Assembly (NCBI RefSeq): GCF_003074135.1
Contig: NZ_PPDK01000002.1
Coordinates: 248,001 to 312,000 of the forward strand
Direction: 5' to 3'
Source of the DNA: Euzebya tangerina
Lineage (GTDB): Bacteria > Actinomycetota > Nitriliruptoria > Euzebyales > Euzebyaceae
Length of the DNA stretch: 64,000 nucleotides
Positions 1 through 64,000 of the stretch are shown one piece after another; within the stretch, counting starts at the first letter, position 1; every line of letters begins with the position of its first letter. The notes under the pieces are model-generated. The model searched no databases, was not told where the DNA came from, and was given only the letters and a program-made list of their open reading frames with translations. A program made the translations under genes and the position numbers.

Positions 1-63
1 GTCATCGGCCGGTCGCGAGTCGACGACCTTGTCGCGGTCGGCCGCGCAGTAGGGGCATCGCAT
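1..63 (-). CDS. nrdR: Transcriptional repressor NrdR (N-terminus only, cut by window edge)
   Basis: The first 21 codons, read on the minus strand from the ATG at 61-63, give MRCPYCAADRDKVVDSRPAD, the hallmark start of NrdR: the first two cysteines of its zinc ribbon followed by the conserved VVDSR. NrdR binds ATP/dATP and represses ribonucleotide reductase genes through NrdR boxes. The rest of the gene lies outside the window. It diverges from the class II reductase at 503, which is the usual partner, and the shared 440-base region carries NrdR-box-like and DnaA-box-like sites. The motif is short but very specific. Confidence 0.85.
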   Translation of the reverse strand, partial: MRCPYCAADRDKVVDSRPADD

Positions 64-106
64 CCTTTTTCTTTTTCCTCTCGTCCGGGCGATGTCGTCC
101 ACGGGC

Positions 107-156
107 CTGTCCACAACACAGCCGGCAGATCCACACCTGTCCACAGGTTGTCCACA
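107..156 (+). promoter_or_regulatory. Cluster of DnaA-box-like sites
   Basis: CTGTCCACA occurs at 107-115 and 137-145, and TTGTCCACA at 148-156. TTGTCCACA is the preferred DnaA box of high-GC actinobacteria. Three near-identical sites in 50 bases on one strand are unlikely by chance, and DnaA is known to control nrd genes in other bacteria. Binding here is inferred. Confidence 0.55.
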
Positions 157-171
157 GTGTGGATTCACGCC

Positions 172-191
172 GGGCACAACATGTTGTGCCC
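172..191. promoter_or_regulatory. nrdR box: Perfect 20-bp palindrome, NrdR-box-like operator
   Basis: The sequence GGGCACAACATGTTGTGCCC is a perfect inverted repeat whose core (CACAACATGTTGTG) resembles the NrdR box pattern of ACAC/GTGT arms around an AT-type centre. It lies in the divergent nrdR/nrdJ region. Assignment to NrdR is inferred from location and resemblance. Confidence 0.5.
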
Positions 192-283
192 ATCGTCACG
201 TCTGGCGTGTCCACTCCACAACTTGCCGCACAGGACGTCACTGCGGATGGTGCGGGAAGTGTGCACGTCTACGCTGGGGTTGA

Positions 284-299
284 CCACTACATCTTGTGG
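284..299. promoter_or_regulatory. nrdR box: NrdR-box-like operator
   Basis: CCACTACATCTTGTGG matches the NrdR box layout (CACTA-N-AT-N-T-GTGG). A weaker, related 16-mer starts 32 bases downstream (316-331), close to the usual one-and-a-half to three helical-turn spacing of paired NrdR boxes. It lies upstream of nrdJ. Confidence 0.55.
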
Positions 300-502
300 T
301 TTGGCTCTGGTGCACGCCCTTGATGTTGGGGTTGCCCCCTTGACGTGGCGGACAACTTCGCGCAAGGTACTCAAGCCGCGTAATTACAGACACGTAACTC
401 CCACAGCCAGAACGTCGCGCCGGGGGAGTCCATCACGGAAGCACACGCGGTCGGAACGCGTTGTACACAACGGTCACGAAGTCGCTGGAGGAATCGCACC
501 AC

Positions 503-3301
503 ATGGTCATCGCACGAGGAGAGACAGGACAGGCACTCCGCACGGTCATCGACGGGGAGAAGGCTGGTCTGAAGTTCGACCGCTACTTCACCGCCGAGGG
601 CGTCCACCCCTACGACGAGGTCCAGTGGGAGCTGCGTGACGCGGTCATCAGCGACTGGAAGACCGGCGATGTCGCGTTCGAGCAGCGTGGGGTCGAGTTC
701 CCGACGCAGTGGTCGATGATCGCCACCAACATCGTCAGCCAGAAGTACTTCCGTGGACCGCTGGGCACCCCGGAGCGCGAGTCGTCGGTCAAGCAGATGC
801 TCGACCGGGTCGCCAACACGATCACCCGCTGGGGTCTGAAGGACGGCTACTTCGCCGACGACCAGTCCGCCGAGGTGTTCAACGTCGAGCTGAAGCACCT
901 GCTGGTCAACCAGAAGGCTGCGTTCAACTCACCGGTGTGGTTCAACTGCGGCGTCGAGGACAAGCCCCAGTGCTCCGCCTGCTTCATCCTCTCGGTCGAG
1001 GACAAGATGAGCTCGATCCTCAACTGGTACGTGGAGGAGGGGACGATCTTCAAGGGCGGCTCGGGCTCCGGGGTGAACCTGTCGGGCATCCGCTCCTCCG
1101 CGGAGACGCTCCGCGGTGGTGGGGAGGCCAGCGGGCCGGTGTCGTTCATGCGCGGGGCGGACGCCTCGGCCGGGACGATCAAGTCCGGTGGGAAGACCCG
1201 TCGTGCCGCCAAGATGGTGATCCTCAACGTCGATCACCCCGACATCGAGGAGTTCATCTGGTGCAAGCAGCGTGAGGAGGACAAGTCCCGCGCACTGCAG
1301 GCTGCTGGGTTCGACATGTCCCTGGATGGCCGTGATGCCGCCAGCGTGCAGTACCAGAACGCCAACAACTCCGTTCGGGTGAACGACGAGTTCATGCAGG
1401 CGGTCGTCGACGATGCCGAGTTCACGCTCAAGGCCGTCACCGACGGATCGGACGTCAAGACCCTCCGGGCGCGCGACCTGATGAACCAGATCTCCGAGGC
1501 CGCGTGGGCCTGTGCCGACCCGGGCATCCAGTACGACACCACGATCAACGACTGGCACACCACGCCGAACGCCGGCCGGATCAACGGCTCGAACCCGTGC
1601 AGTGAGTACATGCACCTGGACAACTCCGCCTGCAACCTCGCGTCGCTGAACCTGCGCAAGTTCGAGAGCGGCGGCGTGTTCGACGTCGAAGCGTTCCAGC
1701 GCGCTGTCGAGGTCGTGTTCACCGCCCAGGAGATCATCGTCGGCAACTCCTCCTACCCGACGGAGAACATCGGCGCCAACGCCATTAAGTACCGCCAGCT
1801 CGGCATGGGGTACGCCAACCTCGGCGGGCTGCTGATGAGCCTCGGTCTGGCCTACGACTCCGACGAGGGTCGCGCCTGGGCTGGTGCGATCACGGCGCTG
1901 ATGACCGGGCACGCGTACCGGACCTCCGCGGAGATCGCCAAGGTCACCGGGCCGTTCGAGGGCTACCACGACGACGCCGACGGCATGAAGCGGGTGCTGC
2001 GCAAGCACCGTGCCGCAGTCGGCACGATCGACCCGGTCAAAGCACCGGCCAACATCCTGCAGGCTGCGCAGGGCTCGTGGGACGACGCGGTTGCGATCGC
2101 CGAGGACTTCGGGGTCCGCAACAGCCAGGCGACGGTGCTCGCACCCACCGGAACCATCGGTCTGATGATGGACTGCGACACCACCGGCATCGAGCCGGAC
2201 CTCGGTCTGGTCAAGATGAAGAAGTTGGTCGGCGGTGGGACGATGAAGATCGTCAACCAGACCGTCCCGCACGCGCTGGCCAACCTGGGCTACCAGCCCG
2301 AGCAGGTCGAGGCGATCGTGGCCTACATCGATGACCACGCCACGGTCGAGGGTGCGCCGGCTCTGCGGCCCGAGCATGTCAGCGTGTTCGACTGCGCCAT
2401 GGGTGAGCGGTCCATCGCCGCGATGGGGCACATCAAGATGATGGCCGCAGCGCAGCCGTTCCTGTCGGGTGCGATCTCCAAGACCGTCAACCTGCCCGAG
2501 AGCGCAACGGTGGCCGACGTCGAGGAGATGTACATCGAGGGCTGGCGTCTGGGCCTGAAGGCCATCGCCATCTACCGCGACAACTGCAAGGTCGCCCAGC
2601 CCCTGTCGATCGACAAGAAGTCCGACCGTGAGGCGGACGACACCGCTGAGGCAGCCGCACCCGCGGCGACCACGGCGGAGGCGGGGATCGTCCGGCGGCG
2701 TCTGCCCAAGCAGCGTCCGTCCCAGACGATCAGCTTCCAGGTGGCCGATGCCGACGGGTACGTCACCGCGGGTGAGTACCCCGGTGACGGGCTCGGCGAG
2801 ATCTTCGTCAAGCTGGGCAAGCAGGGCTCGACGTTGTCCGGGATCATGGATGCGCTGGCGATCAGCGTGAGCCTCGGTCTGCAGTACGGCGTGCCGCTCG
2901 AGGCCTACGTGTCCAAGTTCATCAACACGCGGTACGAGCCGGCTGGCATGACCGATGACCCGGACATCCGGTTCGCGACGTCGCTGACCGACTACATCTT
3001 CCGCAAGCTCGCCATCGAGTACCTGCCCGCCGACCAGCGGCAGGAGATGGGGATCTACACCACGGAGGAGCGGACAGCCGAACTGGACGCTGGGTCCTAC
3101 GGTGCACCCGCGCCCGAGCCCACGGCCGAGGCGGTTGCGGACGCCACCGGTCAGACCGTCCTGCCGGTCGATGACGAGGCCCACCAGATCAACGACATCT
3201 ACGGCGACGCGCCGCTGTGCCTGGCTTGTGGCGAGAAGATGCAGCGTGCCGGCTCGTGCCACGTCTGCCCCGGCTGCGGGACGACCAGCGGCTGCAGTTA
3301 G
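503..3301 (+). CDS. nrdJ: Vitamin B12-dependent (class II) ribonucleoside-diphosphate reductase
   Basis: Class II reductase of 932 residues that makes deoxyribonucleotides using adenosylcobalamin, independent of oxygen. Visible family motifs are the NSPVWFNCG segment with the substrate-site Cys near residue 150, the GGSGSGVNLS loop, the SNPCSEY active-site segment near residue 365, and a C-terminal zinc-ribbon/redox tail (CxxC, then CHVCPGCGTTSGC, about residues 905-932). I chose the ATG at 503 because GGAGGAA lies 9 bases upstream; an in-frame TTG at 461 would add 14 residues with no ribosome site. It diverges from nrdR, and a strong terminator follows. No other reductase genes are in the window. 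Confidence 0.95.
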   Translation: MVIARGETGQALRTVIDGEKAGLKFDRYFTAEGVHPYDEVQWELRDAVISDWKTGDVAFEQRGVEFPTQWSMIATNIVSQKYFRGPLGTPERESSVKQMLDRVANTITRWGLKDGYFADDQSAEVFNVELKHLLVNQKAAFNSPVWFNCGVEDKPQCSACFILSVEDKMSSILNWYVEEGTIFKGGSGSGVNLSGIRSSAETLRGGGEASGPVSFMRGADASAGTIKSGGKTRRAAKMVILNVDHPDIEEFIWCKQREEDKSRALQAAGFDMSLDGRDAASVQYQNANNSVRVNDEFMQAVVDDAEFTLKAVTDGSDVKTLRARDLMNQISEAAWACADPGIQYDTTINDWHTTPNAGRINGSNPCSEYMHLDNSACNLASLNLRKFESGGVFDVEAFQRAVEVVFTAQEIIVGNSSYPTENIGANAIKYRQLGMGYANLGGLLMSLGLAYDSDEGRAWAGAITALMTGHAYRTSAEIAKVTGPFEGYHDDADGMKRVLRKHRAAVGTIDPVKAPANILQAAQGSWDDAVAIAEDFGVRNSQATVLAPTGTIGLMMDCDTTGIEPDLGLVKMKKLVGGGTMKIVNQTVPHALANLGYQPEQVEAIVAYIDDHATVEGAPALRPEHVSVFDCAMGERSIAAMGHIKMMAAAQPFLSGAISKTVNLPESATVADVEEMYIEGWRLGLKAIAIYRDNCKVAQPLSIDKKSDREADDTAEAAAPAATTAEAGIVRRRLPKQRPSQTISFQVADADGYVTAGEYPGDGLGEIFVKLGKQGSTLSGIMDALAISVSLGLQYGVPLEAYVSKFINTRYEPAGMTDDPDIRFATSLTDYIFRKLAIEYLPADQRQEMGIYTTEERTAELDAGSYGAPAPEPTAEAVADATGQTVLPVDDEAHQINDIYGDAPLCLACGEKMQRAGSCHVCPGCGTTSGCS

Positions 3302-3370
3302 CCCCGAATCAGTGCCCGATCTCCGGGCGTGCGTGCGGAGGGGAAGCCGCCCGCAAGCCCGGACCTCACT

Positions 3371-3399
3371 CGACGCCCCGCCATCCTGGCGGGGCGTCG
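3371..3399 (+). terminator. Strong hairpin after nrdJ
   Basis: A perfect 13-bp GC-rich stem (CGACGCCCCGCCA with its complement) encloses a 3-base loop. No T-run follows, as is common in actinobacteria. It separates nrdJ from the small peptide gene at 3547. Confidence 0.75.
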
Positions 3400-3546
3400 G
3401 TCATGCTCGGTGGTTGTGACCGTCGTGCCAGCTGGAGGACCGTCAACAGATCGTCAACTGGACATCGTGGACGCTTGAATCCGGTGCACGAAAGCCCGAT
3501 GCTGGCTGGAAGCAGTCAAACCACTTGAACCCCAGGGGAGCACCAC

Positions 3547-3660
3547 GTGACGTACGAAGCACCGATGATCGAGCACACCGAGGACGTGGTCGGCCTGCTC
3601 GACCTCTGCAAGGTGTTCCCTGACTGGTGCGGCAACGGCGGCGGGGGCCATCACTCCTAG
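3547..3660 (+). CDS. Candidate RiPP precursor peptide, 37 residues
   Basis: Short GTG-started gene with an excellent ribosome site (AGGGGAG at 3534-3540, 6 bases upstream). The product starts MTYEAPMIEHTEDVVGLLDL, an acidic leader-like segment, followed by Cys21, an FPDWC segment with Cys28, and a tail GNGGGGHHS that ends in Ser37. Acidic N-terminus, small Cys/Gly-rich C-terminus and position next to a PqqD-like protein, kinase, nucleotidyltransferase/acetyltransferase, exporter and peptidase are what a ribosomally made, modified peptide precursor looks like. The C-terminal Ser is noteworthy because HprK-like kinases of lasso clusters (paeninodin type) phosphorylate the precursor's C-terminal Ser. 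No lasso signature (Thr two residues before a Gly with a ring acid at 7-9) is clear. Function is inferred; I do not recognise the peptide family. Confidence 0.7.
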   Translation: MTYEAPMIEHTEDVVGLLDLCKVFPDWCGNGGGGHHS

Positions 3661-3670
3661 TCGACGCCTG

Positions 3671-5785
3671 CTAGTCGGCCGTCTCCCGGAGTGACCGCTG
3701 GGTCCTCCGGGTCGTGATCAGGTGGTCGTCCGGTCCTGACGTGCGATAGTGCGGCACCCGGGGTCCTGCCTCTCGGGTGCGCTGCAGCAGCCGTCGAAGA
3801 CGAGGTTCACCCTTGAACCGGCGAGGCGGGGTCGGTGTCGCGACGATCCACGACTCGGACAGCGGGGTGTCGTCCGGGAGCGGCATGGGGTTGGTGGAGG
3901 CTACGAGTACCATGCCGCCAACACCGCGATCCCGCGTGGTCTGGGCCGCCGCGGCCAGCAGCCGCCACGAGTGACCCTGGCCGCGGTGGGACGGCAGGAT
4001 CTCCAGGTGACCCCACAGGTCCCACTCAGCGGTGTGTCCCTGTCGGGCGATGTACCCGATCGGGCCGCCGTGCTCGTCGTCCAAGATCAGCGCACGATCC
4101 TCCACGATTGCCGTCATCACCGGTTGGAGCCGCCGGCTCGAGGGAAGGCGGCCGGGGGTGCTCTTGCGCCGCAGCGCCATGAGGGCATCGACGTCTGAGA
4201 CGGTCGCGACCCGGGTCGGCACGGACGGCGCCTCCCAGGAGAACCCGGCGGGTAGCGCTGCCGCCTTCGAACGGTCTTCATGGAGCCAGCGGCGGCCGAC
4301 GTCGCGGAGCGGCTCGAGATCCTGCTCGAACCCCGCGATCGTGGTCGCACCGCCGCGGTCCAGCAGCCCGCCGAGCTGCTCCGCTGCTCGTGGGTCGATC
4401 AGGACGACGAAGGCCGGCATCACGCCGACGGCGACCCGCTGGGTGACGACCACCGCCAGGACGGCTCCGTCGTCGTCCCGGACCAGCCGGCGGCGGATCC
4501 GCGCTCTCGCTGTCATCGGGTTTGCAGCCGCGGACAGCAAGGGCGTGGCCCGGGGCTGCAGATGGCCCAGCAGGTCGTGGCATGCCCCGCTCGTGGCCAC
4601 CTCCTCGACCGCCATCCCACGCGGGCCGGCAACCCAGGTCAGATAGGCGGCCACCGATGCTGCCGAGGCATCCCCGGTCTTCCAGTCCAGCGCACCGCCC
4701 GGCTGGGTCAGGCCGGGGCGTCCTCGGAGGCGGACCAACTCCGCCCGGGCGGTCCGCAGCAGCGCTCGCGCTGTCTGGGTCAGCTGTGGCCGGCCAGCGG
4801 CCAGCAGCCACCCGGGGAGAAGACCTCGTCGGGCACCACGTCGTCGGGCACCGTCGGCCAGTTGGTTCGCCGCCAGCCACCCCGGCGGCGTCGGCAGGTG
4901 GTCCGCCAGCATGGCCGCACCCTCGGTCCCGAGCACCATCGCGCAGCGCTGCAGGACGGAGGCCGCCAGCGTCGCCACCCCGGTCGCCTCGGCCCGTCTC
5001 ACCACTGCTGCCACATCGGGGGCGGAGCCCTGCATCACCGCATCGATGTCGAGCAGGGCTCGAAGACCCCGCGCCCCCTCCAAGCCGGCATTGACGCAGA
5101 GGTGCAGCAAGGTGTCGATCGGGTCGAAGGTCCGGACCGGATCCTCGCCCACGGTGGTCTCCATGGACCGATCCAACAGACGCCCGCTGTCGATCCGCAG
5201 GCTCGTGCGATCGCGCGCCAGCCCGACGGTGTGGAAGTGCAGGTCCACGTCGAGCAGCCCGCCGCGGTGGCCGAAGGGAACCTCGGCGACGCCGTACTCG
5301 CGGAACCCGTCCCAATTGGTGGCGAGTGGCGCGAACCCGGCATCGGTCAGGCACTCGACCGCTCGGCCGAACGAGTGTCGGTCGACCAGCACATCCAGAT
5401 CGCTGTACACCCGGGACCCGGCATCGCGGTGGTGCAGCTCGGACAGGATGGGGCCCTTGAACACGGCGTGTCGCACCGGCAGGACCTGCCGGAGGACCGA
5501 CACCGTTCGGCGAGCCAGCAGGTGCCGACCGACGCTGTGGCGTCGCACCCGCTCGATCGTTGTCGCCAGATCCGGCGGCAGCTTTAACTCGGCGGCGGTC
5601 GCCCGCGCGCCGAGAACACCCAGCACCCGGTGCTCCGTCGCCGTGGCGATCGCGTGCTCACGTGCGGCCGGTGCGGCGTTCGACCAGGCCCGCCTGATCA
5701 CCCCACCTGGCGTCGCAGTCCGGAGCAACAGCACGAGCAGGTCCCGACCCTCGCGAGACGACGGCTGCTCCTCCTGCCGCTGCAT
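3671..5785 (-). CDS. Nucleotidyltransferase fused to a GNAT acetyltransferase
   Basis: The 704-residue product has two halves. About residues 15-345 match the stand-alone nucleotidyltransferase family (NTP_transf_5): FKGPILSELHHRD leads into GSRVYSDLDVLVD (123-135), whose DLD carries the metal-binding acids. About residues 425-650 look like GNAT: LEILPSHRGQGHSW (RGQGH at 601-605) is the acetyl-CoA loop. Stand-alone relatives of the first half occur in lasso-peptide and other RiPP clusters beside HprK-like kinases. Here it converges on the precursor gene and diverges from the PqqD/ABC operon with 95 bases between. TACTCT lies 6 bases before the ATG with no Shine-Dalgarno, so the transcript may be leaderless. 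A two-activity tailoring enzyme is the likely role; the fused arrangement is unusual. Confidence 0.75.
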   Translation of the reverse strand: MQRQEEQPSSREGRDLLVLLLRTATPGGVIRRAWSNAAPAAREHAIATATEHRVLGVLGARATAAELKLPPDLATTIERVRRHSVGRHLLARRTVSVLRQVLPVRHAVFKGPILSELHHRDAGSRVYSDLDVLVDRHSFGRAVECLTDAGFAPLATNWDGFREYGVAEVPFGHRGGLLDVDLHFHTVGLARDRTSLRIDSGRLLDRSMETTVGEDPVRTFDPIDTLLHLCVNAGLEGARGLRALLDIDAVMQGSAPDVAAVVRRAEATGVATLAASVLQRCAMVLGTEGAAMLADHLPTPPGWLAANQLADGARRRGARRGLLPGWLLAAGRPQLTQTARALLRTARAELVRLRGRPGLTQPGGALDWKTGDASAASVAAYLTWVAGPRGMAVEEVATSGACHDLLGHLQPRATPLLSAAANPMTARARIRRRLVRDDDGAVLAVVVTQRVAVGVMPAFVVLIDPRAAEQLGGLLDRGGATTIAGFEQDLEPLRDVGRRWLHEDRSKAAALPAGFSWEAPSVPTRVATVSDVDALMALRRKSTPGRLPSSRRLQPVMTAIVEDRALILDDEHGGPIGYIARQGHTAEWDLWGHLEILPSHRGQGHSWRLLAAAAQTTRDRGVGGMVLVASTNPMPLPDDTPLSESWIVATPTPPRRFKGEPRLRRLLQRTREAGPRVPHYRTSGPDDHLITTRRTQRSLRETAD

Positions 5786-5880
5786 CCCTGTAGAGTACGA
5801 GGAGGCGGGCTCAGGGCGGCTGTCCAGCTCGTCACCCGCAGCAGAGATGGTCGTCGCGTCGCGGCGGAGGAGGAGAGAAC

Positions 5881-6156
5881 GTGGCCGTGGTGCGTGCTCC
5901 CGGCGTGACCGCGGAACCGTCCGGGGATCGGACGGTCGTGCTGGACGCCGAGGCCACCACGATGTCGACGCTCAACCCGGTCGGAGCACTGCTGTTCGCC
6001 CAGCTGGTCACCCCGCACACCGCCGCCCAGTTGGTGGAGGTGCTGCGCCGTCAATTCCCTGACGTGCCCGTCACCACCCTGGAGAGCGACGTCGACAGCT
6101 TCCTCGCGCAGATGCGGTCAGCTGGTCTGATTGTTCCTGCTGATGCTGACGGCTGA
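5881..6156 (+). CDS. PqqD-like RiPP recognition protein
   Basis: A 91-residue protein with the PqqD/RRE pattern: an N-terminal beta region ending in TVVLDAEATTMSTLNPVGA, then helices spaced as in PqqD (VTPHTAAQLVEVLRRQF) and a final LLxxMxxAGL-type helix (FLAQMRSAGLIVP). PqqD-like domains bind leader peptides and present them to modifying enzymes. The GTG start follows GGAGGAGGAGAG closely. The ABC ATPase start overlaps its 3' end, so the three genes form one operon. It resembles the PqqD-related chaperone described for HprK-related kinase systems, but assignment to that subfamily needs a profile search. Confidence 0.75.
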   Translation: MAVVRAPGVTAEPSGDRTVVLDAEATTMSTLNPVGALLFAQLVTPHTAAQLVEVLRRQFPDVPVTTLESDVDSFLAQMRSAGLIVPADADG

Positions 6157-6913
6157 CGGCGTCTCCAAGACCTACGAGCCACCCACCGGACTGGCGGGCC
6201 TCCTGGTCCGGACGGCGTCGTCCGAGCCCATCCAGGCCGTTCGGGACATCACCTTCTCCGTCGGGCGTGGCGAGATCCTCGGTCTCGTCGGGCCCAACGG
6301 CGCCGGCAAATCGACCCTGTTGCGAATGTGTGCCGGATTGCTGACGCCGACGTCCGGTCGGGTGACCGTGGATGGCCGTGACGTTGCGACCGACCCGGCG
6401 GACGTGCGACGCATCACCGGACTGCTGCTGGCGGACGATCGTGCCCTCTACTGGCGCCTCACGGGCCGCCAGAACCTCCGGTTCTTCGGGGTCATGGCCG
6501 GGCTGAGCGCTGCCGAGGCCCGGCGCCGGTCAGAGCTGCTCATGGAGGAGTTCGGCCTGGCTGATCGGGACCGACGGGTCTTCGGGTACTCCTCCGGCAT
6601 GCGAGTACGGCTGGGACTGGCCCGGACGCTCATCGCCGACCCGGAACTCGTCATCCTGGACGAGCCGACGCGGTCCCTTGACCCAGCCGCCAGCAGCGAT
6701 CTGCTGCGTCGGGTTCGACACCTCCGCGAGTCGGGCCGCGCCGTGGTCCTCTCGACCCATCGGCTGACCGAGGTCGAGGCGGTCTGTGATCGGGTGGTCG
6801 TGCTCGACCAGGGAGCGGCGCTCCTCGCTGCGGCCGTGGCTGACCTGGCGGCGGATGGCTCACCGCCGACCGAGGTCCTGACCCGGCTGCTCGGAGCGGA
6901 GCTGGACCCGTGA
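6143..6913 (+). CDS. ABC transporter ATP-binding protein
   Basis: 256-residue ABC ATPase with Walker A GPNGAGKST, signature YSSGM, Walker B LVILDEP followed by the D-loop region SLDP, and the H-loop STH. It pairs with the ABC-2 type permease directly downstream (4-base overlap), so the complex is most likely an exporter for the modified peptide or gives self-protection. The ATG at 6143 overlaps the PqqD-like gene by 14 bases; a TTG at 6131 is possible but less likely. Confidence 0.9.
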   Translation: MLTADGVSKTYEPPTGLAGLLVRTASSEPIQAVRDITFSVGRGEILGLVGPNGAGKSTLLRMCAGLLTPTSGRVTVDGRDVATDPADVRRITGLLLADDRALYWRLTGRQNLRFFGVMAGLSAAEARRRSELLMEEFGLADRDRRVFGYSSGMRVRLGLARTLIADPELVILDEPTRSLDPAASSDLLRRVRHLRESGRAVVLSTHRLTEVEAVCDRVVVLDQGAALLAAAVADLAADGSPPTEVLTRLLGAELDP

Positions 6914-7737
6914 CAGCGCGTGGCCGACGCAGTGGATTGGGCAGCAGACTGCTGGCCATCGCACGGCGCGACACCGAGACCGAGCTCAGCTATCGCTTCC
7001 GTCTCGCCTCGCTCCTCGTCTCGCCGTTCATCGGGGCGTTCCTCGCGTTCTACATCGCCCGGCTGGTCGGCACCGGCGGGCCGCTTGCCGAGTACGACGG
7101 CACCTACTTCGACTACGTCGTGGTGGGGTTGGCGCTGACCTCCTACGCGGCCCTCGGCGTCAGCGCGTTCACCCAGCGGATCGCTCAAGAGCAGACCGCC
7201 GGCACGCTGGAGGTGCTGCTGGCCGGACCGACGCGGCTGCCCACGCTCCTGGCCGGTGGGTTCATCGTGCCGCTCGGCCTGACGACGATCCAGGTCGTCG
7301 GGCTGATCGGCATCGGGGTCGGACTGGTCGGCACCGGTCTCTCGCCGGGCGCGGTCGTCGGCGCTCTCCCCGTCCTGGTCCTCATGATCCTAAACTTTGT
7401 CGCGGTCGGCGTCGTCGCGGGCGCCGTGACGCTGCTGTCGAAGCGAGGTGATCCCATCTCGCGTGGGTTCTACCAGCTGACGCTGCTGCTCAGCGGTGCG
7501 GTGATTCCGCTCGAGCTCTTCCCGGGCTGGATGCAGCTGATCGGGCGGGCCACACCGGCCTTCTACGGCGTCCGAGGCCTGCGTGACGCCGTGCTCACCG
7601 ACGGCGGAGTCGGAGCGGCGGCTGACGAGGTGCTGATCCTGCTCGGCTTCGCGATCATCACCGTTCCGCTCGCCATCGGCCTCTTCGCGGCGGCGGTCCG
7701 CAGCGCCAAGCGCTACGGCATCCTCGGCACCTACTGA
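6910..7737 (+). CDS. ABC-2 type transporter permease
   Basis: 275-residue integral membrane protein with about six hydrophobic segments (LLVSPFIGAFLAFYIARLV, a long central stretch of alternating hydrophobic helices, and GFAIITVPLAIGLFAAAV near the end), matching the ABC-2 permease fold. It is coupled to the ATPase by a GTGA overlap. Its stop runs 7 bases into the convergent kinase gene. The substrate is unknown; the surrounding genes suggest the peptide encoded at 3547. Confidence 0.85.
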   Translation: MTARGRRSGLGSRLLAIARRDTETELSYRFRLASLLVSPFIGAFLAFYIARLVGTGGPLAEYDGTYFDYVVVGLALTSYAALGVSAFTQRIAQEQTAGTLEVLLAGPTRLPTLLAGGFIVPLGLTTIQVVGLIGIGVGLVGTGLSPGAVVGALPVLVLMILNFVAVGVVAGAVTLLSKRGDPISRGFYQLTLLLSGAVIPLELFPGWMQLIGRATPAFYGVRGLRDAVLTDGGVGAAADEVLILLGFAIITVPLAIGLFAAAVRSAKRYGILGTY

Positions 7738-8702
7738 CCCGCCTGCTGGCCCGCGCGGCTCTCAAGGGCCGACTCGATGGCGGCGCTGGCCCTCGTCAGG
7801 CGCCGGGCCGGATCGGCTGCCAGTCCCAGACGCCAGCCGGGCAGCCTGGCCAGGCCCGCGAGGTGTGGCAACCCGCGACGGAGCGAGTCCGGGTCGTGGG
7901 CGTCCAGATATGACGAGGTCAGGACGGACAGGCGATGGTGGTGCGGGAGGGGCTCCATGCGGCCGTCGCCCTCATCGTGGGCGGCGACGATCAGACCGGT
8001 GACCGCTCGCCGCCCGGTGGCGAAGACGTCGCCCGCGACCATCAGCCGACCACGATGATCCCCGGGCAGCGGCCCCGTCACCGGAAGGGTGTCGCCAGCC
8101 ATGCTGGCCAGGTCCGAGGCGATGGCCATCCGCTTGGGCATCCCGACGGCGGTGGCCGGTCCGCTGTCCGGCCGCTCGACGATGATCAGGTCGTCTGCGT
8201 GGAGGGACCACCCGGCTGCGCACAGGGCCACGGCGATGGTGGACTTCCCGGTTCCCGTCGGCCCGAGCAGCAGCACGGTCTGGTCCGCGCGAGATGCCAT
8301 GGCGGCATGCAGAGCCAGTCGATCGCGGCGCCCCAGGACCCAGGACAGTGAGCTGAACAGCAACTGCCGGACCATCTTCCAGAGCTGGTCGTCGGGCGGG
8401 TTCCCCCCGACGAGGACGACGTGATCATCTGCGGTTGCCCGACCGCCGCTGACGTGGGCCAGGTGAAGCCGCCCGGTGTCACGCCAGAGCTGAACAGGAC
8501 CGTCCACGTGGTCGGGTGGTCGACCGGGCACAGCCGGTGGTCGACGGACGAGTTCGACTTGCAGGACGCGTTCTGCCGAGGAGCGTGGCAGGGCACCGAA
8601 GTGCCACGACGCGCAGCGATGGAGATCCGCATCAGCGGCGCTGATCCTGACCGGCAGGTCCGCCAGGTCCACCGTCCACGCCGCGTGTGTCACTGCAGGC
8701 AT
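7731..8702 (-). CDS. HprK-related kinase
   Basis: 323-residue protein with a C-terminal HPr-kinase-like P-loop domain: Walker A LLLGPTGTGKST (144-155), then the characteristic two-acid segment SLHADDLIIVE (about 167-177). The N-terminal 120 residues are family-specific. This class is not the sugar-phosphotransferase regulator; relatives sit with PqqD-like proteins, and lasso-peptide homologues phosphorylate a Ser in the precursor tail. The precursor here ends in Ser. I set the start at the ATG at 8700-8702, since the longer open frame upstream has shadow-like composition and runs over the divergent peptidase gene. It shares an 89-base bidirectional promoter region with that gene. Confidence 0.75.
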   Translation of the reverse strand: MPAVTHAAWTVDLADLPVRISAADADLHRCASWHFGALPRSSAERVLQVELVRRPPAVPGRPPDHVDGPVQLWRDTGRLHLAHVSGGRATADDHVVLVGGNPPDDQLWKMVRQLLFSSLSWVLGRRDRLALHAAMASRADQTVLLLGPTGTGKSTIAVALCAAGWSLHADDLIIVERPDSGPATAVGMPKRMAIASDLASMAGDTLPVTGPLPGDHRGRLMVAGDVFATGRRAVTGLIVAAHDEGDGRMEPLPHHHRLSVLTSSYLDAHDPDSLRRGLPHLAGLARLPGWRLGLAADPARRLTRASAAIESALESRAGQQAGQ

Positions 8703-8791
8703 GCTAATGAGCTGAGCTGGCTCAGGTCGTTGGTCCAGCGAGTGGGCAGGTCGTCCCGCGGACCCAGCGGCGGCGGGTACGGTCCAGGCAC

Positions 8792-9208
8792 ATGGTGGCA
8801 CCCGACGTGAGAGCTCGTCTCTTCCGGCACCGGCTCGACCGGGAGGCGACGTGGATTGCGACCGACGGCGCGTCGATGGGGCGTCGCTGGCAGGCGGGTG
8901 TGCGCGTGCTGCTCGAGGCGGTCGATCGGGCGCCACGACGGGGGGAGGTCTGGGCCTACTGCACGGCGGAGGGCAAGTTGGTGGTGCATCGCTACGTGCG
9001 GTGCCGCGATGGCCTTCACGTCTTCCAGGGGGACGCGTCCTTCCGGCCCGACCAGCCGGTGCCGACGACGTGGCTGGTCGGGCGTGTCCGCTCGGTCACG
9101 GACGGCACCCGGACCTGGTCGCCACGCCGCCGGCATGTGATGGCCTCGCGGGTTTCGGCGACGGTGCCGGCGATCCGACGTCGCCTACGGCGGGCCATCC
9201 ACGAGTAG
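8792..9208 (+). CDS. S24/S26-type (signal-peptidase-like) peptidase
   Basis: 138 residues with the S26 landmarks: TDGASMGRRW with candidate nucleophile Ser28, RRGEVWAY (box C-like), VVHRYVR with His66 at the position of the general base, and a GDASFRPDQPV segment (80-90) as in GDN/GD boxes. Having His rather than Lys recalls ER/archaeal-type signal peptidases. No membrane anchor is visible, so it is probably soluble. The setting suggests it cleaves the leader from, or trims, the 37-residue precursor, in place of the usual cysteine-protease/transglutaminase-like enzyme. TACGGT 8 bases before the ATG and no Shine-Dalgarno suggest a leaderless transcript. Confidence 0.65.
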   Translation: MVAPDVRARLFRHRLDREATWIATDGASMGRRWQAGVRVLLEAVDRAPRRGEVWAYCTAEGKLVVHRYVRCRDGLHVFQGDASFRPDQPVPTTWLVGRVRSVTDGTRTWSPRRRHVMASRVSATVPAIRRRLRRAIHE

Positions 9209-9218
9209 GGTCTGTGGG

Positions 9219-9392
9219 GATGCGGCGACGCGGACCGAGATCGGTTGCCGGCCCCTCGCGGGTCTGGTCACCACCTTCGGGGAACCCCCGAGGACACACG
9301 CGTCATCTGACGCTCCATCGCATGCAGGTGCTGCACGCGTTGCGTGCGAGTCTGCACACACCACGAAGCTGGTCGGGACACGTCGCCGCGTC
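9219..9392 (+). ncRNA. Candidate retron msr-msd RNA
   Basis: Between the peptidase and the reverse transcriptase lies a 174-base segment bounded by a 12-bp inverted repeat with one G-U pair (9219-9230 with 9381-9392; core GCGGCGACG / CGTCGCCGC), the layout of retron a1/a2 arms. Inside are four consecutive hairpins: 9234-9245, 9277-9291 (TCGGGG stem), 9300-9313 (GCGTC stem) and 9323-9356 (GCACGC-GTT-GCGTGC with an outer TGCAG/CTGCA pairing). Length and position just before the RT fit an msr-msd. The branching G and the exact msd borders could not be assigned. Confidence 0.45.
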
Positions 9393-9423
9393 GCCCGATC
9401 GGCCCGGAGCCCCGGTGCCGTAG

Positions 9424-10791
9424 GTGACCCCGGGGGGAGCAGGGAGGCGGACGGCATTCCAGCGTGCCGTGCGCATCATCGTGGCCGCATTCCTCGACGG
9501 CTCCTGGGAACCGACCGCAATGGCCGCCCGGGCGCACCACGACCTCGGACTGCTCACCGTGCGGAGGGAGATCGACTTCGGAGGGACCGAACCCTACGTG
9601 TGGTTGCACCGAGCCGCAGACCTCGTAGCCGACACCTTCGTGGCACCACCGCGGTCCGAACTCCGTGCGATGCGAGTGCTGGTCGCCGAGCACGCCGCCC
9701 CGGCCATCCTGCCGCTCCTGGACCACCCGATCGCGGGACCGCACACGGGGACCGCGCTCGTGAGTTCTGCGATGAGCGAGCCGCGGTGGCCCGTTGTCCA
9801 CCTGGACACGGTGGGTGACGTGGCTGCTGCGCTCGGCCTCCTCCCGACCCAGCTGTCCTGGTTCGCCGACGTCGCATCGCTGGAGCAGTCGGTGACCGAC
9901 GAGCGTCTGCGGCACTACCGCTACCGGTGGGTGGCCAAGTCGGGCAGCGGGCAGCGGCTGGTCGAGGCGCCGAAGCAGACCTTGCGTCGGGTGCAGCGCT
10001 GGGTCCTGCGCAGGGTGCTCCACAACATCCCAGTTCACCCGGCCACGCACGGCTTCGTGCCGGGACGCTCCGTCCACACCTACGTGGGCCCGCATGTCGG
10101 GCGACGGGTGGTGGTCTCGCTGGACCTCCGCAACTTCTTCACATCTGTGGCGGCGGGGCGGGTGTTCGGCATCTTCAGGGTGGCGGGGTATGCCGACTCG
10201 GTAGCGCACACCCTCACGGGACTGATGACCAATGCGGTCCCCGCTGACATCCTCCGAGGGCATCCGGATGCGCCCCGTGCCCTCCGGTTCCCTCACCTCC
10301 CGCAGGGCGCGCCGACGTCGCCGGCACTCGCCAACCTCGCCGCGTTCTCCCTCGACCGTCGATTGTCCGGGTTGGCCACGGCTATGGACTTGCGCTACAC
10401 GAGGTACGCCGACGACCTGGCCTTCTCGAGCGCTGGCGGGCTGAGCCGTCGAGCACGGCGGCGACTGGTCGTGACGGTCGAGGAGATCGCGCGCGCGGAG
10501 GGCTTCGACGTGAACCGGGCAAAGACGCGGGCAGCCACGGCCGGCCGACAGCAGCGCCTGGCTGGCCGGGTGGTCAACGCCGTCGACAACGCGCCGCGTC
10601 GGGACTACGACCGTCTTCGGGCAGTGCTGCACGACGCGAGCATCAACGGACCAGTCGCCGCGAATCGCGAGGGTCACCCCGCGTTCGAGGCGCATCTCCG
10701 TGGGCGCATCCACTGGGTCGCGAGCGACAGTCCTGCCCGGCAGCGGCGCCTGTGGCAGCTGTTCGACCAGATCGATTGGTCCGAAGGATGA
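9424..10791 (+). CDS. Retron-type reverse transcriptase
   Basis: 455-residue RNA-directed DNA polymerase. RT motifs in order: SGSGQRLVEAPK (173-184), HGFVPGRS (209-216), VSLDLRNFFTS with the first catalytic Asp (231-241), LPQGAPTSPALANL (292-305) and TRYADDLAFSS with YADD at 328-331. The C-terminus keeps the RLAGRVVN and HLRGRIHWV segments of retron-like RTs, and no maturase or integrase domain follows, which argues against a group II intron or retroelement. About 150 N-terminal residues precede the RT core, as in the myxobacterial-like clade of long retron RTs. A structured RNA candidate lies just upstream. The GTG at 9424 has only a distant ribosome site; an alternative GTG is at 9469. No clear effector gene is fused or adjacent. 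Confidence 0.9.
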   Translation: MTPGGAGRRTAFQRAVRIIVAAFLDGSWEPTAMAARAHHDLGLLTVRREIDFGGTEPYVWLHRAADLVADTFVAPPRSELRAMRVLVAEHAAPAILPLLDHPIAGPHTGTALVSSAMSEPRWPVVHLDTVGDVAAALGLLPTQLSWFADVASLEQSVTDERLRHYRYRWVAKSGSGQRLVEAPKQTLRRVQRWVLRRVLHNIPVHPATHGFVPGRSVHTYVGPHVGRRVVVSLDLRNFFTSVAAGRVFGIFRVAGYADSVAHTLTGLMTNAVPADILRGHPDAPRALRFPHLPQGAPTSPALANLAAFSLDRRLSGLATAMDLRYTRYADDLAFSSAGGLSRRARRRLVVTVEEIARAEGFDVNRAKTRAATAGRQQRLAGRVVNAVDNAPRRDYDRLRAVLHDASINGPVAANREGHPAFEAHLRGRIHWVASDSPARQRRLWQLFDQIDWSEG

Positions 10792-10830
10792 CGTGTCATG
10801 CTGGCCTTGGTCGAGTGATGGGTTCCCGTG

Positions 10831-10992
10831 ATGTGTCAGCCAGCCAGATGTCGTGAGTGCGGCAAGACGACGTGGACCGGCTGTGGCCAGCACGTGGACG
10901 AGGTCATGAGCCGGGTCAATCCCCCTGACCGCTGCACCTGTGCTGGGCAGGGCCAGCCAGCGTCGTGGTGGTCGCGGCTGTTCGGCCGCTGA
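10831..10992 (+). CDS. Small Cys-rich conserved actinobacterial-type protein
   Basis: 53 residues beginning MCQPARCRECGKTTWTGCGQ, with CxxC and a later CTC pair, consistent with a small zinc-binding protein. Very similar short proteins with the CGKTTWxGCGQH motif are, as I recall, widespread in actinobacteria with unknown function. It starts 39 bases after the RT stop on the same strand, so it may be cotranscribed, but its wide occurrence makes a specific retron role unlikely. Confidence 0.7.
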   Translation: MCQPARCRECGKTTWTGCGQHVDEVMSRVNPPDRCTCAGQGQPASWWSRLFGR

Positions 10993-11014
10993 GCCGGCCA
11001 CGCGGCGTGCTGGC

Positions 11015-11842
11015 TCAGCTCGCCCGGTTGGCCACGGTGATCCGGATCCGAACGCCCAGCCCGAGGTCGCCATCCGGCAGTCGCCGGTCCTGCAGCACCC
11101 GGCCGGCCGCCTCCCGGAGTGCATCGTGATCGCGGGCCGGCACGAGCTCGAGCGCGGCGCGCATGCCGTGGGACCACACCCACTCCCACCACTGCTCGAT
11201 GTCGGCGAAGCGGGTGAGATGTCGGTGCTCGGTCGCGCTGATGACGGTCAGACCAGCGTCCCGGACGGCGCCGTCGAGCCACCCGGCGTCACGGACCAGG
11301 TCGAACGACGAACGGTCGACCGCTGGCTCCTGCTGAGCGTCGTCGGGCAGGAACGGGGTCAGCAGCTCCTCGAAGATCGAGTCATCCGGGTCCTCTACGA
11401 AGGTCACCAGCCCCAGGCGGCCGCCGGGGCGGACGAAGCTCGCCCAGTGCTGCAGCGTCCCGGCCGGGTCGTCGCTGAAGAACAACACCAGGCTGGACAG
11501 CACCGCGTCGAACGTGCCGAGCGAGGTCGGCAGCGAGGTGGCGTCTTCCTGCCGGACGAGCACCTGCTCCCGATCCGCGAGGTCAGCGGCGGTCAGCGCC
11601 ACCATCGTCGGCGCCAGGTCAACACCCACGGCGAGACCGGTCGGGCCGACTGCCGATGACGCCGGGTCGAGCACTGCACCTCGACCGGTACCGATGTCCA
11701 GCACCCTCTCACCTGGCCGCAGTGCGACCGCATCGACCAGCATCCGTCCGAACGTCGCGAAGAACTCGACGTCCACCCGGTCGTAGGTGGCGGCCGCGCG
11801 GTCGAAGGTCTTCGCGTGGTGCGTCAGGTCCATGTCGGTCAC
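11015..11842 (-). CDS. Class I SAM-dependent methyltransferase
   Basis: 275 residues with the Rossmann SAM-binding motif VLDIGTGRGAV (about 48-58), a GVDLAPTMV second strand acid and a FDAVLSSLVLFF motif-IV-like segment, typical of UbiE/methyltransferase_11 proteins. The substrate cannot be told. The GTG start lies 1 base from the stop of the fructosamine kinase gene, so the two are cotranscribed and probably translationally coupled. Confidence 0.85.
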   Translation of the reverse strand: MTDMDLTHHAKTFDRAAATYDRVDVEFFATFGRMLVDAVALRPGERVLDIGTGRGAVLDPASSAVGPTGLAVGVDLAPTMVALTAADLADREQVLVRQEDATSLPTSLGTFDAVLSSLVLFFSDDPAGTLQHWASFVRPGGRLGLVTFVEDPDDSIFEELLTPFLPDDAQQEPAVDRSSFDLVRDAGWLDGAVRDAGLTVISATEHRHLTRFADIEQWWEWVWSHGMRAALELVPARDHDALREAAGRVLQDRRLPDGDLGLGVRIRITVANRAS

Positions 11843-11843
11843 G

Positions 11844-12707
11844 TCATCCTGTCGTCAGTGTCGCCTCGAGCGCCCGCCGCAGCGCTGGCCGATACCCACC
11901 GCCGAACTTGATCGCGTGGACCGCCAGGGGGGCCAATTGGTGCAGCGGGATCCGGTCGCGCCAGCCGTCGGCCAGCGGGAACGCATCGTCGTAGGCGGCG
12001 TAGCACGCGGGCCCGAAGCCGCCGAACAGGTCCATCATCGCCAGGTCGAACTCCCGATGGCCGCCGTGGGCAGCCGGGTCGATCAGCCAACTCCGGCCGC
12101 CGGCTCCGATCATGCGGTTGCCGGCCCATAGGTCGCCGTGCAGCCGGGCTGGCGGCTCCTCCGGCACGAGGTCCGGCAAGCGGTCGGCGACCCGCTCGAG
12201 GTCGTCGGCCTCGTCCTGGCCATAGGCTCCCCGCTCCAGTCCGATCCGCGCCAGCGGGCGGAGTCGGTTGTCGGCCAGTGCCTGCGCCCAGGTGGCGTGT
12301 TGGGTGTTGGGCAGCTCGAGAGACCCCGTCGTGGCGTTGTCCGCCCGTCCGAATGAGGACGGCCCCGCCTGGTGCAGCGCCGCCAGGGCCCGGCCGAAGT
12401 CGGCCTCGGTCGTGGGGGTCGGGGACCCGGGCTCGATCCACTCGAGGGCGAGGAGCGGGACGTCGTCGCCGACCCCGATCACCTGCGGGACCGGGATGAC
12501 CGACGGCTCACCCAGCCAGCGCAGACCCGCAGCCTCGGTGGCGAAGAATGAGGGGTCGGCCCCCGCCTTGGTCTTGGCGAAGACGCGGCTGCCGTCGGCA
12601 AGGTCGACGCGGTAGGCGGCGGCGACATCGCCTCCTGACAGGGGGTTCGCCGACGCGACACGACTGCCGGTCAGGCGCTCGATGGTCTGGCTGATCTCGC
12701 GGTCCAC
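11844..12707 (-). CDS. Fructosamine/ketosamine-3-kinase family protein
   Basis: 287-residue small-molecule kinase of the fructosamine kinase family, which phosphorylates ketosamines so that glycation is reversed. Seen are LSGGDVAAAYRV with FAKTK (nucleotide-binding Lys), LEWI hinge, and the catalytic LHGDLWAGNRM followed by WLIDPAAHGGHREFDLAM, the signature of the family. I start it at the GTG at 12705-12707; the open frame extends upstream only through a 20-bp repeat array, which is not coding. It runs with the downstream methyltransferase gene. Confidence 0.88.
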   Translation of the reverse strand: MDREISQTIERLTGSRVASANPLSGGDVAAAYRVDLADGSRVFAKTKAGADPSFFATEAAGLRWLGEPSVIPVPQVIGVGDDVPLLALEWIEPGSPTPTTEADFGRALAALHQAGPSSFGRADNATTGSLELPNTQHATWAQALADNRLRPLARIGLERGAYGQDEADDLERVADRLPDLVPEEPPARLHGDLWAGNRMIGAGGRSWLIDPAAHGGHREFDLAMMDLFGGFGPACYAAYDDAFPLADGWRDRIPLHQLAPLAVHAIKFGGGYRPALRRALEATLTTG

Positions 12708-12730
12708 GCCGCGACCGTAGCTGTCCTCGA

Positions 12731-12830
12731 TGCAGGGTTCCCCAGCGCGGGGTGAGGTTCCCCACCGTGCGGTGAGGTTCCCCACGGTGCGGTGAGGTTC
12801 CCCACGGTGCGGTGAGGTTCCCGAGCGTGC
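12731..12830. repeat. Five tandem units of a 20-bp repeat
   Basis: Exactly 20-bp period: units at 12731, 12751, 12771, 12791 and 12811. The middle ones read GGTGAGGTTCCCCACGGTGC with one or two changes; the first and last are degenerate. The array sits between the divergent fructosamine kinase and PhyH genes. The same GGTGAGGTTCCCC unit reappears with the same period inside the gene at 14173. Confidence 0.9.
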
Positions 12831-12858
12831 GGGAGCTGGTTTCGTGCACCCTGGGGCC

Positions 12859-13671
12859 ATGACCGTGTCGCAGGAGCAGATCGACCAGTACCAGTCCGAC
12901 GGCGCGGTGGTCCTCCGCCGCGTGTTCGACGACGCCGCACTGGCCGTCATCACCCAGGTGACCGAGACCATGCTGATCGAACCCAGCCCCCGCGCCATCA
13001 CGGCCAGCGAGCCGGGCAAGCCGGCGTTCGTCGAGGACTTCTGCAACTGGCAGCGGTTCCCCGAGCTGCTCGAGACCGTCCGAACCTGTGGCCTCGCCCG
13101 CGACGTCGCCGCGCTGATGCGATCCGACACCGCACGGCTGTACCACGACCACGTCCTGAACAAGGAGCCCGGAGCCAGCCAGCCCACCCCCTTCCACCAG
13201 GACCAGCCCTTCTACAACGTCGACGGGAGGCAGAACGTCAGCGTGTGGATCCCCATCGACCCGGTCGATCGCGAAACCACCCTCGAGTTCCTCGCGGGCT
13301 CACACGACGGCACCTGGTACCTGCCGACCACGTTCTACGACAAGCAGGCCAAGTGGTTCCCCGAAGGCTCGCTGGCGCCCGTGCCGACCGTCGATCGCGA
13401 GACCGACCCGATTCTCGGATGGGCCCTGGAGCCCGGCGATGCGGTCGCCTTCCACATGCTGACCGTCCACGGCGCGGCCGGGAACACCATGACCCACCCG
13501 CGGCGCACCCTCAGCCTGCGCTTCTTGGGTGATGACGTCACCCACGCGCCGCGGCGCTGGACGACCTCACCTCCCTTCCCGGGTCTGGAGCAAGATTTGC
13601 CCGACGGGGCGCCCATGGACCACCCGCTGTTCCCCCTGGTGTGGCCCCCGGACCACAGCCCGGACGCCTGA
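12859..13671 (+). CDS. Phytanoyl-CoA dioxygenase (PhyH) family protein
   Basis: 270-residue Fe(II)/2-oxoglutarate oxygenase. The metal triad is visible as HQDQ (His and Asp, near residue 113) and HGAAGN (distal His near 205), with RRTLSLRF supplying the 2-oxoglutarate-binding Arg. Its substrate is not determinable; PhyH proteins in bacteria hydroxylate lipids, amino acids and small metabolites. The ATG at 12859 is preferred to the GTG at 12844. It is followed by two unknown genes on the same strand. Confidence 0.85.
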   Translation: MTVSQEQIDQYQSDGAVVLRRVFDDAALAVITQVTETMLIEPSPRAITASEPGKPAFVEDFCNWQRFPELLETVRTCGLARDVAALMRSDTARLYHDHVLNKEPGASQPTPFHQDQPFYNVDGRQNVSVWIPIDPVDRETTLEFLAGSHDGTWYLPTTFYDKQAKWFPEGSLAPVPTVDRETDPILGWALEPGDAVAFHMLTVHGAAGNTMTHPRRTLSLRFLGDDVTHAPRRWTTSPPFPGLEQDLPDGAPMDHPLFPLVWPPDHSPDA

Positions 13672-13690
13672 TGCGGTAGAACACGCTGCC

Positions 13691-14170
13691 ATGCAGCAGT
13701 CGGTTCCCATCCAGGCGATGTGGAAGGCCCAGATCATGGGCCGGCACGTCCTCCTCGACCCCTCCGGTCAGCAGCACGGCACCTTCCAGCGGACCGGCAA
13801 GACCCTGCGAGACGGCAAGGCGGAGGTTCAGGGACAGCCGTTCCTGATCAGCCAACGTGGGGTCGGCACCTCGCGCACGATCACCGCGACGACCACGGAG
13901 GGCTACGACCTGGCCCGGCTCGACGTCGGCAGCACCCTGTGGACGGGAACGGTGATCGGACCCGGCTTTGGGCGACTGGACGTCCGCCGCAAGCTGGGCC
14001 TGACCTCCCGCTTCACGTTCAACGCAGGCCCAACACAGATCGTCAGCGCGCAGCGCAAGGGCCGGTCGACGGAGATCTTCTTCCTGCCCGACGTGCCGAT
14101 GCGGGCCCCGGTCCTGCTCGTCTTGGGCCTGGCCCTGGTTCAGACCCACCACCGCGCCACCTCGAACTAG
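13691..14170 (+). CDS. Hypothetical protein, beta-rich
   Basis: 159 residues with no recognised motif. The pattern of short beta-strand-like segments around Gly/Arg (GTFQRTGKTLRDGKAEVQG, TLWTGTVIGPGFGRLDVRR) ends in a hydrophobic helix-like APVLLVLGLALVQTHH. The next gene has the same overall plan and a similar last helix (AVLALTMYLMQHH), so the two are probably distant paralogues. A tubby/LURP-like barrel is possible but not demonstrated. Confidence 0.65.
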   Translation: MQQSVPIQAMWKAQIMGRHVLLDPSGQQHGTFQRTGKTLRDGKAEVQGQPFLISQRGVGTSRTITATTTEGYDLARLDVGSTLWTGTVIGPGFGRLDVRRKLGLTSRFTFNAGPTQIVSAQRKGRSTEIFFLPDVPMRAPVLLVLGLALVQTHHRATSN

Positions 14171-14172
14171 CG

Positions 14173-14772
14173 ATGCCCGACGAGCGGCACCGCGCGGTGT
14201 GGCGTCGGACAGGTCCGACCGACCATGAGCTGGTTTCCACCTCGGGCGAACGGCTGGGCCGCTACTGGTCGTATCTGCCGGACATCTCCACAGCCCGCGC
14301 GACCATCGGCGGCGTCACGCTGGTGGTCGAGGGGACCGGCACCATCCGGCGTTCCCTGACGGCTCGCCGCGCCCAGGACCCCGATCCGACCGGGTCAGAC
14401 GAGGGTGAGGTTCCCCGCGGGGAGGTGAGGTTCCCCGCCCGGAGGTCAGGTTCCCCGCCAGGTGGTCAGTCCGGGCCGCCCGTTGCTGCCCTCCACGTCA
14501 GCACGCTGAGCTGGCACGGCGAGGTCGAGGTTGGCTCCGGCGAGGACGCCCACGGCTCGACCGGAGCGACGACGTGGGCGCTCCGCCGAGAGCCCACGCT
14601 CAACCTGAAGTGGACCATCGGTCCGGCGGCGAATCCGCTGCTGACCACCGAGGTGCGCAGCCGGCACGTCCACCTGGATACCTCTGCCACGCTGCTGTCC
14701 GACCACCCCGCCGTCCTGGCGCTCACGATGTACCTGATGCAGCACCACCGCTCCGGCTCCACGACGCGCTGA
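14173..14772 (+). CDS. Hypothetical protein with repeat-derived insert, paralogue of upstream gene
   Basis: 199 residues starting with the ATG at 14173, 2 bases after the previous stop. It shares the plan of the preceding protein. Residues about 77-97 (EGEVPRGEVRFPARRSGSPP) are the translation of three 20-bp repeat units at 14404-14463, the same repeat found at 12731-12830, so this low-complexity insert probably arose by repeat invasion of the gene while keeping the frame. Function unknown. Confidence 0.6.
   Translation: MPDERHRAVWRRTGPTDHELVSTSGERLGRYWSYLPDISTARATIGGVTLVVEGTGTIRRSLTARRAQDPDPTGSDEGEVPRGEVRFPARRSGSPPGGQSGPPVAALHVSTLSWHGEVEVGSGEDAHGSTGATTWALRREPTLNLKWTIGPAANPLLTTEVRSRHVHLDTSATLLSDHPAVLALTMYLMQHHRSGSTTR
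14404..14463. repeat. Three tandem 20-bp repeat units inside a gene
   Basis: Units start at 14404, 14424 and 14444 (GGTGAGGTTCCCC, GGTGAGGTTCCCC, GGTCAGGTTCCCC), same core and same 20-bp period as the array at 12731-12830. The array is translated as part of the hypothetical protein. Confidence 0.85.
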
Positions 14773-14789
14773 CCGTGACCGATGCCGCC

Positions 14790-15686
14790 TCAGGCGTCCA
14801 GGAAGTCGGTGACCCGGTCCGCCATGGCCGCGGCCTGCGTGAACAGGAAGAGGTGCCCCCCACCCTTGACCACGTACAGCCGCGCCTGCGGGATCCGGCT
14901 CGCCATCATCTTGGCGTTGCGGAGGGGGATGATCGGGTCGTCGTCCCCGGCCAACACCAACGTCCGCATGGGGAGGGTGCGCAGCCACGGCAGTGACGTC
15001 CAACGGCGCAGTGCACTCAGCTGACACACGTACCCGCTCACGCTCGGTGGTCGGGTCGACCTGACCTGGCTGTGCCGGTTCATCATCTCGGGGTGGTCCC
15101 GCACCTGGCCCCCGTACAACGTCGGGGCCACCGCCTGCAGGTAGGCGGGGGAGTAGTAGCGCCATGGCGTCATGAGAACGGCGAGCGCCGACGGCCGGCC
15201 CGGCAGCGAGATCACTCCCGGCGTCGTGGCCACCAGCACCAGCCGCCGGACCCGATCGGGGTGCCGGCGTGCCAGCTCCTGCGCCAGCGCACCGCCCCAC
15301 GACAGACCAAGCACGTCCACCGAGCTGTGGCCCAGCTCGTTGATCATCTCCGCCACGACTCTGGCGTACCAGCGAATCCGCCACGGCCAGGTCGGGGCTG
15401 GCGACCCACCGACCCCGGGGACATCGAACGCGATCGTCTCCCGGTCGGTGATGTGCACCCGGAAGTCGTCGAAGAGGTCCCCCGTGGCGCCGATCCCGTT
15501 GATGAGCAGCAGCGGCCGACCGGCGCCCTCGTTGACCAACGACATGCGCACCCGCTGCCGTCCGACGTTCAGCACGCCTGACCGCTTGAGCAGCGCAGGT
15601 CGGTCCTCCAGGAGTGTCCCACCGGCGGGTCGCAGCGTCTGCTGGCCCTCCGCACCGACGTCGATGGGTGAGTCGCCACCCGTCAT
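14790..15686 (-). CDS. phaZ: Intracellular poly(3-hydroxyalkanoate) depolymerase
   Basis: 298-residue alpha/beta hydrolase that degrades stored PHA. The nucleophile elbow is GLSWGGALAQELA, and TLVLAGDDDPIIPL plus GGGHLFLFTQAAAMA match the acid and His regions of the Pseudomonas intracellular PhaZ family closely. Its start overlaps the stop of the polymerase gene phaC by 4 bases (ATGA), so both enzymes of the storage cycle are coupled in one operon. Confidence 0.85.
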   Translation of the reverse strand: MTGGDSPIDVGAEGQQTLRPAGGTLLEDRPALLKRSGVLNVGRQRVRMSLVNEGAGRPLLLINGIGATGDLFDDFRVHITDRETIAFDVPGVGGSPAPTWPWRIRWYARVVAEMINELGHSSVDVLGLSWGGALAQELARRHPDRVRRLVLVATTPGVISLPGRPSALAVLMTPWRYYSPAYLQAVAPTLYGGQVRDHPEMMNRHSQVRSTRPPSVSGYVCQLSALRRWTSLPWLRTLPMRTLVLAGDDDPIIPLRNAKMMASRIPQARLYVVKGGGHLFLFTQAAAMADRVTDFLDA

Positions 15687-17395
15687 GCGCGTACGTAGGT
15701 GCCGGGTGCAGGGAGGATCATCGGGTGCCCATCGTTGCCCAGCTCACTCGGTGCGGCAACGTCCTCACCCGAGCGGGTCTCGAGCCACGTGATCCAGTGG
15801 TCCCACCAGGTGCCGTCCTGCACGGTCGCCCCGGCCTTCCACTGCTCGGGGGTCTGGTCCTTGATCTTGGTGTTCACGTGGAACGAGGACTTCTTCGACC
15901 CCGGCGGATTGACCATCGCGACGATGTGACCGGCGTTGGACAGCACGAAGGTCGAGCGGCCGCCCAGCAGCTGCGTGGTCTGGTAGCAGCCCTGCCACGG
16001 CGTGATGTGGTCGTTGATCGCGCCGACGACGTAGTTGTCGACCTTGACGTCGCCCAGATCGACTGGCGTTCCCAGCGCCTCCACCGCGCCCGGGATGGTC
16101 ATCGCGTTGTCCGCCGCCATGTGCATGAAGTCGGCGTGCAAGCCGGCCGGCAGATTGGTCGAGTCGACGTTCCACGACAGCACATCGAAGGCGGAGGGGT
16201 TGTTGCCCAGCAGGTAGTTGTTGACCCAGTAGTTCCACACCAGGTCATTGGGACGCATCCACGCGAACAGTCGTGCCAGGTCCTGCCCGGACAGCACGCC
16301 GTCGCGCTGCGACTTCTGGATCGCCGCCGCCACCACCGGCCGGGAGATGAAGGTCCCGACCGTGGAGACGACCGACCAGTCCAGCACGGTCACCAGGAAG
16401 GTCGCCGACTTGATCAGCGGCGTGTCGATGGCCGCAAGGTGTCCGAGCAACGCCGCGGCGGTGATGCCTCCGGCACAGACCCCGACCATGTTGAGATCCT
16501 CCGACCCGGTGATGTCGGTCACGGCGGCGAAGGCCTCGAGCAGCGCCGAGAGGTAGGTGTCCATGTCCCAGTCGCGCATCTCCCGGTCGGGATTGCGCCA
16601 CGAGACCATGAACACCTGCTGGCCGGCCCTGACGGCGTGCTCGACCAGGCTCCGCTCCGGCGCCAGGTCCAGGATGTAGTACTTGTTGATCTGCGGCGGG
16701 ACGAAGACCACGGGCCGTTCGCGCACGGTCTCGGTCTGCGGCGTGTACTGGATCAACTCCAGGACGTCATTGCGGAACACGACGCCGCCGGTGGTCGCGG
16801 CGACCGTGTCACCCAGCGCGAACGGGCGGGTGTCGACCATCGAGGGCATGCCGCCGTTGTTGCGGACGTCGTAGGCCATGTGGCGCAATCCGTGCCGGAG
16901 GCTCGCCCCTCGGGTCTTGACGAACTTCTTCAGTGCTGCCGGATTGCCGAGCAGCGTGTTGGTCGGGGCCACCGTCTCGGTGATGAGACCCAGCACGAAG
17001 CGGGCCCGCTCACGGGACTTCTCGTCCAGTTCAAGGTCATCCAGCAGCGCGTAGACCTGTCGATTCCAGTTCAAGTAGGACTGGGCCAGCCGCTTGTAGA
17101 CCGGGTTGTCGGAGAACCACTCGTCGGTGAACCGCCGGTCGCCGCGGTCCGGGGCCGTCTCGGACATCCCGACGACGGTCTTGACCTGCTTCCACCACAG
17201 CCGCGCGGTGTGCTCCACGACGGCCTTGGGCTGCCGGATCGCCACACCGGTCACGCGCGCAGCGGCAGCGGCTGACTGCGCCGGGCTCAGCCCGATCGGC
17301 AGCGCATCGAGGGCGGCCTCGAGCGTCGCCTGGCTCATGCTGTCGGGGTTGCCGTGGTTGGACGACGGTGGGGAGGATGCGGCAGTACTGGTCAT
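15683..17395 (-). CDS. phaC: Poly(3-hydroxyalkanoate) polymerase (PHA synthase)
   Basis: 570-residue enzyme that polymerises hydroxyacyl-CoA into storage polyester. The lipase-like box GVCAGG places the catalytic Cys near residue 307; the conserved FVPPQINKYYILDL, SWRNPD, DHITPW (catalytic Asp) and SNAGHIVAMVNPP (catalytic His) segments follow. Length and lack of a PhaE/PhaR partner point to class I or II. The ATG at 17393-17395 has GGGGA upstream; a longer open frame adds 11 residues without support. Directly coupled to phaZ. Confidence 0.93.
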   Translation of the reverse strand: MTSTAASSPPSSNHGNPDSMSQATLEAALDALPIGLSPAQSAAAAARVTGVAIRQPKAVVEHTARLWWKQVKTVVGMSETAPDRGDRRFTDEWFSDNPVYKRLAQSYLNWNRQVYALLDDLELDEKSRERARFVLGLITETVAPTNTLLGNPAALKKFVKTRGASLRHGLRHMAYDVRNNGGMPSMVDTRPFALGDTVAATTGGVVFRNDVLELIQYTPQTETVRERPVVFVPPQINKYYILDLAPERSLVEHAVRAGQQVFMVSWRNPDREMRDWDMDTYLSALLEAFAAVTDITGSEDLNMVGVCAGGITAAALLGHLAAIDTPLIKSATFLVTVLDWSVVSTVGTFISRPVVAAAIQKSQRDGVLSGQDLARLFAWMRPNDLVWNYWVNNYLLGNNPSAFDVLSWNVDSTNLPAGLHADFMHMAADNAMTIPGAVEALGTPVDLGDVKVDNYVVGAINDHITPWQGCYQTTQLLGGRSTFVLSNAGHIVAMVNPPGSKKSSFHVNTKIKDQTPEQWKAGATVQDGTWWDHWITWLETRSGEDVAAPSELGNDGHPMILPAPGTYVRA

Positions 17396-17438
17396 GTGTG
17401 TTGCATTCCCCGCGTGCCACGGATCCATGCGGTTGGGT

Positions 17439-17463
17439 GGGGGCCCAAGCGATTTGGGCCCCC
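17439..17463. promoter_or_regulatory. 10-bp inverted repeat upstream of phaC
   Basis: GGGGGCCCAA (17439-17448) and TTGGGCCCCC (17454-17463) form a perfect stem with a 5-base loop, 44 bases upstream of phaC. The same 10-mer lies at 37631-37640, 42 bases upstream of the toxin gene. Could be an operator or attenuator; role unknown. Confidence 0.4.
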
Positions 17464-17541
17464 CACTGGCCTCACATTTGGGCCCCTGGGCCTATGTGAC
17501 ACGTTCGGCGAATTCGTACCATCCTCGTCACAACGACATCG

Positions 17542-17603
17542 GTGGCCGCAGGTACCTCATCGCTCTTTCCAGGGGCACAACAGGGGGAGGTACCTGCGGC
17601 CAC
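17542..17603 (-). terminator. Long inverted repeat, likely terminator of helicase-phosphatase operon
   Basis: GTGGCCGCAGGTACCTC (17542-17558) is perfectly complementary to 17587-17603, a 17-bp stem with a 28-base loop, 28 bases beyond the phosphatase stop. Such a long perfect stem is unusual for a terminator and may instead be a small mobile palindromic repeat. Confidence 0.5.
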
Positions 17604-17630
17604 TGTCGGCTGGACCTCCGCTGCATCGCA

Positions 17631-18281
17631 TCACCGGTACGTCCGCTTGGCGGCCGCCGCTCCGGTGAAGTGGGCGTGGTCGTTGAACGACAGCAGGCTG
17701 ATGCCCCGGGACCCCAGGACGATCGTGGTGAGCGAGGCGTTGACCGTGACCCGGTTGAGGGCGACGACCCCGTCCGGTCCCAGCCCGAGCAGATGGCCGA
17801 GCACCGCGGCGATCACACCGCCGGAGGTGGCCACGACCGCATCCCGTCCACGACCGAGCTGTTCGGCCAGGTCCCGGAGTGCCGCCACGGCGCCGTCCTG
17901 GAAGGCACGCCACCCGTCAGGTTCGTCCGCGGCGACCCATCGGGTCAACTCCGCGTCGAGCAGTGCCTGGAAGGCGGCGACGTCCGTGGGGGCATCACCA
18001 GCGTGGTTGCCGTCCTGCCATGCCGTCCCGACGTTGGTGTACTCATTCCAGCGCGGATCAGGTGGCCCATCGACCCGCCGGCCCAGCGCGTCGGCGGCGA
18101 TGGCTGCCGTGTCCACCTGTCGACGCAGGGTGCCACTGGTCACCACGGGATCACGGAGCTGGCGAGACAGCAGCGCCGCTCCGGCCATGGCCGACTGCTC
18201 CCGCCCCAGCGGCGAGAGGTCGTCGTAGTCCTCGGACCCGAAGGATGCCTGCCCATGCCGCAGCAGCACGACCACACCCAT
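17631..18281 (-). CDS. Histidine phosphatase family protein (phosphoglycerate-mutase-like)
   Basis: 216 residues with the phosphohistidine motif LLRHGQASFG at the N-terminus and a TSGGVIAAVLGHLL segment in place of the second catalytic His region (SGG rather than the usual SHG), with LNRVTVNASLT following. Substrate unknown. It starts 3 bases after the helicase stop, so both are one operon, closed by the long inverted repeat at 17542-17603. Confidence 0.85.
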   Translation of the reverse strand: MGVVVLLRHGQASFGSEDYDDLSPLGREQSAMAGAALLSRQLRDPVVTSGTLRRQVDTAAIAADALGRRVDGPPDPRWNEYTNVGTAWQDGNHAGDAPTDVAAFQALLDAELTRWVAADEPDGWRAFQDGAVAALRDLAEQLGRGRDAVVATSGGVIAAVLGHLLGLGPDGVVALNRVTVNASLTTIVLGSRGISLLSFNDHAHFTGAAAAKRTYR

Positions 18282-18284
18282 GGG

Positions 18285-20018
18285 TCAGCCGACCCGGTCC
18301 AGGCGAGCCTTGCCGCGGTTTCCCCGCAGGCGAGTGCGGTTGAGGGCGGTGATGACCTCCTGGGCCGCTCGCGTCGGCACCTCCACGAGGGAGAAGCGGG
18401 CGTTGATCTGGATCGACCCGACGTCGCGGCCCTGCAAGCTGGTCTCGCCGGCGATGGCCCCCACCAGGTCCTTCGGGCGGACGCCCGAGTCCCGGCCGAG
18501 GCTGATCCAGATGCTCGTCGTGTCGCCTCCAGGGCCGCCATCAGCTGTGCCATAGAGCCGCGAGTTGGGCTTCCGCGGCGTTCTGCCCGATTGCTTGGAG
18601 GGTCCCTTCGTCGCTGCTCCGCGGGCCCGGTCGAGCGTGGCGGTGGGCACCTCTCGATCGTCGCCCTCGCCGGCGGTCTCGTCGTGCAGCAGCTTGATGG
18701 CCGCCAGGGCCATCTGCACGGTGTCGAACTCCTCACCCAGTGACTCGACGACGGGGCGGAAGGAGTCGAGGTCCTCACCGATGAGCATCGCCTCGCGTAG
18801 CGACGCCCGGATCATCTCCAGCCGCTTGGCCCGGAGGTCGGCGACGGTCGGCACCGGCTCGATCTGCATCGTGCGCCCGGTGTGCCGCTCGATGGTGCGC
18901 AGAGCGCGATGTTCGCGGGGGGCGACCAGCGTGACGGCGACCCCCTCCCGGCCAGCGCGACCGACCCGGCCGATGCGGTGGACGTAGGACTCCGGAGCCG
19001 ACGGCACGGAGTGGTTGATGACATGGGTCAAGGCGTCGATGTCCAGACCGCGGGCTGCGACATCCGTGGCGATCAACAACTCGGTGGCTCCACTCCGGAG
19101 GTGGCCCATCACCCGGTCCCGTTGCTCCTGGGTCATCCCGCCGTGCAGCGCCTCGGCTCGGTAGCCGCGGCCGTTCATGGTGTGGGTCAGCTCGTCGACG
19201 TCCTTGCGGGTGCGGCAGAACACGATGGCCGCCTCGGGCTCTTCGACGTCGAGGACTCTCGCCAGGGCCTGGAGCTTGTGATGCCTGCTCACGACGTAGA
19301 CCACCTCGCGGATCTGCGGGGTGTTGCCGGCGGTGGGGCCGTCCTGCTCGATGGTGACCCGGACGGGATCGGTCAGATGCGCCCCGGCGAGGGTGGTGAT
19401 CCGCGCCGGCATCGTGGCGCTGAACAGCATCGTCTGAACTGACTCCGGCACGCCCGACAGGATGGCCTCGAGCTCCTCCGCAAAGCCCATGTCCAGCATC
19501 TCGTCCGCCTCGTCGAGCACCACCGTCTGCAGCTCGTCCAACCTCAAGGACCCGCGGGAGAGGTGGTCGATGGCCCGCCCGGGCGTGGCGACGACGACGT
19601 CGACACCTCGGGCCAGGCGACGGAGCTGGCGGCCGATCGGCTGGCCGCCATAGACCGGCAGGACTCGGGTGTCGGCCGCCTGCCCGTAGGTGTGGATGGC
19701 CTCGGAGACCTGCATGGCCAGCTCTCGCGTGGGCACCAGGACCAGGCTGCTCGGAGCGTCAGAGCGCTCCTGGACGGTCGTCAGCCGGTGCACCAGCGGC
19801 AGCGCGAACGCCGCGGTCTTGCCGGTCCCGGTTGCCGCCTGCCCGAGCACGTCGGAACCCGTCAGGGCCAGCGGGATGGCGGCCTGCTGGATCGGCGTGG
19901 GCTCCTCGTAGCCGAGGTCGTCCAGCACGCCCAGGATCGTGGGATTGAGACCCAACTCGTCGAAGGACAACACCGCAGCGGCGGTCTCGAGAGTGTCGGG
20001 TCGGTCGTCGGGTTTCAC
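18285..20018 (-). CDS. DEAD-box RNA helicase
   Basis: 577 residues. Core motifs: Q motif (EEPTPIQQAAIPL), motif I AATGTGKT, Ia PTRELAMQ, II DEAD (VVLDEADEML), III SAT, V ATDVAARGLDID and VI HRIGRVGRAGREG. The C-terminal about 75 residues (KDLVGAIAGETSLQGRDVGS) match the DbpA-like RNA-binding domain of DeaD/CsdA helicases, which act in ribosome assembly and cold adaptation. GTG start. Confidence 0.93.
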   Translation of the reverse strand: MKPDDRPDTLETAAAVLSFDELGLNPTILGVLDDLGYEEPTPIQQAAIPLALTGSDVLGQAATGTGKTAAFALPLVHRLTTVQERSDAPSSLVLVPTRELAMQVSEAIHTYGQAADTRVLPVYGGQPIGRQLRRLARGVDVVVATPGRAIDHLSRGSLRLDELQTVVLDEADEMLDMGFAEELEAILSGVPESVQTMLFSATMPARITTLAGAHLTDPVRVTIEQDGPTAGNTPQIREVVYVVSRHHKLQALARVLDVEEPEAAIVFCRTRKDVDELTHTMNGRGYRAEALHGGMTQEQRDRVMGHLRSGATELLIATDVAARGLDIDALTHVINHSVPSAPESYVHRIGRVGRAGREGVAVTLVAPREHRALRTIERHTGRTMQIEPVPTVADLRAKRLEMIRASLREAMLIGEDLDSFRPVVESLGEEFDTVQMALAAIKLLHDETAGEGDDREVPTATLDRARGAATKGPSKQSGRTPRKPNSRLYGTADGGPGGDTTSIWISLGRDSGVRPKDLVGAIAGETSLQGRDVGSIQINARFSLVEVPTRAAQEVITALNRTRLRGNRGKARLDRVG

Positions 20019-20081
20019 CCGATCATGGTAGGTGGCGCCAGGGTCGGGGGGTGAGGGCGGGACGGGTGAGGGCCAGACGGG

Positions 20082-20753
20082 TCAGGTCAGCGTCCCCCGC
20101 AGCACGCTGCGTCCGGAGTGGGCCGGATTGCCGTCCGGGAGCTCGATCGAGACGTCCACCACCGGGAACTCGTCGATCGTCACACCGTCGGGGATCGTGT
20201 AGCGGCCATCCTCGCGGAGGGGACCGAGCGAGACCAACGACTGCGCCGCCTCGTCCAGCAGCCACACCTCGTAGTAGCTGCCCGCCTGCATGACGAGGTC
20301 CGGCTGCAGCACCATGGTGGAGGCGTCGAGCAGCTCGGCGGTCGTCCCTTCGACACCCGACTCCAATGGAGCCAGCTGGGCAACAGCTACGGGTTCGGCT
20401 GCGGACGGCTTGTCCGTGGCCCCGGCCACCTGGGTGAGCGGAGCCTGTCCTGGGAGTGTGCCGCTGGAGACCAGTGCAACGCCCAGCACGACCGCCGCAG
20501 CAGCAACGCCAAGAACCGCGGTGGCGGTCTTTCGGCGGCGAGAGGGTGATACCACGCGCATCGACTCCGGGGCGGGCGCCGACGATGCCGCGCCCGCCGC
20601 GCCCTCGCCGGCAGCCGTGTCCGCCACGATGTCCGCTTCGATGGCATCCCAGAGCCCGGCGGGTGGGGTCTGCAACTGCACGTCCTCATCATCCAGAGCG
20701 TCGAGGGCTCGGCGGATCCGGTCGTCCACCGTGCGACCAGTGTGTTCGGTCAT
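20082..20753 (-). CDS. RskA-like anti-sigma factor
   Basis: 223 residues: a cytoplasmic N-terminal region with an acidic start, one membrane segment (about residues 77-97, ATAVLGVAAAAVVLGVALVS) and an outer domain with YYEVWLLDEAAQSLVSLG and FPVVDVSIELPDG, the anti-sigma-K (RskA) signature. It overlaps the ECF sigma gene by 4 bases, so the pair is a membrane-coupled regulatory switch. No zinc-binding HxxxCxxC motif is seen. Confidence 0.87.
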   Translation of the reverse strand: MTEHTGRTVDDRIRRALDALDDEDVQLQTPPAGLWDAIEADIVADTAAGEGAAGAASSAPAPESMRVVSPSRRRKTATAVLGVAAAAVVLGVALVSSGTLPGQAPLTQVAGATDKPSAAEPVAVAQLAPLESGVEGTTAELLDASTMVLQPDLVMQAGSYYEVWLLDEAAQSLVSLGPLREDGRYTIPDGVTIDEFPVVDVSIELPDGNPAHSGRSVLRGTLT

Positions 20754-21424
20754 GACGACTCCAGACGCTCACGCAGCCACGCGAGACCGCGCCGTGCATG
20801 GGACTTGACCGTGCCCAGCGGCAGGCCCGTCCGCTCGGCGATCTCGGCGTGGGTCAGGTCATCGAGGAAGGACATCATCACGATCTCTCGCCGAGGGTCG
20901 GGGAGCGCGTCGAGTGCGTCGGCCAGCAGCAGCCGGTCGGCCAGCAGCTCCATGTCGTGTTCGGACCCGCGACGGTCACTGGGTTGGTCGATCACCCCGG
21001 CGGCACCCGTGGACGTGGCGGTCCGGACCACGTCCTCTCGTCCGTCGGTCACGGCGTCGCTCGGAACCGGGTGCCGGCTGCGAGTGCGGTGCAGGTCAAC
21101 GATCCGGCGCTTCGCGATGGTGGTCAGCCACGACACCAAAGGCCGTGACGGGTCGTAGGAGCCACGGGATCGCCACGCCGAGACGAACGTCGTCTGCACC
21201 ACATCGGCAGCATCCTCGGCGTTGCCGAGACTGCGGATCGCCAGGGTGTACACCAGTGGTGCCCACCGGCTGTAGGCCTCTCGGAGCGCCGCATCGGCGT
21301 CGCTGCCCGCGAAGGCCAGTTGCACGGTCTGGTCGCTCGCACCCGCAAGGGCGGCGACGTTCACGACTGGCCCACCCCCCGCAGCGGGACTGCGGGGGGC
21401 GGACGGCAGGCTGACGAGGGCCAT
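20750..21424 (-). CDS. ECF RNA polymerase sigma factor (SigK-like)
   Basis: 224 residues with region 2 (YSRWAPLVYTLAIRSLGNAEDAADVVQTTFVSAW) and region 4 (LPDPRREIVMMSFLDDLTHAEIAERTGLPLGTVKSHARRGL), spaced as in group IV sigma factors. Position before an RskA-type gene supports the SigK/SigL class. The ATG at 21422-21424 is chosen over a longer frame that would enter the upstream gene. The gene for a secreted DUF4397 protein lies 22 bases upstream on the same strand and is a candidate target or co-regulated product. Confidence 0.9.
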   Translation of the reverse strand: MALVSLPSAPRSPAAGGGPVVNVAALAGASDQTVQLAFAGSDADAALREAYSRWAPLVYTLAIRSLGNAEDAADVVQTTFVSAWRSRGSYDPSRPLVSWLTTIAKRRIVDLHRTRSRHPVPSDAVTDGREDVVRTATSTGAAGVIDQPSDRRGSEHDMELLADRLLLADALDALPDPRREIVMMSFLDDLTHAEIAERTGLPLGTVKSHARRGLAWLRERLESS

Positions 21425-21446
21425 GGGGTTGGCTCCCGACCGGCTC

Positions 21447-22451
21447 CTAGGCCTCGGCTGCTTGCTCGAGGATCGAGTCACAGATCGCAAGGGTGCCACC
21501 CAGCGCGATGACGTCACCAGCCTCCAGCCGGTTGATCTCCTCGCCGACCTGGGCGGGGAGCTGGCCGCAGTTGGGAACCAGCAGGATCGGGCCGTCGGTC
21601 AGCACGCCACCGGCGAGGGCATCGGCGAAGGCGTCCTGACGGGCCAGGTACACCACGTCGGAGCCGTCGGCGAACTGGCGTTGGCTGATGGCGATGGCGG
21701 TGTCGATCCGGCTGTCACCGGCCAGTCGGCTCGTCTCGCGAGCCCCCGTCGGGGGGTCCGTCGGGCCATCGGTACCAAGCGCAACGGTCTGCACCAGCGC
21801 GTCCAGCGTGCCGTCAGCCGCCGAGCCGATCGCGTAGACGACGCTCAGCGTGTCCCCGGGGAAGTCCAGGTCCACCGGTCCGATGACGGCCTCGGACACC
21901 GGGCTGTCGGCGACGGCGACGGCGATCTCGTAGGTACCCTCGGGAACCTCGGCGGTGGCCTCGTTCGGGTTGGTCAGGTCCTCGAACGTTGCGGCGCCGT
22001 CGACGAAGACGTCCACGGCCGGGGCGGCCGCGACGTGGCGGACGGCGACACGGGCCTGCAGGTGGTCAATGGTGCTCATGTCGTTGACGAACACGTTGAG
22101 GGCGGGCGCGCCGTCGGCGTCCAGGTTGGCGACGATCGAGGCGTTGATGCCACCGGGGACGGCCACATCGTCAGCCGATACGACCGGATCATCGCTCTCG
22201 GGGTCCGCGCCTGCCGCGAAGACGGCGAGGTCGTAGTCGTCGGCGGGCAGGGTCAGCTCGTCGGTGACGGTCCCCGGCTCGAAGTCCTCGAGCGTCAGGT
22301 CGCCGTTGACGTAGACGTCGACGGTCGCGTCGGGGATGCCGTGGACGACGCTCACCTGCGAGGTCTCGTCCTCCTGGGCGATGGCTGGGATGGCGAGGGC
22401 GGCGGTGAGTACGGCCACCAGAATGGCTGCGAACAGTCGTGGGACTGACAC
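21447..22451 (-). CDS. Secreted DUF4397 protein with cell-wall-binding repeat 2
   Basis: 334 residues: signal peptide (LFAAILVAVLTAALAIPAIAQ, cleavage near 25), a DUF4397 region to about residue 220 with repeated VSVVHGIPDATVDVYVNGD / VAVRHVAAAPAVDVFVDGA units, then one CWB2-type unit starting RLAGDSRIDTAIAISQ and including AFADALAGG and DGPILLV. Probably an exported surface protein, held to the wall by the C-terminal repeat. It precedes the sigma/anti-sigma pair with 22 bases between. Confidence 0.85.
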   Translation of the reverse strand: MSVPRLFAAILVAVLTAALAIPAIAQEDETSQVSVVHGIPDATVDVYVNGDLTLEDFEPGTVTDELTLPADDYDLAVFAAGADPESDDPVVSADDVAVPGGINASIVANLDADGAPALNVFVNDMSTIDHLQARVAVRHVAAAPAVDVFVDGAATFEDLTNPNEATAEVPEGTYEIAVAVADSPVSEAVIGPVDLDFPGDTLSVVYAIGSAADGTLDALVQTVALGTDGPTDPPTGARETSRLAGDSRIDTAIAISQRQFADGSDVVYLARQDAFADALAGGVLTDGPILLVPNCGQLPAQVGEEINRLEAGDVIALGGTLAICDSILEQAAEA

Positions 22452-22562
22452 GGGTTCCTCCAGTATCGGTGTTGGCTCTTCACCGTGCGTTTCGCTAAGA
22501 ACTGCCTATCTGGATGCAGGTCGTCCGAACTTGTCGCGAGCGGGTGCGGCAGGATGCGGCAG

Positions 22563-23843
22563 ATGATTCCGAACTGGGCCGGCAACCACCAGTTCTCCGC
22601 CGTCGCCGTTGAGCAGCCCGAGTCGATGGCGGCCCTCCGGCGGCTGGTGTCGGATGCTCGACGCGTTCGTGCGGCTGGCCAGATGCACTCGTTCAGTCGC
22701 GCCGCCGACACCGCCGGCGTGCTGGTGCGTCTGGATCGGATGGGTGGCGCCGTCGAGGTCGACAGCACCCGTCGGCGTGCACGGGTCCCGGCCGGCTGGA
22801 CCTACGCCGACGTGGCCGGGGCGCTGCACGGAGCCGGCTTGGCCCTGGAGAACCTGGCGTCCGTGCTGCACATCTCGGTCGCCGGTGCCGTCGCCACCGC
22901 AACACACGGGTCTGGGCTCCGGCGCGGAAACCTGGCAACGCAGGTCGCCGCGGTGGAACTGGTCCTGGGCAGCGGCGATGTCGTCGAGGTCGATCGGACC
23001 GACACCGATGGTGCCGGCGTCGTCGTGGCGCTGGGGTGCCTGGGCGTTGTGACCGCACTGACCTTGGACGTCCGCCCGACCTACCGTGTGGCCCAACGGG
23101 TGGTCCAGGACGTGCCACTGGAAGCACTGACGGAACGCCTCGAGGACGTCATGTGCTGCGGGGACAGCGTCAGCCTGTTCACCACCTGGCGGCAGGACGT
23201 GGTGGAGCAGGTCTGGGTCAAGGACGAGGTGCCGGGGGAGGACGTCGGGCGCCTCGACGATAAAGACGCGCTGCCCGGCCGCGGCCTGGACCTGCTGCTC
23301 GACATGGGCGGCACCGCGGCCACCACCGACCTGGATGCGGTCGGGGCGGTCGCCCCGCCACACGTGACGGCCCAACGGGGGACACCCGGGCCGTGGCATC
23401 AGCGGCTGCCGCACTTCCGCGCCGCTCACAACCCAGCCAGTGGTGCGGAGCGCCAGTCCGAGTACATGATCGATCTGGCGGCTGGGCCGGCGGCGGCGCG
23501 TGCGCTGCGGCACGTCGGCCCACAGCTGCGAGACGCTCTGATCATCTCCGAGGTCCGGGTCGCGGCCGCCGACGAGTTGTGGCTGAGCCCGATGTACGGC
23601 CGTGAGACCCTGTGCCTGCACTTCACGTGGAACGACGACGACCCTGCCGTCACCCACGCCACCAGTGTGGTCGAGCGGGCCCTGGAGCCCTTCGAGCCGC
23701 GCCCGCACTGGGGCAAGCTCAGCCACCTGGATCTGGCGACCGTGGCGGACCGATACCCGGCGATCGAGCCGATGCGGGCACTGCGGGACCGGCTGGACCC
23801 CGACCGCACCTTCGGCAACACGCTGACCGATCGGCTGCTCTGA
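22563..23843 (+). CDS. FAD-dependent alditol oxidase-like protein
   Basis: 426 residues similar throughout to Streptomyces alditol oxidase: NWAGNHQFSA start, MHSFSRAADT with the His that carries covalent FAD in that family, LPHISVAGAVATATHGSG-type segment (here VLHISVAGAVATATHGSG), and C-terminal ALO domain with PHFRAAHNPASGAERQSEY, WLSPMYGRETLCLHFTW and RPHWGKL. It should oxidise a polyol or sugar lactone and make H2O2. The ATG at 22563 is preferred; ATG at 22554 is also in frame. No dedicated partner gene nearby. Confidence 0.87.
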   Translation: MIPNWAGNHQFSAVAVEQPESMAALRRLVSDARRVRAAGQMHSFSRAADTAGVLVRLDRMGGAVEVDSTRRRARVPAGWTYADVAGALHGAGLALENLASVLHISVAGAVATATHGSGLRRGNLATQVAAVELVLGSGDVVEVDRTDTDGAGVVVALGCLGVVTALTLDVRPTYRVAQRVVQDVPLEALTERLEDVMCCGDSVSLFTTWRQDVVEQVWVKDEVPGEDVGRLDDKDALPGRGLDLLLDMGGTAATTDLDAVGAVAPPHVTAQRGTPGPWHQRLPHFRAAHNPASGAERQSEYMIDLAAGPAAARALRHVGPQLRDALIISEVRVAAADELWLSPMYGRETLCLHFTWNDDDPAVTHATSVVERALEPFEPRPHWGKLSHLDLATVADRYPAIEPMRALRDRLDPDRTFGNTLTDRLL

Positions 23844-23863
23844 CCCCACCTACTGTGGGCGCC

Positions 23864-25018
23864 ATGCCGACCGGAACCATTCCGACATCCTTCGACGACC
23901 CCGTCAATGCGCAGATCCTGCGGTTCTCCGAGGATCTCATCCACGGGTTCGACCGGTACCCCCTGGAGCGGATCGCCGCGGAGAGCGGTGTCGAGCTCGA
24001 CACGGTGATCGAGCGGATCGGTGCCATGCTGCGGGCCGGCACCATCCGCCGGGTCCGCCAGACGCTGCTGGCCACGAGCCTTGCGCCGGGGGCACTGGTG
24101 GCGTGGAAGGTCCCGTCGGAGAAGCTGAAGGGTGCCTTCGAGACGATGTTCGCCGAGGATCCGTTCAGCGGGCACGTGGTGCTGCGCAGCACGGACCGGG
24201 AGACGCGGGGGAGCGAGTACAAGCTGTGGACGACCCTGAAGGTGCCGCGGCCCTACGACATGGATGCCCACTGCCGGTACCTGATGACCCTGACCGGCGC
24301 CACGGCCTATCGGCTGCTGCCCGCCAAGCGGCTGTTCGCCCTCGGGGTCGGGCACGTGCGTCGGCGGGACGTCGAGCCGGGGGACAAGACCCCGGAGCCG
24401 GGCCGGGTGCTGGACACCAAGATCGTCGACCTGGACGAGCGGCAGTGGCGGGTTCTCATCGCGCTGAAGCGGGAGTTCGAGCCCGAGGAGTTGCGGCCCG
24501 ACATCTGGGTGCCGCGAGCCGCTGAGGCCGGGGAGACGATCGAGGACTTCGCCGCCATCGCGGCCGGGCTGAACGAGCAGCGTGTCATCGGCCGGTTCTC
24601 CACCTTCCTCGAGCACGTCAAGAAGCACAGCGACGGCCAGCAGGTGACGCGCTACAACGCGCTGTTCCACTGGCGGGTCCCGGCGGGGGAGGAGATTCGC
24701 GCTGGGAAGGAGGTCGGCCGGTTCCACTGCATGACCCACGCGTACTGGCGCGAGGGCGGCCCGGAGTTCGCTGACGTCAACATCATGGGGGTGAGCCACG
24801 GCACCAACAAGGACCTCGTGCTGGCGCACAAGGCGGCCATCGATGACCACCTGGAGTCCGTCGGCATCCCGGTGAGCTACACCAACGTCTTCTGGGGCGG
24901 CCGCAGCGAGATCAAGCCCTCCGAGATCGCGCCCAGCCGCTACGAGGCATGGTGCCTGGAGCAGGGCCTGGACCCACGCGACATGATGACCCCGGACCAG
25001 CCGACGTCCGACGACTAG
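23864..25018 (+). CDS. AsnC/Lrp-like, siroheme-decarboxylase-related protein
   Basis: 384 residues with two copies of an AsnC/AhbA-B-like module. Each has a winged-helix-like start (ILRFSEDLIHGFDRYPLERIAAESGV; VLIALKREFEPEELRPD), and the first continues with the family-typical IRRVRQTLLATSLAPGALVAWKVP; the C-terminal half has HCMTHAYWREGGPEFADVNIMGVSHG. Such proteins decarboxylate siroheme in the alternative haem/haem d1 routes, but no other haem genes are near, so a different or regulatory role is possible. TACTGT lies 7 bases before the ATG with no Shine-Dalgarno. Confidence 0.65.
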   Translation: MPTGTIPTSFDDPVNAQILRFSEDLIHGFDRYPLERIAAESGVELDTVIERIGAMLRAGTIRRVRQTLLATSLAPGALVAWKVPSEKLKGAFETMFAEDPFSGHVVLRSTDRETRGSEYKLWTTLKVPRPYDMDAHCRYLMTLTGATAYRLLPAKRLFALGVGHVRRRDVEPGDKTPEPGRVLDTKIVDLDERQWRVLIALKREFEPEELRPDIWVPRAAEAGETIEDFAAIAAGLNEQRVIGRFSTFLEHVKKHSDGQQVTRYNALFHWRVPAGEEIRAGKEVGRFHCMTHAYWREGGPEFADVNIMGVSHGTNKDLVLAHKAAIDDHLESVGIPVSYTNVFWGGRSEIKPSEIAPSRYEAWCLEQGLDPRDMMTPDQPTSDD

Positions 25019-25063
25019 TCTGCCGGCGGCACAACCCATCCGACTCTGGAGCTGACCCCTCAC

Positions 25064-25561
25064 ATGGCAGACATCACCCTCGGGGGCAACCCCGTCCACA
25101 CCAACGGCGACCTTCCGGCGCAGGGGCAACCCGCCCCTGGATTCACGCTCACCAAGAGCGACATGACCCCACTCACCCTCGATGACCTGGCCGGCCAGAA
25201 CGTCCTGCTGAACATCTTTCCCAGCGTCGACACCGGGGTGTGCGCCCAGAGCGTCCGCACCTTCAACGAGCGGGCCGCAGACCTGGAGAACACCACCGTT
25301 GTCTGTGCGTCGGCCGACCTCCCGTTCGCCCAGGCCCGCTTCTGCGGTGCCGAGGGCATCGAGGGTGTGCAGATGGGTTCCGCCTTCCGCAACCCCGAGT
25401 TCCTGACCGACTACGGGGTGCAGATGACCGATGGCGGCTTCGCCGGTCTGGCTGCGCGTGCGGTGGTCGTCATCAACCCCGACGGCAACGTCGCCTACAC
25501 CGAACTGGTCCCCGAGGTCGGGCAGGAGCCCGACTACGACGCCGCCCTCGGCGCGTTGTAG
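25064..25561 (+). CDS. tpx: Thiol peroxidase (atypical 2-Cys peroxiredoxin)
   Basis: 165 residues matching Tpx in length and sequence: peroxidatic Cys in FPSVDTGVCAQSVRTFNE (near 62), resolving Cys in RFCGAEGIEGVQMGS (near 97), and the conserved GNPVHTNGDLPAQGQ start. It reduces peroxides using thioredoxin. A bidirectional-looking hairpin terminator follows at 25680. Confidence 0.95.
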   Translation: MADITLGGNPVHTNGDLPAQGQPAPGFTLTKSDMTPLTLDDLAGQNVLLNIFPSVDTGVCAQSVRTFNERAADLENTTVVCASADLPFAQARFCGAEGIEGVQMGSAFRNPEFLTDYGVQMTDGGFAGLAARAVVVINPDGNVAYTELVPEVGQEPDYDAALGAL

Positions 25562-25679
25562 CCCCTCTGGCCTGCACGAACGGGATTGATTTCTGATCGA
25601 GCGGGTCAGCGCGCCATCGACACGGCATACTGACTCCACCGGGTCCGGTGGTTGTGGGGAAGCGATCATCAGGCTCGAC

Positions 25680-25711
25680 AACGAGGCCCGCCCCTACGGA
25701 CGGGCCTCGTT
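25680..25711 (+). terminator. Hairpin terminator after tpx
   Basis: AACGAGGCCCG pairs perfectly with CGGGCCTCGTT across a 10-base loop; GGCCGTTTT follows the stem. Confidence 0.75.
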
Positions 25712-25793
25712 GGCCGTTTTGGCGTCTGTGGGGCGACAAACGGGCCGTGGAGTGGTTTGATCGGGGCAGACCAACCCCGACGAGGAGGAGCTC

Positions 25794-26240
25794 ATGGCAC
25801 AGACCGTCCAGTCGATCATGAACACCAAGGGGGACGGCGTCGTGACCATCACGCCGGCTGCCACCTTGGGCAAGGCCGCAGCCCTGCTCGCCGAACACAA
25901 CATCGGTGCCGTGGTGGTCAGTCGGGACGGCGACTCGGTTGACGGGATCCTGAGTGAGCGTGACATCGTCCGGCGATTCGCGCGGGACGAGGGCGTCGCG
26001 ACCGCCTCGGTGTCCGTGGCCGAGACGATGACCAAGGACGTCCACACCACCGGACCGGACGCCTCGGTCGAGAGCCTGATGCAGACCATGACCAATCACC
26101 GCATCCGGCACGTCCCCGTCATCAAGGGCGGGATGCTCGTGGGGATCGTCAGCATCGGTGACGTCGTGAAGAACCGGATCGGTGCCCTCGAGTTGGAAGC
26201 CGAGTCGCTGAAGGAGTACGTGGCAGGCAACACCTACTAG
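25794..26240 (+). CDS. CBS-domain pair protein
   Basis: 148 residues consisting of two CBS motifs (KAAALLAEHNIGAVVVSRDGDSVDGILSERDIVRRF and the second ending HVPVIKGGMLVGIVSIGDVVKNRI). Stand-alone CBS pairs sense adenine nucleotides or NAD(H) and regulate partner proteins. A clear GAGGAGG site precedes the ATG. The GNAT gene follows 24 bases downstream. Confidence 0.92.
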   Translation: MAQTVQSIMNTKGDGVVTITPAATLGKAAALLAEHNIGAVVVSRDGDSVDGILSERDIVRRFARDEGVATASVSVAETMTKDVHTTGPDASVESLMQTMTNHRIRHVPVIKGGMLVGIVSIGDVVKNRIGALELEAESLKEYVAGNTY

Positions 26241-26264
26241 ACGACCTGGGAGGAGCGCACTGAC

Positions 26265-26705
26265 ATGGCCGACGTCGCGGTGAGAGTCGCTGATGGGCTG
26301 GACGTGGGGGAGTACCTCACCGTGATGGAGGGGTCAGGTCTGGCCGACCGCCGCCCCTACGCCGACACGAACCGTGTCGGTGTGGTGTTGGCCGCCAGCT
26401 CTCCGGTGGTCGAGGCCCGGACCGAGGACGGCACGTTGGTCGGGGTCGCCCGCTCGATCAGCGACGGTGGGTTCGTGACGTTCCTCTGCGACCTCGCGGT
26501 CGTGGAGGCGTACCAGGATCAGGGGATCGCGCGGGACATGGTCGAGGCGACCCGGGACGCCTGCGAGGGAACCCTCTTGGTCGTATCCGCCGCCCCTGAC
26601 GTCGATCCGTTCTACGATCACATCGGCCTTCGCCGCCACCACTCGACCTGGTACGGGCTGCCGCAGGACCTGTCCGGCTTCCCCGACCCGCCGCCGATCG
26701 TCTGA
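26265..26705 (+). CDS. GNAT family N-acetyltransferase
   Basis: 146 residues; the acetyl-CoA-binding loop is degenerate (VEAYQDQGIARDMVEATRD) but in the right place after the FLCDLAVV strand, and VSAAPDVDPFYDHIGLRRH matches the C-terminal GNAT strand/helix. Strong ribosome site GGGAGGAG. The lipoprotein gene follows 7 bases downstream. Confidence 0.8.
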   Translation: MADVAVRVADGLDVGEYLTVMEGSGLADRRPYADTNRVGVVLAASSPVVEARTEDGTLVGVARSISDGGFVTFLCDLAVVEAYQDQGIARDMVEATRDACEGTLLVVSAAPDVDPFYDHIGLRRHHSTWYGLPQDLSGFPDPPPIV

Positions 26706-26712
26706 GGAGTTC

Positions 26713-27009
26713 GTGCGACGTCTGGTCTGCGTGATCCTGGCTGTCCTGCTGCTCGCTGGTTGTGGGTCGGGGGAGGAGGAGATCCGCTCCATCTCCGACG
26801 ACATGGACTGTGACGAGGTCGTGGAGGTCGTCGAGACCGCCATCGAGCGGGGGACGACCTACGTGGCGCTCGAGGAGGATGACCCAGGGGTCAGCGCCGA
26901 CCTCGTGTTCGCGCTGTCCGGGGCAGAGGCACGGCCGGAGTGCGTCGAGGAGAGCGTCCGGAGCCGCGCCGCCGGCCTCCGGGCCACGCTCACCGGCACG
27001 GGCAGCTGA
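26713..27009 (+). CDS. Small lipoprotein
   Basis: 98 residues with a classic lipobox: basic MRRLVC start, hydrophobic VILAVLLLAGC, Cys19 followed by Gly-Ser. The mature part is acidic with two further Cys that could pair. Exported and lipid-anchored; function unknown. GTG start, close behind the GNAT gene. Confidence 0.75.
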   Translation: MRRLVCVILAVLLLAGCGSGEEEIRSISDDMDCDEVVEVVETAIERGTTYVALEEDDPGVSADLVFALSGAEARPECVEESVRSRAAGLRATLTGTGS

Positions 27010-27073
27010 CCGCTGCTTCTGCTCACAGCAGCGTTGTCGACAGCCCGACCCGTCACCGGCTAGCGTCAGCGTC

Positions 27074-27520
27074 ATGAGCGACCTGGCTGCTGTGCCCCCC
27101 GCCCCGGACCGTGCCGACGACGACGCCCAGGAGTCGCATGAGAAGCCGCCGCTCCTCCGCGAGTTGGCCGGCCAGGTCCTGCGACAGCGACGGCAGCAGG
27201 CCGGCGACCGTCTGATCGACATCGCCCGCCGCGCTGGCGTGTCGCCCCAGTACCTCTCCGAGATCGAGCGGGGCGTGAAGGATCCCTCCTCCGAGATCCT
27301 CTCCGCCGTCGCTGATGCCCTCGGGATGACGCTCGACGACCTCCTCGTCGAGATCGGGCGACGGCGAGGTCTGGAACTACAGGACCACCGACGGCACCTG
27401 GTCCCGGTGCCGGACGTCGACCGGGCCGACCAGGACGGGATGGTCAGTCCGCTCCCCGCCGGTCCTGAGGTGGCGTTGCCGAACCGGTGGTGGGACGAGC
27501 CACGGTGTCAGGCGGCGTAA
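27074..27520 (+). CDS. ClgR-like helix-turn-helix regulator
   Basis: 148 residues with an XRE-type HTH (DIARRAGVSPQYLSEIERGVKDPSSEILSAVADALGM) that matches ClgR, the activator of clp protease genes and itself a Clp substrate in actinobacteria. The C-terminus has an Ala-Ala end, consistent with Clp turnover. It converges on two clpP-like genes. TAGCGT 7 bases before the ATG suggests a leaderless transcript; an inverted repeat CGCTGC/GCAGCG lies at 27011-27033. A 14-bp palindrome at 28853-28866 lies upstream of the clpP pair. Direct control is inferred. Confidence 0.8.
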   Translation: MSDLAAVPPAPDRADDDAQESHEKPPLLRELAGQVLRQRRQQAGDRLIDIARRAGVSPQYLSEIERGVKDPSSEILSAVADALGMTLDDLLVEIGRRRGLELQDHRRHLVPVPDVDRADQDGMVSPLPAGPEVALPNRWWDEPRCQAA

Positions 27521-27566
27521 GCGGGGTTTCGCCGTCCGGGCGGCGTCGAGCCACCGCTCGTCTGGC

Positions 27567-28199
27567 TCACGTGTTCGCGTCGTCCACGCTGCGCTTCCGC
27601 GACTGCAGTACCGCGTCGACCAGGCCGTACTCCACCGCCTCCTCTGCCCCCAGCACCAGGTCACGCTCGGTGTCCTCGCGCACCTGAGCGACGTCCCGGC
27701 CGGTGTGCTGCGCGAGGATCTCCTCCAGCACCGACCGGACGCGCGCCAACTCCTCCGCCTCGACGATCAGGTCCGGGATGGCCGCACGCCGGCCCTGGGT
27801 GCCCGGCTGGTGCAGCGTCACCCGGGCGTTCGGCATCATCCGGCGGGCACCCGGCTGTCCGGCCGCCAGCAGCAGGGCTGCCGTGGCCCCGGCCTCACCG
27901 ACGCAGACCGTGTGGACCGGCGGGGCGATGTAGGTCATCGCGTCGTACACGCCGAGGGTTGCCCCGATCGACCCACCAGGTGAGCTGATGTAGAAGTCGA
28001 TCGGCCGCGTCGCGTGCTCGGACTCGAGGTGGATCAGCTGACCGATCAGGCTGTTCGCGACGCCGTGGTCGATCGGGGTGGACAGGTAGACGATCCGCTC
28101 GGCCAGCAGCCGGCTGTACAGGTCCATGGACCGCTCACCCGTCGGGGTGCGCTGGGTGACGTTGGGGATCGTGTAGGTGCTCATGGACATCGTGGTCAT
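27567..28199 (-). CDS. ClpP-like subunit lacking the catalytic serine
   Basis: 210 residues of ClpP fold. The nucleophile segment, normally GQAAS followed by hydrophobics, reads GEAGATAALLLAAG, so Ala105 replaces the Ser; the catalytic His (TLHQP, His130) and the Asp region before EEAVEYGLVD remain. This makes a ClpR-like, probably non-catalytic ring subunit. It overlaps the active ClpP gene by 4 bases, so both are made together and could form a mixed tetradecamer, comparable to ClpP/ClpR complexes. ClgR-like gene lies opposite. Confidence 0.85.
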   Translation of the reverse strand: MTTMSMSTYTIPNVTQRTPTGERSMDLYSRLLAERIVYLSTPIDHGVANSLIGQLIHLESEHATRPIDFYISSPGGSIGATLGVYDAMTYIAPPVHTVCVGEAGATAALLLAAGQPGARRMMPNARVTLHQPGTQGRRAAIPDLIVEAEELARVRSVLEEILAQHTGRDVAQVREDTERDLVLGAEEAVEYGLVDAVLQSRKRSVDDANT

Positions 28200-28804
28200 C
28201 GCCGCACCAACCCCACCGGCCGCGCCGTGACCGAGGCGGCTCGGACGTCCTCCGAATCGGCCAACACGCGGTCGACGAAGCCGTACGCCACCGCCTCCTC
28301 GGCCGTGAACCAGCGGTCACGTCGCGAGTCAGCCTCCACCTGCTCCGCTGGCTGTCCGGTGTCGGCGGCGATCAGGTCGACCACGACGTCGCGGGTGTGG
28401 CGCAGGTGTTCGGCCTGAATCGCCACATCCTGGGCGACGCCACCGATCCCGGCCGAGCCCTGGTGCAGCAGGATCCAGGCGTGGGGCAGCGCGAACCGCT
28501 TGCCCGGGGTACCGGCGGACAGCAGGAACTGCCCGGCGCTCGCGGCCATGCCCATGGCCAGGGTGGCCACGTCGTTGGGGATCAGCCGCATCACGTCGCG
28601 GATGGCCAACATGGCCGGGACCGACCCGCCCGGAGAGTTGATCCACAGGGTGATGTCGGCCTGGTGGTCGGTGGCCGAGAGCAACAGCAGCTGGGCGCAG
28701 ATCCGATTGCCCCGCTGCTGGTCCAACTCGTCGTCCAACCACAGGATCCGCTGGTCGGCCAACTGATGGTTGAGCGCCGTGTCGACGCCGAGGGATGTGG
28801 TCAT
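28196..28804 (-). CDS. clpP: ATP-dependent Clp protease proteolytic subunit
   Basis: 202 residues with intact catalytic residues: TLAMGMAASAGQFLLSAG (Ser89), ILLHQG (His114) and the RDRWFTAEEAVAYGFVD region for Asp. Divergence from the usual ClpP1/ClpP2 sequences and the partner lacking Ser suggest a ClpP3/ClpP4-like accessory pair. ATG at 28802-28804 chosen because the ClpP N-terminus would otherwise be too long. Confidence 0.92.
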   Translation of the reverse strand: MTTSLGVDTALNHQLADQRILWLDDELDQQRGNRICAQLLLLSATDHQADITLWINSPGGSVPAMLAIRDVMRLIPNDVATLAMGMAASAGQFLLSAGTPGKRFALPHAWILLHQGSAGIGGVAQDVAIQAEHLRHTRDVVVDLIAADTGQPAEQVEADSRRDRWFTAEEAVAYGFVDRVLADSEDVRAASVTARPVGLVRR

Positions 28805-28904
28805 GCCCGCAGTGTGGATCACGCTGGGCTGGGCCACCCGGCGTGCTGCTCGCGGCAGCGCTGCCGTGGGCGGAGCGGTCTCTGGCTGGCCGGGAGCGCG
28901 GGCT

Positions 28905-30731
28905 TCAGGAGGTGTGGTGCACCTCCGCCAAGCGGTACACGGGGGTGTCGATCCCCTCCATCCGTGCCTTGATCTGCAGGGACAGGAACAACGAGTAGTG
29001 CCGGGACTGATGCAGGTTGCCACCGTGGAACCACAGCTGCGGCTGCTGGGTGGGCTTCCACATGTTGCGGAGCTCACCCTCCCACGGCCCCGGATCCTTC
29101 CTGGTGTCCGAGCCCATGCCCCAGACCTTGCCGACCCGATCAGCCATCTCCTGGGACACGATCTGGCCCACCCAGCCGTTCATGGAGGAGTAGCCGGTGG
29201 CGTACACCACGAGGTCGGCCTCGATCTCGGTGCCGTCCTCGAGCACCACGGCGGTCTCGGTCAGGTGGTCGACCTGCCCGGTTGCCAGCTTCACGCGACC
29301 GTCGGCGATCAGCTCCGACGCCCCGACGTCGATGTAGTAGCCGGACCCGCGCCGCAGGTACTTCACGAACAGGCCCGAGCCGTCCTCGCCGAAGTCCAGC
29401 ATGAAGCCGGCGTCCTCCAACCGCCTGTAGAAGTCGGCGTCGCGCTTGGCCATCTCCTCATAGATCGGCACCTGCAGCTCCGGCAGGATGCGGTAGGGAA
29501 TGGAGGCGAACAGCATGTCGGCCCGGTCGGTGGTGACGCCGGCCTCGACCGCTCGTTCGGAGTACAGGTCGCCGAGCGCCAACTCCATCAGCGTCTCCGA
29601 CCGGGCGATGTGGGTGGTCGAGCGCTGGATCATCGTCACGTCGGCGCCGTGCTCCCACAAGGCTGCGGCGATGTCGTGCGCCGAGTTGTTCGAGCCGACC
29701 ACCGCGACTCTCTTGCCCTCGTAGCGCTCCGGACCCGGGTGCTTCGAGCTGTGCTGCTGCTCGCCCTGGAACCGATCCGCCCCGTCGAAGTTCGGGATGT
29801 TCGGCACGGCGGACATCCCGGTGGCGAAGATCAGATGTGTCGTGGTGATCGTGACCGGCTCGCCATCGCGCTCGACCTCCACCGTCCAGGTCCCGGCAGC
29901 CTCGTCGAAGCTGGCGCTGGTCACCAGCGAGTTGGTCCAGTAGTTCAGCTCCATGATCCTGGTGTAGGACTCGAGCCAGTCCCCGATCTTGTCCTTGGCA
30001 GCGAACACCGGCCAGTCGTCCGGGAAGGGCAGGTAGGGCAGGTGGTCGTACCAGACCGGGTCGTGCAGGTGGAGTGACTTGTAGCGCTTGCGCCACGAAT
30101 CACCGGGCCGGTCGTTCTTCTCCAGGATGATCGTCGGCACGCCGAGACGACGGAGACGTGCCCCGAGGGCGATCCCACCCTGGCCACCTCCGATGATCAC
30201 GGCATAGGGGTCACGCTCGTAGCCGAGCTCCTCCCGCTCGCGCTCGAGTCCCTCCTTCCAGGTCTCACGCCCCGCAACCGTGCCGTGCTCGACGCCCTTC
30301 TCGCGGTCGCGACCGGTCTTCTCCTCGTGGCCCGTCAGCGCTTGCAGCGTGGTCAGCAGGGTCCAGCAGGTCTCCCCGTTGAGCCGGACATACCCCCAGC
30401 CGCGGCCCACCTTGGTCTCGAAGGTGATGAACGCCTCGGTGATCCCGTCGGTGTGCGTCGCCTCACCCTCCACCTGCCAGTTGGACGGCTCGACGTCGGC
30501 GGCACACGCCTCCAACATCTCCACGATCTGCTGTTTCCCCTCCATCGTCACGATGTTCCAGGTGAAGCTCACCATGTCGCGCCAGTACGTGTCGGGGCCG
30601 AACAACTCGGACGCGGCGCGATACTCCCCGGCGGTCAGATGTGCGTCCAGCCGATCCAACCAGGCCTGGAGGAAGCCGGTCGGGTCGCGCTCGGCCTCGC
30701 CCAGCTCTTCTGCTGCAAGGGTGTCGCTCAT
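28905..30731 (-). CDS. Flavin-containing monooxygenase with N-terminal NTF2-like domain
   Basis: 608 residues. Residues 1-160 look like a SnoaL/NTF2 fold; from about 185 the protein is a class B flavin monooxygenase with YAVIIGGGQGGIALGARL (FAD GxGxxG), the FxGxxxHSS-like segment (QGEQQHSSKHPG), VAVVGSNNSAHDIAAAL (NADP GxGxxx) and LVVYATGYSS. It probably oxygenates a ketone, amine or similar small substrate. The ATG at 30729-30731 follows AAGGAG. A GAF regulator diverges from it 128 bases away, the usual layout for regulator and target. Confidence 0.87.
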   Translation of the reverse strand: MSDTLAAEELGEAERDPTGFLQAWLDRLDAHLTAGEYRAASELFGPDTYWRDMVSFTWNIVTMEGKQQIVEMLEACAADVEPSNWQVEGEATHTDGITEAFITFETKVGRGWGYVRLNGETCWTLLTTLQALTGHEEKTGRDREKGVEHGTVAGRETWKEGLEREREELGYERDPYAVIIGGGQGGIALGARLRRLGVPTIILEKNDRPGDSWRKRYKSLHLHDPVWYDHLPYLPFPDDWPVFAAKDKIGDWLESYTRIMELNYWTNSLVTSASFDEAAGTWTVEVERDGEPVTITTTHLIFATGMSAVPNIPNFDGADRFQGEQQHSSKHPGPERYEGKRVAVVGSNNSAHDIAAALWEHGADVTMIQRSTTHIARSETLMELALGDLYSERAVEAGVTTDRADMLFASIPYRILPELQVPIYEEMAKRDADFYRRLEDAGFMLDFGEDGSGLFVKYLRRGSGYYIDVGASELIADGRVKLATGQVDHLTETAVVLEDGTEIEADLVVYATGYSSMNGWVGQIVSQEMADRVGKVWGMGSDTRKDPGPWEGELRNMWKPTQQPQLWFHGGNLHQSRHYSLFLSLQIKARMEGIDTPVYRLAEVHHTS

Positions 30732-30859
30732 CCTGGCTCCTTCGTGCGGCTCGTCGGCTCCCATCAGACGCTAGGCACCGGGGGGTTGCGTCGGCGTTAC
30801 ACAGGCCTTGATTCCCCCGACGTTCCGGGCGAGGCTTGAGCCGGAGGAGGAGCCGCCTC

Positions 30860-32137
30860 ATGTCCACCACCAACCTGGCCGTCGACGCCTCAACGGACCT
30901 GAAGTCCCACGCGCTCACCTTGCGGCGCGAGTGGGAGCGGGTCTTCGCCGGGGCACCTGGTGGTCTGGCGTCGACCGGAGACGAGCCGCCGCGGGTCCGG
31001 CCGGCCGTCGCCGAGTCGTGGCGCCGAATGGCCGCGTCGGGACTCAACCCGCACGACCTTAGTCCGGAGCGACGTCTGACGCCCGAGGCCTTGGCGGCTG
31101 CCCGAGCGGCCTCACCACTGCACCGCGCGCTGCCCGTGCTGCGACGGTGCCTGGGCAGCATCGCCGAGGATGCCGAGCACATCCTCGTGGTCTCCGATGC
31201 CGACGGCTACCTGCTGTGGACCGAGGGGCACGGATCGGTCCTGGACGCCTCAGAGGAGATCCAGTTCCGGCCGGGGATGTTGTGGACGGAGGAGAGCGTC
31301 GGAACCAACGCCATCGGCACGGCGCTGGCGACCGAGGCAGCGGTGCAGATCTTCTCCGCCGAACACTTCCTGTCCGAGCAGCATCCGTGGTGGTGCTCAG
31401 CCGCGCCGGTCCACTCACCCCACAACGGCGAGCTGCTCGGGGTCATCGATCTCAGCGGGCCCCAGCGGACGGCCCACCCGCACAGCCTGGCGCTGGTCCA
31501 GGTCGCGGCTGCGCTGGTCGAACGTGAGCTGGCGGCTCTGCCGGCCCCCCAGGTGGCGGGCGCGTACCTGGAGGTGATGACCCGGCATCAACCGCAGGTG
31601 CACCTGACGTCGGGCCCGCCGGTCCAGCTCAGCCTGCGCCACGCCGAGGCTCTGACGCTGTTGGCGTTGTACCCGGGTGGGCTCAGTGGGGATGAGTTGA
31701 CCCTGCTCCTCTACGGCGACCAGGGCAAGCGGGTCTCGACCCGGGCCCTGATGTCCCGCATCCGGGCGCTGACCGGGTCGCTGGTCTCCAACCTCCCGTA
31801 CCGGCTGGCACCCGACGTCAGGTCCGACCTGGCCGGGATCGAGGGGGCTCTGCGGCGCGGCGACGTCGACGAAGCCATTCGGCTGTACCACCACCCACTG
31901 CTGGCCGACTCCGAGGTGCCCGCCATCGAGGTCAAGCGTCGGGAGATCGACCAGGCGATCCGTCGCGCGTGCCGTTCGGGGGGAGTGGAGCAGCTGTGGC
32001 GCTGGGTCCAGCGTCCGGCGGCGCGACATGACCTCGACAGCGTCGAGTGCTTCATCGCCGCCGCACACCCCGGTGATCCTCGTGTCGCGGCGGCGCAGGC
32101 ACGACGGGACACCATCCTGGAGGAGTGGGGCGGGTAG
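30860..32137 (+). CDS. GAF-domain transcriptional regulator
   Basis: 425 residues with an N-terminal helical part, a GAF domain (DAEHILVVSDADGYLLWTEG to ELLGVIDLSGP, about 95-210) containing WTEESVGTNAIGTALA, as in AcoR-type activators, and a C-terminal region with a winged-helix-like segment (LSLRHAEALTLLALYPGGLSGDELTLLLYGD). There is no sigma54 AAA+ domain, so it belongs to the shortened actinobacterial form. Excellent ribosome site GGAGGAGGAG. Divergent to the monooxygenase gene, its likely target. Confidence 0.8.
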   Translation: MSTTNLAVDASTDLKSHALTLRREWERVFAGAPGGLASTGDEPPRVRPAVAESWRRMAASGLNPHDLSPERRLTPEALAAARAASPLHRALPVLRRCLGSIAEDAEHILVVSDADGYLLWTEGHGSVLDASEEIQFRPGMLWTEESVGTNAIGTALATEAAVQIFSAEHFLSEQHPWWCSAAPVHSPHNGELLGVIDLSGPQRTAHPHSLALVQVAAALVERELAALPAPQVAGAYLEVMTRHQPQVHLTSGPPVQLSLRHAEALTLLALYPGGLSGDELTLLLYGDQGKRVSTRALMSRIRALTGSLVSNLPYRLAPDVRSDLAGIEGALRRGDVDEAIRLYHHPLLADSEVPAIEVKRREIDQAIRRACRSGGVEQLWRWVQRPAARHDLDSVECFIAAAHPGDPRVAAAQARRDTILEEWGG

Positions 32138-32194
32138 CCGGAGTTCACGCCGCGGCGCGCCTGTGTCGCGTGGTCAGCTACCGGCCTGACCCTC

Positions 32195-32215
32195 GTGCTT
32201 GCTTTTGGCAAGCAC
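32195..32215 (+). terminator. Hairpin after GAF regulator
   Basis: GTGCTTGC and GCAAGCAC pair around a TTTTG loop, 57 bases after the regulator stop. Confidence 0.6.
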
Positions 32216-32433
32216 TTGGGGCACACTAGCCAGCTCCGCTTCCTAGCCGTCGGCTTCGCCGTCGTCCGCCCCAGCTGTGGACAGCCCCGACTTGGCCTAA
32301 AGGGAGTGTTGAAACCCGTAAACCGGGAAGCATTACATCCGATCATGCGTTGTACACGCACGTACGAATCCTAGCACCCCCAGGATTCATCGCACTACGA
32401 CCTGCATTTCGACCTAGGGAGTCTGATCCCCCC

Positions 32434-33351
32434 TTGAGCAGAACCGTTCCTGAGGACCTCCTGGACCTCTACTTCAACGAACTCGGCACCGTGAACCTCC
32501 TCACGGCGCAGGACGAAGTTCGCCTTGCCAAGGCCATCGAGGCCGGCAACGAGGCAGCTGAGATCCTCGAGTCCGGCGACTTCAAGAAGAACGACAAGCG
32601 TCGGCTCGAGCGTCAGGTTCGCGAGGGACAGGACGCGTTCAACCACTTCGTCTCCGCCAACCTCCGGTTGGTGGTCAACATCGCTGCCAAGTTCTCCAAC
32701 CGCACCAAGCTGGGGCTGGACGAGCTCATCCAAGAAGGAAACCTGGGCCTCATCCGCGCCGTCGAGAAGTTCGAGTGGCGCAAGGGCTTCAAGTTCTCCA
32801 CCTACGCAACGTGGTGGATCCGTCAGGCCATCCAGCGTGGCATCGCCGCCAACGAGCGGACGATTCGCCTGCCCGTGGCCATGCACGACGCGGTCGTGAA
32901 GATCCGCGCTGCCCGGTCGCGTCTCGAGGCCGAGAACGGCGAGGAGCCCACGATCGAGGAGCTGGCCGAGGCCACGCGTCTGACGCCCGCGAAGGTCGAG
33001 GATGCGCTGGAGCACATGCGCTCCGTGGCGTCGCTGGACCGGCAGGTGGGCGATGACTCCGACTCGAGCGAGTTGGGTGACTTCGTGGCCACCGAGCCGG
33101 ACTCGTTCACCGACGAGGTTGCCGACAACGAGGTCCGTGGCGAGCTGCGCAGTGCGGTCAGCCACCTGGACGACCGGTCGGCCTACGTGCTGACCCGTCG
33201 CTTCGGCCTCGACGGTCGCGACCCGCTCACGCTGGATGCGCTGGGCAAGGAGCTCGACATCTCCCGCGAGTCGGTCCGAAAGATCGAGGGCCGCGCGCTG
33301 GAGAGCCTGCGCCGCGACATGGCGGGCGTCGGAGCAGCCGACGTCGCCTGA
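32434..33351 (+). CDS. Group 2 RNA polymerase sigma factor (SigA/HrdB-like)
   Basis: About 305 residues from a TTG start with AGGGAG 12 bases upstream; the open frame reaches back to 32350. Regions 1.2 (DLLDLYFNELGTVNLLTAQDEVRLAKAIE), 2 (NLRLVVNIAAKF, DELIQEGNLGLIRAVEKFEWRKGFKFSTYATWWIRQAI), 3 and 4 (LDALGKELDISRESVRKIEGRALESLR) are complete, but the long region 1.1 of a housekeeping sigma is missing, so this is a group 2 paralogue. The 296-base gap upstream has several hairpins and no other gene. A terminator follows. Confidence 0.88.
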   Translation: MSRTVPEDLLDLYFNELGTVNLLTAQDEVRLAKAIEAGNEAAEILESGDFKKNDKRRLERQVREGQDAFNHFVSANLRLVVNIAAKFSNRTKLGLDELIQEGNLGLIRAVEKFEWRKGFKFSTYATWWIRQAIQRGIAANERTIRLPVAMHDAVVKIRAARSRLEAENGEEPTIEELAEATRLTPAKVEDALEHMRSVASLDRQVGDDSDSSELGDFVATEPDSFTDEVADNEVRGELRSAVSHLDDRSAYVLTRRFGLDGRDPLTLDALGKELDISRESVRKIEGRALESLRRDMAGVGAADVA

Positions 33352-33402
33352 CCAACCGCGCTAGAGTCAGTGACCCGGGCCACACCTGCTGGCCCACACC
33401 AC

Positions 33403-33433
33403 ACACCCGGAGCCGCCAAGAGGCCCCGGGTGT
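33403..33433 (+). terminator. Hairpin terminator after sigma factor
   Basis: ACACCCGG pairs with CCGGGTGT, followed directly by TTGTGTTG. Confidence 0.7.
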
Positions 33434-33529
33434 TTGTGTTGCTGGCTTGGGATGCGCGCTGACGGGCCACTAAACTGACTCGAGTCACCGGGCCGTCATG
33501 GCGGCCATCCCCGACGAGATGAGGCACCA

Positions 33530-34690
33530 GTGGACTTTCGCGACACGGCCGAGGAGGCCAGCTTCCGCAAGGAGGTGGCGGGCTGGATCGAAGACCGACT
33601 GGCTCACATCCCCCACGAACATCCCGCCGATCACGATGCCAAGACCGATAACGCCCGGTGGTGGCAGGAGCAGCTGGCCGACGGCGGCTACCTCGGCCTG
33701 ACCTGGCCGGAGCAGTACGGCGGGAAGGGCATGCCCATCGCCTATGAGGCGATCCTGAATGCCGAGTCGGCCCGGCGGCACGCACCCTTCGGCATCAATG
33801 GCCTCGGGGTGATCCTGGCTGGCCCGACGATCCTGGTCCACGGCACCGAGGAGCAGAAGGCCTTCTACCTGCCGCGCATCCTGAACGGCGACGACATCTG
33901 GTGTCAGGGCTTCAGCGAGCCCGGTGCCGGCAGTGACCTGGCCGGGCTGTCGACCCGCGCCGAGGAGACCGGTGACGGCTGGGTGGTCAACGGCCAGAAG
34001 GTCTGGACCTCGTTCGCCCACGCCGCCAACCGCTGCATGCTGCTGGCCCGGACCACCCCACAGGCCGAGACCGGGTCCAAACATGAGGGGATCAGCTACC
34101 TCCTGGCCGACACCGACCAGATCGACATCCGGCCACTGGTCATGATCAACGGCGACGCCGACTTCAACGAGATGTTCCTCTCCGACGTTCACGTCCCGCA
34201 GGACCGACTGCTGGGGCAGCAGGGCGGGGGTTGGAAGGTCGCCCTGACGACGCTCGGCTTCGAACGAGGGTCCTTGGCGTTCGTCCTCTCCGCAGAAGCC
34301 GAGGCGGCCCTGGAGGAGCTGACGTCGCGCGTGATCGACGCGGGACTGGCCGACGAGCCCGATATCGCGCGGGAGGTCGGTCGCCTGGCCGCTGACGTCC
34401 GGTCCCTGTCGCTGACCACGACGAGGCAGATGTCTGCGCTGATGCAGGGCGAGACGCCCGGCGGGGATGGGTCCGCGGTGAAGCTGGCCTGGGCACAGAC
34501 GATGCAGGCCGTCACCCGGCTGGCGGTCCGCAGCGGCGGAGACGCCGGGGTCACCGAGGACGGGCGGCGCGATGCCGGCTGGATCTCAGGGTTCCTCCGG
34601 GCCCGCGGCAACTCCGTCGAAGGAGGCACCGACGAGGTGCAGCGATCGATCATCGCCGAGCGGGTTCTTGGCCTTCCCAAGTCGCGATAG
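33530..34690 (+). CDS. Acyl-CoA dehydrogenase, large-domain subunit
   Basis: 386 residues of the acyl-CoA dehydrogenase family: WPEQYGGKGMPIAYEAIL (N-terminal helix domain), CQGFSEPGAGSDLAGL and WVVNGQKVWTSFAH (beta domain that binds FAD), and GNSVEGGTDEVQRSIIAERVLGLP at the C-terminus. It pairs with the next gene, 9 bases downstream, as in FadE-type heteromeric enzymes that act on sterol or branched acyl-CoA. GTG start. Confidence 0.92.
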   Translation: MDFRDTAEEASFRKEVAGWIEDRLAHIPHEHPADHDAKTDNARWWQEQLADGGYLGLTWPEQYGGKGMPIAYEAILNAESARRHAPFGINGLGVILAGPTILVHGTEEQKAFYLPRILNGDDIWCQGFSEPGAGSDLAGLSTRAEETGDGWVVNGQKVWTSFAHAANRCMLLARTTPQAETGSKHEGISYLLADTDQIDIRPLVMINGDADFNEMFLSDVHVPQDRLLGQQGGGWKVALTTLGFERGSLAFVLSAEAEAALEELTSRVIDAGLADEPDIAREVGRLAADVRSLSLTTTRQMSALMQGETPGGDGSAVKLAWAQTMQAVTRLAVRSGGDAGVTEDGRRDAGWISGFLRARGNSVEGGTDEVQRSIIAERVLGLPKSR

Positions 34691-34699
34691 GAGTACCCG

Positions 34700-35671
34700 A
34701 TGGACGCAGTACTCACTGAAGAACAACTCGCCATCGCCGATGCCGCTAGGGGACTGGCGGCGGACGGGTTGGTCGCCGCACGCACGCTGCTGGACGGCGG
34801 CGACCTCCCCGCGCAGCCGACCAGATCGCTGTACGAGGGGTTCACCGGCCTCGGGGTCGAGGAGGCCGCCGGCGGCGCCGGCGGATCGCTGGTCGACCTG
34901 GCCCTGGTGGCTCGTGAGCTCGGCCGGACCGTCTGCCCCACGCCGTGGCTGACCCACCAGATGGCCCTGCACGCCGCTGCAGCCGCTGGACTGGACATCA
35001 CGGACGGGATGCGCGCGGATGCCCGCTGGGTCGTGGTGGATGAGGACCCCACGTTCGTCAGGGACGCCCTGTTCGGCGGGACCCCGGCGGAGGTGGCCGT
35101 GCTCCTCGACGATGACGACGTGTCGCTGCACGCCGTCGGGCAGATCACCCCTCGGCGGGCCATGGACCCGAGCCGGCCGGTCGCCGAGATCGAGCTGGGG
35201 CCGGTCATCGCACAAGCCGAGCAGGGTGCGGGTGAGGCCCGACGACGCGCACAGGCCATCCTGGCCGCCTCGCAGGTCGGCACCGGTCTCGGCGCCGTGG
35301 AGCGCGCCGCCGCGTACGCGATGGACCGGCAGCAGTTCGGCAAGCCGATCGCGATCTTCCAGGCCGTCGCCCATCAGCTGGCCGAGGCCTGGACCCAGGT
35401 CGAGCTGGCCTGGTCACTGGTGCTGTACGCCTGCTGGGCCGTCGGCAGTGGTGAGGCCGACGCGGCCGCAGCCGTCGACGGGGCGGTCGGCAAGGCCGGC
35501 AACGCCGCCATCTTCGCCGCGGAGCGGGGCATGCAGGTGCACGGTGGGATCGGCATCACCTGGGAAGCCGACCCCCATCTGGCCCTCCGTCGCGCCATGG
35601 GGGATGACGCCTGGCTGCGTTCGGCCCGCGACGCTGAGCTGGCCCTCGGCCGGTCACTGCTGCACCAGTAG
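34700..35671 (+). CDS. Acyl-CoA dehydrogenase, partner subunit
   Basis: 323 residues, shorter and more divergent than the first, with the C-terminal helical domain (GTGLGAVERAAAYAMDRQQFGKPIAIFQAVAHQLAE, MQVHGGIGITWEADPHLALRRA). The usual catalytic Glu region is weak, as expected for the non-identical subunit in heterotetrameric acyl-CoA dehydrogenases. Cotranscribed with the previous gene. Confidence 0.88.
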   Translation: MDAVLTEEQLAIADAARGLAADGLVAARTLLDGGDLPAQPTRSLYEGFTGLGVEEAAGGAGGSLVDLALVARELGRTVCPTPWLTHQMALHAAAAAGLDITDGMRADARWVVVDEDPTFVRDALFGGTPAEVAVLLDDDDVSLHAVGQITPRRAMDPSRPVAEIELGPVIAQAEQGAGEARRRAQAILAASQVGTGLGAVERAAAYAMDRQQFGKPIAIFQAVAHQLAEAWTQVELAWSLVLYACWAVGSGEADAAAAVDGAVGKAGNAAIFAAERGMQVHGGIGITWEADPHLALRRAMGDDAWLRSARDAELALGRSLLHQ

Positions 35672-35723
35672 ACGGAACGAGTAGGCCGAACGAGTAGGCC
35701 AAGTCAGCGCAGACAGAGTCAGC

Positions 35724-36188
35724 TCAGTCCGACCACGATCGGAGTGTCTCGAGCAGCCGCTGCTCGCCCGGCTTGAGCGGCCCGTAGTGCTCCATGACCC
35801 AGGACCAGTACACCTCGCCGGCCCGCTGCACCTCCGCAACCAGGTCCTCCCGTCGGCAGGTTGCTCGTCGCGTGTCCTCTCCGGCGACCGTGCTCACCAG
35901 CACGCGGTCCCCGCCGATCCTCCCCAGGCGCAGCTGGATCGGCTGTGACGGGTACAGGATCTCACCCTCGCCGGTGGTGAGCAGCTTGTCGACCGCGGTG
36001 ACGAAGAACGGCCACAGCCAGTCCAGATCGTCCCACCAGGCGCGATCCATCACCGGCTGCCCGTCGATGAGCAGCTCGACGACACCGCGGACGTGGCTCC
36101 ACGTCCCGGCCGGAGGCACCGACTGCTCCAACGGAACGGTGCTGTCGTCGTCGCGGAGGAGGAGCACGGAGATGGTGACCGGAGACAT
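35724..36188 (-). CDS. Candidate immunity protein for the adjacent toxin
   Basis: 154 residues, Trp-rich, with WSHVRGVVELLIDGQPVMDR and WWDDLDWLWPFF. It starts 3 bases after the stop of the Hint toxin gene, the standard place for the immunity gene, and is small and acidic as such proteins often are. I do not recognise its family. Confidence 0.6.
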   Translation of the reverse strand: MSPVTISVLLLRDDDSTVPLEQSVPPAGTWSHVRGVVELLIDGQPVMDRAWWDDLDWLWPFFVTAVDKLLTTGEGEILYPSQPIQLRLGRIGGDRVLVSTVAGEDTRRATCRREDLVAEVQRAGEVYWSWVMEHYGPLKPGEQRLLETLRSWSD

Positions 36189-36191
36189 GCC

Positions 36192-37589
36192 CTAGGGAGG
36201 ATAGAACTGGCCGATGTGACCGTTGCCCACCCCGAGCACGTACTCGACGCCGTCGACGACCCCACGGACCTGGCCGAAGCCATCCCCGATCTCGATCAGC
36301 TCGTCCCGGTTCTGCCGCACGACCTCGGCGATGGCGTTCTCGACGTCCTGGATGGACATGGCCGGGTCGAAGAAGGTCTGCGTGGGCCGCGTCGACCCAT
36401 CCCAGTACTCCGGATGGTGCCGCTTCAGGATGTGGTCCATGTCGGACTTGCCCAGCAGGAAGGTCTCACTGCCCAGGGTGAAGCGGCGACTCTGCCAGTT
36501 CCTGAGCGCCAGCAGGCAGTCGTTGTGAACCAGCACATCAGTCGGACCGGCGACGACCCGGTAGGTGTGGAGGTCAGCGACTTCGAGGTTGTACATCGGC
36601 ATCCGACCGGCTGGTCCGGTGACGCCGGCTGTCGGCACCCACTCGCCCAGCGCGCCCAGCAGGCGCGCGTCGCCGCCGAGGTCAGCCGCCGGGGTCCAGC
36701 GACGATCGACGGCATCCCAGAAGGGATGGTCGGGAGTCGTCACCAGTTCGTGCCCCTCGATGTCGAGCGCCACCGCGTCATCCAGGTGGCGGAACACGTG
36801 GGTGACCCGTCGGGGGCCGGCCTGGCCGGTGAGCGGATCCTCGGACCACACCAGGTCACCGATGGCGATCCGGGCGATCGGCAACGCGGTCCCGTCGGCC
36901 ATCCTGACGGGCGTCGACCCGGGAAAGGAGCAGGCGTCGGCGACGTCGTCAGCGACTCGGATCACGTCATCGCCGGACCGACCGGCATCGGCTGCGATGT
37001 CAGCGACATCGTCCACCGCTCGTGTGGCGTCGACGGCGGACTCCCCGATCAACCCAGCAGCTCGTGCGCCATCCCCGTAGACCGGGATCAACCCGACCAG
37101 GATCAGCCCGAGCGACACCTCGTCACCGGTCTGAACGGCCCGGACACCGTCCCTGATGTCGCCGACCACGATGATGCTCGACACGGTCTGACCCGTGATG
37201 CGGATCCCCTCGAGGATGATGCTGTCCTCGCCGCCGCCGTAATCACCGAGCACCAACCCGTTGATGAAGGCGCCGCCCCCGCTGAGGAGACCACCGCCCA
37301 CCGTGCGGGCCCCGTCCGCGATGGTTCCGAGGATGCCGCGGCCCCCACCGTCGTCCCCCGACACCGGGTTCCCGTCGGCGTCCAGAACGATGCCATCCTC
37401 GCCCACCGAGCAGCCGCCACCGGTGACGTCGCACACCTGCTCCTGGACCGTGCTGGTCAGGAACGTCGCGAGGTCACCGCCGCTCGTCGCAAGCAGGGTC
37501 AGGACGGCAACGATCACCGCCCCCACGCCAAGCCACTCCATGGTGGTCTGGCCGTCCTCCCGACGGAGCAGCAGCAGGCGACTGGTCAC
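36192..37589 (-). CDS. Polymorphic toxin with pilin-like N-terminus and Hint domain
   Basis: 465 residues from a GTG. Residues 1-34 (LLLLRREDGQTTMEWLGVG then a hydrophobic stretch) read as a class III/type IV prepilin signal: Gly13 before Gln14 and Glu at mature position 5. A Gly/Asp-rich and hydrophobic middle follows. A Hint autoprotease spans about 220-356 (CSFPGSTPVRMADG start, TPDHPF, and VLVHN end). The last about 110 residues (HILKRHHPEYW, then FFDPAMSIQDVENAIAEV and a final YPP) are a C-terminal toxin domain, plausibly a BECR-fold ribonuclease but unassigned. The immunity candidate is directly downstream. Confidence 0.8.
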   Translation of the reverse strand: MTSRLLLLRREDGQTTMEWLGVGAVIVAVLTLLATSGGDLATFLTSTVQEQVCDVTGGGCSVGEDGIVLDADGNPVSGDDGGGRGILGTIADGARTVGGGLLSGGGAFINGLVLGDYGGGEDSIILEGIRITGQTVSSIIVVGDIRDGVRAVQTGDEVSLGLILVGLIPVYGDGARAAGLIGESAVDATRAVDDVADIAADAGRSGDDVIRVADDVADACSFPGSTPVRMADGTALPIARIAIGDLVWSEDPLTGQAGPRRVTHVFRHLDDAVALDIEGHELVTTPDHPFWDAVDRRWTPAADLGGDARLLGALGEWVPTAGVTGPAGRMPMYNLEVADLHTYRVVAGPTDVLVHNDCLLALRNWQSRRFTLGSETFLLGKSDMDHILKRHHPEYWDGSTRPTQTFFDPAMSIQDVENAIAEVVRQNRDELIEIGDGFGQVRGVVDGVEYVLGVGNGHIGQFYPP

Positions 37590-37630
37590 CGTCCCAGCGT
37601 CACCGGTTGGGCATGGCCGTGCGTAGGTCT

Positions 37631-37640
37631 GGGGGCCCAA
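37631..37640. repeat. GGGGGCCCAA motif shared with the phaC promoter region
   Basis: Same 10-mer as at 17439-17448, at nearly the same distance (42 versus 44 bases) upstream of a minus-strand start. The surrounding 100 bases contain several further GGCCCA/TGGGCC runs. Confidence 0.4.
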
Positions 37641-37746
37641 TCTGCGCGGCCACGAGGCCCAATTGCGGCCTGGGCCGGCCCATTCCGTCGTGGGCCCCGG
37701 TCGGCGGGTCGTGGGCCACGTGCGCGGAGCGAGCCATGATTGAGGC

Positions 37747-38355
37747 ATGTCGCAGCGCCCGCTGACCAGCAACCGTGGACGACTGATCCTCCTCGGCATC
37801 GCCGGGGTTGCGGTTGTTGCTGCCCTGCTCGCGGCCGTGGGAGCCTCGACCCGAAGCGCAGAGCAGGTCAGGATCGCCACCAACGAGCAGACGGTTCGGA
37901 TGGCCGTGACCTACGCCGATGACCGAGGCGACGCCTTCAGGTTCGGCCTGCCTGACGGTGTGGCCCGGGACGAGGGCCGCGACACGCTTCTGCCGCTGGT
38001 GTTCTCACCGACCGAGTCGGCGCCGGTTCGCTGGAGCGTGGTCCTCGATGTGCGCCCGGTCGATCAGCCGCTGGAGGAGATCGTGTCGGAGGACAGCCTG
38101 GCCGAGCGGCTGCCGGGTTACGGGGACGGGCGGAGCTTGCTCCAGGCCGCCACGGCCGTCCCGCTCGCCGGCCATCCGGCGTGGACCTACACCACGTTGG
38201 ATGCCGACGGCGAGCCGTTCGTCGTCCAGACCGTCATCGCCGATCGCGACGGCCGCCGCGTGGTCGTGGCGTTGGCCGTGCCCCAGGCCGACGCCGACGT
38301 CTTCGCGGACCAGCTTGCGGTCCAGGTGCTGAGCGAGTGGGCTTGGTTGAGCTGA
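37747..38355 (+). CDS. Hypothetical membrane-anchored protein
   Basis: 202 residues with one N-terminal membrane segment (ILLGIAGVAVVAALLAAVGA) and a soluble outer domain with no recognised motif. It stands between the divergent toxin gene and the acyl-CoA synthetase gene, 39 bases before the latter. Confidence 0.65.
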   Translation: MSQRPLTSNRGRLILLGIAGVAVVAALLAAVGASTRSAEQVRIATNEQTVRMAVTYADDRGDAFRFGLPDGVARDEGRDTLLPLVFSPTESAPVRWSVVLDVRPVDQPLEEIVSEDSLAERLPGYGDGRSLLQAATAVPLAGHPAWTYTTLDADGEPFVVQTVIADRDGRRVVVALAVPQADADVFADQLAVQVLSEWAWLS

Positions 38356-38394
38356 GGCCCACATCCCGTTCCGACCGCCGGTTAGCATCCGGCC

Positions 38395-40275
38395 ATGGCC
38401 GACACCTACCGCGCAGTCTACGACCACGCCGCCGCCGACCCGGCGGGCTTCTGGCTCGAGCAGGCCACGGCGATCGACTGGGACACCGCTCCGCAGACCG
38501 CACTCGATGACAGCCGTCCGCCGTTCTACCGCTGGTTCCCCGACGGCCGCCTGAACACCTGCTTCAACGCCGTGGATCGGCATGTGCGGGATGGGCGGGC
38601 AGACCAGCCGGCCATCGTGCACGACAGCGCCTACACCGGTGAGGTCACCACCCTGACCTACGCCGACCTGCTGGACCGGGTCAGCCGGCTGGCCGGCGGT
38701 CTGCGCGAGCGGGGTGTCCAGCAAGGCGACCGGGTCATCATCTACATGCCGATGATCCCGGAGGCGGTCATCGCCATGCTCGCCTGCGCGAGACTCGGGG
38801 CGATCCACTCCGTGGTCTTCGGCGGGTTCGCCGCGAAGGAGCTCGCCACCCGGATCGCCGATGCCAAGCCCTCTGCCATCATCGCCGCCTCGTGTGGCCT
38901 CGAGCCCAGCCGGATCGTTGCCTACAAGCCCCTCGTCGACACCGCCATCGAGATGGTGGAGGAAGCAGACCGACCCGCGGTCGTCGTCGTCAAGCAACGA
39001 CCGCAGGCCACCGCGGCGATGGGGGAGCGCGACGTCGACTACGACGAGGTCGCGGCCGCCGAGCCCGTCGAGTGCGTGACGGTTGCCGCGACCGATCCGC
39101 TGTACATCCTCTACACGTCGGGGACGACGGGAACTCCGAAGGGGGTGGTGCGCGACAACGGTGGCCATGCGGTGGCGCTGGCCTGGTCCATGGCGAACGT
39201 CTACGGCGTGCAACCCGGCGAGGTGTACTGGGCGGCCTCGGACGTCGGCTGGGTGGTCGGGCACTCCTACATCTGCTACGGACCGCTGATCCACGGCTGC
39301 ACCAGCGTCATGTTCGAGGGCAAGCCGGTCGGGACACCCGACGCCGGCGCCTTCTGGCGCGTGATCGCCGACCACGGCGTGGCCGTGCTGTTCACCGCAC
39401 CCACGGCGTTCCGGGCGATCAAGCGGGTCGATGCCGATGCGGTTGCGTTGCAGGGCAGGGACCTCGGGCCATTCCGGACGCTGTTCCTGGCCGGCGAGCG
39501 GTGCGACCCCGACACCCTGGAGTGGTCAGGTGAGATCCTCGGCGTGCCCGTCATCGACCACTGGTGGCAGACCGAGACGGGATATCCGATCTCCGCCAAC
39601 CCGATGGGCATCGAGCAGTTGCCGGTCAAGCCAGGGTCGGCCACGGTGCCGATGCCCGGGTGGGACGTGCAGATCCTCGATCAGGCCGGTGAGCACGCAG
39701 AGCCTGGCGAGATCGGCAGTGTCGTGGTCAAGCTGCCGTTGCCCCCAGGCGCCTTCCCGACGCTGTGGAACGACGAGGAGCGGTACGTCTCCTCCTACAT
39801 GTCCCGCTACCCCGGCTACTACCTGACGGGCGACGCCGGCATGATCGACGCCGACGGCTACCTCTCGATCATGAGTCGGATCGACGACATCATCAACGTC
39901 GCCGGGCACCGTCTCTCCACCGGGGCGATGGAGGAGGTGCTGGCCGGGCATCCTGACGTCGCCGAGTGCGCCGTCATCGGGGTCGCCGACCCGATGAAGG
40001 GGGAGGTGCCGATGGGGTTGGTGGTCCTCAAGGCCGGGGTGGAGATCAGCGAGGAGCAGATCCAGGCGGAGCTGGTCCAGCGCGTCCGGGACGAGATCGG
40101 CCCGGTGGCGGCGTTCAAGCAGGCGGTGGTCGTTGGTGGGCTGCCGAAGACCCGGTCGGGCAAGGTGCTGCGGAGGACGGCCAAGGCGATCGCGGAGGGG
40201 GAGCCGTACACCACTCCCTCGACCATCGAGGACCCGGCCGTCCTCGACACCCTGAGCGACCGGATCGCGCCCTGA
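38395..40275 (+). CDS. prpE: Acyl-CoA synthetase, propionate-CoA ligase-like
   Basis: 626-residue acetyl/propionyl-CoA synthetase family enzyme: ACS N-terminal segment (FYRWFPDGRLNTCFNAVDRH), A3 motif YTSGTTGTPKGVV, A5 WWQTETGYPI, A7 YLTGDAG, and A10 GLPKTRSGKVLRR with the conserved catalytic Lys. The overall sequence, including VFGGFAAKELATRI, resembles PrpE more than Acs. TAGCAT lies 6 bases before the ATG with no Shine-Dalgarno. A palindromic element lies just after the stop. Confidence 0.82.
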   Translation: MADTYRAVYDHAAADPAGFWLEQATAIDWDTAPQTALDDSRPPFYRWFPDGRLNTCFNAVDRHVRDGRADQPAIVHDSAYTGEVTTLTYADLLDRVSRLAGGLRERGVQQGDRVIIYMPMIPEAVIAMLACARLGAIHSVVFGGFAAKELATRIADAKPSAIIAASCGLEPSRIVAYKPLVDTAIEMVEEADRPAVVVVKQRPQATAAMGERDVDYDEVAAAEPVECVTVAATDPLYILYTSGTTGTPKGVVRDNGGHAVALAWSMANVYGVQPGEVYWAASDVGWVVGHSYICYGPLIHGCTSVMFEGKPVGTPDAGAFWRVIADHGVAVLFTAPTAFRAIKRVDADAVALQGRDLGPFRTLFLAGERCDPDTLEWSGEILGVPVIDHWWQTETGYPISANPMGIEQLPVKPGSATVPMPGWDVQILDQAGEHAEPGEIGSVVVKLPLPPGAFPTLWNDEERYVSSYMSRYPGYYLTGDAGMIDADGYLSIMSRIDDIINVAGHRLSTGAMEEVLAGHPDVAECAVIGVADPMKGEVPMGLVVLKAGVEISEEQIQAELVQRVRDEIGPVAAFKQAVVVGGLPKTRSGKVLRRTAKAIAEGEPYTTPSTIEDPAVLDTLSDRIAP

Positions 40276-40285
40276 CCCACGTGTG

Positions 40286-40333
40286 CACGATCGGGGCCTG
40301 ACCCACACCTGCGTGGGGCATCCCCCGATCGTG
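40286..40333. repeat. Palindromic element, copy 1
   Basis: CACGATCGGGGCCTGACCC and a largely complementary right arm ending CCCCGATCGTG form a hairpin in the gap between the synthetase and the DUF3152 gene. Its flank GTGTCGAATC matches, in inverse orientation, the flank of the copy inside carB at 51042-51115, so this is a dispersed repeat. Confidence 0.8.
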
Positions 40334-40349
40334 TCGAATCCTGGGGTGT

Positions 40350-42620
40350 TCAGCCAGCCGATGGGAACGGCCAGCCGTTGGCCTGGCAGGCCCCGATCCC
40401 ACCCGTCTGCTGCATCATCACCGGTGCCAACGCCCCGGGCTGGGTGCAGAACTCGTGGCCGTGTCCCAGGCCATGGCCGACCTCGTGATTCACCAGGTAC
40501 TGCCGGTACACCGTCAGGTCGGCGTGGAACGGCGGGACACCGAGGTTCCAGCGGTCCAGGTTGAGCATCGCCCGGTACCCGTCCCAGCACGACACGCGAC
40601 CCCCCGTCGAGAGGCCAACCCGCCCGCAGAAGTCGTCAACCGTGGCGGGGCGGGCCACCACGACGCGAATCCGCGCCCGCTGGTCCGGTCCGACCCGGCG
40701 GAAGGAGACCGCACCGTCCGCGGTCCAACTGCGCTCATCGGACAGGATCGCGGAGACCTCGGCCTCCACCTCGTCGATGTCCAGACCGGTCTCGGGCTCC
40801 ACCTCGACGGAGTAGGTGTAGAGCCGGCCGGTCAGCCCCACCCGGTTGTCGGTGCCGCCGGCGACGATCCACCCCTCGTCGGACACCCCGTCCAGCGGGT
40901 CCAGCCCCACGACGCTGTCGAAGGTGCGATGGGCCACGCGCCCGGCGGCAGTCACCTCGGTGGTGATTCGGATTGCCGTCGGGGTCCGGTTGTTGGCGCG
41001 CTCGAGTGCCACGGGCAGGGCCGGTCGGTCACCGGCAGTCCAGGTGGCGACGCCGTCCTCCACGGTGACGGTGCCGGGCCACTCATAGGCCAGGACCTGC
41101 ACGTGGATGCTCGCATCGGAGATGCTCGCCGGACTGGACACCGTGATGCTCGGGGCCTCGGCCGTGGCGTCCAAGAGGGCCTGCACCTCCGGTGGGTCGG
41201 CGCCGTCGACGACCACCCGGCGCAGCTGATCGCGGAGCTCGTCGACCTGGCGGCTGTCGATCGTCGGCTCGCCCTGCTCGACGGCCGGGGCCGACGGCAG
41301 CAGCGGGGGGACGACCAGGGGGCGCGGGATGACGACGGCTCGGGCGGCACCGTCGACCGCAGTGGCGGTGGCGAACGCCGGCAGCCCTGACGACCGCAGG
41401 TCGATGGGCCCGCCCGGGTCGAGCGGCGCGATCACGGTCACGCGGTCCGGTCGGGCGGAGCCGACCCAGGTGGCCGCTGCCCGTGAGCCCAGCAGCACCG
41501 GACGGTCCGGTGTCGAGAGTGCCGCCATGAGGACCGCGCGAGGCCGGTCGGTGACGTCGGAGACGACCAGCGCCTCCTGCGCCGGAGCCGGCTGGACCTG
41601 ACGTGGACTGACGTCGGTGTCGGCGGGCAGCGCCTGCCGGATCAGCTGCTGCTGACCCTCGGACAGCCCATCGGCCAGCAGCGCCGTCTCCGTCGCGTCC
41701 AGGCGCTCGCGGGCGGTCAACGAGAGGGCGCGGTCGATCAGCAGCAGATCGGTGCCGAGATCCGCGGCGGCCACGGCCGCGCTCAGTGCCTCGGCCAGCG
41801 GACGGGCGGGGCCGACCAGCAGGCCCGGAGCCGCCGGGGCGTCCAAGCTGCCCAGGTACTCCTGGACGGCCAGGGCCACCTCCGGCCCCGAGCCGCCGGC
41901 CAGTCGCCGGAAGGTCAGGCCGACCTCGGTGATCTGCTGGCCGATGTCGGCCCCGATGAGCGACTCGTCACCAACCAGCAGCACCGGCGCGCCCGTCCGG
42001 CGCAGCGCCGCCCAGTTCGACAGCGACAGCCGCGTGCCGGCCATGGGCACCAGCTGCCCACCGGTCCGGCGGAGCAGGACCGGCAGAGCAGCCAGGGCCT
42101 CCGGGTCGTCGGTGTTGACCACCACGGATGGGCCGTCGGCCGGGGCGGTGTCGAAGCGGTCGAGCAGCGCCTCGGCGTCGTCGCTGATCGTGTCGATCTG
42201 CAGGCCGCTGGCCACCACCTCCCACTGCCGCAGGACGCCGGCCTCGCCGACACGGACCCCGATGCGATGCGACCCGGCGGGCAGCGTGACCTCGATCCCC
42301 GCCAGGTCCGTCAGGTCGCCGTCCGGGTCAGCGACGGGACCGTCCACCGGTTCGTCGTCGAGCAGGAACGTGACCTCGTCCTCGCCGGCATCGATGACGC
42401 GAGCAGCCAGCACGACAGGGCCGGCCGAGACCAGGGAACCCGGGGCCGGCTGCGGGTCCAGGACCTGCGGTCCCTGGGCGAAGGCCAGGTCCTCCACCGG
42501 ACCGGCTGGCGGCGGAAGGGCTGTGACGGCCACCAGCAGCGCGCACAAGGGCAGCAGCCAGGGCACAAGCCCTGACCACCGCTGTCGGCGCTCTGGTGAC
42601 ACCGGGGGAGTGTGGCGCAC
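40350..42620 (-). CDS. Secreted/anchored DUF3152 metallopeptidase-like protein
   Basis: 756 residues: N-terminal membrane segment (LVPWLLPLCALLVAVTAL), an Ig-like region, a long middle resembling degenerate cell-wall-binding repeats, and a C-terminal DUF3152 domain containing the zinc-protease motif NHEVGHGLGHGHEFC and CWDGYRAMLNLDRW. It follows, at 58 bases, a paralogue with nearly the same C-terminal 110 residues, so the two arose by tandem duplication. Likely acts outside the cell. Confidence 0.82.
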   Translation of the reverse strand: MRHTPPVSPERRQRWSGLVPWLLPLCALLVAVTALPPPAGPVEDLAFAQGPQVLDPQPAPGSLVSAGPVVLAARVIDAGEDEVTFLLDDEPVDGPVADPDGDLTDLAGIEVTLPAGSHRIGVRVGEAGVLRQWEVVASGLQIDTISDDAEALLDRFDTAPADGPSVVVNTDDPEALAALPVLLRRTGGQLVPMAGTRLSLSNWAALRRTGAPVLLVGDESLIGADIGQQITEVGLTFRRLAGGSGPEVALAVQEYLGSLDAPAAPGLLVGPARPLAEALSAAVAAADLGTDLLLIDRALSLTARERLDATETALLADGLSEGQQQLIRQALPADTDVSPRQVQPAPAQEALVVSDVTDRPRAVLMAALSTPDRPVLLGSRAAATWVGSARPDRVTVIAPLDPGGPIDLRSSGLPAFATATAVDGAARAVVIPRPLVVPPLLPSAPAVEQGEPTIDSRQVDELRDQLRRVVVDGADPPEVQALLDATAEAPSITVSSPASISDASIHVQVLAYEWPGTVTVEDGVATWTAGDRPALPVALERANNRTPTAIRITTEVTAAGRVAHRTFDSVVGLDPLDGVSDEGWIVAGGTDNRVGLTGRLYTYSVEVEPETGLDIDEVEAEVSAILSDERSWTADGAVSFRRVGPDQRARIRVVVARPATVDDFCGRVGLSTGGRVSCWDGYRAMLNLDRWNLGVPPFHADLTVYRQYLVNHEVGHGLGHGHEFCTQPGALAPVMMQQTGGIGACQANGWPFPSAG

Positions 42621-42678
42621 CCGGTGCCGATTTCGATGGGACCGCTACGACGGCCGGACCGATACGGCTGGCGGAACC

Positions 42679-44706
42679 CTAGCGACCGTTGGGGTAGGGC
42701 CAGCCGTTGGCCACGCAGCCCTGCAGCCCCTTGGACTGCTGCGACATTACCGGGGCGAGCGTCCCTGCCTGCGGGCAGGTGACGTGGCCGAAGCCGAGGC
42801 CGTGACCGAACTCGTGGTTGACCAGGTACTGCCGGTAGACCGTCAGGTCCGTGTGGAACGGTGCCACCCCGGTGTTCCACCGGTCGAGGTTCAGCATCGC
42901 GCGCCGGCCATCCCAACAGGACAGCCTGCCGCCGGTGTTCAGGCCGACGCGACCGCAGAACCCGTCCACGGTCGACGGCCGGGCGACCACCACGCGGATG
43001 TTGGCCTGCGCCGGGTCACCGACTCGCTGGAACGTCCAGCCTCCGCGTGCCGTCCAGCCACGGTTCGGCTCGGACAGGATCGACTCGGCCTCTGCGGCCA
43101 CAGCGCCGAGGTCGAGGCCGGTGGCGGGTTCGATCTCGACGGTGTAGCGGACCAGTCCACCGCCGGTTCCGACCACCGGACCGGTGCCACCCGCGACCTG
43201 GAACCCCTCGGCAGAGGTCACGCCGGCAGTGATCAGATCGATCTCTTCCTCGACCGAGAAGTGACGGAGATGGTCGTCAGCTTCGGCCACCCCGGTGGCC
43301 AGCAGCACGGCCGAGCCATCCGACCCGGTGACGGCCGGTCGAGCGCCGGGCACCCAGATCAACTGCTGCTCGTCCAGTTGGACCTCACCAGGCCACTCGA
43401 TCCCGTCGAGGGAGACCGAGATGGCCGCCCGTTCCAGGGGCCGGTCGCTGTCGACCACGATCCGGCTGGTGTCGTCCACCGACACCTCCAGCACGGGACC
43501 CCGGGTGCCGTCGATCGCGGCAGCACGGGCCGCCCGTGCGGTGAAGCCGGACCCGGCGGCGACGACTTCGGTGGGACGTTCGATCGCGACCACCCGGCTG
43601 GCCTGACCGGCATCCAGCACCAGCCCCACGTCAACGGCCGAGGAGCGGGTGGCGAGCAGCGCAAGACCCGGATCCGTCTCCGCGTCCACGGTCCACAGAC
43701 CGTCCCGGTCCACGCGACGCGTGTCGACCTCGGCAACGCGGTCCGCACCCAGACGGTCGCGCAGTTGGGCCGACACGTCCGGGGAGAGGCTCGAGGCCAG
43801 CAGCACCGGTGGGCCCGACTCCAGCAACGCCGTCGTCTCGGGCTCGACCTCGCCGTCCTCCACCACCAGCAGGGCGGTGTCGTTGGCCGCGGCGTACGCG
43901 GCCGCCTCCAGCGCTGCCGGCAACGGCGCGGCTGGTGCGACCAGCAGCGGACGTGGGCGGGCGGCACCACCACGGACGAACACGCGTTGGGTTCCGAACG
44001 CGGCTGCGGCATCAGCGGCAACGGCGGCCGCCGACCCGGTGCCCACGCGCCGGACGGTGTAGCCCGTCTCCTCGAGGGCCGCCACCACGTCCCTGGAGAG
44101 CGCATCGAACCCGCCGAGCAGGATGATCTCGTCCCCGGCATCGCGCATCTGCCCGATGGCATCCAGCAGGTCCTCGCCGACCTCACCGTCGATGACCGGC
44201 AGCAGTGCGGCTGCCAGGCCACGGGCGACGGTTGCACCCGAGAGCGCCAACTCGGGCCGGTCTGGATTGACCAGCACCACCGGCCGGTTGCGGGTGACGT
44301 CGCCCGACGCCGCCAACGCGACTGCCAGGGGATCATCAGGCAGTTGGACCGCTGTGATGTCTGCGGCGTAGACCGGCCAGGCACGGACCTGGTCACCGCC
44401 GACGGTGACCTCGAAGGTGTGGACTCCGGCCTCCAAGGTCACCGTGATCCCGGCCTCGACGTCCCCGTCCACCGTCTGCCCGTTGACCACCAGTCGCGCC
44501 TGATCAGTGCCCGCGACGTCGGCGGAGACGCGGACGGCGCCAGCCTCGACGACGCTGTCAGGTTGCGGCATCGGCGACGTCACGACCACGCCCTGGGCGG
44601 ACGGCTGCGCCAGCGGTGCGAGCGCAGCCAGCAGGCCGACCGCGATGGCGACGGCGACAGCGGCGCGCCATGGACGCAGCCGCCGAGTGGACACAAGACG
44701 ATCCAT
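42679..44706 (-). CDS. DUF3152 metallopeptidase-like protein, tandem paralogue
   Basis: 675 residues with signal/anchor (AAVAVAIAVGLLAALAPLAQ), an Ig-like segment, repeats resembling the cell-wall-binding 2 family (AVALAASGD, LILVNPDRPELALSG-like units such as RPVVLVNPDRP) and a C-terminal DUF3152 domain with NHEFGHGLGFGHVTC. The C-terminal 110 residues are about three-quarters identical by eye to those of the downstream gene, while the middles have drifted. First gene of the two in transcription order. Confidence 0.82.
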   Translation of the reverse strand: MDRLVSTRRLRPWRAAVAVAIAVGLLAALAPLAQPSAQGVVVTSPMPQPDSVVEAGAVRVSADVAGTDQARLVVNGQTVDGDVEAGITVTLEAGVHTFEVTVGGDQVRAWPVYAADITAVQLPDDPLAVALAASGDVTRNRPVVLVNPDRPELALSGATVARGLAAALLPVIDGEVGEDLLDAIGQMRDAGDEIILLGGFDALSRDVVAALEETGYTVRRVGTGSAAAVAADAAAAFGTQRVFVRGGAARPRPLLVAPAAPLPAALEAAAYAAANDTALLVVEDGEVEPETTALLESGPPVLLASSLSPDVSAQLRDRLGADRVAEVDTRRVDRDGLWTVDAETDPGLALLATRSSAVDVGLVLDAGQASRVVAIERPTEVVAAGSGFTARAARAAAIDGTRGPVLEVSVDDTSRIVVDSDRPLERAAISVSLDGIEWPGEVQLDEQQLIWVPGARPAVTGSDGSAVLLATGVAEADDHLRHFSVEEEIDLITAGVTSAEGFQVAGGTGPVVGTGGGLVRYTVEIEPATGLDLGAVAAEAESILSEPNRGWTARGGWTFQRVGDPAQANIRVVVARPSTVDGFCGRVGLNTGGRLSCWDGRRAMLNLDRWNTGVAPFHTDLTVYRQYLVNHEFGHGLGFGHVTCPQAGTLAPVMSQQSKGLQGCVANGWPYPNGR

Positions 44707-44813
44707 CCTGGACAGCCTGCCAGCAGCCGCTCGGATCGCCGCGTCTCAGCTGTCCGTTCGACTGCCCCGACCCAGCTGCGTGACTGCTAGTGTGCCGCCG
44801 AACCCGAACGCCC

Positions 44814-46347
<1,534 letters not shown>

Positions 46348-46351
<4 letters not shown>

Positions 46352-47670
46352 GCGACAAGCGCACCTTCACGCTGGCCGGCTGCCGGGTCGTCGACCCGGC
46401 CAGCGGCACCAGCCGTCTGGCCAACGTGGTCATCGAGGGGCAGACGATCCGCTCGGTCGGTGAGGAGTCCGCGGGGCTGCGGATCGAGTGCGACGGACTG
46501 GTCTGCGGGCCGGGCCTAGTCGACCTCTCGACCCACCTGCGTGAGCCGGGCCGTGAGGACGCCGAGACCATCGAGACGGGTACTCGGGCCGCCGCTGCCG
46601 GGGGGTACACCGCCGTCTGTGCCCTGCCGACGACCGACCCCGTCATGGACCACGCGGGCATCGTCGAGCAGGTCCTGCGCCTGGCCCGGGAGGCCGGTCA
46701 CTGCGAGGTGGTCCCGGTCGGGGCGATCACCCGCAACCTTGATGGCGCAGAGCTCGCCGAGATGGGCGCCATGCACGCGGCGGGGGTCCGGGCCTTCTAC
46801 GACGCCGACCACCCGATCCTCTCGGCGCAGGTGCTGCGCCGCGCCATGATCTACGCCAAGACCTGGGACGCCATCGTCATCAACCACGCCGAGGACTCCG
46901 CCCTCACCCGTGGTGCCCAGATGAACGAGGGGCCGCTCTCGACCCGCCTGGGCTTGCAGGGCGCTCCCCGGGAGGCCGAGGAGATCATGATCGCCCGGGA
47001 CCTCCTGCTGGCCGAACGGGTGGGAGCCCGGATCCACGTGCCCCACGTCACGACCCGCCGCGGAGTCGGCCTGATCGCCGAAGCCAAGGCCCGCGGGGCC
47101 CGGGTGACCGCCGACGTCACCCCCCACCACCTCGTGCTGGACGAGTCCGTCCTCGAGGACTACGAGACCCGCTTCAAGGTCCGGCCGCCGCTGCGGACCC
47201 CGGATGACATCGCCGCGCTCCGGGACGGTCTGCAGGACGGCACGATCGACGCCATCGCATCGGACCACGCCCCGCTGCCGGCCGATGACAAGGACACCGA
47301 GTGGGACACCGCACCGGCCGGCTCGACCGGCTTGGAGACGACCCTTGCGGTGTGCCTGACGGAGCTGGTCGACGCCGAGGCCGAGCCGGACGATCGCGGA
47401 GCGGGGACGTTGTCGCTCCTGGAACTGCTCCAGCTGCTCTCCGTGGGACCGGCCAAGGCGCGCGACATCACCGAGCACGGTCAGGCCATCGCCGCCGGTC
47501 GCCCGGCCAACCTGGTGCTCTTCGACCCCTCCCGGACCTGGGCGGTGGACGCGACGTCGATGGAGACTCGGAGCAGGAACTCCGCATTCGACGGACGGTC
47601 GGTCCGCGGACACGTGATCCACACGGTCCTGCGGGGCCGCTTCACCATGAACGACGGCCGAGTGGTCTAG
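46348..47670 (+). CDS. pyrC: Dihydroorotase-family protein with altered metal site
   Basis: 440 residues clearly of the type I dihydroorotase family ([48 protein letters not shown]). However, the first metal-binding His of the HxH motif is Ser ([12 protein letters not shown], Ser61-Thr-His63), the substrate-site Asn of the MPNT segment is Thr (CALPTTDP) and the DDG segment reads DAD. In some bacteria a metal-poor PyrC-like protein serves only to support PyrB; alternatively this may be an active variant. GTG start, 4-base overlap with pyrB. Confidence 0.85.
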
Positions 47671-47765
47671 TGGCCTGTCGTTCGAATCTCTTTGGCATCC
47701 GCGGTCCCCGCATCACCGCTGGACTGCGTTGCGCTCGCTTGAATGACCCGCCATGCGGCGGCATC

Positions 47766-47787
47766 GCGCGCCTTGCCAGCGGCGCGC
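47766..47787. other. Hairpin in pyrC-carA spacer
   Basis: GCGCGCC pairs with GGCGCGC over an 8-base loop within the 171-base gap between pyrC and carA. Could be an attenuator or a small repeat; nothing else is seen in the gap. Confidence 0.4.
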
Positions 47788-47841
47788 GGCTGACCACGGC
47801 TGCTGCAAAGATCTTCTCCTACAGACCACCTGGAGCCCTCG

Positions 47842-49041
47842 ATGACAACAACAGCAGCAACGCTGGTCCTGGAGGACGGGACCACCTTCCGTGGCGAGAG
47901 CTTCGGCGCGGTCGGGACCACCACCGGGGAGGTCGTGTTCAACACGGCGATGACCGGCTACCAGGAGGTCCTGACCGACCCCTCCTACCACCGGCAGATC
48001 GTCACGATGACGTACCCGCACATGGGCAACTACGGCGTCACGCCGGCCGATGACGAGTCGGGTCGCGTGCAGGTGGCCGGGTTCATCGCCCGCGAGGCCT
48101 CGCGGGTGTACTCGAGCCACCGGGCTGAGATCTCGCTCGACGAACGGTTGGCCAGCGCCGGCGTGGTCGGGATCGCCGAGATCGACACGCGCCGGCTGGT
48201 CCGCCACATCCGCCAGGCCGGGGCGATGCGCGGTGTGATCTCCACCGAGATCGGCGACACCGACGAGTTGCAGCGCCGGGCCGCGGCGGCCGACTCGATG
48301 GAAGGTGCGGAGCTGGCCTCGGAGGTGTCGACGCCGGAGCCCTACGACTCTCCTGCCGTCGGTGAGCAGCGATTCCGCGTCGTCGCCTACGACTTCGGGC
48401 TGAAGCGCAACATCACCCGGCTGCTGAACGCGGCCGGCTGTCACGTCACGGTGGTTCCCGCGACCACGTCGGCGCAGGACGTGCTGGCCCACGAGCCTGA
48501 TGGTGTCTTCCTCTCCAACGGACCCGGCGACCCGGCTGCGGTCCGCGCCGGCATCGCCGCCATCGCAGAGATCCTGCCGACGGAGACCCCGGTGTTCGGG
48601 ATCTGCCTGGGCCACCAGCTGCTGGCCAAGGCCGCTGGCGCACAGACCTACAAGCTCAAGTTCGGCCACCGGGGCGCCAACCACCCGGTCCGCAACGACG
48701 CGAAGACCCTGCTGGCCAGCGACCCGACGTTGACCGGGCTGGAGGCCTTCGTCCGCGCCGCCCAGTCCATCGAGATCACCTCGCAGAACCACGGCTTCAG
48801 CGTCGACGCCGACAGCCTGCCGACCGACGGGCCGATGGGCCGGGTGGTCCAGACCCACGTCAACCTCAGCGACTGGACCAACGAGGGCATCGCGCTGACC
48901 GACCTGCCGGCCTTCAGCGTCCAGTACCACCCCGAGGCGGCGCCGGGGCCCCACGACGCCCGCTACCTGTTCGGCCAGTTCACCCAACTGATGGCCGATC
49001 GCTCACCCAACCGCCCGTCCTCGACAGCCGCAGGGAACTAG
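47842..49041 (+). CDS. carA: Carbamoyl-phosphate synthase small subunit
   Basis: 399 residues: N-terminal CarA domain ([21 protein letters not shown]) and C-terminal class I glutamine amidotransferase with nucleophile elbow GICLGHQL and HPEAAPGP triad region. It supplies ammonia to CarB. Follows pyrC after 171 bases; carB starts 4 bases after its stop. Confidence 0.97.
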
Positions 49042-49045
49042 ACCC

Positions 49046-52447
<3,402 letters not shown>

Positions 52448-52493
52448 CACACTCGGATCGGCCACAAGATCGCTTCTCACCAGGAGGTCGCTG

Positions 52494-53510
52494 ATGTCTG
52501 AGCCGCACCCCGGGCCAGCCCCGCTGCTCGAATCCGGACTGCGGGCCCCTGACTTCGTCCTGCCGGTCGTCGGCCAGGGGCGACCGACACGGTTCTACGG
52601 GGCCGCAGGGGGCGAACCGCTCATCCTGCTCTTCGGCCGCGAGCGGTTGTCGATCCACCGGCTGTCGGACCGTCCCGGCGATGACGACCCGATCGAACCT
52701 GCGCCGACTCTGGACCTGGTCGACGCGGGCGGCAAGGTCGCCGGCCAGTACGGTGCGCAGCCAGGCGACGTGATCGTGCTCGACCCGGCTCTGCGGTGTC
52801 TGGGGGCACTTCGGCCCGAGCAGGTGCCCGACGACCCGATCCAGCCGGCGGAGACGTTCGCCGACACCGGCCTCCGTGCGGCCGTCGCCAGCCTCATCTC
52901 CAAAGTCTCGACCGCCGACCGCCAGATCGTGGCCGCGCAGGCTCCCGTGCTCCTGATCCCCAACGTCCTGACGTCGGCCCGCTGCCGGTGGCTCATCGAC
53001 CTGTGGTCAACGGGCGGCGCCGCCGAGACCGGCGTCGAGATGACGGAAGAGGAGACCCGCGCCGACGTCATCAACGCCAAGCGCAAGCGCCGACGCGACC
53101 TGATCATCCAGGACCAGGGCACCACCAACGTCATCGCCCAGATCGTCGGCAAGGCCGTCATGCCGGAAGTGCGGCGTGCCTTCGCCTACCGCGCCACCCG
53201 CTTCGAGGGGTTCAAGGTCGGCAACTACCACGCCGACTCCGATGGCTTCTTCAGCGCCCACCGCGACAACCTGAGCCCCGCCACGCTCCACCGGCGGTTC
53301 GCGCTCAGCCTCAACCTGAACGACGCCTACGAGGGTGGCGAGGTGCGCTTCCCCGAGTACGGCGACCAGCGCTACCGTCCCCCGGCCGGCGGCGCCCTCG
53401 TCTTCTCCGGCTCCCTCCTGCACGAGGTGCTCCCCGTCACGGCCGGGGAGCGGTTCGTCCTGCTGTCGTTCCTGTACGGCGACGACGTGAAGCGTTCTGC
53501 GACGGCTTGA
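52494..53510 (+). CDS. Peroxiredoxin-like/prolyl-4-hydroxylase-like fusion
   Basis: 338 residues. The N-terminal about 140 (RAPDFVLPVVGQGRPTRFYG, EPLILLFG) resemble a peroxiredoxin/AhpC fold but lack the peroxidatic Cys motif. The C-terminal half is a P4Hc 2-oxoglutarate oxygenase: HRDN (His, Asp), LNLNDAYEGGEVRFPEYG, LLHEVLPVTAGERFVLLSF (distal His and Arg). Substrate unknown. Lies between carB and pyrK on the same strand but has no clear pyrimidine role. Confidence 0.82.
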   Translation: MSEPHPGPAPLLESGLRAPDFVLPVVGQGRPTRFYGAAGGEPLILLFGRERLSIHRLSDRPGDDDPIEPAPTLDLVDAGGKVAGQYGAQPGDVIVLDPALRCLGALRPEQVPDDPIQPAETFADTGLRAAVASLISKVSTADRQIVAAQAPVLLIPNVLTSARCRWLIDLWSTGGAAETGVEMTEEETRADVINAKRKRRRDLIIQDQGTTNVIAQIVGKAVMPEVRRAFAYRATRFEGFKVGNYHADSDGFFSAHRDNLSPATLHRRFALSLNLNDAYEGGEVRFPEYGDQRYRPPAGGALVFSGSLLHEVLPVTAGERFVLLSFLYGDDVKRSATA

Positions 53511-53806
53511 TCGTGCGTTGGCGAGCGACTTCTCTCACCTGGCGATCTGCGTGAGTCGACTTGATGGGTGGGATCGTCGCGCGAAAAAGTGAGCGGCTTC
53601 ACCGCGAGTTTCCACGGGGTCCACGAGAGTGGTATCGGCAGCCCGGGCACCGGGCTGCGTGGTGGCAGATGTGGCAAACGGCCGCCGCAAGCATTCCGCC
53701 CCCGTGCGTTGTCAGTGAAACGCCCTGTATTCCAGCCGGGACAGCAACCCCAGCGGGTCTTGAGTGTGACGAGTTTCCGCACGCATCAACAGCTGAGGGA
53801 GGTGCC
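53511..53806. other. Gap without a recognisable gene
   Basis: An open frame runs through part of this stretch in phase with the 79-residue gene downstream, but its composition and lack of a ribosome site argue against it being coding. No structure of note was seen. Confidence 0.5.
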
Positions 53807-54046
53807 GTGGGTAGTAACAGCACTGGGCTGTATCCCAACATCCAACTCATCGATAGGGTGGAGAACCGCAGGGAAGGCAGCAATCTGAACAGCTTCTACA
53901 CTGCGTGCGGTATCCAGCAAGACCAGCCGTTCCTGGTCGTTCCCCTGCCGAGCACCGTCACCACGACCGATCTGCGGACGGGATGCTTCGGCGGCTCGCC
54001 GACCGGAGGCGTGTCGGTCTGTGATAACCCTCCTAGGAGCCTCTGA
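53807..54046 (+). CDS. Small unknown protein coupled to a SUKH gene
   Basis: 79 residues from a GTG just after GAGGGAGG. It contains three Cys and a polar, low-hydrophobic sequence (NIQLIDRVENRREGSNLNSF). Its stop lies 2 bases before the next start. It may be a remnant or C-terminal piece of a toxin whose immunity gene follows. Not recognised. Confidence 0.5.
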   Translation: MGSNSTGLYPNIQLIDRVENRREGSNLNSFYTACGIQQDQPFLVVPLPSTVTTTDLRTGCFGGSPTGGVSVCDNPPRSL

Positions 54047-54048
54047 GC

Positions 54049-54552
54049 GTGTCTGATCTCGATGAGGCCATCGGTCGGCTCACACGGGCGCTGCGTGCGC
54101 ATCATCCGTTGGTGTTGCAGGGGCTGAAGCCGCCGCTGCCGCCGGATGATGTACGTGACCGTCTGCGCATCGTCGGTCCGTACCACCCTGATGCCGCGAG
54201 GTGGTTCGAGTGGCACAACGGCACCACGGCCGACTTACTCGGATTGGAGTGCTACTCGGCCGACTTCATGGCCAATGACTCGGTCAATGAGACGTTCCTC
54301 TCCCGCCATCCGGTCGGCAGTGTCATGATCTTGTCCCAGGGCCTTGTGACCGTCGCGGTGGCGCCGGACGGCACGGTCCGCCTCCAGCGATATGACGGGC
54401 AGGAGACGTGGGAGAACCCACGTTGGCCAGACCTTGCGACGATGTTGGGGCACTACAGCGAGTTGCTGGAGGAGCGACTGGTCGTGTGGGATCCCCGGGG
54501 TGAGTACATCTTTGACTGGCCATTACCTGAACGGTACGTCGGGATGATGTAG
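54049..54552 (+). CDS. SMI1/KNR4 (SUKH)-like immunity-type protein
   Basis: 167 residues with the SUKH hallmark ARWFEWHNG and an alpha/beta pattern after it. SUKH proteins commonly neutralise contact-dependent nuclease toxins. GTG start with TAGGAG 9 bases upstream. No full toxin gene is beside it, so this may be an orphan immunity gene. Confidence 0.65.
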   Translation: MSDLDEAIGRLTRALRAHHPLVLQGLKPPLPPDDVRDRLRIVGPYHPDAARWFEWHNGTTADLLGLECYSADFMANDSVNETFLSRHPVGSVMILSQGLVTVAVAPDGTVRLQRYDGQETWENPRWPDLATMLGHYSELLEERLVVWDPRGEYIFDWPLPERYVGMM

Positions 54553-54616
54553 CTGTGCACCGCCTCCTCCGCCGCCGGAGGGCTGGTCCGAAACCGCGTT
54601 AGGCTGTCGCAGTCAC

Positions 54617-55561
54617 ATGAGCAGCTTCATCACCCGGACCGGTGCCACCCGGACCGCACGGGGACAGGGTCCTGCCTTCCAAGGTCGCGATCACGGCCCG
54701 CTGCGCGAGCAGTGCGAAGTGCTGCAGTACCGCAAGATCGGGCGGTACCACTCCCTGACCTTCGTCAGCCCCGAGATGGCCGATCGAGCCAAGCCCGGGC
54801 AGTTCGTCTCCATCGGCGTGGAGGGCAAGCACACGGTGCTGCGCCGCCCGTTCTCCATCTACCAGGTGTCCCGACACGGCCCCTGGGCCGGCACGGTCGA
54901 GATCATCTTCACCGAACAGGGCGAGGGGACCCGGTGGCTGACCACGCGGGCGAAGCACGACCTGGTCGACCTCGTGGGTCCACTCGGCACCCCCTTCCCG
55001 ATCCCGCAGCAGCACGTCACCTCGCTGCTCGTCGGGGCGGGCTACGGCACCGCCACGCTGCTCTACCTGGCAGGCGTCCTGCAGACCAAGGGCCTCCGGG
55101 CCGACATGATCATCGGTGCGAAGACCGCCGATGACATCTTCAACGCCATCGAGGCCAAGCGACTGTCGGCGACGACGGTCTTCACGACCGAGGACGGGTC
55201 ACTGGGGGAGGAGGGCAAGGTCACCGACGTCATGGTCCGCATGCTGGAGAGCGGACGGACCGGGCTGGTCTACGCCAGCGGTCCGATGCACGTCCTGCGC
55301 GAGGTCAGCCTGCTGGCCACCTCCCACAACGTCCCCGTGCGGGTGGCGACGGAGGAGGCCATGGCCTGCGGCACCGGGGTCTGCCAGACCTGTGTCCTGC
55401 CCGTCGAGCGGAAGGGCCAGCTGTACAACCTGCGGGGCTGCGTCGAGGGGCCGGTGTTCAACGGCGCCAAGGTGCGCTGGGACGCCATCGGCGCCCTGCC
55501 CGTCATGGATGTCCCCGAACATCCGGAGTGGGCCGCCCCCGACCCCGATGCGCTGCCGTGA
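54617..55561 (+). CDS. pyrK: Dihydroorotate dehydrogenase electron-transfer subunit
   Basis: 314 residues: FAD domain (RRPFSIYQVS), NAD domain (LLVGAGYGTATLLYLA) and a [2Fe-2S] site CGTGVCQTCVLPVERKGQ...CVEG with the C-x4-C-x2-C-x14-C spacing. It passes electrons from DHODH to NAD+. Some 40 N-terminal residues are extra relative to usual PyrK. It overlaps pyrD by 4 bases. Confidence 0.92.
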   Translation: MSSFITRTGATRTARGQGPAFQGRDHGPLREQCEVLQYRKIGRYHSLTFVSPEMADRAKPGQFVSIGVEGKHTVLRRPFSIYQVSRHGPWAGTVEIIFTEQGEGTRWLTTRAKHDLVDLVGPLGTPFPIPQQHVTSLLVGAGYGTATLLYLAGVLQTKGLRADMIIGAKTADDIFNAIEAKRLSATTVFTTEDGSLGEEGKVTDVMVRMLESGRTGLVYASGPMHVLREVSLLATSHNVPVRVATEEAMACGTGVCQTCVLPVERKGQLYNLRGCVEGPVFNGAKVRWDAIGALPVMDVPEHPEWAAPDPDALP

Positions 55562-56502
55562 CCCGCACGGGAGCCATCCGGGCCCAGAACGTCGACCTGC
55601 GGGTGCAGATCGGCGATCTGGTCCTCGCCAACCCGATCGTCAGCGCCAGCGGCACGTTCGCCTCGGGCCAGGAGATCAACCAGTTCTTCGACGTCAACCA
55701 GCTGGGCGCCGTGGCGGTCAAGTCGATCACGATGGAGCCCCGAGCCGGACTGCCGACACCGCGCATGGCAGAGACCGCCAGCGGCATGCTGAACGCGATC
55801 GGCCAGCAGAACCCGGGCCTGGAGCACTGGCTCCGAGTGGACTACCCCTGGCTGGTGCGCAACGGCGTGGCGATCATCGCCTCGATCACGGGTGAGTCCA
55901 CCCACGAGTATCGCGTGCTGGCGGAGAAGCTGCGGGGTCTCGACGGGATCGTGGCCATCGAGGCCAACATCTCCGCCCCGATCGACGCCCGCGAGCCAAC
56001 GATCGTGGCCACCGACCCGGGTGCCACGCACGAGGTCCTCTCGAGCATCATGCGCGTGGCCACGGTGCCGGTGCTCGCCAAGCTCTCCCCGGACGTCACC
56101 GACATCGTGGGGGTCGCCCACGCGGCGGCGGAGGCGGGTGCCGCCGGCGTCAGCGTGATCAACACCGTGCTCGGCATGGCCATCGACGTCGAGACCCGAC
56201 GACCCAAGCTCGCAGCGGGAGCTGGGGGCCTCTCCGGGCCCGCCATCAAGCCGATCGCGATCCGCGCAGTCCACCAGATCCACTCCGTCCTGCCAGATCT
56301 GCCGATCATCGGCATGGGCGGCGCGCGGACAGTCGAGGACGTGGTCGAGTTCATGCTGGCCGGAGCCAGCGCCGTCGGGATCGGTACCGCGACGTTCTCC
56401 AACCCCCTGGCCACGCTGGAGATCGTCCAACAACTCCCCGAGTGGCTCGCCGAGCGCGGCATCCAGCACGTCCGAGCGTTGACCGGAGGTCTGAAGCTGT
56501 AA
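55558..56502 (+). CDS. pyrD: Dihydroorotate dehydrogenase class 1B-like, catalytic Cys replaced
   Basis: 314 residues; FMN and orotate features such as VKSITMEPRAGLPTPR, LNAIGQQNPG, SVINTVLGMAID and GMGGARTVEDVVEFMLAGA are intact. The active-site segment that is NISCPN in class 1B reads NISAPI: Ala140 replaces the catalytic Cys and Ile142 replaces an orotate-contacting Asn. Either the enzyme uses another residue or works slowly. With PyrK it would form the NAD-dependent complex. GTG start overlaps pyrK. Confidence 0.9.
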   Translation: MTRTGAIRAQNVDLRVQIGDLVLANPIVSASGTFASGQEINQFFDVNQLGAVAVKSITMEPRAGLPTPRMAETASGMLNAIGQQNPGLEHWLRVDYPWLVRNGVAIIASITGESTHEYRVLAEKLRGLDGIVAIEANISAPIDAREPTIVATDPGATHEVLSSIMRVATVPVLAKLSPDVTDIVGVAHAAAEAGAAGVSVINTVLGMAIDVETRRPKLAAGAGGLSGPAIKPIAIRAVHQIHSVLPDLPIIGMGGARTVEDVVEFMLAGASAVGIGTATFSNPLATLEIVQQLPEWLAERGIQHVRALTGGLKL

Positions 56503-56528
56503 GCCTCTCAACACGTACAGTAGGCGAC

Positions 56529-56966
56529 GTGACCCACGCCGCGCAGCCGAACGTGCTTCTGGTCGAGGACAACCCGGGCGACGTCCTCGTCGTCACCAGC
56601 GCACTCAAGTCGGCGTCGGTGGCCAGTCGACTGCACGTCGCCAGCGATGGCCGGGAAGCGCTCGACTTCGTCCACCAACGTGGCGAGTACGCCGACGCGC
56701 CGCGGCCGCGGCTGATCTTCCTGGATATCAATCTGCCCCGGGTGGACGGGCACGCGGTGCTCCAAGAGCTCAAGAACGACCCGGACCTGCGGCGGATCCC
56801 CGTGGTCATGTTGACCTCGTCGGATGCCGACGACGATGTGGTCGCGGCCTACTCCAACCACGCCAATGCCTACTTGCTCAAGGGCTTCGACTTCACTCGT
56901 CTGGAGGAGTTGTTGCAGGAGTCCGTGGTCTACTGGTTGACCCGCGTTGTCTCTGCTGACACCTGA
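56529..56966 (+). CDS. Response regulator (single REC domain)
   Basis: 145 residues with a complete receiver domain: LLVEDNPGD acidic pair, phospho-acceptor in FLDINLP, VMLTSSDAD and LLKGFD (Lys). No output domain, like Rcp1/CheY-type regulators that work with phytochrome-like kinases. TACAGT lies 7 bases before the GTG, no Shine-Dalgarno: probably leaderless. The kinase gene overlaps its 3' end. Confidence 0.88.
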   Translation: MTHAAQPNVLLVEDNPGDVLVVTSALKSASVASRLHVASDGREALDFVHQRGEYADAPRPRLIFLDINLPRVDGHAVLQELKNDPDLRRIPVVMLTSSDADDDVVAAYSNHANAYLLKGFDFTRLEELLQESVVYWLTRVVSADT

Positions 56967-58812
56967 CGGGGCCGCCCGTTCGACCGACCAGTCCCCGGTC
57001 AGGTGGGCCAGGTCGGAGCTGATCACCGTCGTGCTCGGGTTGGTCCTCACGGCGGCCCTGGCCTCTGTGCTGCTGCAGGCGGCACGGACGGCGGTACAGG
57101 ACGAGTTCACCCTGAGCGCCGAGGTGGCCGTCGATCAGCTGATCGATGAGGTCCAACGGGGCGTTGCCGTGGCCGAGGCTGTGCGCGGGCTCGTTCTGGC
57201 GTCCGAGGAGGTGTCCGCCGCCGAGTTCTCCACCTTCGTGGCGCAGTTGCGCGTCGGTGAGCGATTCCCGGCCGCCGGCGGCGTCTCGGTGGTCAGCGTC
57301 GTGGAGCCGTCCGGGGTCGAGGCCTTCGAAGCCGCAACCCGGACGCTGGGTCAGGACAACTTCGCCGTCCGGCCCGAGGAGCCGATCGGGGACACCCGCT
57401 GGGTGATCCGCTACATCGAGCCGCGGGAGACCAACGCCGAGGCCATCGGGTTCGACATCCGGGCCAACCCGGACGCGCTGGAGGCAGCCGACCGGGCTGT
57501 CCGGACGGGCGAGCCGAGCATGACCGAGCCCATCACCCTGGTCCAGGAGAGCGCTGACCAGGCAGGCCTCGTCGTCTACGCGCCGGTCTGGCGGGATGAG
57601 CAAGCGGGCCTCCCGGACGCGTTCACCTCCATCATCTTCCGCGGCACGGATCTGCTGGTCGGGACCTTCGAGAACGAGCAGGACCTGGCAGTCACCGTCA
57701 CCGACACCGCTGGTGGCGGCCCGGCCGGTGGCGGCCTGGTCGGGACCACCCTGGCCGACGACCGCACCCCGGACCACACGACCACGCTGGTTCGGGAGGT
57801 GTTCGGCCGTGAGTGGGCCATCCGCGTTGATGCCGTCCAGGGCTTCGACACCCCGATCGCGCTGGCCGTCGGTTCAGTGATCGCCGGCGTCCTGCTCACT
57901 GCCGCCCTGGCGCTGCTGTTGCACAGCCTCCGCCGTCGTGAGCAGCTGGCGACCGCGATGGCTGAGGAGGCCACCGCAGGGCTTCGCGCATCGGAGGCCG
58001 AGCTGGCTGACGCCAACACCAGGCTCGAGCGGAGCAACGCCAACCTCACGCAGTCCAACGCCGACCTGACCCGGTTCGCCCACGTCGCCTCCCACGATCT
58101 TAAGGAGCCACTGCGCATGATCGGCGGGTTCCTCGGCATCCTGGAGACCAGCCTGCGGGACCGCCTGGGCCCGACCGAGCTCTCCGAGACGGAGGAGACC
58201 TCGCTGGTCCACATCAAGCGCGGCGTCTCGCGGATGCAGGAGCTGATCACCGACCTGCTGGAGCTCGCAGCCGTCAGGCACGTGAAGCGGGAGGAAGTCG
58301 TCGACGTCGCCGGTGAGGTCGAGCGGGTGCTCGAGGTGCTGCAGACCGAGCTCGACGAGATCGACGGCCGCGTCGAGGTCGGCGAGGTGGCTGGTGTTGT
58401 CGCCGACCCCCGTCAGATCCGGCCGCTCGTGCAGAACCTGATCAGCAATGCCGTCAAGTTCCGCCGACCGGATCGCCCACTGCTCGTCAGGGTGTCAGCT
58501 ACACACGACGACAGGTCCTGGCGACTGGCGGTGGCCGACAACGGGATCGGGATCGAGCCGGAGCACCGCGCCGAGGTGTTCGAGGCGTTCACCCGCCTGC
58601 ACTCACGCGACGCCTACGACGGGACTGGAGTCGGGCTCGCGATCTGCCAGGCCGTGGTCCACTCCTACGGCGGATCCCTGCGGATCGATGACGGGATCGA
58701 CGGCGGGGCGATGATCAGCGCCACGATCCCCCAGGACGGCGAGCCCACCGGTGGCGAGACCTCAGGTGGCGAGACCTCAGGTGGCGGGGCCTCAGGTGGC
58801 GGGGCCGAGTAG
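56947..58812 (+). CDS. Membrane sensor histidine kinase with CHASE-type sensor
   Basis: 621 residues from a TTG that overlaps the response regulator by 20 bases. Two membrane segments (about 26-46 and 311-331) enclose a CHASE-like outer domain ([20 protein letters not shown]). Then a coiled coil, HisKA with [19 protein letters not shown], and HATPase motifs NLISNAVKF (N), VADNGIGIE (G1) and [13 protein letters not shown] (G2). The tail is a GGETS repeat. It pairs with the upstream regulator. Confidence 0.9.
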
Positions 58813-58831
58813 GCCGGTACGCTCCACGCTC

Positions 58832-59506
58832 GTGACCAACCCACTCATCCCGGCACTGGACAGCGACGACCGGGAGGAGGTGCTCCGATGGGCCGAGGCG
58901 CTCGCCTCCGAAGCCGGACTGCTCAAGGTCGGATTGCAGGCCTTCGTCGCACACGGCCCCTCACTGATCACCGAGGTCGCCAAGCTCGCCCCCGTGTTCG
59001 CCGACCTCAAGCTGCACGACATCCCGAACACGGTTGCCGGCGCGGCCCGTGTCGCAGCCGGTCTCGGGGCATCCATGGTGACGGTTCACGCCAGCGGTGG
59101 TGCCGCAATGGTCCGGGCGGCCGCCCAGTCAGCGCCCGACGTCGACGTCCTGGCCGTCACCGTCCTGACCAGCCTGGCCGCCGACGACATCCAGGCGGTG
59201 GGACAGCAGCCGGCTGAGCGTCAGGTCCCGCAGCTCGCGGCGCTCGCGGTCGAGGCCGGGGCCGCAGGCATCGTCTGCTCCGCTGGCGAGATCGAAGCCG
59301 TTCGCGCTGCCGTGGGCCCCGAGCCGCTGATCGTGGTCCCGGGCATCCGACCGGCTGGCGCCGCTGCGGACGACCAGGCCCGCACCGCCACCCCGGCTGC
59401 CGCCATGGCACGCGGGGCATCGCACATCGTCGTGGGACGGCCGATCACGCAGGCGGCCGATCCCGTGGCAGCCGCCCGCTCGATCACCGCGTCGCTGCGC
59501 CGCTGA
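58832..59506 (+). CDS. pyrF: Orotidine 5'-phosphate decarboxylase
   Basis: 224 residues with the catalytic Asp/Lys network [13 protein letters not shown] and the phosphate-binding VVPGIRP and [11 protein letters not shown] segments. It makes UMP. TACGCT 8 bases before the GTG, no Shine-Dalgarno. The start overlaps nothing; a longer frame in the low-complexity end of the kinase gene is not coding. Confidence 0.94.
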
Positions 59507-59553
59507 CCTGCGAGGCCCCGTGATTCCGGGCCGGATCCGCGAGCGCTTGGGCC

Positions 59554-59584
59554 TTGACCAACACCACACCTCGGCGGTTAGGAT
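59554..59584 (+). promoter_or_regulatory. Promoter of mihF
   Basis: TTGACC at 59554-59559 and TAGGAT at 59579-59584, 19 bases between, in front of mihF, in good agreement with the actinobacterial housekeeping promoter apart from the slightly long spacer. Confidence 0.55.
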
Positions 59585-59636
59585 GCGGGCCCTTCCCGCC
59601 TGCCCACGCACCCTCGATCAGCCTAAAGGCACGGAT

Positions 59637-59966
59637 ATGTCAGTACCCGAGTTGAGCGACGACGCCCGTCGGGCGGCACTGAAGAAGGCCGCCGAGGCAC
59701 GCAAGGTCCGGGCGGCGGTGAAGCAGCAACTTCGGGATGGCGAACTCACGCTGGCGCAGGTCATCAAGAAGGCCGACGAGGACGAGATCATCGGCAAGAC
59801 CCGGGTGTCCGCGGTCCTCGAGTCGATGCCTCGAATCGGGAAGAAGACCGCACGTCGGACGATGGAGCGCCTCGACATCTCCGAGTCGCGTCGGCTGCGG
59901 GGCCTGGGAGACCGTCAGCGCGCCCGATTGCTGGAGGCCTTCGACCCCCGCAATCTGCAGGGGTGA
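59637..59966 (+). CDS. mihF: Integration host factor, actinobacterial type
   Basis: 109 residues, rich in Lys/Arg and Ala, with the helix-two-turn-helix core RVSAVLESMPRIGKKTARRTMERLDISESRRLRGLG, as in mycobacterial IHF. A nucleoid protein, essential in mycobacteria. Position in front of gmk and rpoZ matches the conserved actinobacterial order. Overlaps gmk by 4 bases. Confidence 0.93.
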   Translation: MSVPELSDDARRAALKKAAEARKVRAAVKQQLRDGELTLAQVIKKADEDEIIGKTRVSAVLESMPRIGKKTARRTMERLDISESRRLRGLGDRQRARLLEAFDPRNLQG

Positions 59967-60553
59967 CGGCCTCCCCGGCACCGGGTCGGGTTCTGGTCGT
60001 CAGCGGTCCCGGCGGGGTCGGCAAAGGGACGGTGGTCGCCGAGCTGCGACGCCGGCGACCCGACGTTCGGGTCAGCGTGTCCGCCACGACCAGGCCCCCA
60101 CGACCGGGCGAGCAGGACGGAGTCCACTACCACTTCGTCTCTCCCGAAGCGTTCCAGCAGATGATCGATCAGGACCAGTTCGTCGAGTGGGCTGACTTCA
60201 ACGGCAACCGCTACGGCACCCCCTGGACCTCGGTCTCCGGACCCGTGGATGAGGGCGCAACCGTCGTGCTCGAGATCGACGTCCAAGGAGCCGAGCAGAT
60301 CAAGCAGCGGGAGACCGCTGTCGGGGATCTCGGCGCGACGCTGGTGTTCCTGGCACCACCCTCGTGGGAGGTGCTCGAACAGCGACTGGTCGGCCGCGGT
60401 TCGGAGGACGACGCGAGCGTTGCCGCCCGACTGTCCATCGGTCGACAGGAGATGGCCGCCGCCACGTGGTTCGATCACGTGGTGACCAACGACCGGCTGG
60501 ACGAAGCAGTCTCGGAACTGGCTCGTATACTCGACGGCTATGGCCACGATTGA
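59963..60553 (+). CDS. gmk: Guanylate kinase
   Basis: 196 residues with P-loop SGPGGVGKGT, GMP-binding SVSATTRPPRPGEQDGVHYHF and FNGNRYGTP. It converts GMP to GDP. Usual length. Overlaps rpoZ by 14 bases, whose -10 element lies inside this gene. Confidence 0.95.
   Translation: MTASPAPGRVLVVSGPGGVGKGTVVAELRRRRPDVRVSVSATTRPPRPGEQDGVHYHFVSPEAFQQMIDQDQFVEWADFNGNRYGTPWTSVSGPVDEGATVVLEIDVQGAEQIKQRETAVGDLGATLVFLAPPSWEVLEQRLVGRGSEDDASVAARLSIGRQEMAAATWFDHVVTNDRLDEAVSELARILDGYGHD
60526..60531 (+). promoter_or_regulatory. -10 element for rpoZ
   Basis: TATACT lies 8 bases before the rpoZ ATG within the end of gmk and gives a leaderless start. No clear -35 hexamer is seen. Confidence 0.45.
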
Positions 60554-60866
60554 CGATCTTCTTGACCGCGTCGACTCCAAGTACACGCTGGTGCACTTCG
60601 CCGCGATGCGTGCACGGGAGATCAACAACTACTACCACTCCCTGGGCGACGGGATGGGACAGTACGTGCGGCCCCTGGTCGAGCAGGTCGACTCCAACAA
60701 GCCGCTGTCGATCGCCATGGAAGAGATCGCGCAGGACAAGATCGTGGTCCAGCGTGGCGAGGAGATCCGCGCCCAGTTGGAGGCTGAGGCCGCCGAGGCC
60801 GAGGTCGCCGAGCTGCCCCAGGGCGAGGACGCCATCCTCGAGGACGGCGAGCCAACCGAGCTCTGA
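60540..60866 (+). CDS. rpoZ: RNA polymerase omega subunit
   Basis: 108 residues; the omega core (VDSKYTLVHFAAMRAREINNYYHSLGDG and ALEEIAxxKI-type AMEEIAQDKIVVQ) is intact, with a longer acidic tail. Assembles beta-prime into RNA polymerase. Confidence 0.92.
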   Translation: MATIDDLLDRVDSKYTLVHFAAMRAREINNYYHSLGDGMGQYVRPLVEQVDSNKPLSIAMEEIAQDKIVVQRGEEIRAQLEAEAAEAEVAELPQGEDAILEDGEPTEL

Positions 60867-60902
60867 GCCCCGCCTGCCGGCCATCCGCCGCTGGGAGACC
60901 GC

Positions 60903-62129
60903 ATGACCCTGGCCGGTGTCCGCGTCCTGCTCGGGGTCTCCGGGGGTGTGGCCTGCTACAAGGCCGTCGCGTTGGCCCGCGGGCTGCTCAAGGCGGGCGC
61001 CGAGGTCCAGGTCGTCATGACCGCCGGCGCGACCAGGTTCGTCCAGCCTGACCAGTTCGCGGCCATCACCGGCCGGCCGGTCTACGCCGACACCTTCACC
61101 GACGTCCACCGGATCGTCCACGTCGAGGTTGCGCGCCAGGCCGATGTCGCCATCATCGCGCCGGCCACCACCAACGTGATCGCCAAGTTCGCGGCGGGCA
61201 TCGCCGACGACCTGGTCAGCTCGACCTTCACCTGCCTGACCGTCCCCACGATCGTCGCGCCGGCCATGCACACCGAGATGTGGCTTCACCCGGCGACCCA
61301 AGCCGCGGTGGACGTCCTTCGAGGCCGGGGGACCATCATCACCGGGCCTGGGGTCGGCGCCCTTGCCGGCGGTGACGAGGGCCCGGGACGTCTGGAGGAC
61401 GAGGACGTCCTCCTCGACGCCGTCCACCGGGCCGTGGGACGTCCCACGATCGCCGAGCCACACCCGCTGAGCGGTCGCCGGGTCCTGGTGACCGCCGGGG
61501 GCACCCGCGAGCGCCTGGACCCGGTCCGATACCTGTCCAATCGCTCAACCGGCAAGATGGGATACGCGGTCGCCGCGGTCGCCGCCGAGTTGGGCGCGGA
61601 GGTGGAGCTGGTCAGTGCGCCGACCGCACTCGACGCCCCCGCCGGCGTGACGCTGACACCGGTCGAGTCGGCCCTCGACATGCACGCCGCCGTCACCTCC
61701 GCGGCGCCGGATGCCGACGTGATCGTCAAGGCGGCCGCGGTGTCGGACTTCAGACCGGCCCAGGTGGCCGACCAGAAGTTGAAAAAGGGCACGTTCGGTG
61801 CTGGCGAGGGCGGGACCGTGGTCCGGTTGGTCGCCAACCCCGACATCCTGGCCGAGTTGGGTACCCGGGACGACCTCGACGCCGTCCTGGTCGGGTTCGC
61901 GGCGGAGACCGAGGACGTCGAAGCCCACGGTCGCGACAAGCTAGCCCGCAAGAACCTCGACCTGATCGCGATCAACGATGTGAGCGCCACCGACGCCGGC
62001 TTCGGCACCGATACGAACCGCGTCGTGATCCTGGGTCGGGAGGGCTTTCGCCACGAGGTTGCCCTGACGGGCAAGCGGGAGGTGGCCAGAGTCCTGTTGG
62101 ACCTGGCGGCCGCGCGGCTACGCTCGTGA
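60903..62129 (+). CDS. coaBC: Bifunctional phosphopantothenoylcysteine decarboxylase/synthase
   Basis: 408 residues: CoaC flavodoxin-like half with GVSGGVACYKA, PATTNVIAKFAAGIADDL and the PAMHTEMW substrate loop; CoaB half with VTAGGTRERLDPVRYLSNRSTGKMGYAVA and DLIAINDVS. It performs two coenzyme A steps. Conserved order after rpoZ. Confidence 0.96.
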   Translation: MTLAGVRVLLGVSGGVACYKAVALARGLLKAGAEVQVVMTAGATRFVQPDQFAAITGRPVYADTFTDVHRIVHVEVARQADVAIIAPATTNVIAKFAAGIADDLVSSTFTCLTVPTIVAPAMHTEMWLHPATQAAVDVLRGRGTIITGPGVGALAGGDEGPGRLEDEDVLLDAVHRAVGRPTIAEPHPLSGRRVLVTAGGTRERLDPVRYLSNRSTGKMGYAVAAVAAELGAEVELVSAPTALDAPAGVTLTPVESALDMHAAVTSAAPDADVIVKAAAVSDFRPAQVADQKLKKGTFGAGEGGTVVRLVANPDILAELGTRDDLDAVLVGFAAETEDVEAHGRDKLARKNLDLIAINDVSATDAGFGTDTNRVVILGREGFRHEVALTGKREVARVLLDLAAARLRS

Positions 62130-62249
62130 GCCACCATCGGTCCGTTTGACGTCGCGGACACGCTTCCAGGGGAGCATCGGGAGCCCGGAACACCACGCCG
62201 AGACGGTGATCGTCCCGTCCGAGCACAACCAGAACAGGTACTCACGAAG
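62130..62249. other. coaBC-metK spacer
   Basis: 120 bases without a recognisable SAM riboswitch, gene or clear hairpin; it presumably carries the metK promoter. Confidence 0.4.
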
Positions 62250-63449
62250 ATGACACGACACTGGCAATTCACGTCCGAGTCGGTGACCGAAGGGCACCCC
62301 GACAAGGTCGCTGATCAGATCTCCGACGCCGTCCTCGACGCTGTCCTCGACGCCGACCCGGATCCCTGGCACGCGCGCGTCGCCTGTGAGACCCTCGTGA
62401 ACACCGGCCTGGTCGTGGTGGCCGGCGAGATCCGGACCGGCGCCTTCGTCAACATCGACACGATCGTCCGGGAGACCGTCTCGAAGATCGGCTACGACTC
62501 CGCCGAGGCGGGCTTCGACGGTCGCACCTGCGGGGTGGTCGTCGCCATCGACGAGCAGTCCCCCGACATCGCCGGCGGCGTCGATCAGGCGCTCGAGAGC
62601 CGTGGTGATGGCCCCACCGACGACGAGATGAACGCCCTCGGTGCCGGTGACCAGGGGATGATGTTCGGCTACGCCACGGTCGAGACCGACTCGTTGATGC
62701 CGCTGCCGATCGATCTGGCGCACCGCATGGCCCGTCAGTTGGCGGCCGTCCGCCACAGCGGCGAGGTCAGCTATCTGCGCCCCGATGGCAAGACGCAGGT
62801 GACGGTGTCCTACGAGGACAACCGGCCGGTGTCGATCGACCGGGTGCTCATCTCGACGCAGCACGACCCGGGAGTCGACCTGGCCACGGAGATGGTGCCG
62901 GAACTGCTGGAGAAGGTGATCCTGCCGGTCATGCCGGCCGACCTTGCGTTCGACAGCGAGAACATCCTGATCAACCCGTCAGGCAAATTCGAGCTCGGCG
63001 GCCCCCAGGCCGATGCGGGGCTGACCGGCCGAAAGATCATCGTGGACACCTACGGCGGCATGGCCCGACACGGTGGCGGCGCGTTCAGCGGCAAGGACTC
63101 GACGAAGGTCGATCGGTCTGCCGCGTACGCGACGCGCTGGGTCGCGAAGAACATCGTGGCGGCGGGCCTGGCCGAGCGGGCGGAGTTGCAGGTGGCCTAC
63201 GCGATCGGCGTGGCCCACCCCGTGTCGCTCATGCTCGAGACGTTCGGAACGGAGCAGCAGGACCCCGAGAAGATCCTGACCGGTGTCCGTGAGGTCTTCG
63301 ACCTGCGCCCGGCGGCGATCATCCGCGATCTGGGTCTGCGCCAGCCGATATTCGCCCCCACGGCCGCCTACGGTCACTTCGGTCGCGAGGAGTTCCCCTG
63401 GGAGTCCACCGACCGCGCGGACGCGCTGGCCGCTGCCTCAGGGACCTAG
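62250..63449 (+). CDS. metK: S-adenosylmethionine synthetase
   Basis: 399 residues with the family motifs [28 protein letters not shown] and [19 protein letters not shown]. It makes SAM from methionine and ATP. Standard length and an ATG start. Confidence 0.97.
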
Positions 63450-63477
63450 TCCTGGGACAGGACACGAGGATCTTCTG

Positions 63478-64000
63478 CTGACCCCAGCGGACACCGATGA
63501 GGCGGGTCGCTACGCCCGCGTGATCGTCGATGTCGGGCCGGCCCACCTGGACCGGCCCTTCGACTACCTGATCCCCGAGTCCGAGGGTGGTCGAGTCGAC
63601 GTGGGAACCCGCGTCAGGGTGTCATTCAACGGCCGACCCCGGACCGCCTGGGTCATCGGCCTGCACGACGAACCCGCCACCGACCCGGACCGGATCAAGC
63701 CGATCGACCGGGTCGAGGGGCCCACCGTCTGGTTCGACGACACCGACGTCGAGGTGTGGCGCTGGATCGCCGATCGCTACGCGGGGACCCTGTCCGGGGT
63801 GATCCGTCACGCCCTGCCAACCCGGGTCGTCCGTGTGGAGACCGAAGCCGCCGGATGGGGGGAGATCGGTGCTGCACCGGAGGTCGCACCGGCCGCCGAG
63901 GTCGACTGGGTGCGGCTCGGCGGAACCGACCTGGCCCGTGCGGTGACCGCTCCGGATGGGAGCGCCCACCATCTGCGAACCCCGATGTCGCCCATCACCG
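63478..64000 (+). CDS. priA: Primosomal protein N' (PriA), N-terminal part, cut by window edge
   Basis: 174 codons in one frame begin LTPADTDEAGRYARVIVDVG and continue with PAHLDRPFDYLIPE, GTRVRVSFNGRPRTAWVIGL and WRWIADRYAGTLSGVIRHALP, the DNA 3'-end-binding domain of PriA. No ATG/GTG/TTG precedes the coding-like region; CTG at 63475 or 63478 just after GAGGA is my choice, with GTG at 63520 the alternative. The helicase part lies beyond the window. Following metK fits the actinobacterial order. Many actinobacterial PriA proteins lack helicase activity; not testable here. Confidence 0.88.
   Translation, partial: MTPADTDEAGRYARVIVDVGPAHLDRPFDYLIPESEGGRVDVGTRVRVSFNGRPRTAWVIGLHDEPATDPDRIKPIDRVEGPTVWFDDTDVEVWRWIADRYAGTLSGVIRHALPTRVVRVETEAAGWGEIGAAPEVAPAAEVDWVRLGGTDLARAVTAPDGSAHHLRTPMSPIT

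Follow-up and report, generated by a model that had tools for sequence, protein, structure and literature searches.

Positions 3547–9208 of the window (the whole 64 000-nucleotide stretch of Euzebya tangerina DNA analysed here) raise the question of what seven neighbouring genes make together. The first-pass annotation had read them as a set for a modified secreted peptide, in which a leader binder, tailoring enzymes, a protease and an ABC exporter would serve a precursor, and had called the system uncharacterised. Comparison of eight loci supports the set. The word 'uncharacterised' no longer applies in full to this kind of system, since a publication of May 2026 described linear polyphosphorylated peptides (LPPs) in Bacillota that have the same enzyme set (Popov et al.; PMC13381572). 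On the sequence comparisons given below, the cluster is read as an actinobacterial LPP-like variant that would work like the LPP pathway.

The LPP enzymes are the SipW-like peptidase LppS, the RRE LppB, the HprK-like kinase LppK, the NTP transferase LppN and the MsbA-like transporter LppD (PMC13381572). The LPP precursor carries the consensus YxxPxVLxHQxIxFETxxS; it is cut after T-1 and Ser3 of the core is phosphorylated. Residues S29, H68 and D93 of LppS are each needed for leader cleavage, N33, D70 and F74 of LppB contact Y-16 and P-13 of the leader, and LppN was inactive in the published expression host. LPPs were stated by the authors to be restricted to Bacillota and often lie in capsule loci (PMC13381572).

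Gene content and predicted proteins

All seven open reading frames were recovered from the window sequence by an ORF check where the first-pass annotation had placed them (Table 1), and the protein families that it claimed were matched directly in Pfam or NCBIfam, with two exceptions: the peptidase, and the GNAT half of the 704-residue protein.

Table 1. Features of the peptide-modification locus (window coordinates).
Feature	Position	Strand	Evidence and remarks
Shine–Dalgarno-like AGGGGAG	3534..3540	+	Sequence; 6 nt 5' of the precursor GTG; comparable sites 5' of the L031 and L120 precursors
Precursor peptide, 37 aa, VTYEAPMIEHTEDVVGLLDLCKVFPDWCGNGGGGHHS	3547..3660	+	GTG start at 3547; leader to about VGLL; predicted tail DLCKVFPDWCGNGGGGHHS; 16-aa leader block common to eight loci
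NTP_transf_5 (about residues 1–330) and tandem-GNAT (about 331–704) fusion, 704 aa	3671..5785	−	Pfam, profiles, Foldseek
Divergent intergenic region, NTP/GNAT gene and RRE gene	5786..5880	.	Gene coordinates
PqqD-like RiPP recognition element (RRE), 91 aa	5881..6156	+	PqqD PF05402 (Pfam), E = 6e-15; LppB (9x8z) is the best PDB profile match
DrrA-like ABC exporter ATPase	6131..6913	+	ABC_tran, E = 6e-31
DrrB-like ABC-2 type permease	6910..7737	+	ABC2_membrane, E = 1e-15
HprK-like kinase, 323 aa	7731..8702	−	H132, P-loop G147–T155 and D170–D171 kept; profile match to 1jb1
Divergent intergenic region, kinase gene and peptidase gene	8703..8791	.	Gene coordinates
Soluble SipW/Sec11-like S26 (S24-fold) peptidase, 138 aa, predicted leader peptidase	8792..9208	+	S28/H66/D87; homologues, fold model

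When the RRE profile was compared with the PDB, LppB matched best (E = 2.5e-8), ahead of TbiB1 (1.8e-7). Residues N32, D70 and F74, at the positions of LppB N33, D70 and F74, are invariant in seven RREs. In the RRE tree six members of the system share a side with LppB, though with a support of only 48%. The match of the kinase to TIGR04352 (E = 2.5e-10) is confined to the P-loop region and scores well short of the cut-off set for that model; its conserved residues are the P-loop, His and Asp-Asp of HPr kinases, and its profile matched HPr kinase 1jb1 with E = 6e-6. The exporter is encoded by two separate DrrAB-like genes.

In the 704-residue protein NTP_transf_5 (PF14907) was matched over residues 43–285 with E = 9e-30. 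For the C-terminal half, Pfam gave GNAT matches below threshold and a profile comparison hit GNATs of solved structure (best E = 1e-4). Its structure model, only moderately confident (mean pLDDT 65), resembled tandem GNATs in Foldseek (best E = 4e-11). The two parts are separate genes in L031, L120, L122 and L157. A GNAT homologous to that of the system also lies at 5502–7631 (−) of L127, in an apparent lasso cluster (precursor YEAPAVTVLGQMAELTLGWHPGNSKEWPCHSDGTGYSS).

The peptidase of the window had no significant Pfam match, and its first-pass assignment to the S26 type is supported by homologues and structure modelling. PF00717 was matched in the homologues with E values of 2e-4 to 4e-2, S28, H66 and D87 are invariant in seven of them, and the structure model is confident (pLDDT 87.6); in Foldseek it came closest to the C-domains of LexA and lambda repressor, to SipA and to human signal peptidase (probability 1.00, best E = 2e-3). 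Related yet different clusters, at 9685–11985 of L161 and also in L159 and L160, contain a PqqD protein, a radical-SAM-like fragment, an HprK-like kinase, a SipW-like peptidase scoring above the TIGR02228 cut-off and a 57-residue peptide (MKDSGRRLYRAPQIERVPLVAKEAVL...CSAVGS); they possibly form a third kind of cluster with the same protease type.

Joint control of the genes had also been proposed. Two divergent gene pairs are present, yet a search of the intergenic regions turned up no convincing promoter element common to them, so that joint control stays a hypothesis. The cluster is flanked by a ribonucleotide reductase-like gene on the left and a reverse transcriptase gene on the right, with no glycosyltransferase or polymer gene adjoining it. 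The reverse transcriptase gene, at 9424–10791 (+), is directly 3' of the cluster and outside the conserved set; its best matches were the PADLOC retron models 'RT_other' (E = 2e-147) and 'RT_outgroup', and it scored below the NCBIfam retron cut-offs. An Rfam search of the window gave no match.

Distribution and the shared leader block

The set was found together with a matching short peptide in seven further actinobacterial genomes, giving eight loci with the window. A kinase search led to L031 (a Microthrixaceae MAG, G295 contig C11), in which all parts are present; the remaining relatives from this search were mostly lasso-type or other HprK loci without an S26 gene and were set aside. Profile searches of the set added six genomes: L120 and L157 are complete, L121/L122 is one genome on two contigs, L124/L123 is split, with no NTP_transf_5 gene nearby and with the RRE and exporter elsewhere, L156 lies at a contig end and carries the peptidase, NTP_transf_5 and precursors, and L158 has frameshifts in several cluster genes. 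The set is complete or nearly so on one contig in three of the seven other genomes. The S26 gene adjoins the kinase gene and usually also the precursor gene.

The first-pass annotation had proposed two checks, namely whether homologous loci possess a short peptide gene and whether kinase and peptidase occur together. A matching peptide gene was present in eight of eight loci, and the kinase and peptidase genes were divergent neighbours in all seven loci with both on the contig, the eighth (L156) being cut by the contig end. The system is rare, with strong peptidase matches in three of 396 genomes sampled across the phylum and system peptidase matches in four of 298 genomes from the order to which L031 belongs; the genomes are a sample that includes many MAGs, and phylogenies of such short proteins are not resolved. 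Searches of genome contigs with the 704-residue protein, of viral contigs with the RRE and of plasmids with the S26 protein returned nothing, and the sole match of a concatenated-profile search of genome contigs was the known Microthrixaceae contig. The host has a second PqqD/HprK/NTP_transf_5 locus at 9130–12166 of L103 (G000 contig C1, about 1805129–1808165), beside glycosyltransferase- and polysaccharide-type genes. It includes a secreted collagen-like PGEPG-repeat protein with an RR-signal-like start, YAAPTILVL, that is reminiscent of an RRE-binding leader motif.

Common to the peptides of the eight loci is a leader block, Y-x-[AKR]-P-x-[IV]-x5-[VIL]-x-[GA]-[LMQ]-[LM], that is 16 residues long in every case; beyond it the tails diverge. 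The blocks are YEAPMIEHTEDVVGLL (window), YSAPKIKTRSAVKGLM (L031), YAAPKIESRAEVKGLM (L120), YEAPAVTDHAQIRAML (L122), YEAPAIAERESILGLL (L124), YEKPEIEQRVALTALL plus two YSKPEIERR repeats (L156), YERPAIEDRKDLEGQL (L157) and YTAPKIEARSDVKGLM (L158). In 1.1 Mb of examined loci, read in six frames, the pattern matched 11 times, ten of them at the precursor position of such clusters, and in three shuffles it did not match at all; the pattern was written after the members had been seen, so this count measures specificity and is not an independent discovery. By the same count the possibility that the 37-residue ORF is a spurious small ORF was rejected. Codon differences within the leader among the three closest relatives fall mostly at third positions (9/4/17 at positions 1/2/3). 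No precursor matched an NCBIfam family, and that of the window had no match in Pfam, NCBIfam or PHROGs.

The precursor gene is head-on to the GNAT gene in the window, L031, L120, L122, L124 and L157. In the last five of these it comes after the peptidase gene and both are read from one strand; in the window it lies apart from that gene. At 1643–2150 (−) of L156 the precursor genes are in tandem, and one ORF contains two YSKPEIERR leader-block copies, which may yield two tails per precursor. The tails after the block are DLCKVFPDWCGNGGGGHHS (window), GSWGGGGGHNGGGGGYR, KGRGGHHGGGYR, HHKHNGGGAS, KKDPS, GGKGGGGHCRPGCGQS and GLESQFSF (L156), that of L158 being left out because of the frameshifts on its contig. 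They are 5–19 residues long; five of the seven are rich in Gly, and Ser is the last residue of four. The peptides with C-terminal Ser are those of the window, L122, L124 and L157. Those of L031 and L120 end in YR, and the L120 tail has neither Ser nor Thr.

Proposed pathway and alternative readings

What the comparison establishes, at the level of sequence, is which genes form the set, that the leader is shared, that catalytic residues are conserved and that enzymes for closing a lasso ring are absent. Every chemical step, and with it the site of phosphorylation, the point of cleavage, the sequence of events and export, we infer by homology to LppK, LppS and LppB and, for the NTP_transf_5 step, to PsmN. 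On this basis the cluster is probably a RiPP cluster that operates like the LPP pathway. The RRE would bind the YxxPxI block of the precursor leader and the HprK-like kinase would phosphorylate a hydroxyl residue. The NTP_transf_5 half of the 704-residue enzyme would then decorate the phosphate (the relative PsmN adds a hexose), and the tandem GNAT half would acylate the peptide, for example at its new N-terminus or on the decoration; their fusion suggests that both act in sequence on the same intermediate, and it could reveal what the NTP transferase needs. The RRE would present the leader to the soluble Ser-His-Asp peptidase, and the DrrAB-type ABC exporter would secrete a linear peptide of about 19 residues.

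The simplest candidate for the phosphosite is the C-terminal Ser of GGGGHHS, by analogy with the site used by paeninodin-type kinases (PMC8498205). It cannot hold throughout, since the L031 and L120 peptides end in YR; judged from the tails, a single fixed phosphosite does not fit all members. The predicted leader peptidase would cut the leader off at the conserved [GA][LMQ][LM] or close to it, and analogy with LPPs places the predicted cut after the final Leu or Met of the block. Signal peptidases follow a small-residue rule at the cleavage site, by which the cut could sit two residues earlier, after the conserved Gly or Ala.

Several observations count against an LPP-like pathway: the LPP consensus is only partial, neither the NTP_transf_5 nor the RRE tree gives one clade (in the former the system is not resolved as a clade, nor is this excluded), no single phosphosite suits every tail, LppN was inactive in its expression host and L124 has no nearby NTP_transf_5 gene. 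An alternative is a distinct RiPP class, convergent with LPPs, in which very short Gly/His-rich peptides receive from the kinase, NTP transferase and GNAT another kind of decoration, which might bind metal or be an acyl phosphate. The different exporter type, the added tandem GNAT, the other phylum, the short His/Gly/Cys-rich cores lacking Ser3, the differing C-terminal leader half and the lack of resolution in the RRE tree all fit such a class; the LPP-like enzyme logic, leader length, landmark positions and catalytic triad of the peptidase speak against it, as does the fact that the RRE matches LppB best in the PDB, and we regard it as rather unlikely. Framed as a separate actinobacterial class, making an acylated phospho-conjugate on ultra-short, perhaps metal-binding, Gly/His-rich peptides with a soluble SipW-like protease acquired separately from that of the Bacillota LPPs, it is an unlikely reading too.

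Very improbable is a reading in which the substrate of the kinase, nucleotidyltransferase and GNAT is a sugar or a polymer of the cell surface and the small peptide serves as a regulatory or scaffold part. PqqD, HprK and NTP_transf_5 genes do occur in polysaccharide regions, as in L103 of the same genome, and the frequent location of Bacillota LPPs in capsule loci (PMC13381572) points the same way, but the flanks here hold no polymer gene and an RRE-type leader peptide accompanies all eight loci. A lasso cluster that has decayed, or that has its cyclase and B2 protease encoded at another place in the genome, would suit the YxxPx[LVI] leader, the PqqD-like B1, the HprK kinase and NTP_transf_5, each of which is associated with lasso peptides; real clusters of the lasso type that contain related enzymes also exist in the same phylum (e.g. 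L046, L127 and L129–L132). The first-pass annotation had seen neither enzyme in the cluster, and their absence proved to be genome-wide: neither PF13471 (Transglut_core3, B2 protease) nor PF00733 (Asn_synthase, cyclase) was found in the whole 98%-complete host genome, while control genomes gave matches, and supply in trans was rejected on these grounds. The leader also lacks the penultimate Thr, the Gly-rich tails of L031 and L120 have no Asp or Glu to close a ring and a dedicated peptidase replaces B2 in every member, so that a lasso cluster is hardly credible.

Comparison with known systems

Likeness to SynChlorMet is confined to weak matches of the kinase to ScmC (HprK-like) and of the RRE to ScmD (PqqD-like), both far below the cut-offs, and no radical SAM protein (ScmE/ScmF) is among the seven genes. 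The kinase and the PqqD-like protein also match the HPr-rel-A models of NCBIfam weakly (TIGR04352 and TIGR04353), but their scores of 39.9 and 17.5 bits, where the cut-offs are 200 and 35, do not make them members by those models. In paeninodin-type lasso peptides HprK-like kinases phosphorylate the C-terminal Ser and NTP_transf_5 enzymes phosphoglycosylate, PsmN adding hexose to the phosphate (PMC8498205). The paeninodin and pseudomycoidin systems share with the present one a PqqD-like B1, an HprK-like kinase and an NTP_transf_5 enzyme; here the lasso cyclase and transglutaminase-like B2 protease are missing and the leader ends differently.

The likeness to LPPs, as in the lpp cluster of Paenibacillus alginolyticus, extends to a discrete RRE, an HprK-like kinase, an NTP transferase, a Ser-His-Asp SipW-like peptidase and the lack of a macrolactam cyclase. 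Leader positions Y-16, P-13, [IV]-11 and [VIL]-5 correspond to Y-16, P-13, V-11 and I-5 of LppA, and the block ends at the LppA cut site. S28, H66 and D87 correspond to LppS S29, H68 and D93, D87 (rather than D81) being matched by motif, without the LppS sequence. The invariant RRE residues and the best PDB match to LppB make leader binding here a sequence-based prediction. LPPs had been reported only from Bacillota, with no activity assigned to their NTP transferase; a compact actinobacterial version without lasso neighbours or capsule genes offers a clean second test of the LPP enzyme logic. A small RRE together with a SipW-like protease can flag RiPP clusters outside Bacillota whose peptides are too short for ordinary annotation. 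The cluster is not filed as an LPP because two LPP features, the transporter and the precursor consensus, are not matched: a two-gene DrrAB exporter takes the place of the MsbA-like single-chain ABC transporter, and no member has HQ, FET or Ser3, so that the leader differs in its C-terminal half. The system further differs from LPPs in its extra tandem GNAT, which in this genome forms one protein with the NTP transferase, in tails of 5–19 residues, often Gly/His-rich, rather than 45, and in its occurrence in Actinomycetota, outside a capsule locus, rather than in Bacillota.

What the first reader, a model, noticed from the sequence alone, without database searches (positions are those of the whole stretch)
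3547..3660. A 37-residue precursor ending in Gly-His-His-Ser next to an HprK-like kinase
The gene was not obvious because of its size, but it has an AGGGGAG ribosome site, an acidic leader and a Cys/Gly core with Cys21 and Cys28. In paeninodin-type lasso peptides an HprK-like kinase phosphorylates the C-terminal Ser of the precursor, so Ser37 is the predicted phosphosite, possibly further modified by the nucleotidyltransferase.
Basis: partly seen in the sequence, partly recalled or inferred. Interest (0 to 1): 0.8.

Follow-up and report, generated by a model that had tools for sequence, protein, structure and literature searches.

The report
Phosphopeptide RiPP precursor, lasso-type leader
A tiny overlooked gene makes a 37-residue peptide that neighbouring enzymes probably bind by its first half, phosphorylate, trim and export, much like a peptide family just described in quite different bacteria.

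Summary
The 37-codon gene at 3547-3660 is real. A leader profile built only from peptides beside related clusters in other genomes ranks it first of all six-frame positions in the 64-kb window (31.3 bits; next 14.9). The genome has no lasso B2 peptidase and no asparagine-synthase cyclase, so it is not a lasso peptide. The set matches the 'linear polyphosphorylated peptides' (LPP) published in 2026 and said to be restricted to Bacillota. The cassette here and its relatives in Acidimicrobiia and one Dehalococcoidia bin form an LPP-like variant with another exporter, another leader end and an added GNAT. Ser37 is the peptide's only serine, so it is the likely phosphosite; a core Ser occurs in 16 of 17 related precursors, at the C-terminus in 6 of 17. 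The two Cys are unique to this peptide. No wet-lab step is shown.

The parts
3534..3540 (+). ribosome-binding-site-like AGGGGAG, 6 nt before the GTG start
   Evidence: sequence; no consensus promoter or terminator found in 3290-9450
3547..3660 (+). precursor peptide gene, 37 aa
   Evidence: leader profile first in the window; tblastn link to L065
3553..3600 (+). leader recognition stretch Y3-L18 (YEAPMIEHTEDVVGLL); by alignment with LppA the cut is predicted after Leu18
   Evidence: alignment of 11 precursors, Y3 and P6 invariant; cut site inferred from LppA numbering, not tested
3601..3657 (+). predicted core DLCKVFPDWCGNGGGGHHS; Ser37 is the only Ser
3671..5785 (-). NTP_transf_5 nucleotidyltransferase (residues 43-285, PF14907 E 9e-30) fused to a C-terminal GNAT domain; 704 aa
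   Evidence: YSDLDVLV motif
5881..6156 (+). discrete PqqD-family RRE, 91 aa; T30, L31, N32 and D70 invariant and F74 nearly so in 12 cassette RREs
   Evidence: PF05402 E 6e-15; NF033530 lasso PqqD best NCBIfam but under cut-off; LppB 9x8z best PDB match of the single sequence; TbiB1 best for the profile; alignment A4
6143..6913 (+). ABC transporter ATPase (DrrA-like)
6910..7737 (+). ABC-2 type permease (DrrB-like)
7731..8702 (-). HprK-like kinase, 323 aa, with Walker A GPTGTGKST, His132 and Asp170-Asp171
   Evidence: PF07475 E 5e-5, under the cut-off; profile of 12 finds HPr kinases 1jb1/2qmh/1ko7 first; residues invariant in 12 of 12
8792..9208 (+). S24/S26 signal-peptidase-like protease, 138 aa, putative leader peptidase; Ser28, His66, Asp87 invariant in 13 of 13
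   Evidence: Peptidase_S24 in 3 of 4 members, not in the window's own; model pLDDT 87.9, nearest PDB folds LexA C-domain and human SPC catalytic subunits

Best explanation
3547-3660 encodes the precursor of a non-lasso, LPP-like RiPP. Inferred order of events: the PqqD/RRE protein (5881-6156) binds the leader through Tyr3-x-x-Pro6-x-Ile8 and presents the peptide; the HprK-like kinase (7731-8702) phosphorylates a core serine, here by exclusion Ser37 at the C-terminus; the NTP_transf_5 domain (3671-5785) adds a sugar or nucleotidyl group to that phosphate and its GNAT domain probably adds an acyl group; the signal-peptidase-like protease (8792-9208) removes the leader, most likely after Leu18; the ABC-2 pump (6143-7737) exports the core DLCKVFPDWCGNGGGGHHS, whose two Cys may form a disulphide. 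Shown here: the gene, the leader conservation, the cassette and its catalytic residues, and the absence of lasso B2 and cyclase. Everything chemical is inferred from LPP, paeninodin and pseudomycoidin.
For: Leader profile with 0 hits in 40 control loci (169,618 bp). The whole cassette (NTase, GNAT, RRE, ABC, ABC-2, HprK, protease, peptide) recurs in L043 and L071; of 18 distinct loci with a cassette-type protease, 15 have a YxxP-leader peptide nearby, all but L069, L070, L132. Protease Ser/His/Asp invariant 13 of 13, matching LppS S29/H68/D93. RRE N32, D70, F74 correspond to LppB N33, D70, F74 (LppB residues). Kinase Walker A/His/DD invariant 12 of 12. No PF13471 in G000 or G328 nor in 10 further cassette genomes; no PF00733 in G000. 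Published precedent with genetics and crystal structures: PMC13381572.
Against: No transcript, mass or activity data. L071, with a related kinase, has a core without Ser, so the target need not always be a core Ser. LPP kinase targets core Ser3 rather than the last residue. The predicted cut after Leu18 lacks the LppA residues F-3, E-2, T-1. The RRE profile prefers a lasso RRE (TbiB1) to LppB. No promoter or terminator consensus was found. None of the three other genomes of the genus has the peptide or this PqqD, so it is patchy.
Confidence: 0.82

Rival explanations
1. It is the precursor of a true (paeninodin-like) phosphorylated lasso peptide whose cyclase and B2 peptidase lie elsewhere in the genome.
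For: Lasso-type leader motif; the RRE's best NCBIfam model is a lasso chaperone and the profile's best PDB match is lasso TbiB1; kinase plus nucleotidyltransferase are typical of paeninodin clusters.
Against: No PF13471 and no PF00733 match in the 98%-complete genome; the core has no Gly/Ala/Ser/Cys start followed by Asp/Glu at 7-9 if cut after Leu18 (that ring rule is recalled); an S26-like protease is in the cassette instead.
Confidence: 0.05
2. It is a RiPP precursor of this cassette, but the kinase does not act on Ser37; phosphate goes elsewhere (Thr, His, Tyr or a second substrate) or the kinase acts on a sugar or carrier.
For: L071 core lacks Ser; C-termini vary (9 of 17 end in neither Ser nor Thr); His/Gly-rich cores recur in window, L064, L071, L043; LPP kinase uses Ser3.
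Against: 16 of 17 precursors hold a core Ser (about 10 expected at 6.5% Ser); LppK rejects Thr and Tyr at its site; paeninodin-type kinases recognise a C-terminal Ser with little regard for the rest (review passages).
Confidence: 0.35
3. Chance ORF with no product.
For: Short, GTG start, core not conserved, no close orthologue.
Against: Leader profile and location, tblastn hit to an independently fetched locus.
Confidence: 0.02

Closest known systems
Linear polyphosphorylated peptides (LPP), Paenibacillus alginolyticus lpp cluster (Popov et al. 2026, PMC13381572; sections 6, 7, 11, 12 and passages read)
   Same: Discrete RRE, HprK-like kinase, NTP transferase, SpI/S26-like leader peptidase with Ser/His/Asp, ABC exporter, short precursors with a YxxPx[V/I] leader and variable C-terminus, no macrolactam cyclase of their own.
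   Different: Here an ABC-2 (DrrAB-like) pump instead of MsbA-like; a GNAT domain; leader end [V/I/L]xGLL in place of HQxIxFET; no Ser at core position 3; not Bacillota; the paper calls LPP restricted to Bacillota.
Paeninodin / pseudomycoidin phosphorylated (and glycosylated) lasso peptides (review PMC8498205, passages read)
   Same: HprK-like kinase, nucleotidyltransferase, discrete RRE, C-terminal Ser.
   Different: Those have B2 peptidase and C cyclase and a threaded ring; neither family was found in this genome.
SynChlorMet cassette (ScmC/ScmD, NCBIfam)
   Same: Kinase and PqqD weakly match ScmC and ScmD.
   Different: Scores far under cut-off; no radical SAM enzyme among the seven cassette genes.

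Membership tests
LPP RiPP | SpI-like protease with catalytic Ser/His/Asp in the cluster | tested here: met
   S28/H66/D87 invariant 13 of 13; fold near LexA and SPC subunits
LPP RiPP | Discrete RRE with Asn and Asp that hold the YxxP motif | tested here: met
   N32 and D70 invariant in 12 of 12; aligned to LppB
LPP RiPP | HprK-like kinase and NTP transferase | tested here: met
LPP RiPP | MsbA-like exporter | tested here: not met
   DrrAB-like ATPase plus ABC-2 permease
LPP RiPP | Precursor motif YxxPxVLxHQxIxFETxxS | tested here: not met
   YxxPx[V/I] met; the HQxIxFET half is replaced by xxRxx[V/L]xGLL
LPP RiPP | RRE falls in the LPP clade | tested here: inconclusive
   Small tree puts LppB with the cassette RREs against four lasso RREs at 86/87, unstarred, long branches; profile prefers TbiB1
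LPP RiPP | Multiple phosphates on one core Ser, linear product | not testable with these tools
   needs mass spectrometry
Lasso peptide (paeninodin type) | B2 transglutaminase-like leader peptidase (PF13471) | tested here: not met
   no match in G000
Lasso peptide (paeninodin type) | Macrolactam cyclase (PF00733) | tested here: not met
   no match in G000 at E 1e-5; control genomes ring in 10 of 14
Lasso peptide (paeninodin type) | RRE-binding [Y/W]xxPx[L/V/I] leader | tested here: met
   Y3, P6, I8

The most novel reading that the evidence does not exclude
An independent, unnamed class of non-lasso phospho-RiPPs in Actinomycetota and Chloroflexota, in which kinase, nucleotidyltransferase and GNAT together build a phosphate-anchored cap on short, often Gly/His-rich cores (in this genome on the C-terminal Ser), freed by a signal-peptidase-like enzyme. 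The thousands of 'lasso' RREs without cyclase that RRE-Finder set aside as possible false positives would partly belong to such classes.
Probability: 0.35. Interest if true: 0.75.

Novelty: new variant of a known kind. Interest (0 to 1): 0.6.

Why it matters
It carries a peptide class published in 2026 as restricted to Bacillota into Actinomycetota and Chloroflexota, and it gives a small set of precursors (several with a single core Ser) with which the kinase's site rule can be tested. It may also explain some lasso-type RREs that lack lasso enzymes, and shows that precursors of this kind are easily missed because they are 30-40 codons long.

Tried and rejected
Lasso peptide: rejected. Conserved Cys pair or disulphide family: rejected, Cys in 1 of 17 cores. 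Direct search of 60 relatives with the peptide: nothing informative; the PqqD search in the same genomes gave only weak, generic PqqD hits. Reverse transcriptase and NrdJ as cluster members: rejected. The RT was in my tblastn sets and hit none of the cassette loci scanned; the one NrdJ hit (L043, 27%) lies over 5 kb from that cassette. PDB phmmer with the protease alone gave only gamma-tubulin at E 0.14, chance. Profile of the protease in the PDB: signal peptidase I only at E 0.35, hence the fold model. L134-L136 (protease E about 1e-13 to 1e-15) were looked at and set aside: no leader peptide, weak HprK. Counts: the 17 precursors are 19 less the two of L074, close to L072; the multi-repeat precursors of L054, L055, L057 and the arrays of L129-L131 were not put into that count, nor were a second candidate in L059 and a further repeat in L068. 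The kinase fold, the tree position of the RRE and the organism's name are not settled.

Full report
OBSERVATION. The ORF 3547-3660 is present as described: GTG start, AGGGGAG six bases before, 37 residues, Cys21, Cys28 and Ser37, which is the only Ser. It lies between NrdJ (461-3301) and the convergent 704-aa NTP_transf_5/GNAT gene, whose stop is 10 nt away. Pfam and NCBIfam know no family for it.

THE CASSETTE. Around it lie NTP_transf_5+GNAT (3671-5785, -), PqqD/RRE (5881-6156, +), ABC ATPase (6143-6913, +), ABC-2 permease (6910-7737, +), HprK-like kinase (7731-8702, -) and a 138-aa protein (8792-9208, +) without a credible Pfam hit of its own. Relatives of it match Peptidase_S24 (3 of 4 members); in 13 aligned relatives Ser28, His66 and Asp87 are invariant; an AlphaFold2 model (mean pLDDT 87.9) is nearest to LexA C-domains and human signal-peptidase-complex subunits, though no Foldseek match passes E 0.001 (best 2.5e-3). 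I read it as a signal-peptidase-type leader peptidase.

RELATED LOCI. A kinase search hit 3 of 396 genomes drawn from the phylum, own genome included; one, G328, carries the complete cassette with a 35-aa peptide MKYSAPKIKTRSAVKGLMGSWGGGGGHNGGGGGYR in the same neighbourhood. Searching its class with that kinase hit 7 of 296 genomes. A scan of species genomes with the protease gave 12 loci: Acidimicrobiia and other Actinomycetota, Aquihabitans sp. G128, and one Dehalococcoidia bin. A protease profile then hit 10 of 395 genomes of that class strongly (E below 1e-30; 39 of 395 at 1e-6) and 3 of 396 of the phylum draw (20 of 396 at 1e-6), with a wide gap between the strong hits and the rest. In all I count 18 distinct loci with a cassette-type protease, records that returned twice being taken as one by identity or equal contig length; 15 have a nearby small ORF with a Y-x-x-P leader, L069, L070 and L132 do not. 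Several loci are ends of contigs.

IS THE GENE REAL? A 17-column profile from 15 leaders of other loci ranks this peptide first in the window at 31.3 bits, next 14.9, random maximum 14.9. In leave-one-locus-out scans 16 of 23 loci give at least one hit of 20 bits or more; L064, L069, L070, L129, L130, L131 and L132 give none (L129-L131 use a leader one residue shorter; L064 scores under 20), and 40 control loci (169,618 bp) give none. Since the leaders were picked by a Y..P.[hydrophobic] pattern, I removed those three columns: still first of 100,897 positions but only 16.1 against 14.6. Plain tblastn gives 63% over 19 residues to two peptides in L065, a locus fetched by the protease. In the close pair L072/L074 the 16-residue leader of each of two precursors differs by 2 synonymous and 1 non-synonymous codon.

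ANATOMY. Leader consensus: Y-[E/S/A/Q]-x-P-x-[I/V]-x-x-[R/K/H/T]-x-x-[V/L/I]-x-[G/A]-x-[L/M]. Lining Tyr3 and Pro6 up with LppA Y-16 and P-13 puts the cut after Leu18 and leaves DLCKVFPDWCGNGGGGHHS; this is inference. Cores vary in length (5-26) and sequence; Gly- and His-rich ones recur (window, L064, L071, L043). Of 17 precursors (L074 left out as a near copy), 16 have a core Ser, 6 end in Ser (P 0.0014 against Ser frequency in the cores), 2 in Thr, 9 in neither, and only the window's has Cys. In the window, L064 and L067 the last residue is the only core Ser. L071 has none, which speaks against a universal rule.

LITERATURE. PMC13381572 (Nat Commun, May 2026; sections 6, 7, 11, 12 and passages read) describes linear polyphosphorylated peptides: discrete RRE LppB, HprK-like LppK, NTP transferase LppN, SpI-like peptidase LppS (S29, H68, D93), exporter LppD, precursors with YxxPxVLxHQxIxFETxxS leaders; LppK puts several phosphates on core Ser3 and not on Thr or Tyr there; LppS needs LppB. 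It states that LPP are restricted to Bacillota. [quoted passage not shown] RRE-Finder (PMC7470986, passages) notes about 8,000 lasso-type discrete RREs, only about 4,000 with lasso enzymes. Searches for a report of this cassette outside Bacillota (listings and starts of abstracts) found none in the held library; the LPP paper's supplement was not available.

TESTS OF CLASS. The genome has neither PF13471 nor PF00733, so it cannot be a lasso peptide unless both lie in the missing about 2%. PF13471 was also absent from 10 of 10 further cassette genomes. AsnB-like genes are common in some of those genomes, and L065 has one next to its precursors together with an AMP ligase; such loci may differ in chemistry. 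The window RRE alone matches LppB best in the PDB (E 1.2e-4), but the 12-member profile matches lasso TbiB1 best, then PbaB1 and LppB; a small tree places LppB with the cassette RREs without firm support.

VERDICT. A real, small RiPP precursor of an LPP-like cassette in Actinomycetota; Ser37 as phosphosite is plausible (about 0.55, my estimate) and directly testable; the Cys pair is private to this peptide.

Noticed in passing
window 9424-10791 (+): Reverse transcriptase of the retron/abortive-defence kind (PADLOC RT_other E 1.6e-147, RT_outgroup retron; NCBIfam retron St85 under cut-off), next to the cassette but not part of it.
   Followed up: partly
L129, L130, L131 (genus g289): Arrays of about 2 to 8 small precursors of the type MKYTTPAVTKTALAGALGE..CWDGSIYYC beside PqqD and the S26-like protease (in L130 also a LytR_cpsA_psr protein); no HprK hit nearby.
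   Followed up: partly
L054, L055, L057: HprK-like kinases beside ORFs made of tandem leader+core repeats (YERPRVEDRTTVTEPLN...TPAWR), up to ten motif hits in one locus.
   Followed up: no
L065:11006-15478: In a Dehalococcoidia bin the two precursors are followed by a lipid-A-acyltransferase-like protein, an AMP-binding ligase and an asparagine-synthase-like protein.
   Followed up: no
L068 (minus strand, about 2102-1830): One ORF with two successive leader+core units, and a further single precursor at about 1714.
   Followed up: no
window 3671-5785: NTase and GNAT are one 704-aa ORF here; in L064 they are two ORFs in the same frame and in L043 and L071 separate genes.
   Followed up: partly
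G000, whole genome: The genus (four held species, one of two contigs and 6.4 Mb) may be Euzebya; this is recalled and untested. Peptide and PqqD were not found in the other three.
   Followed up: no
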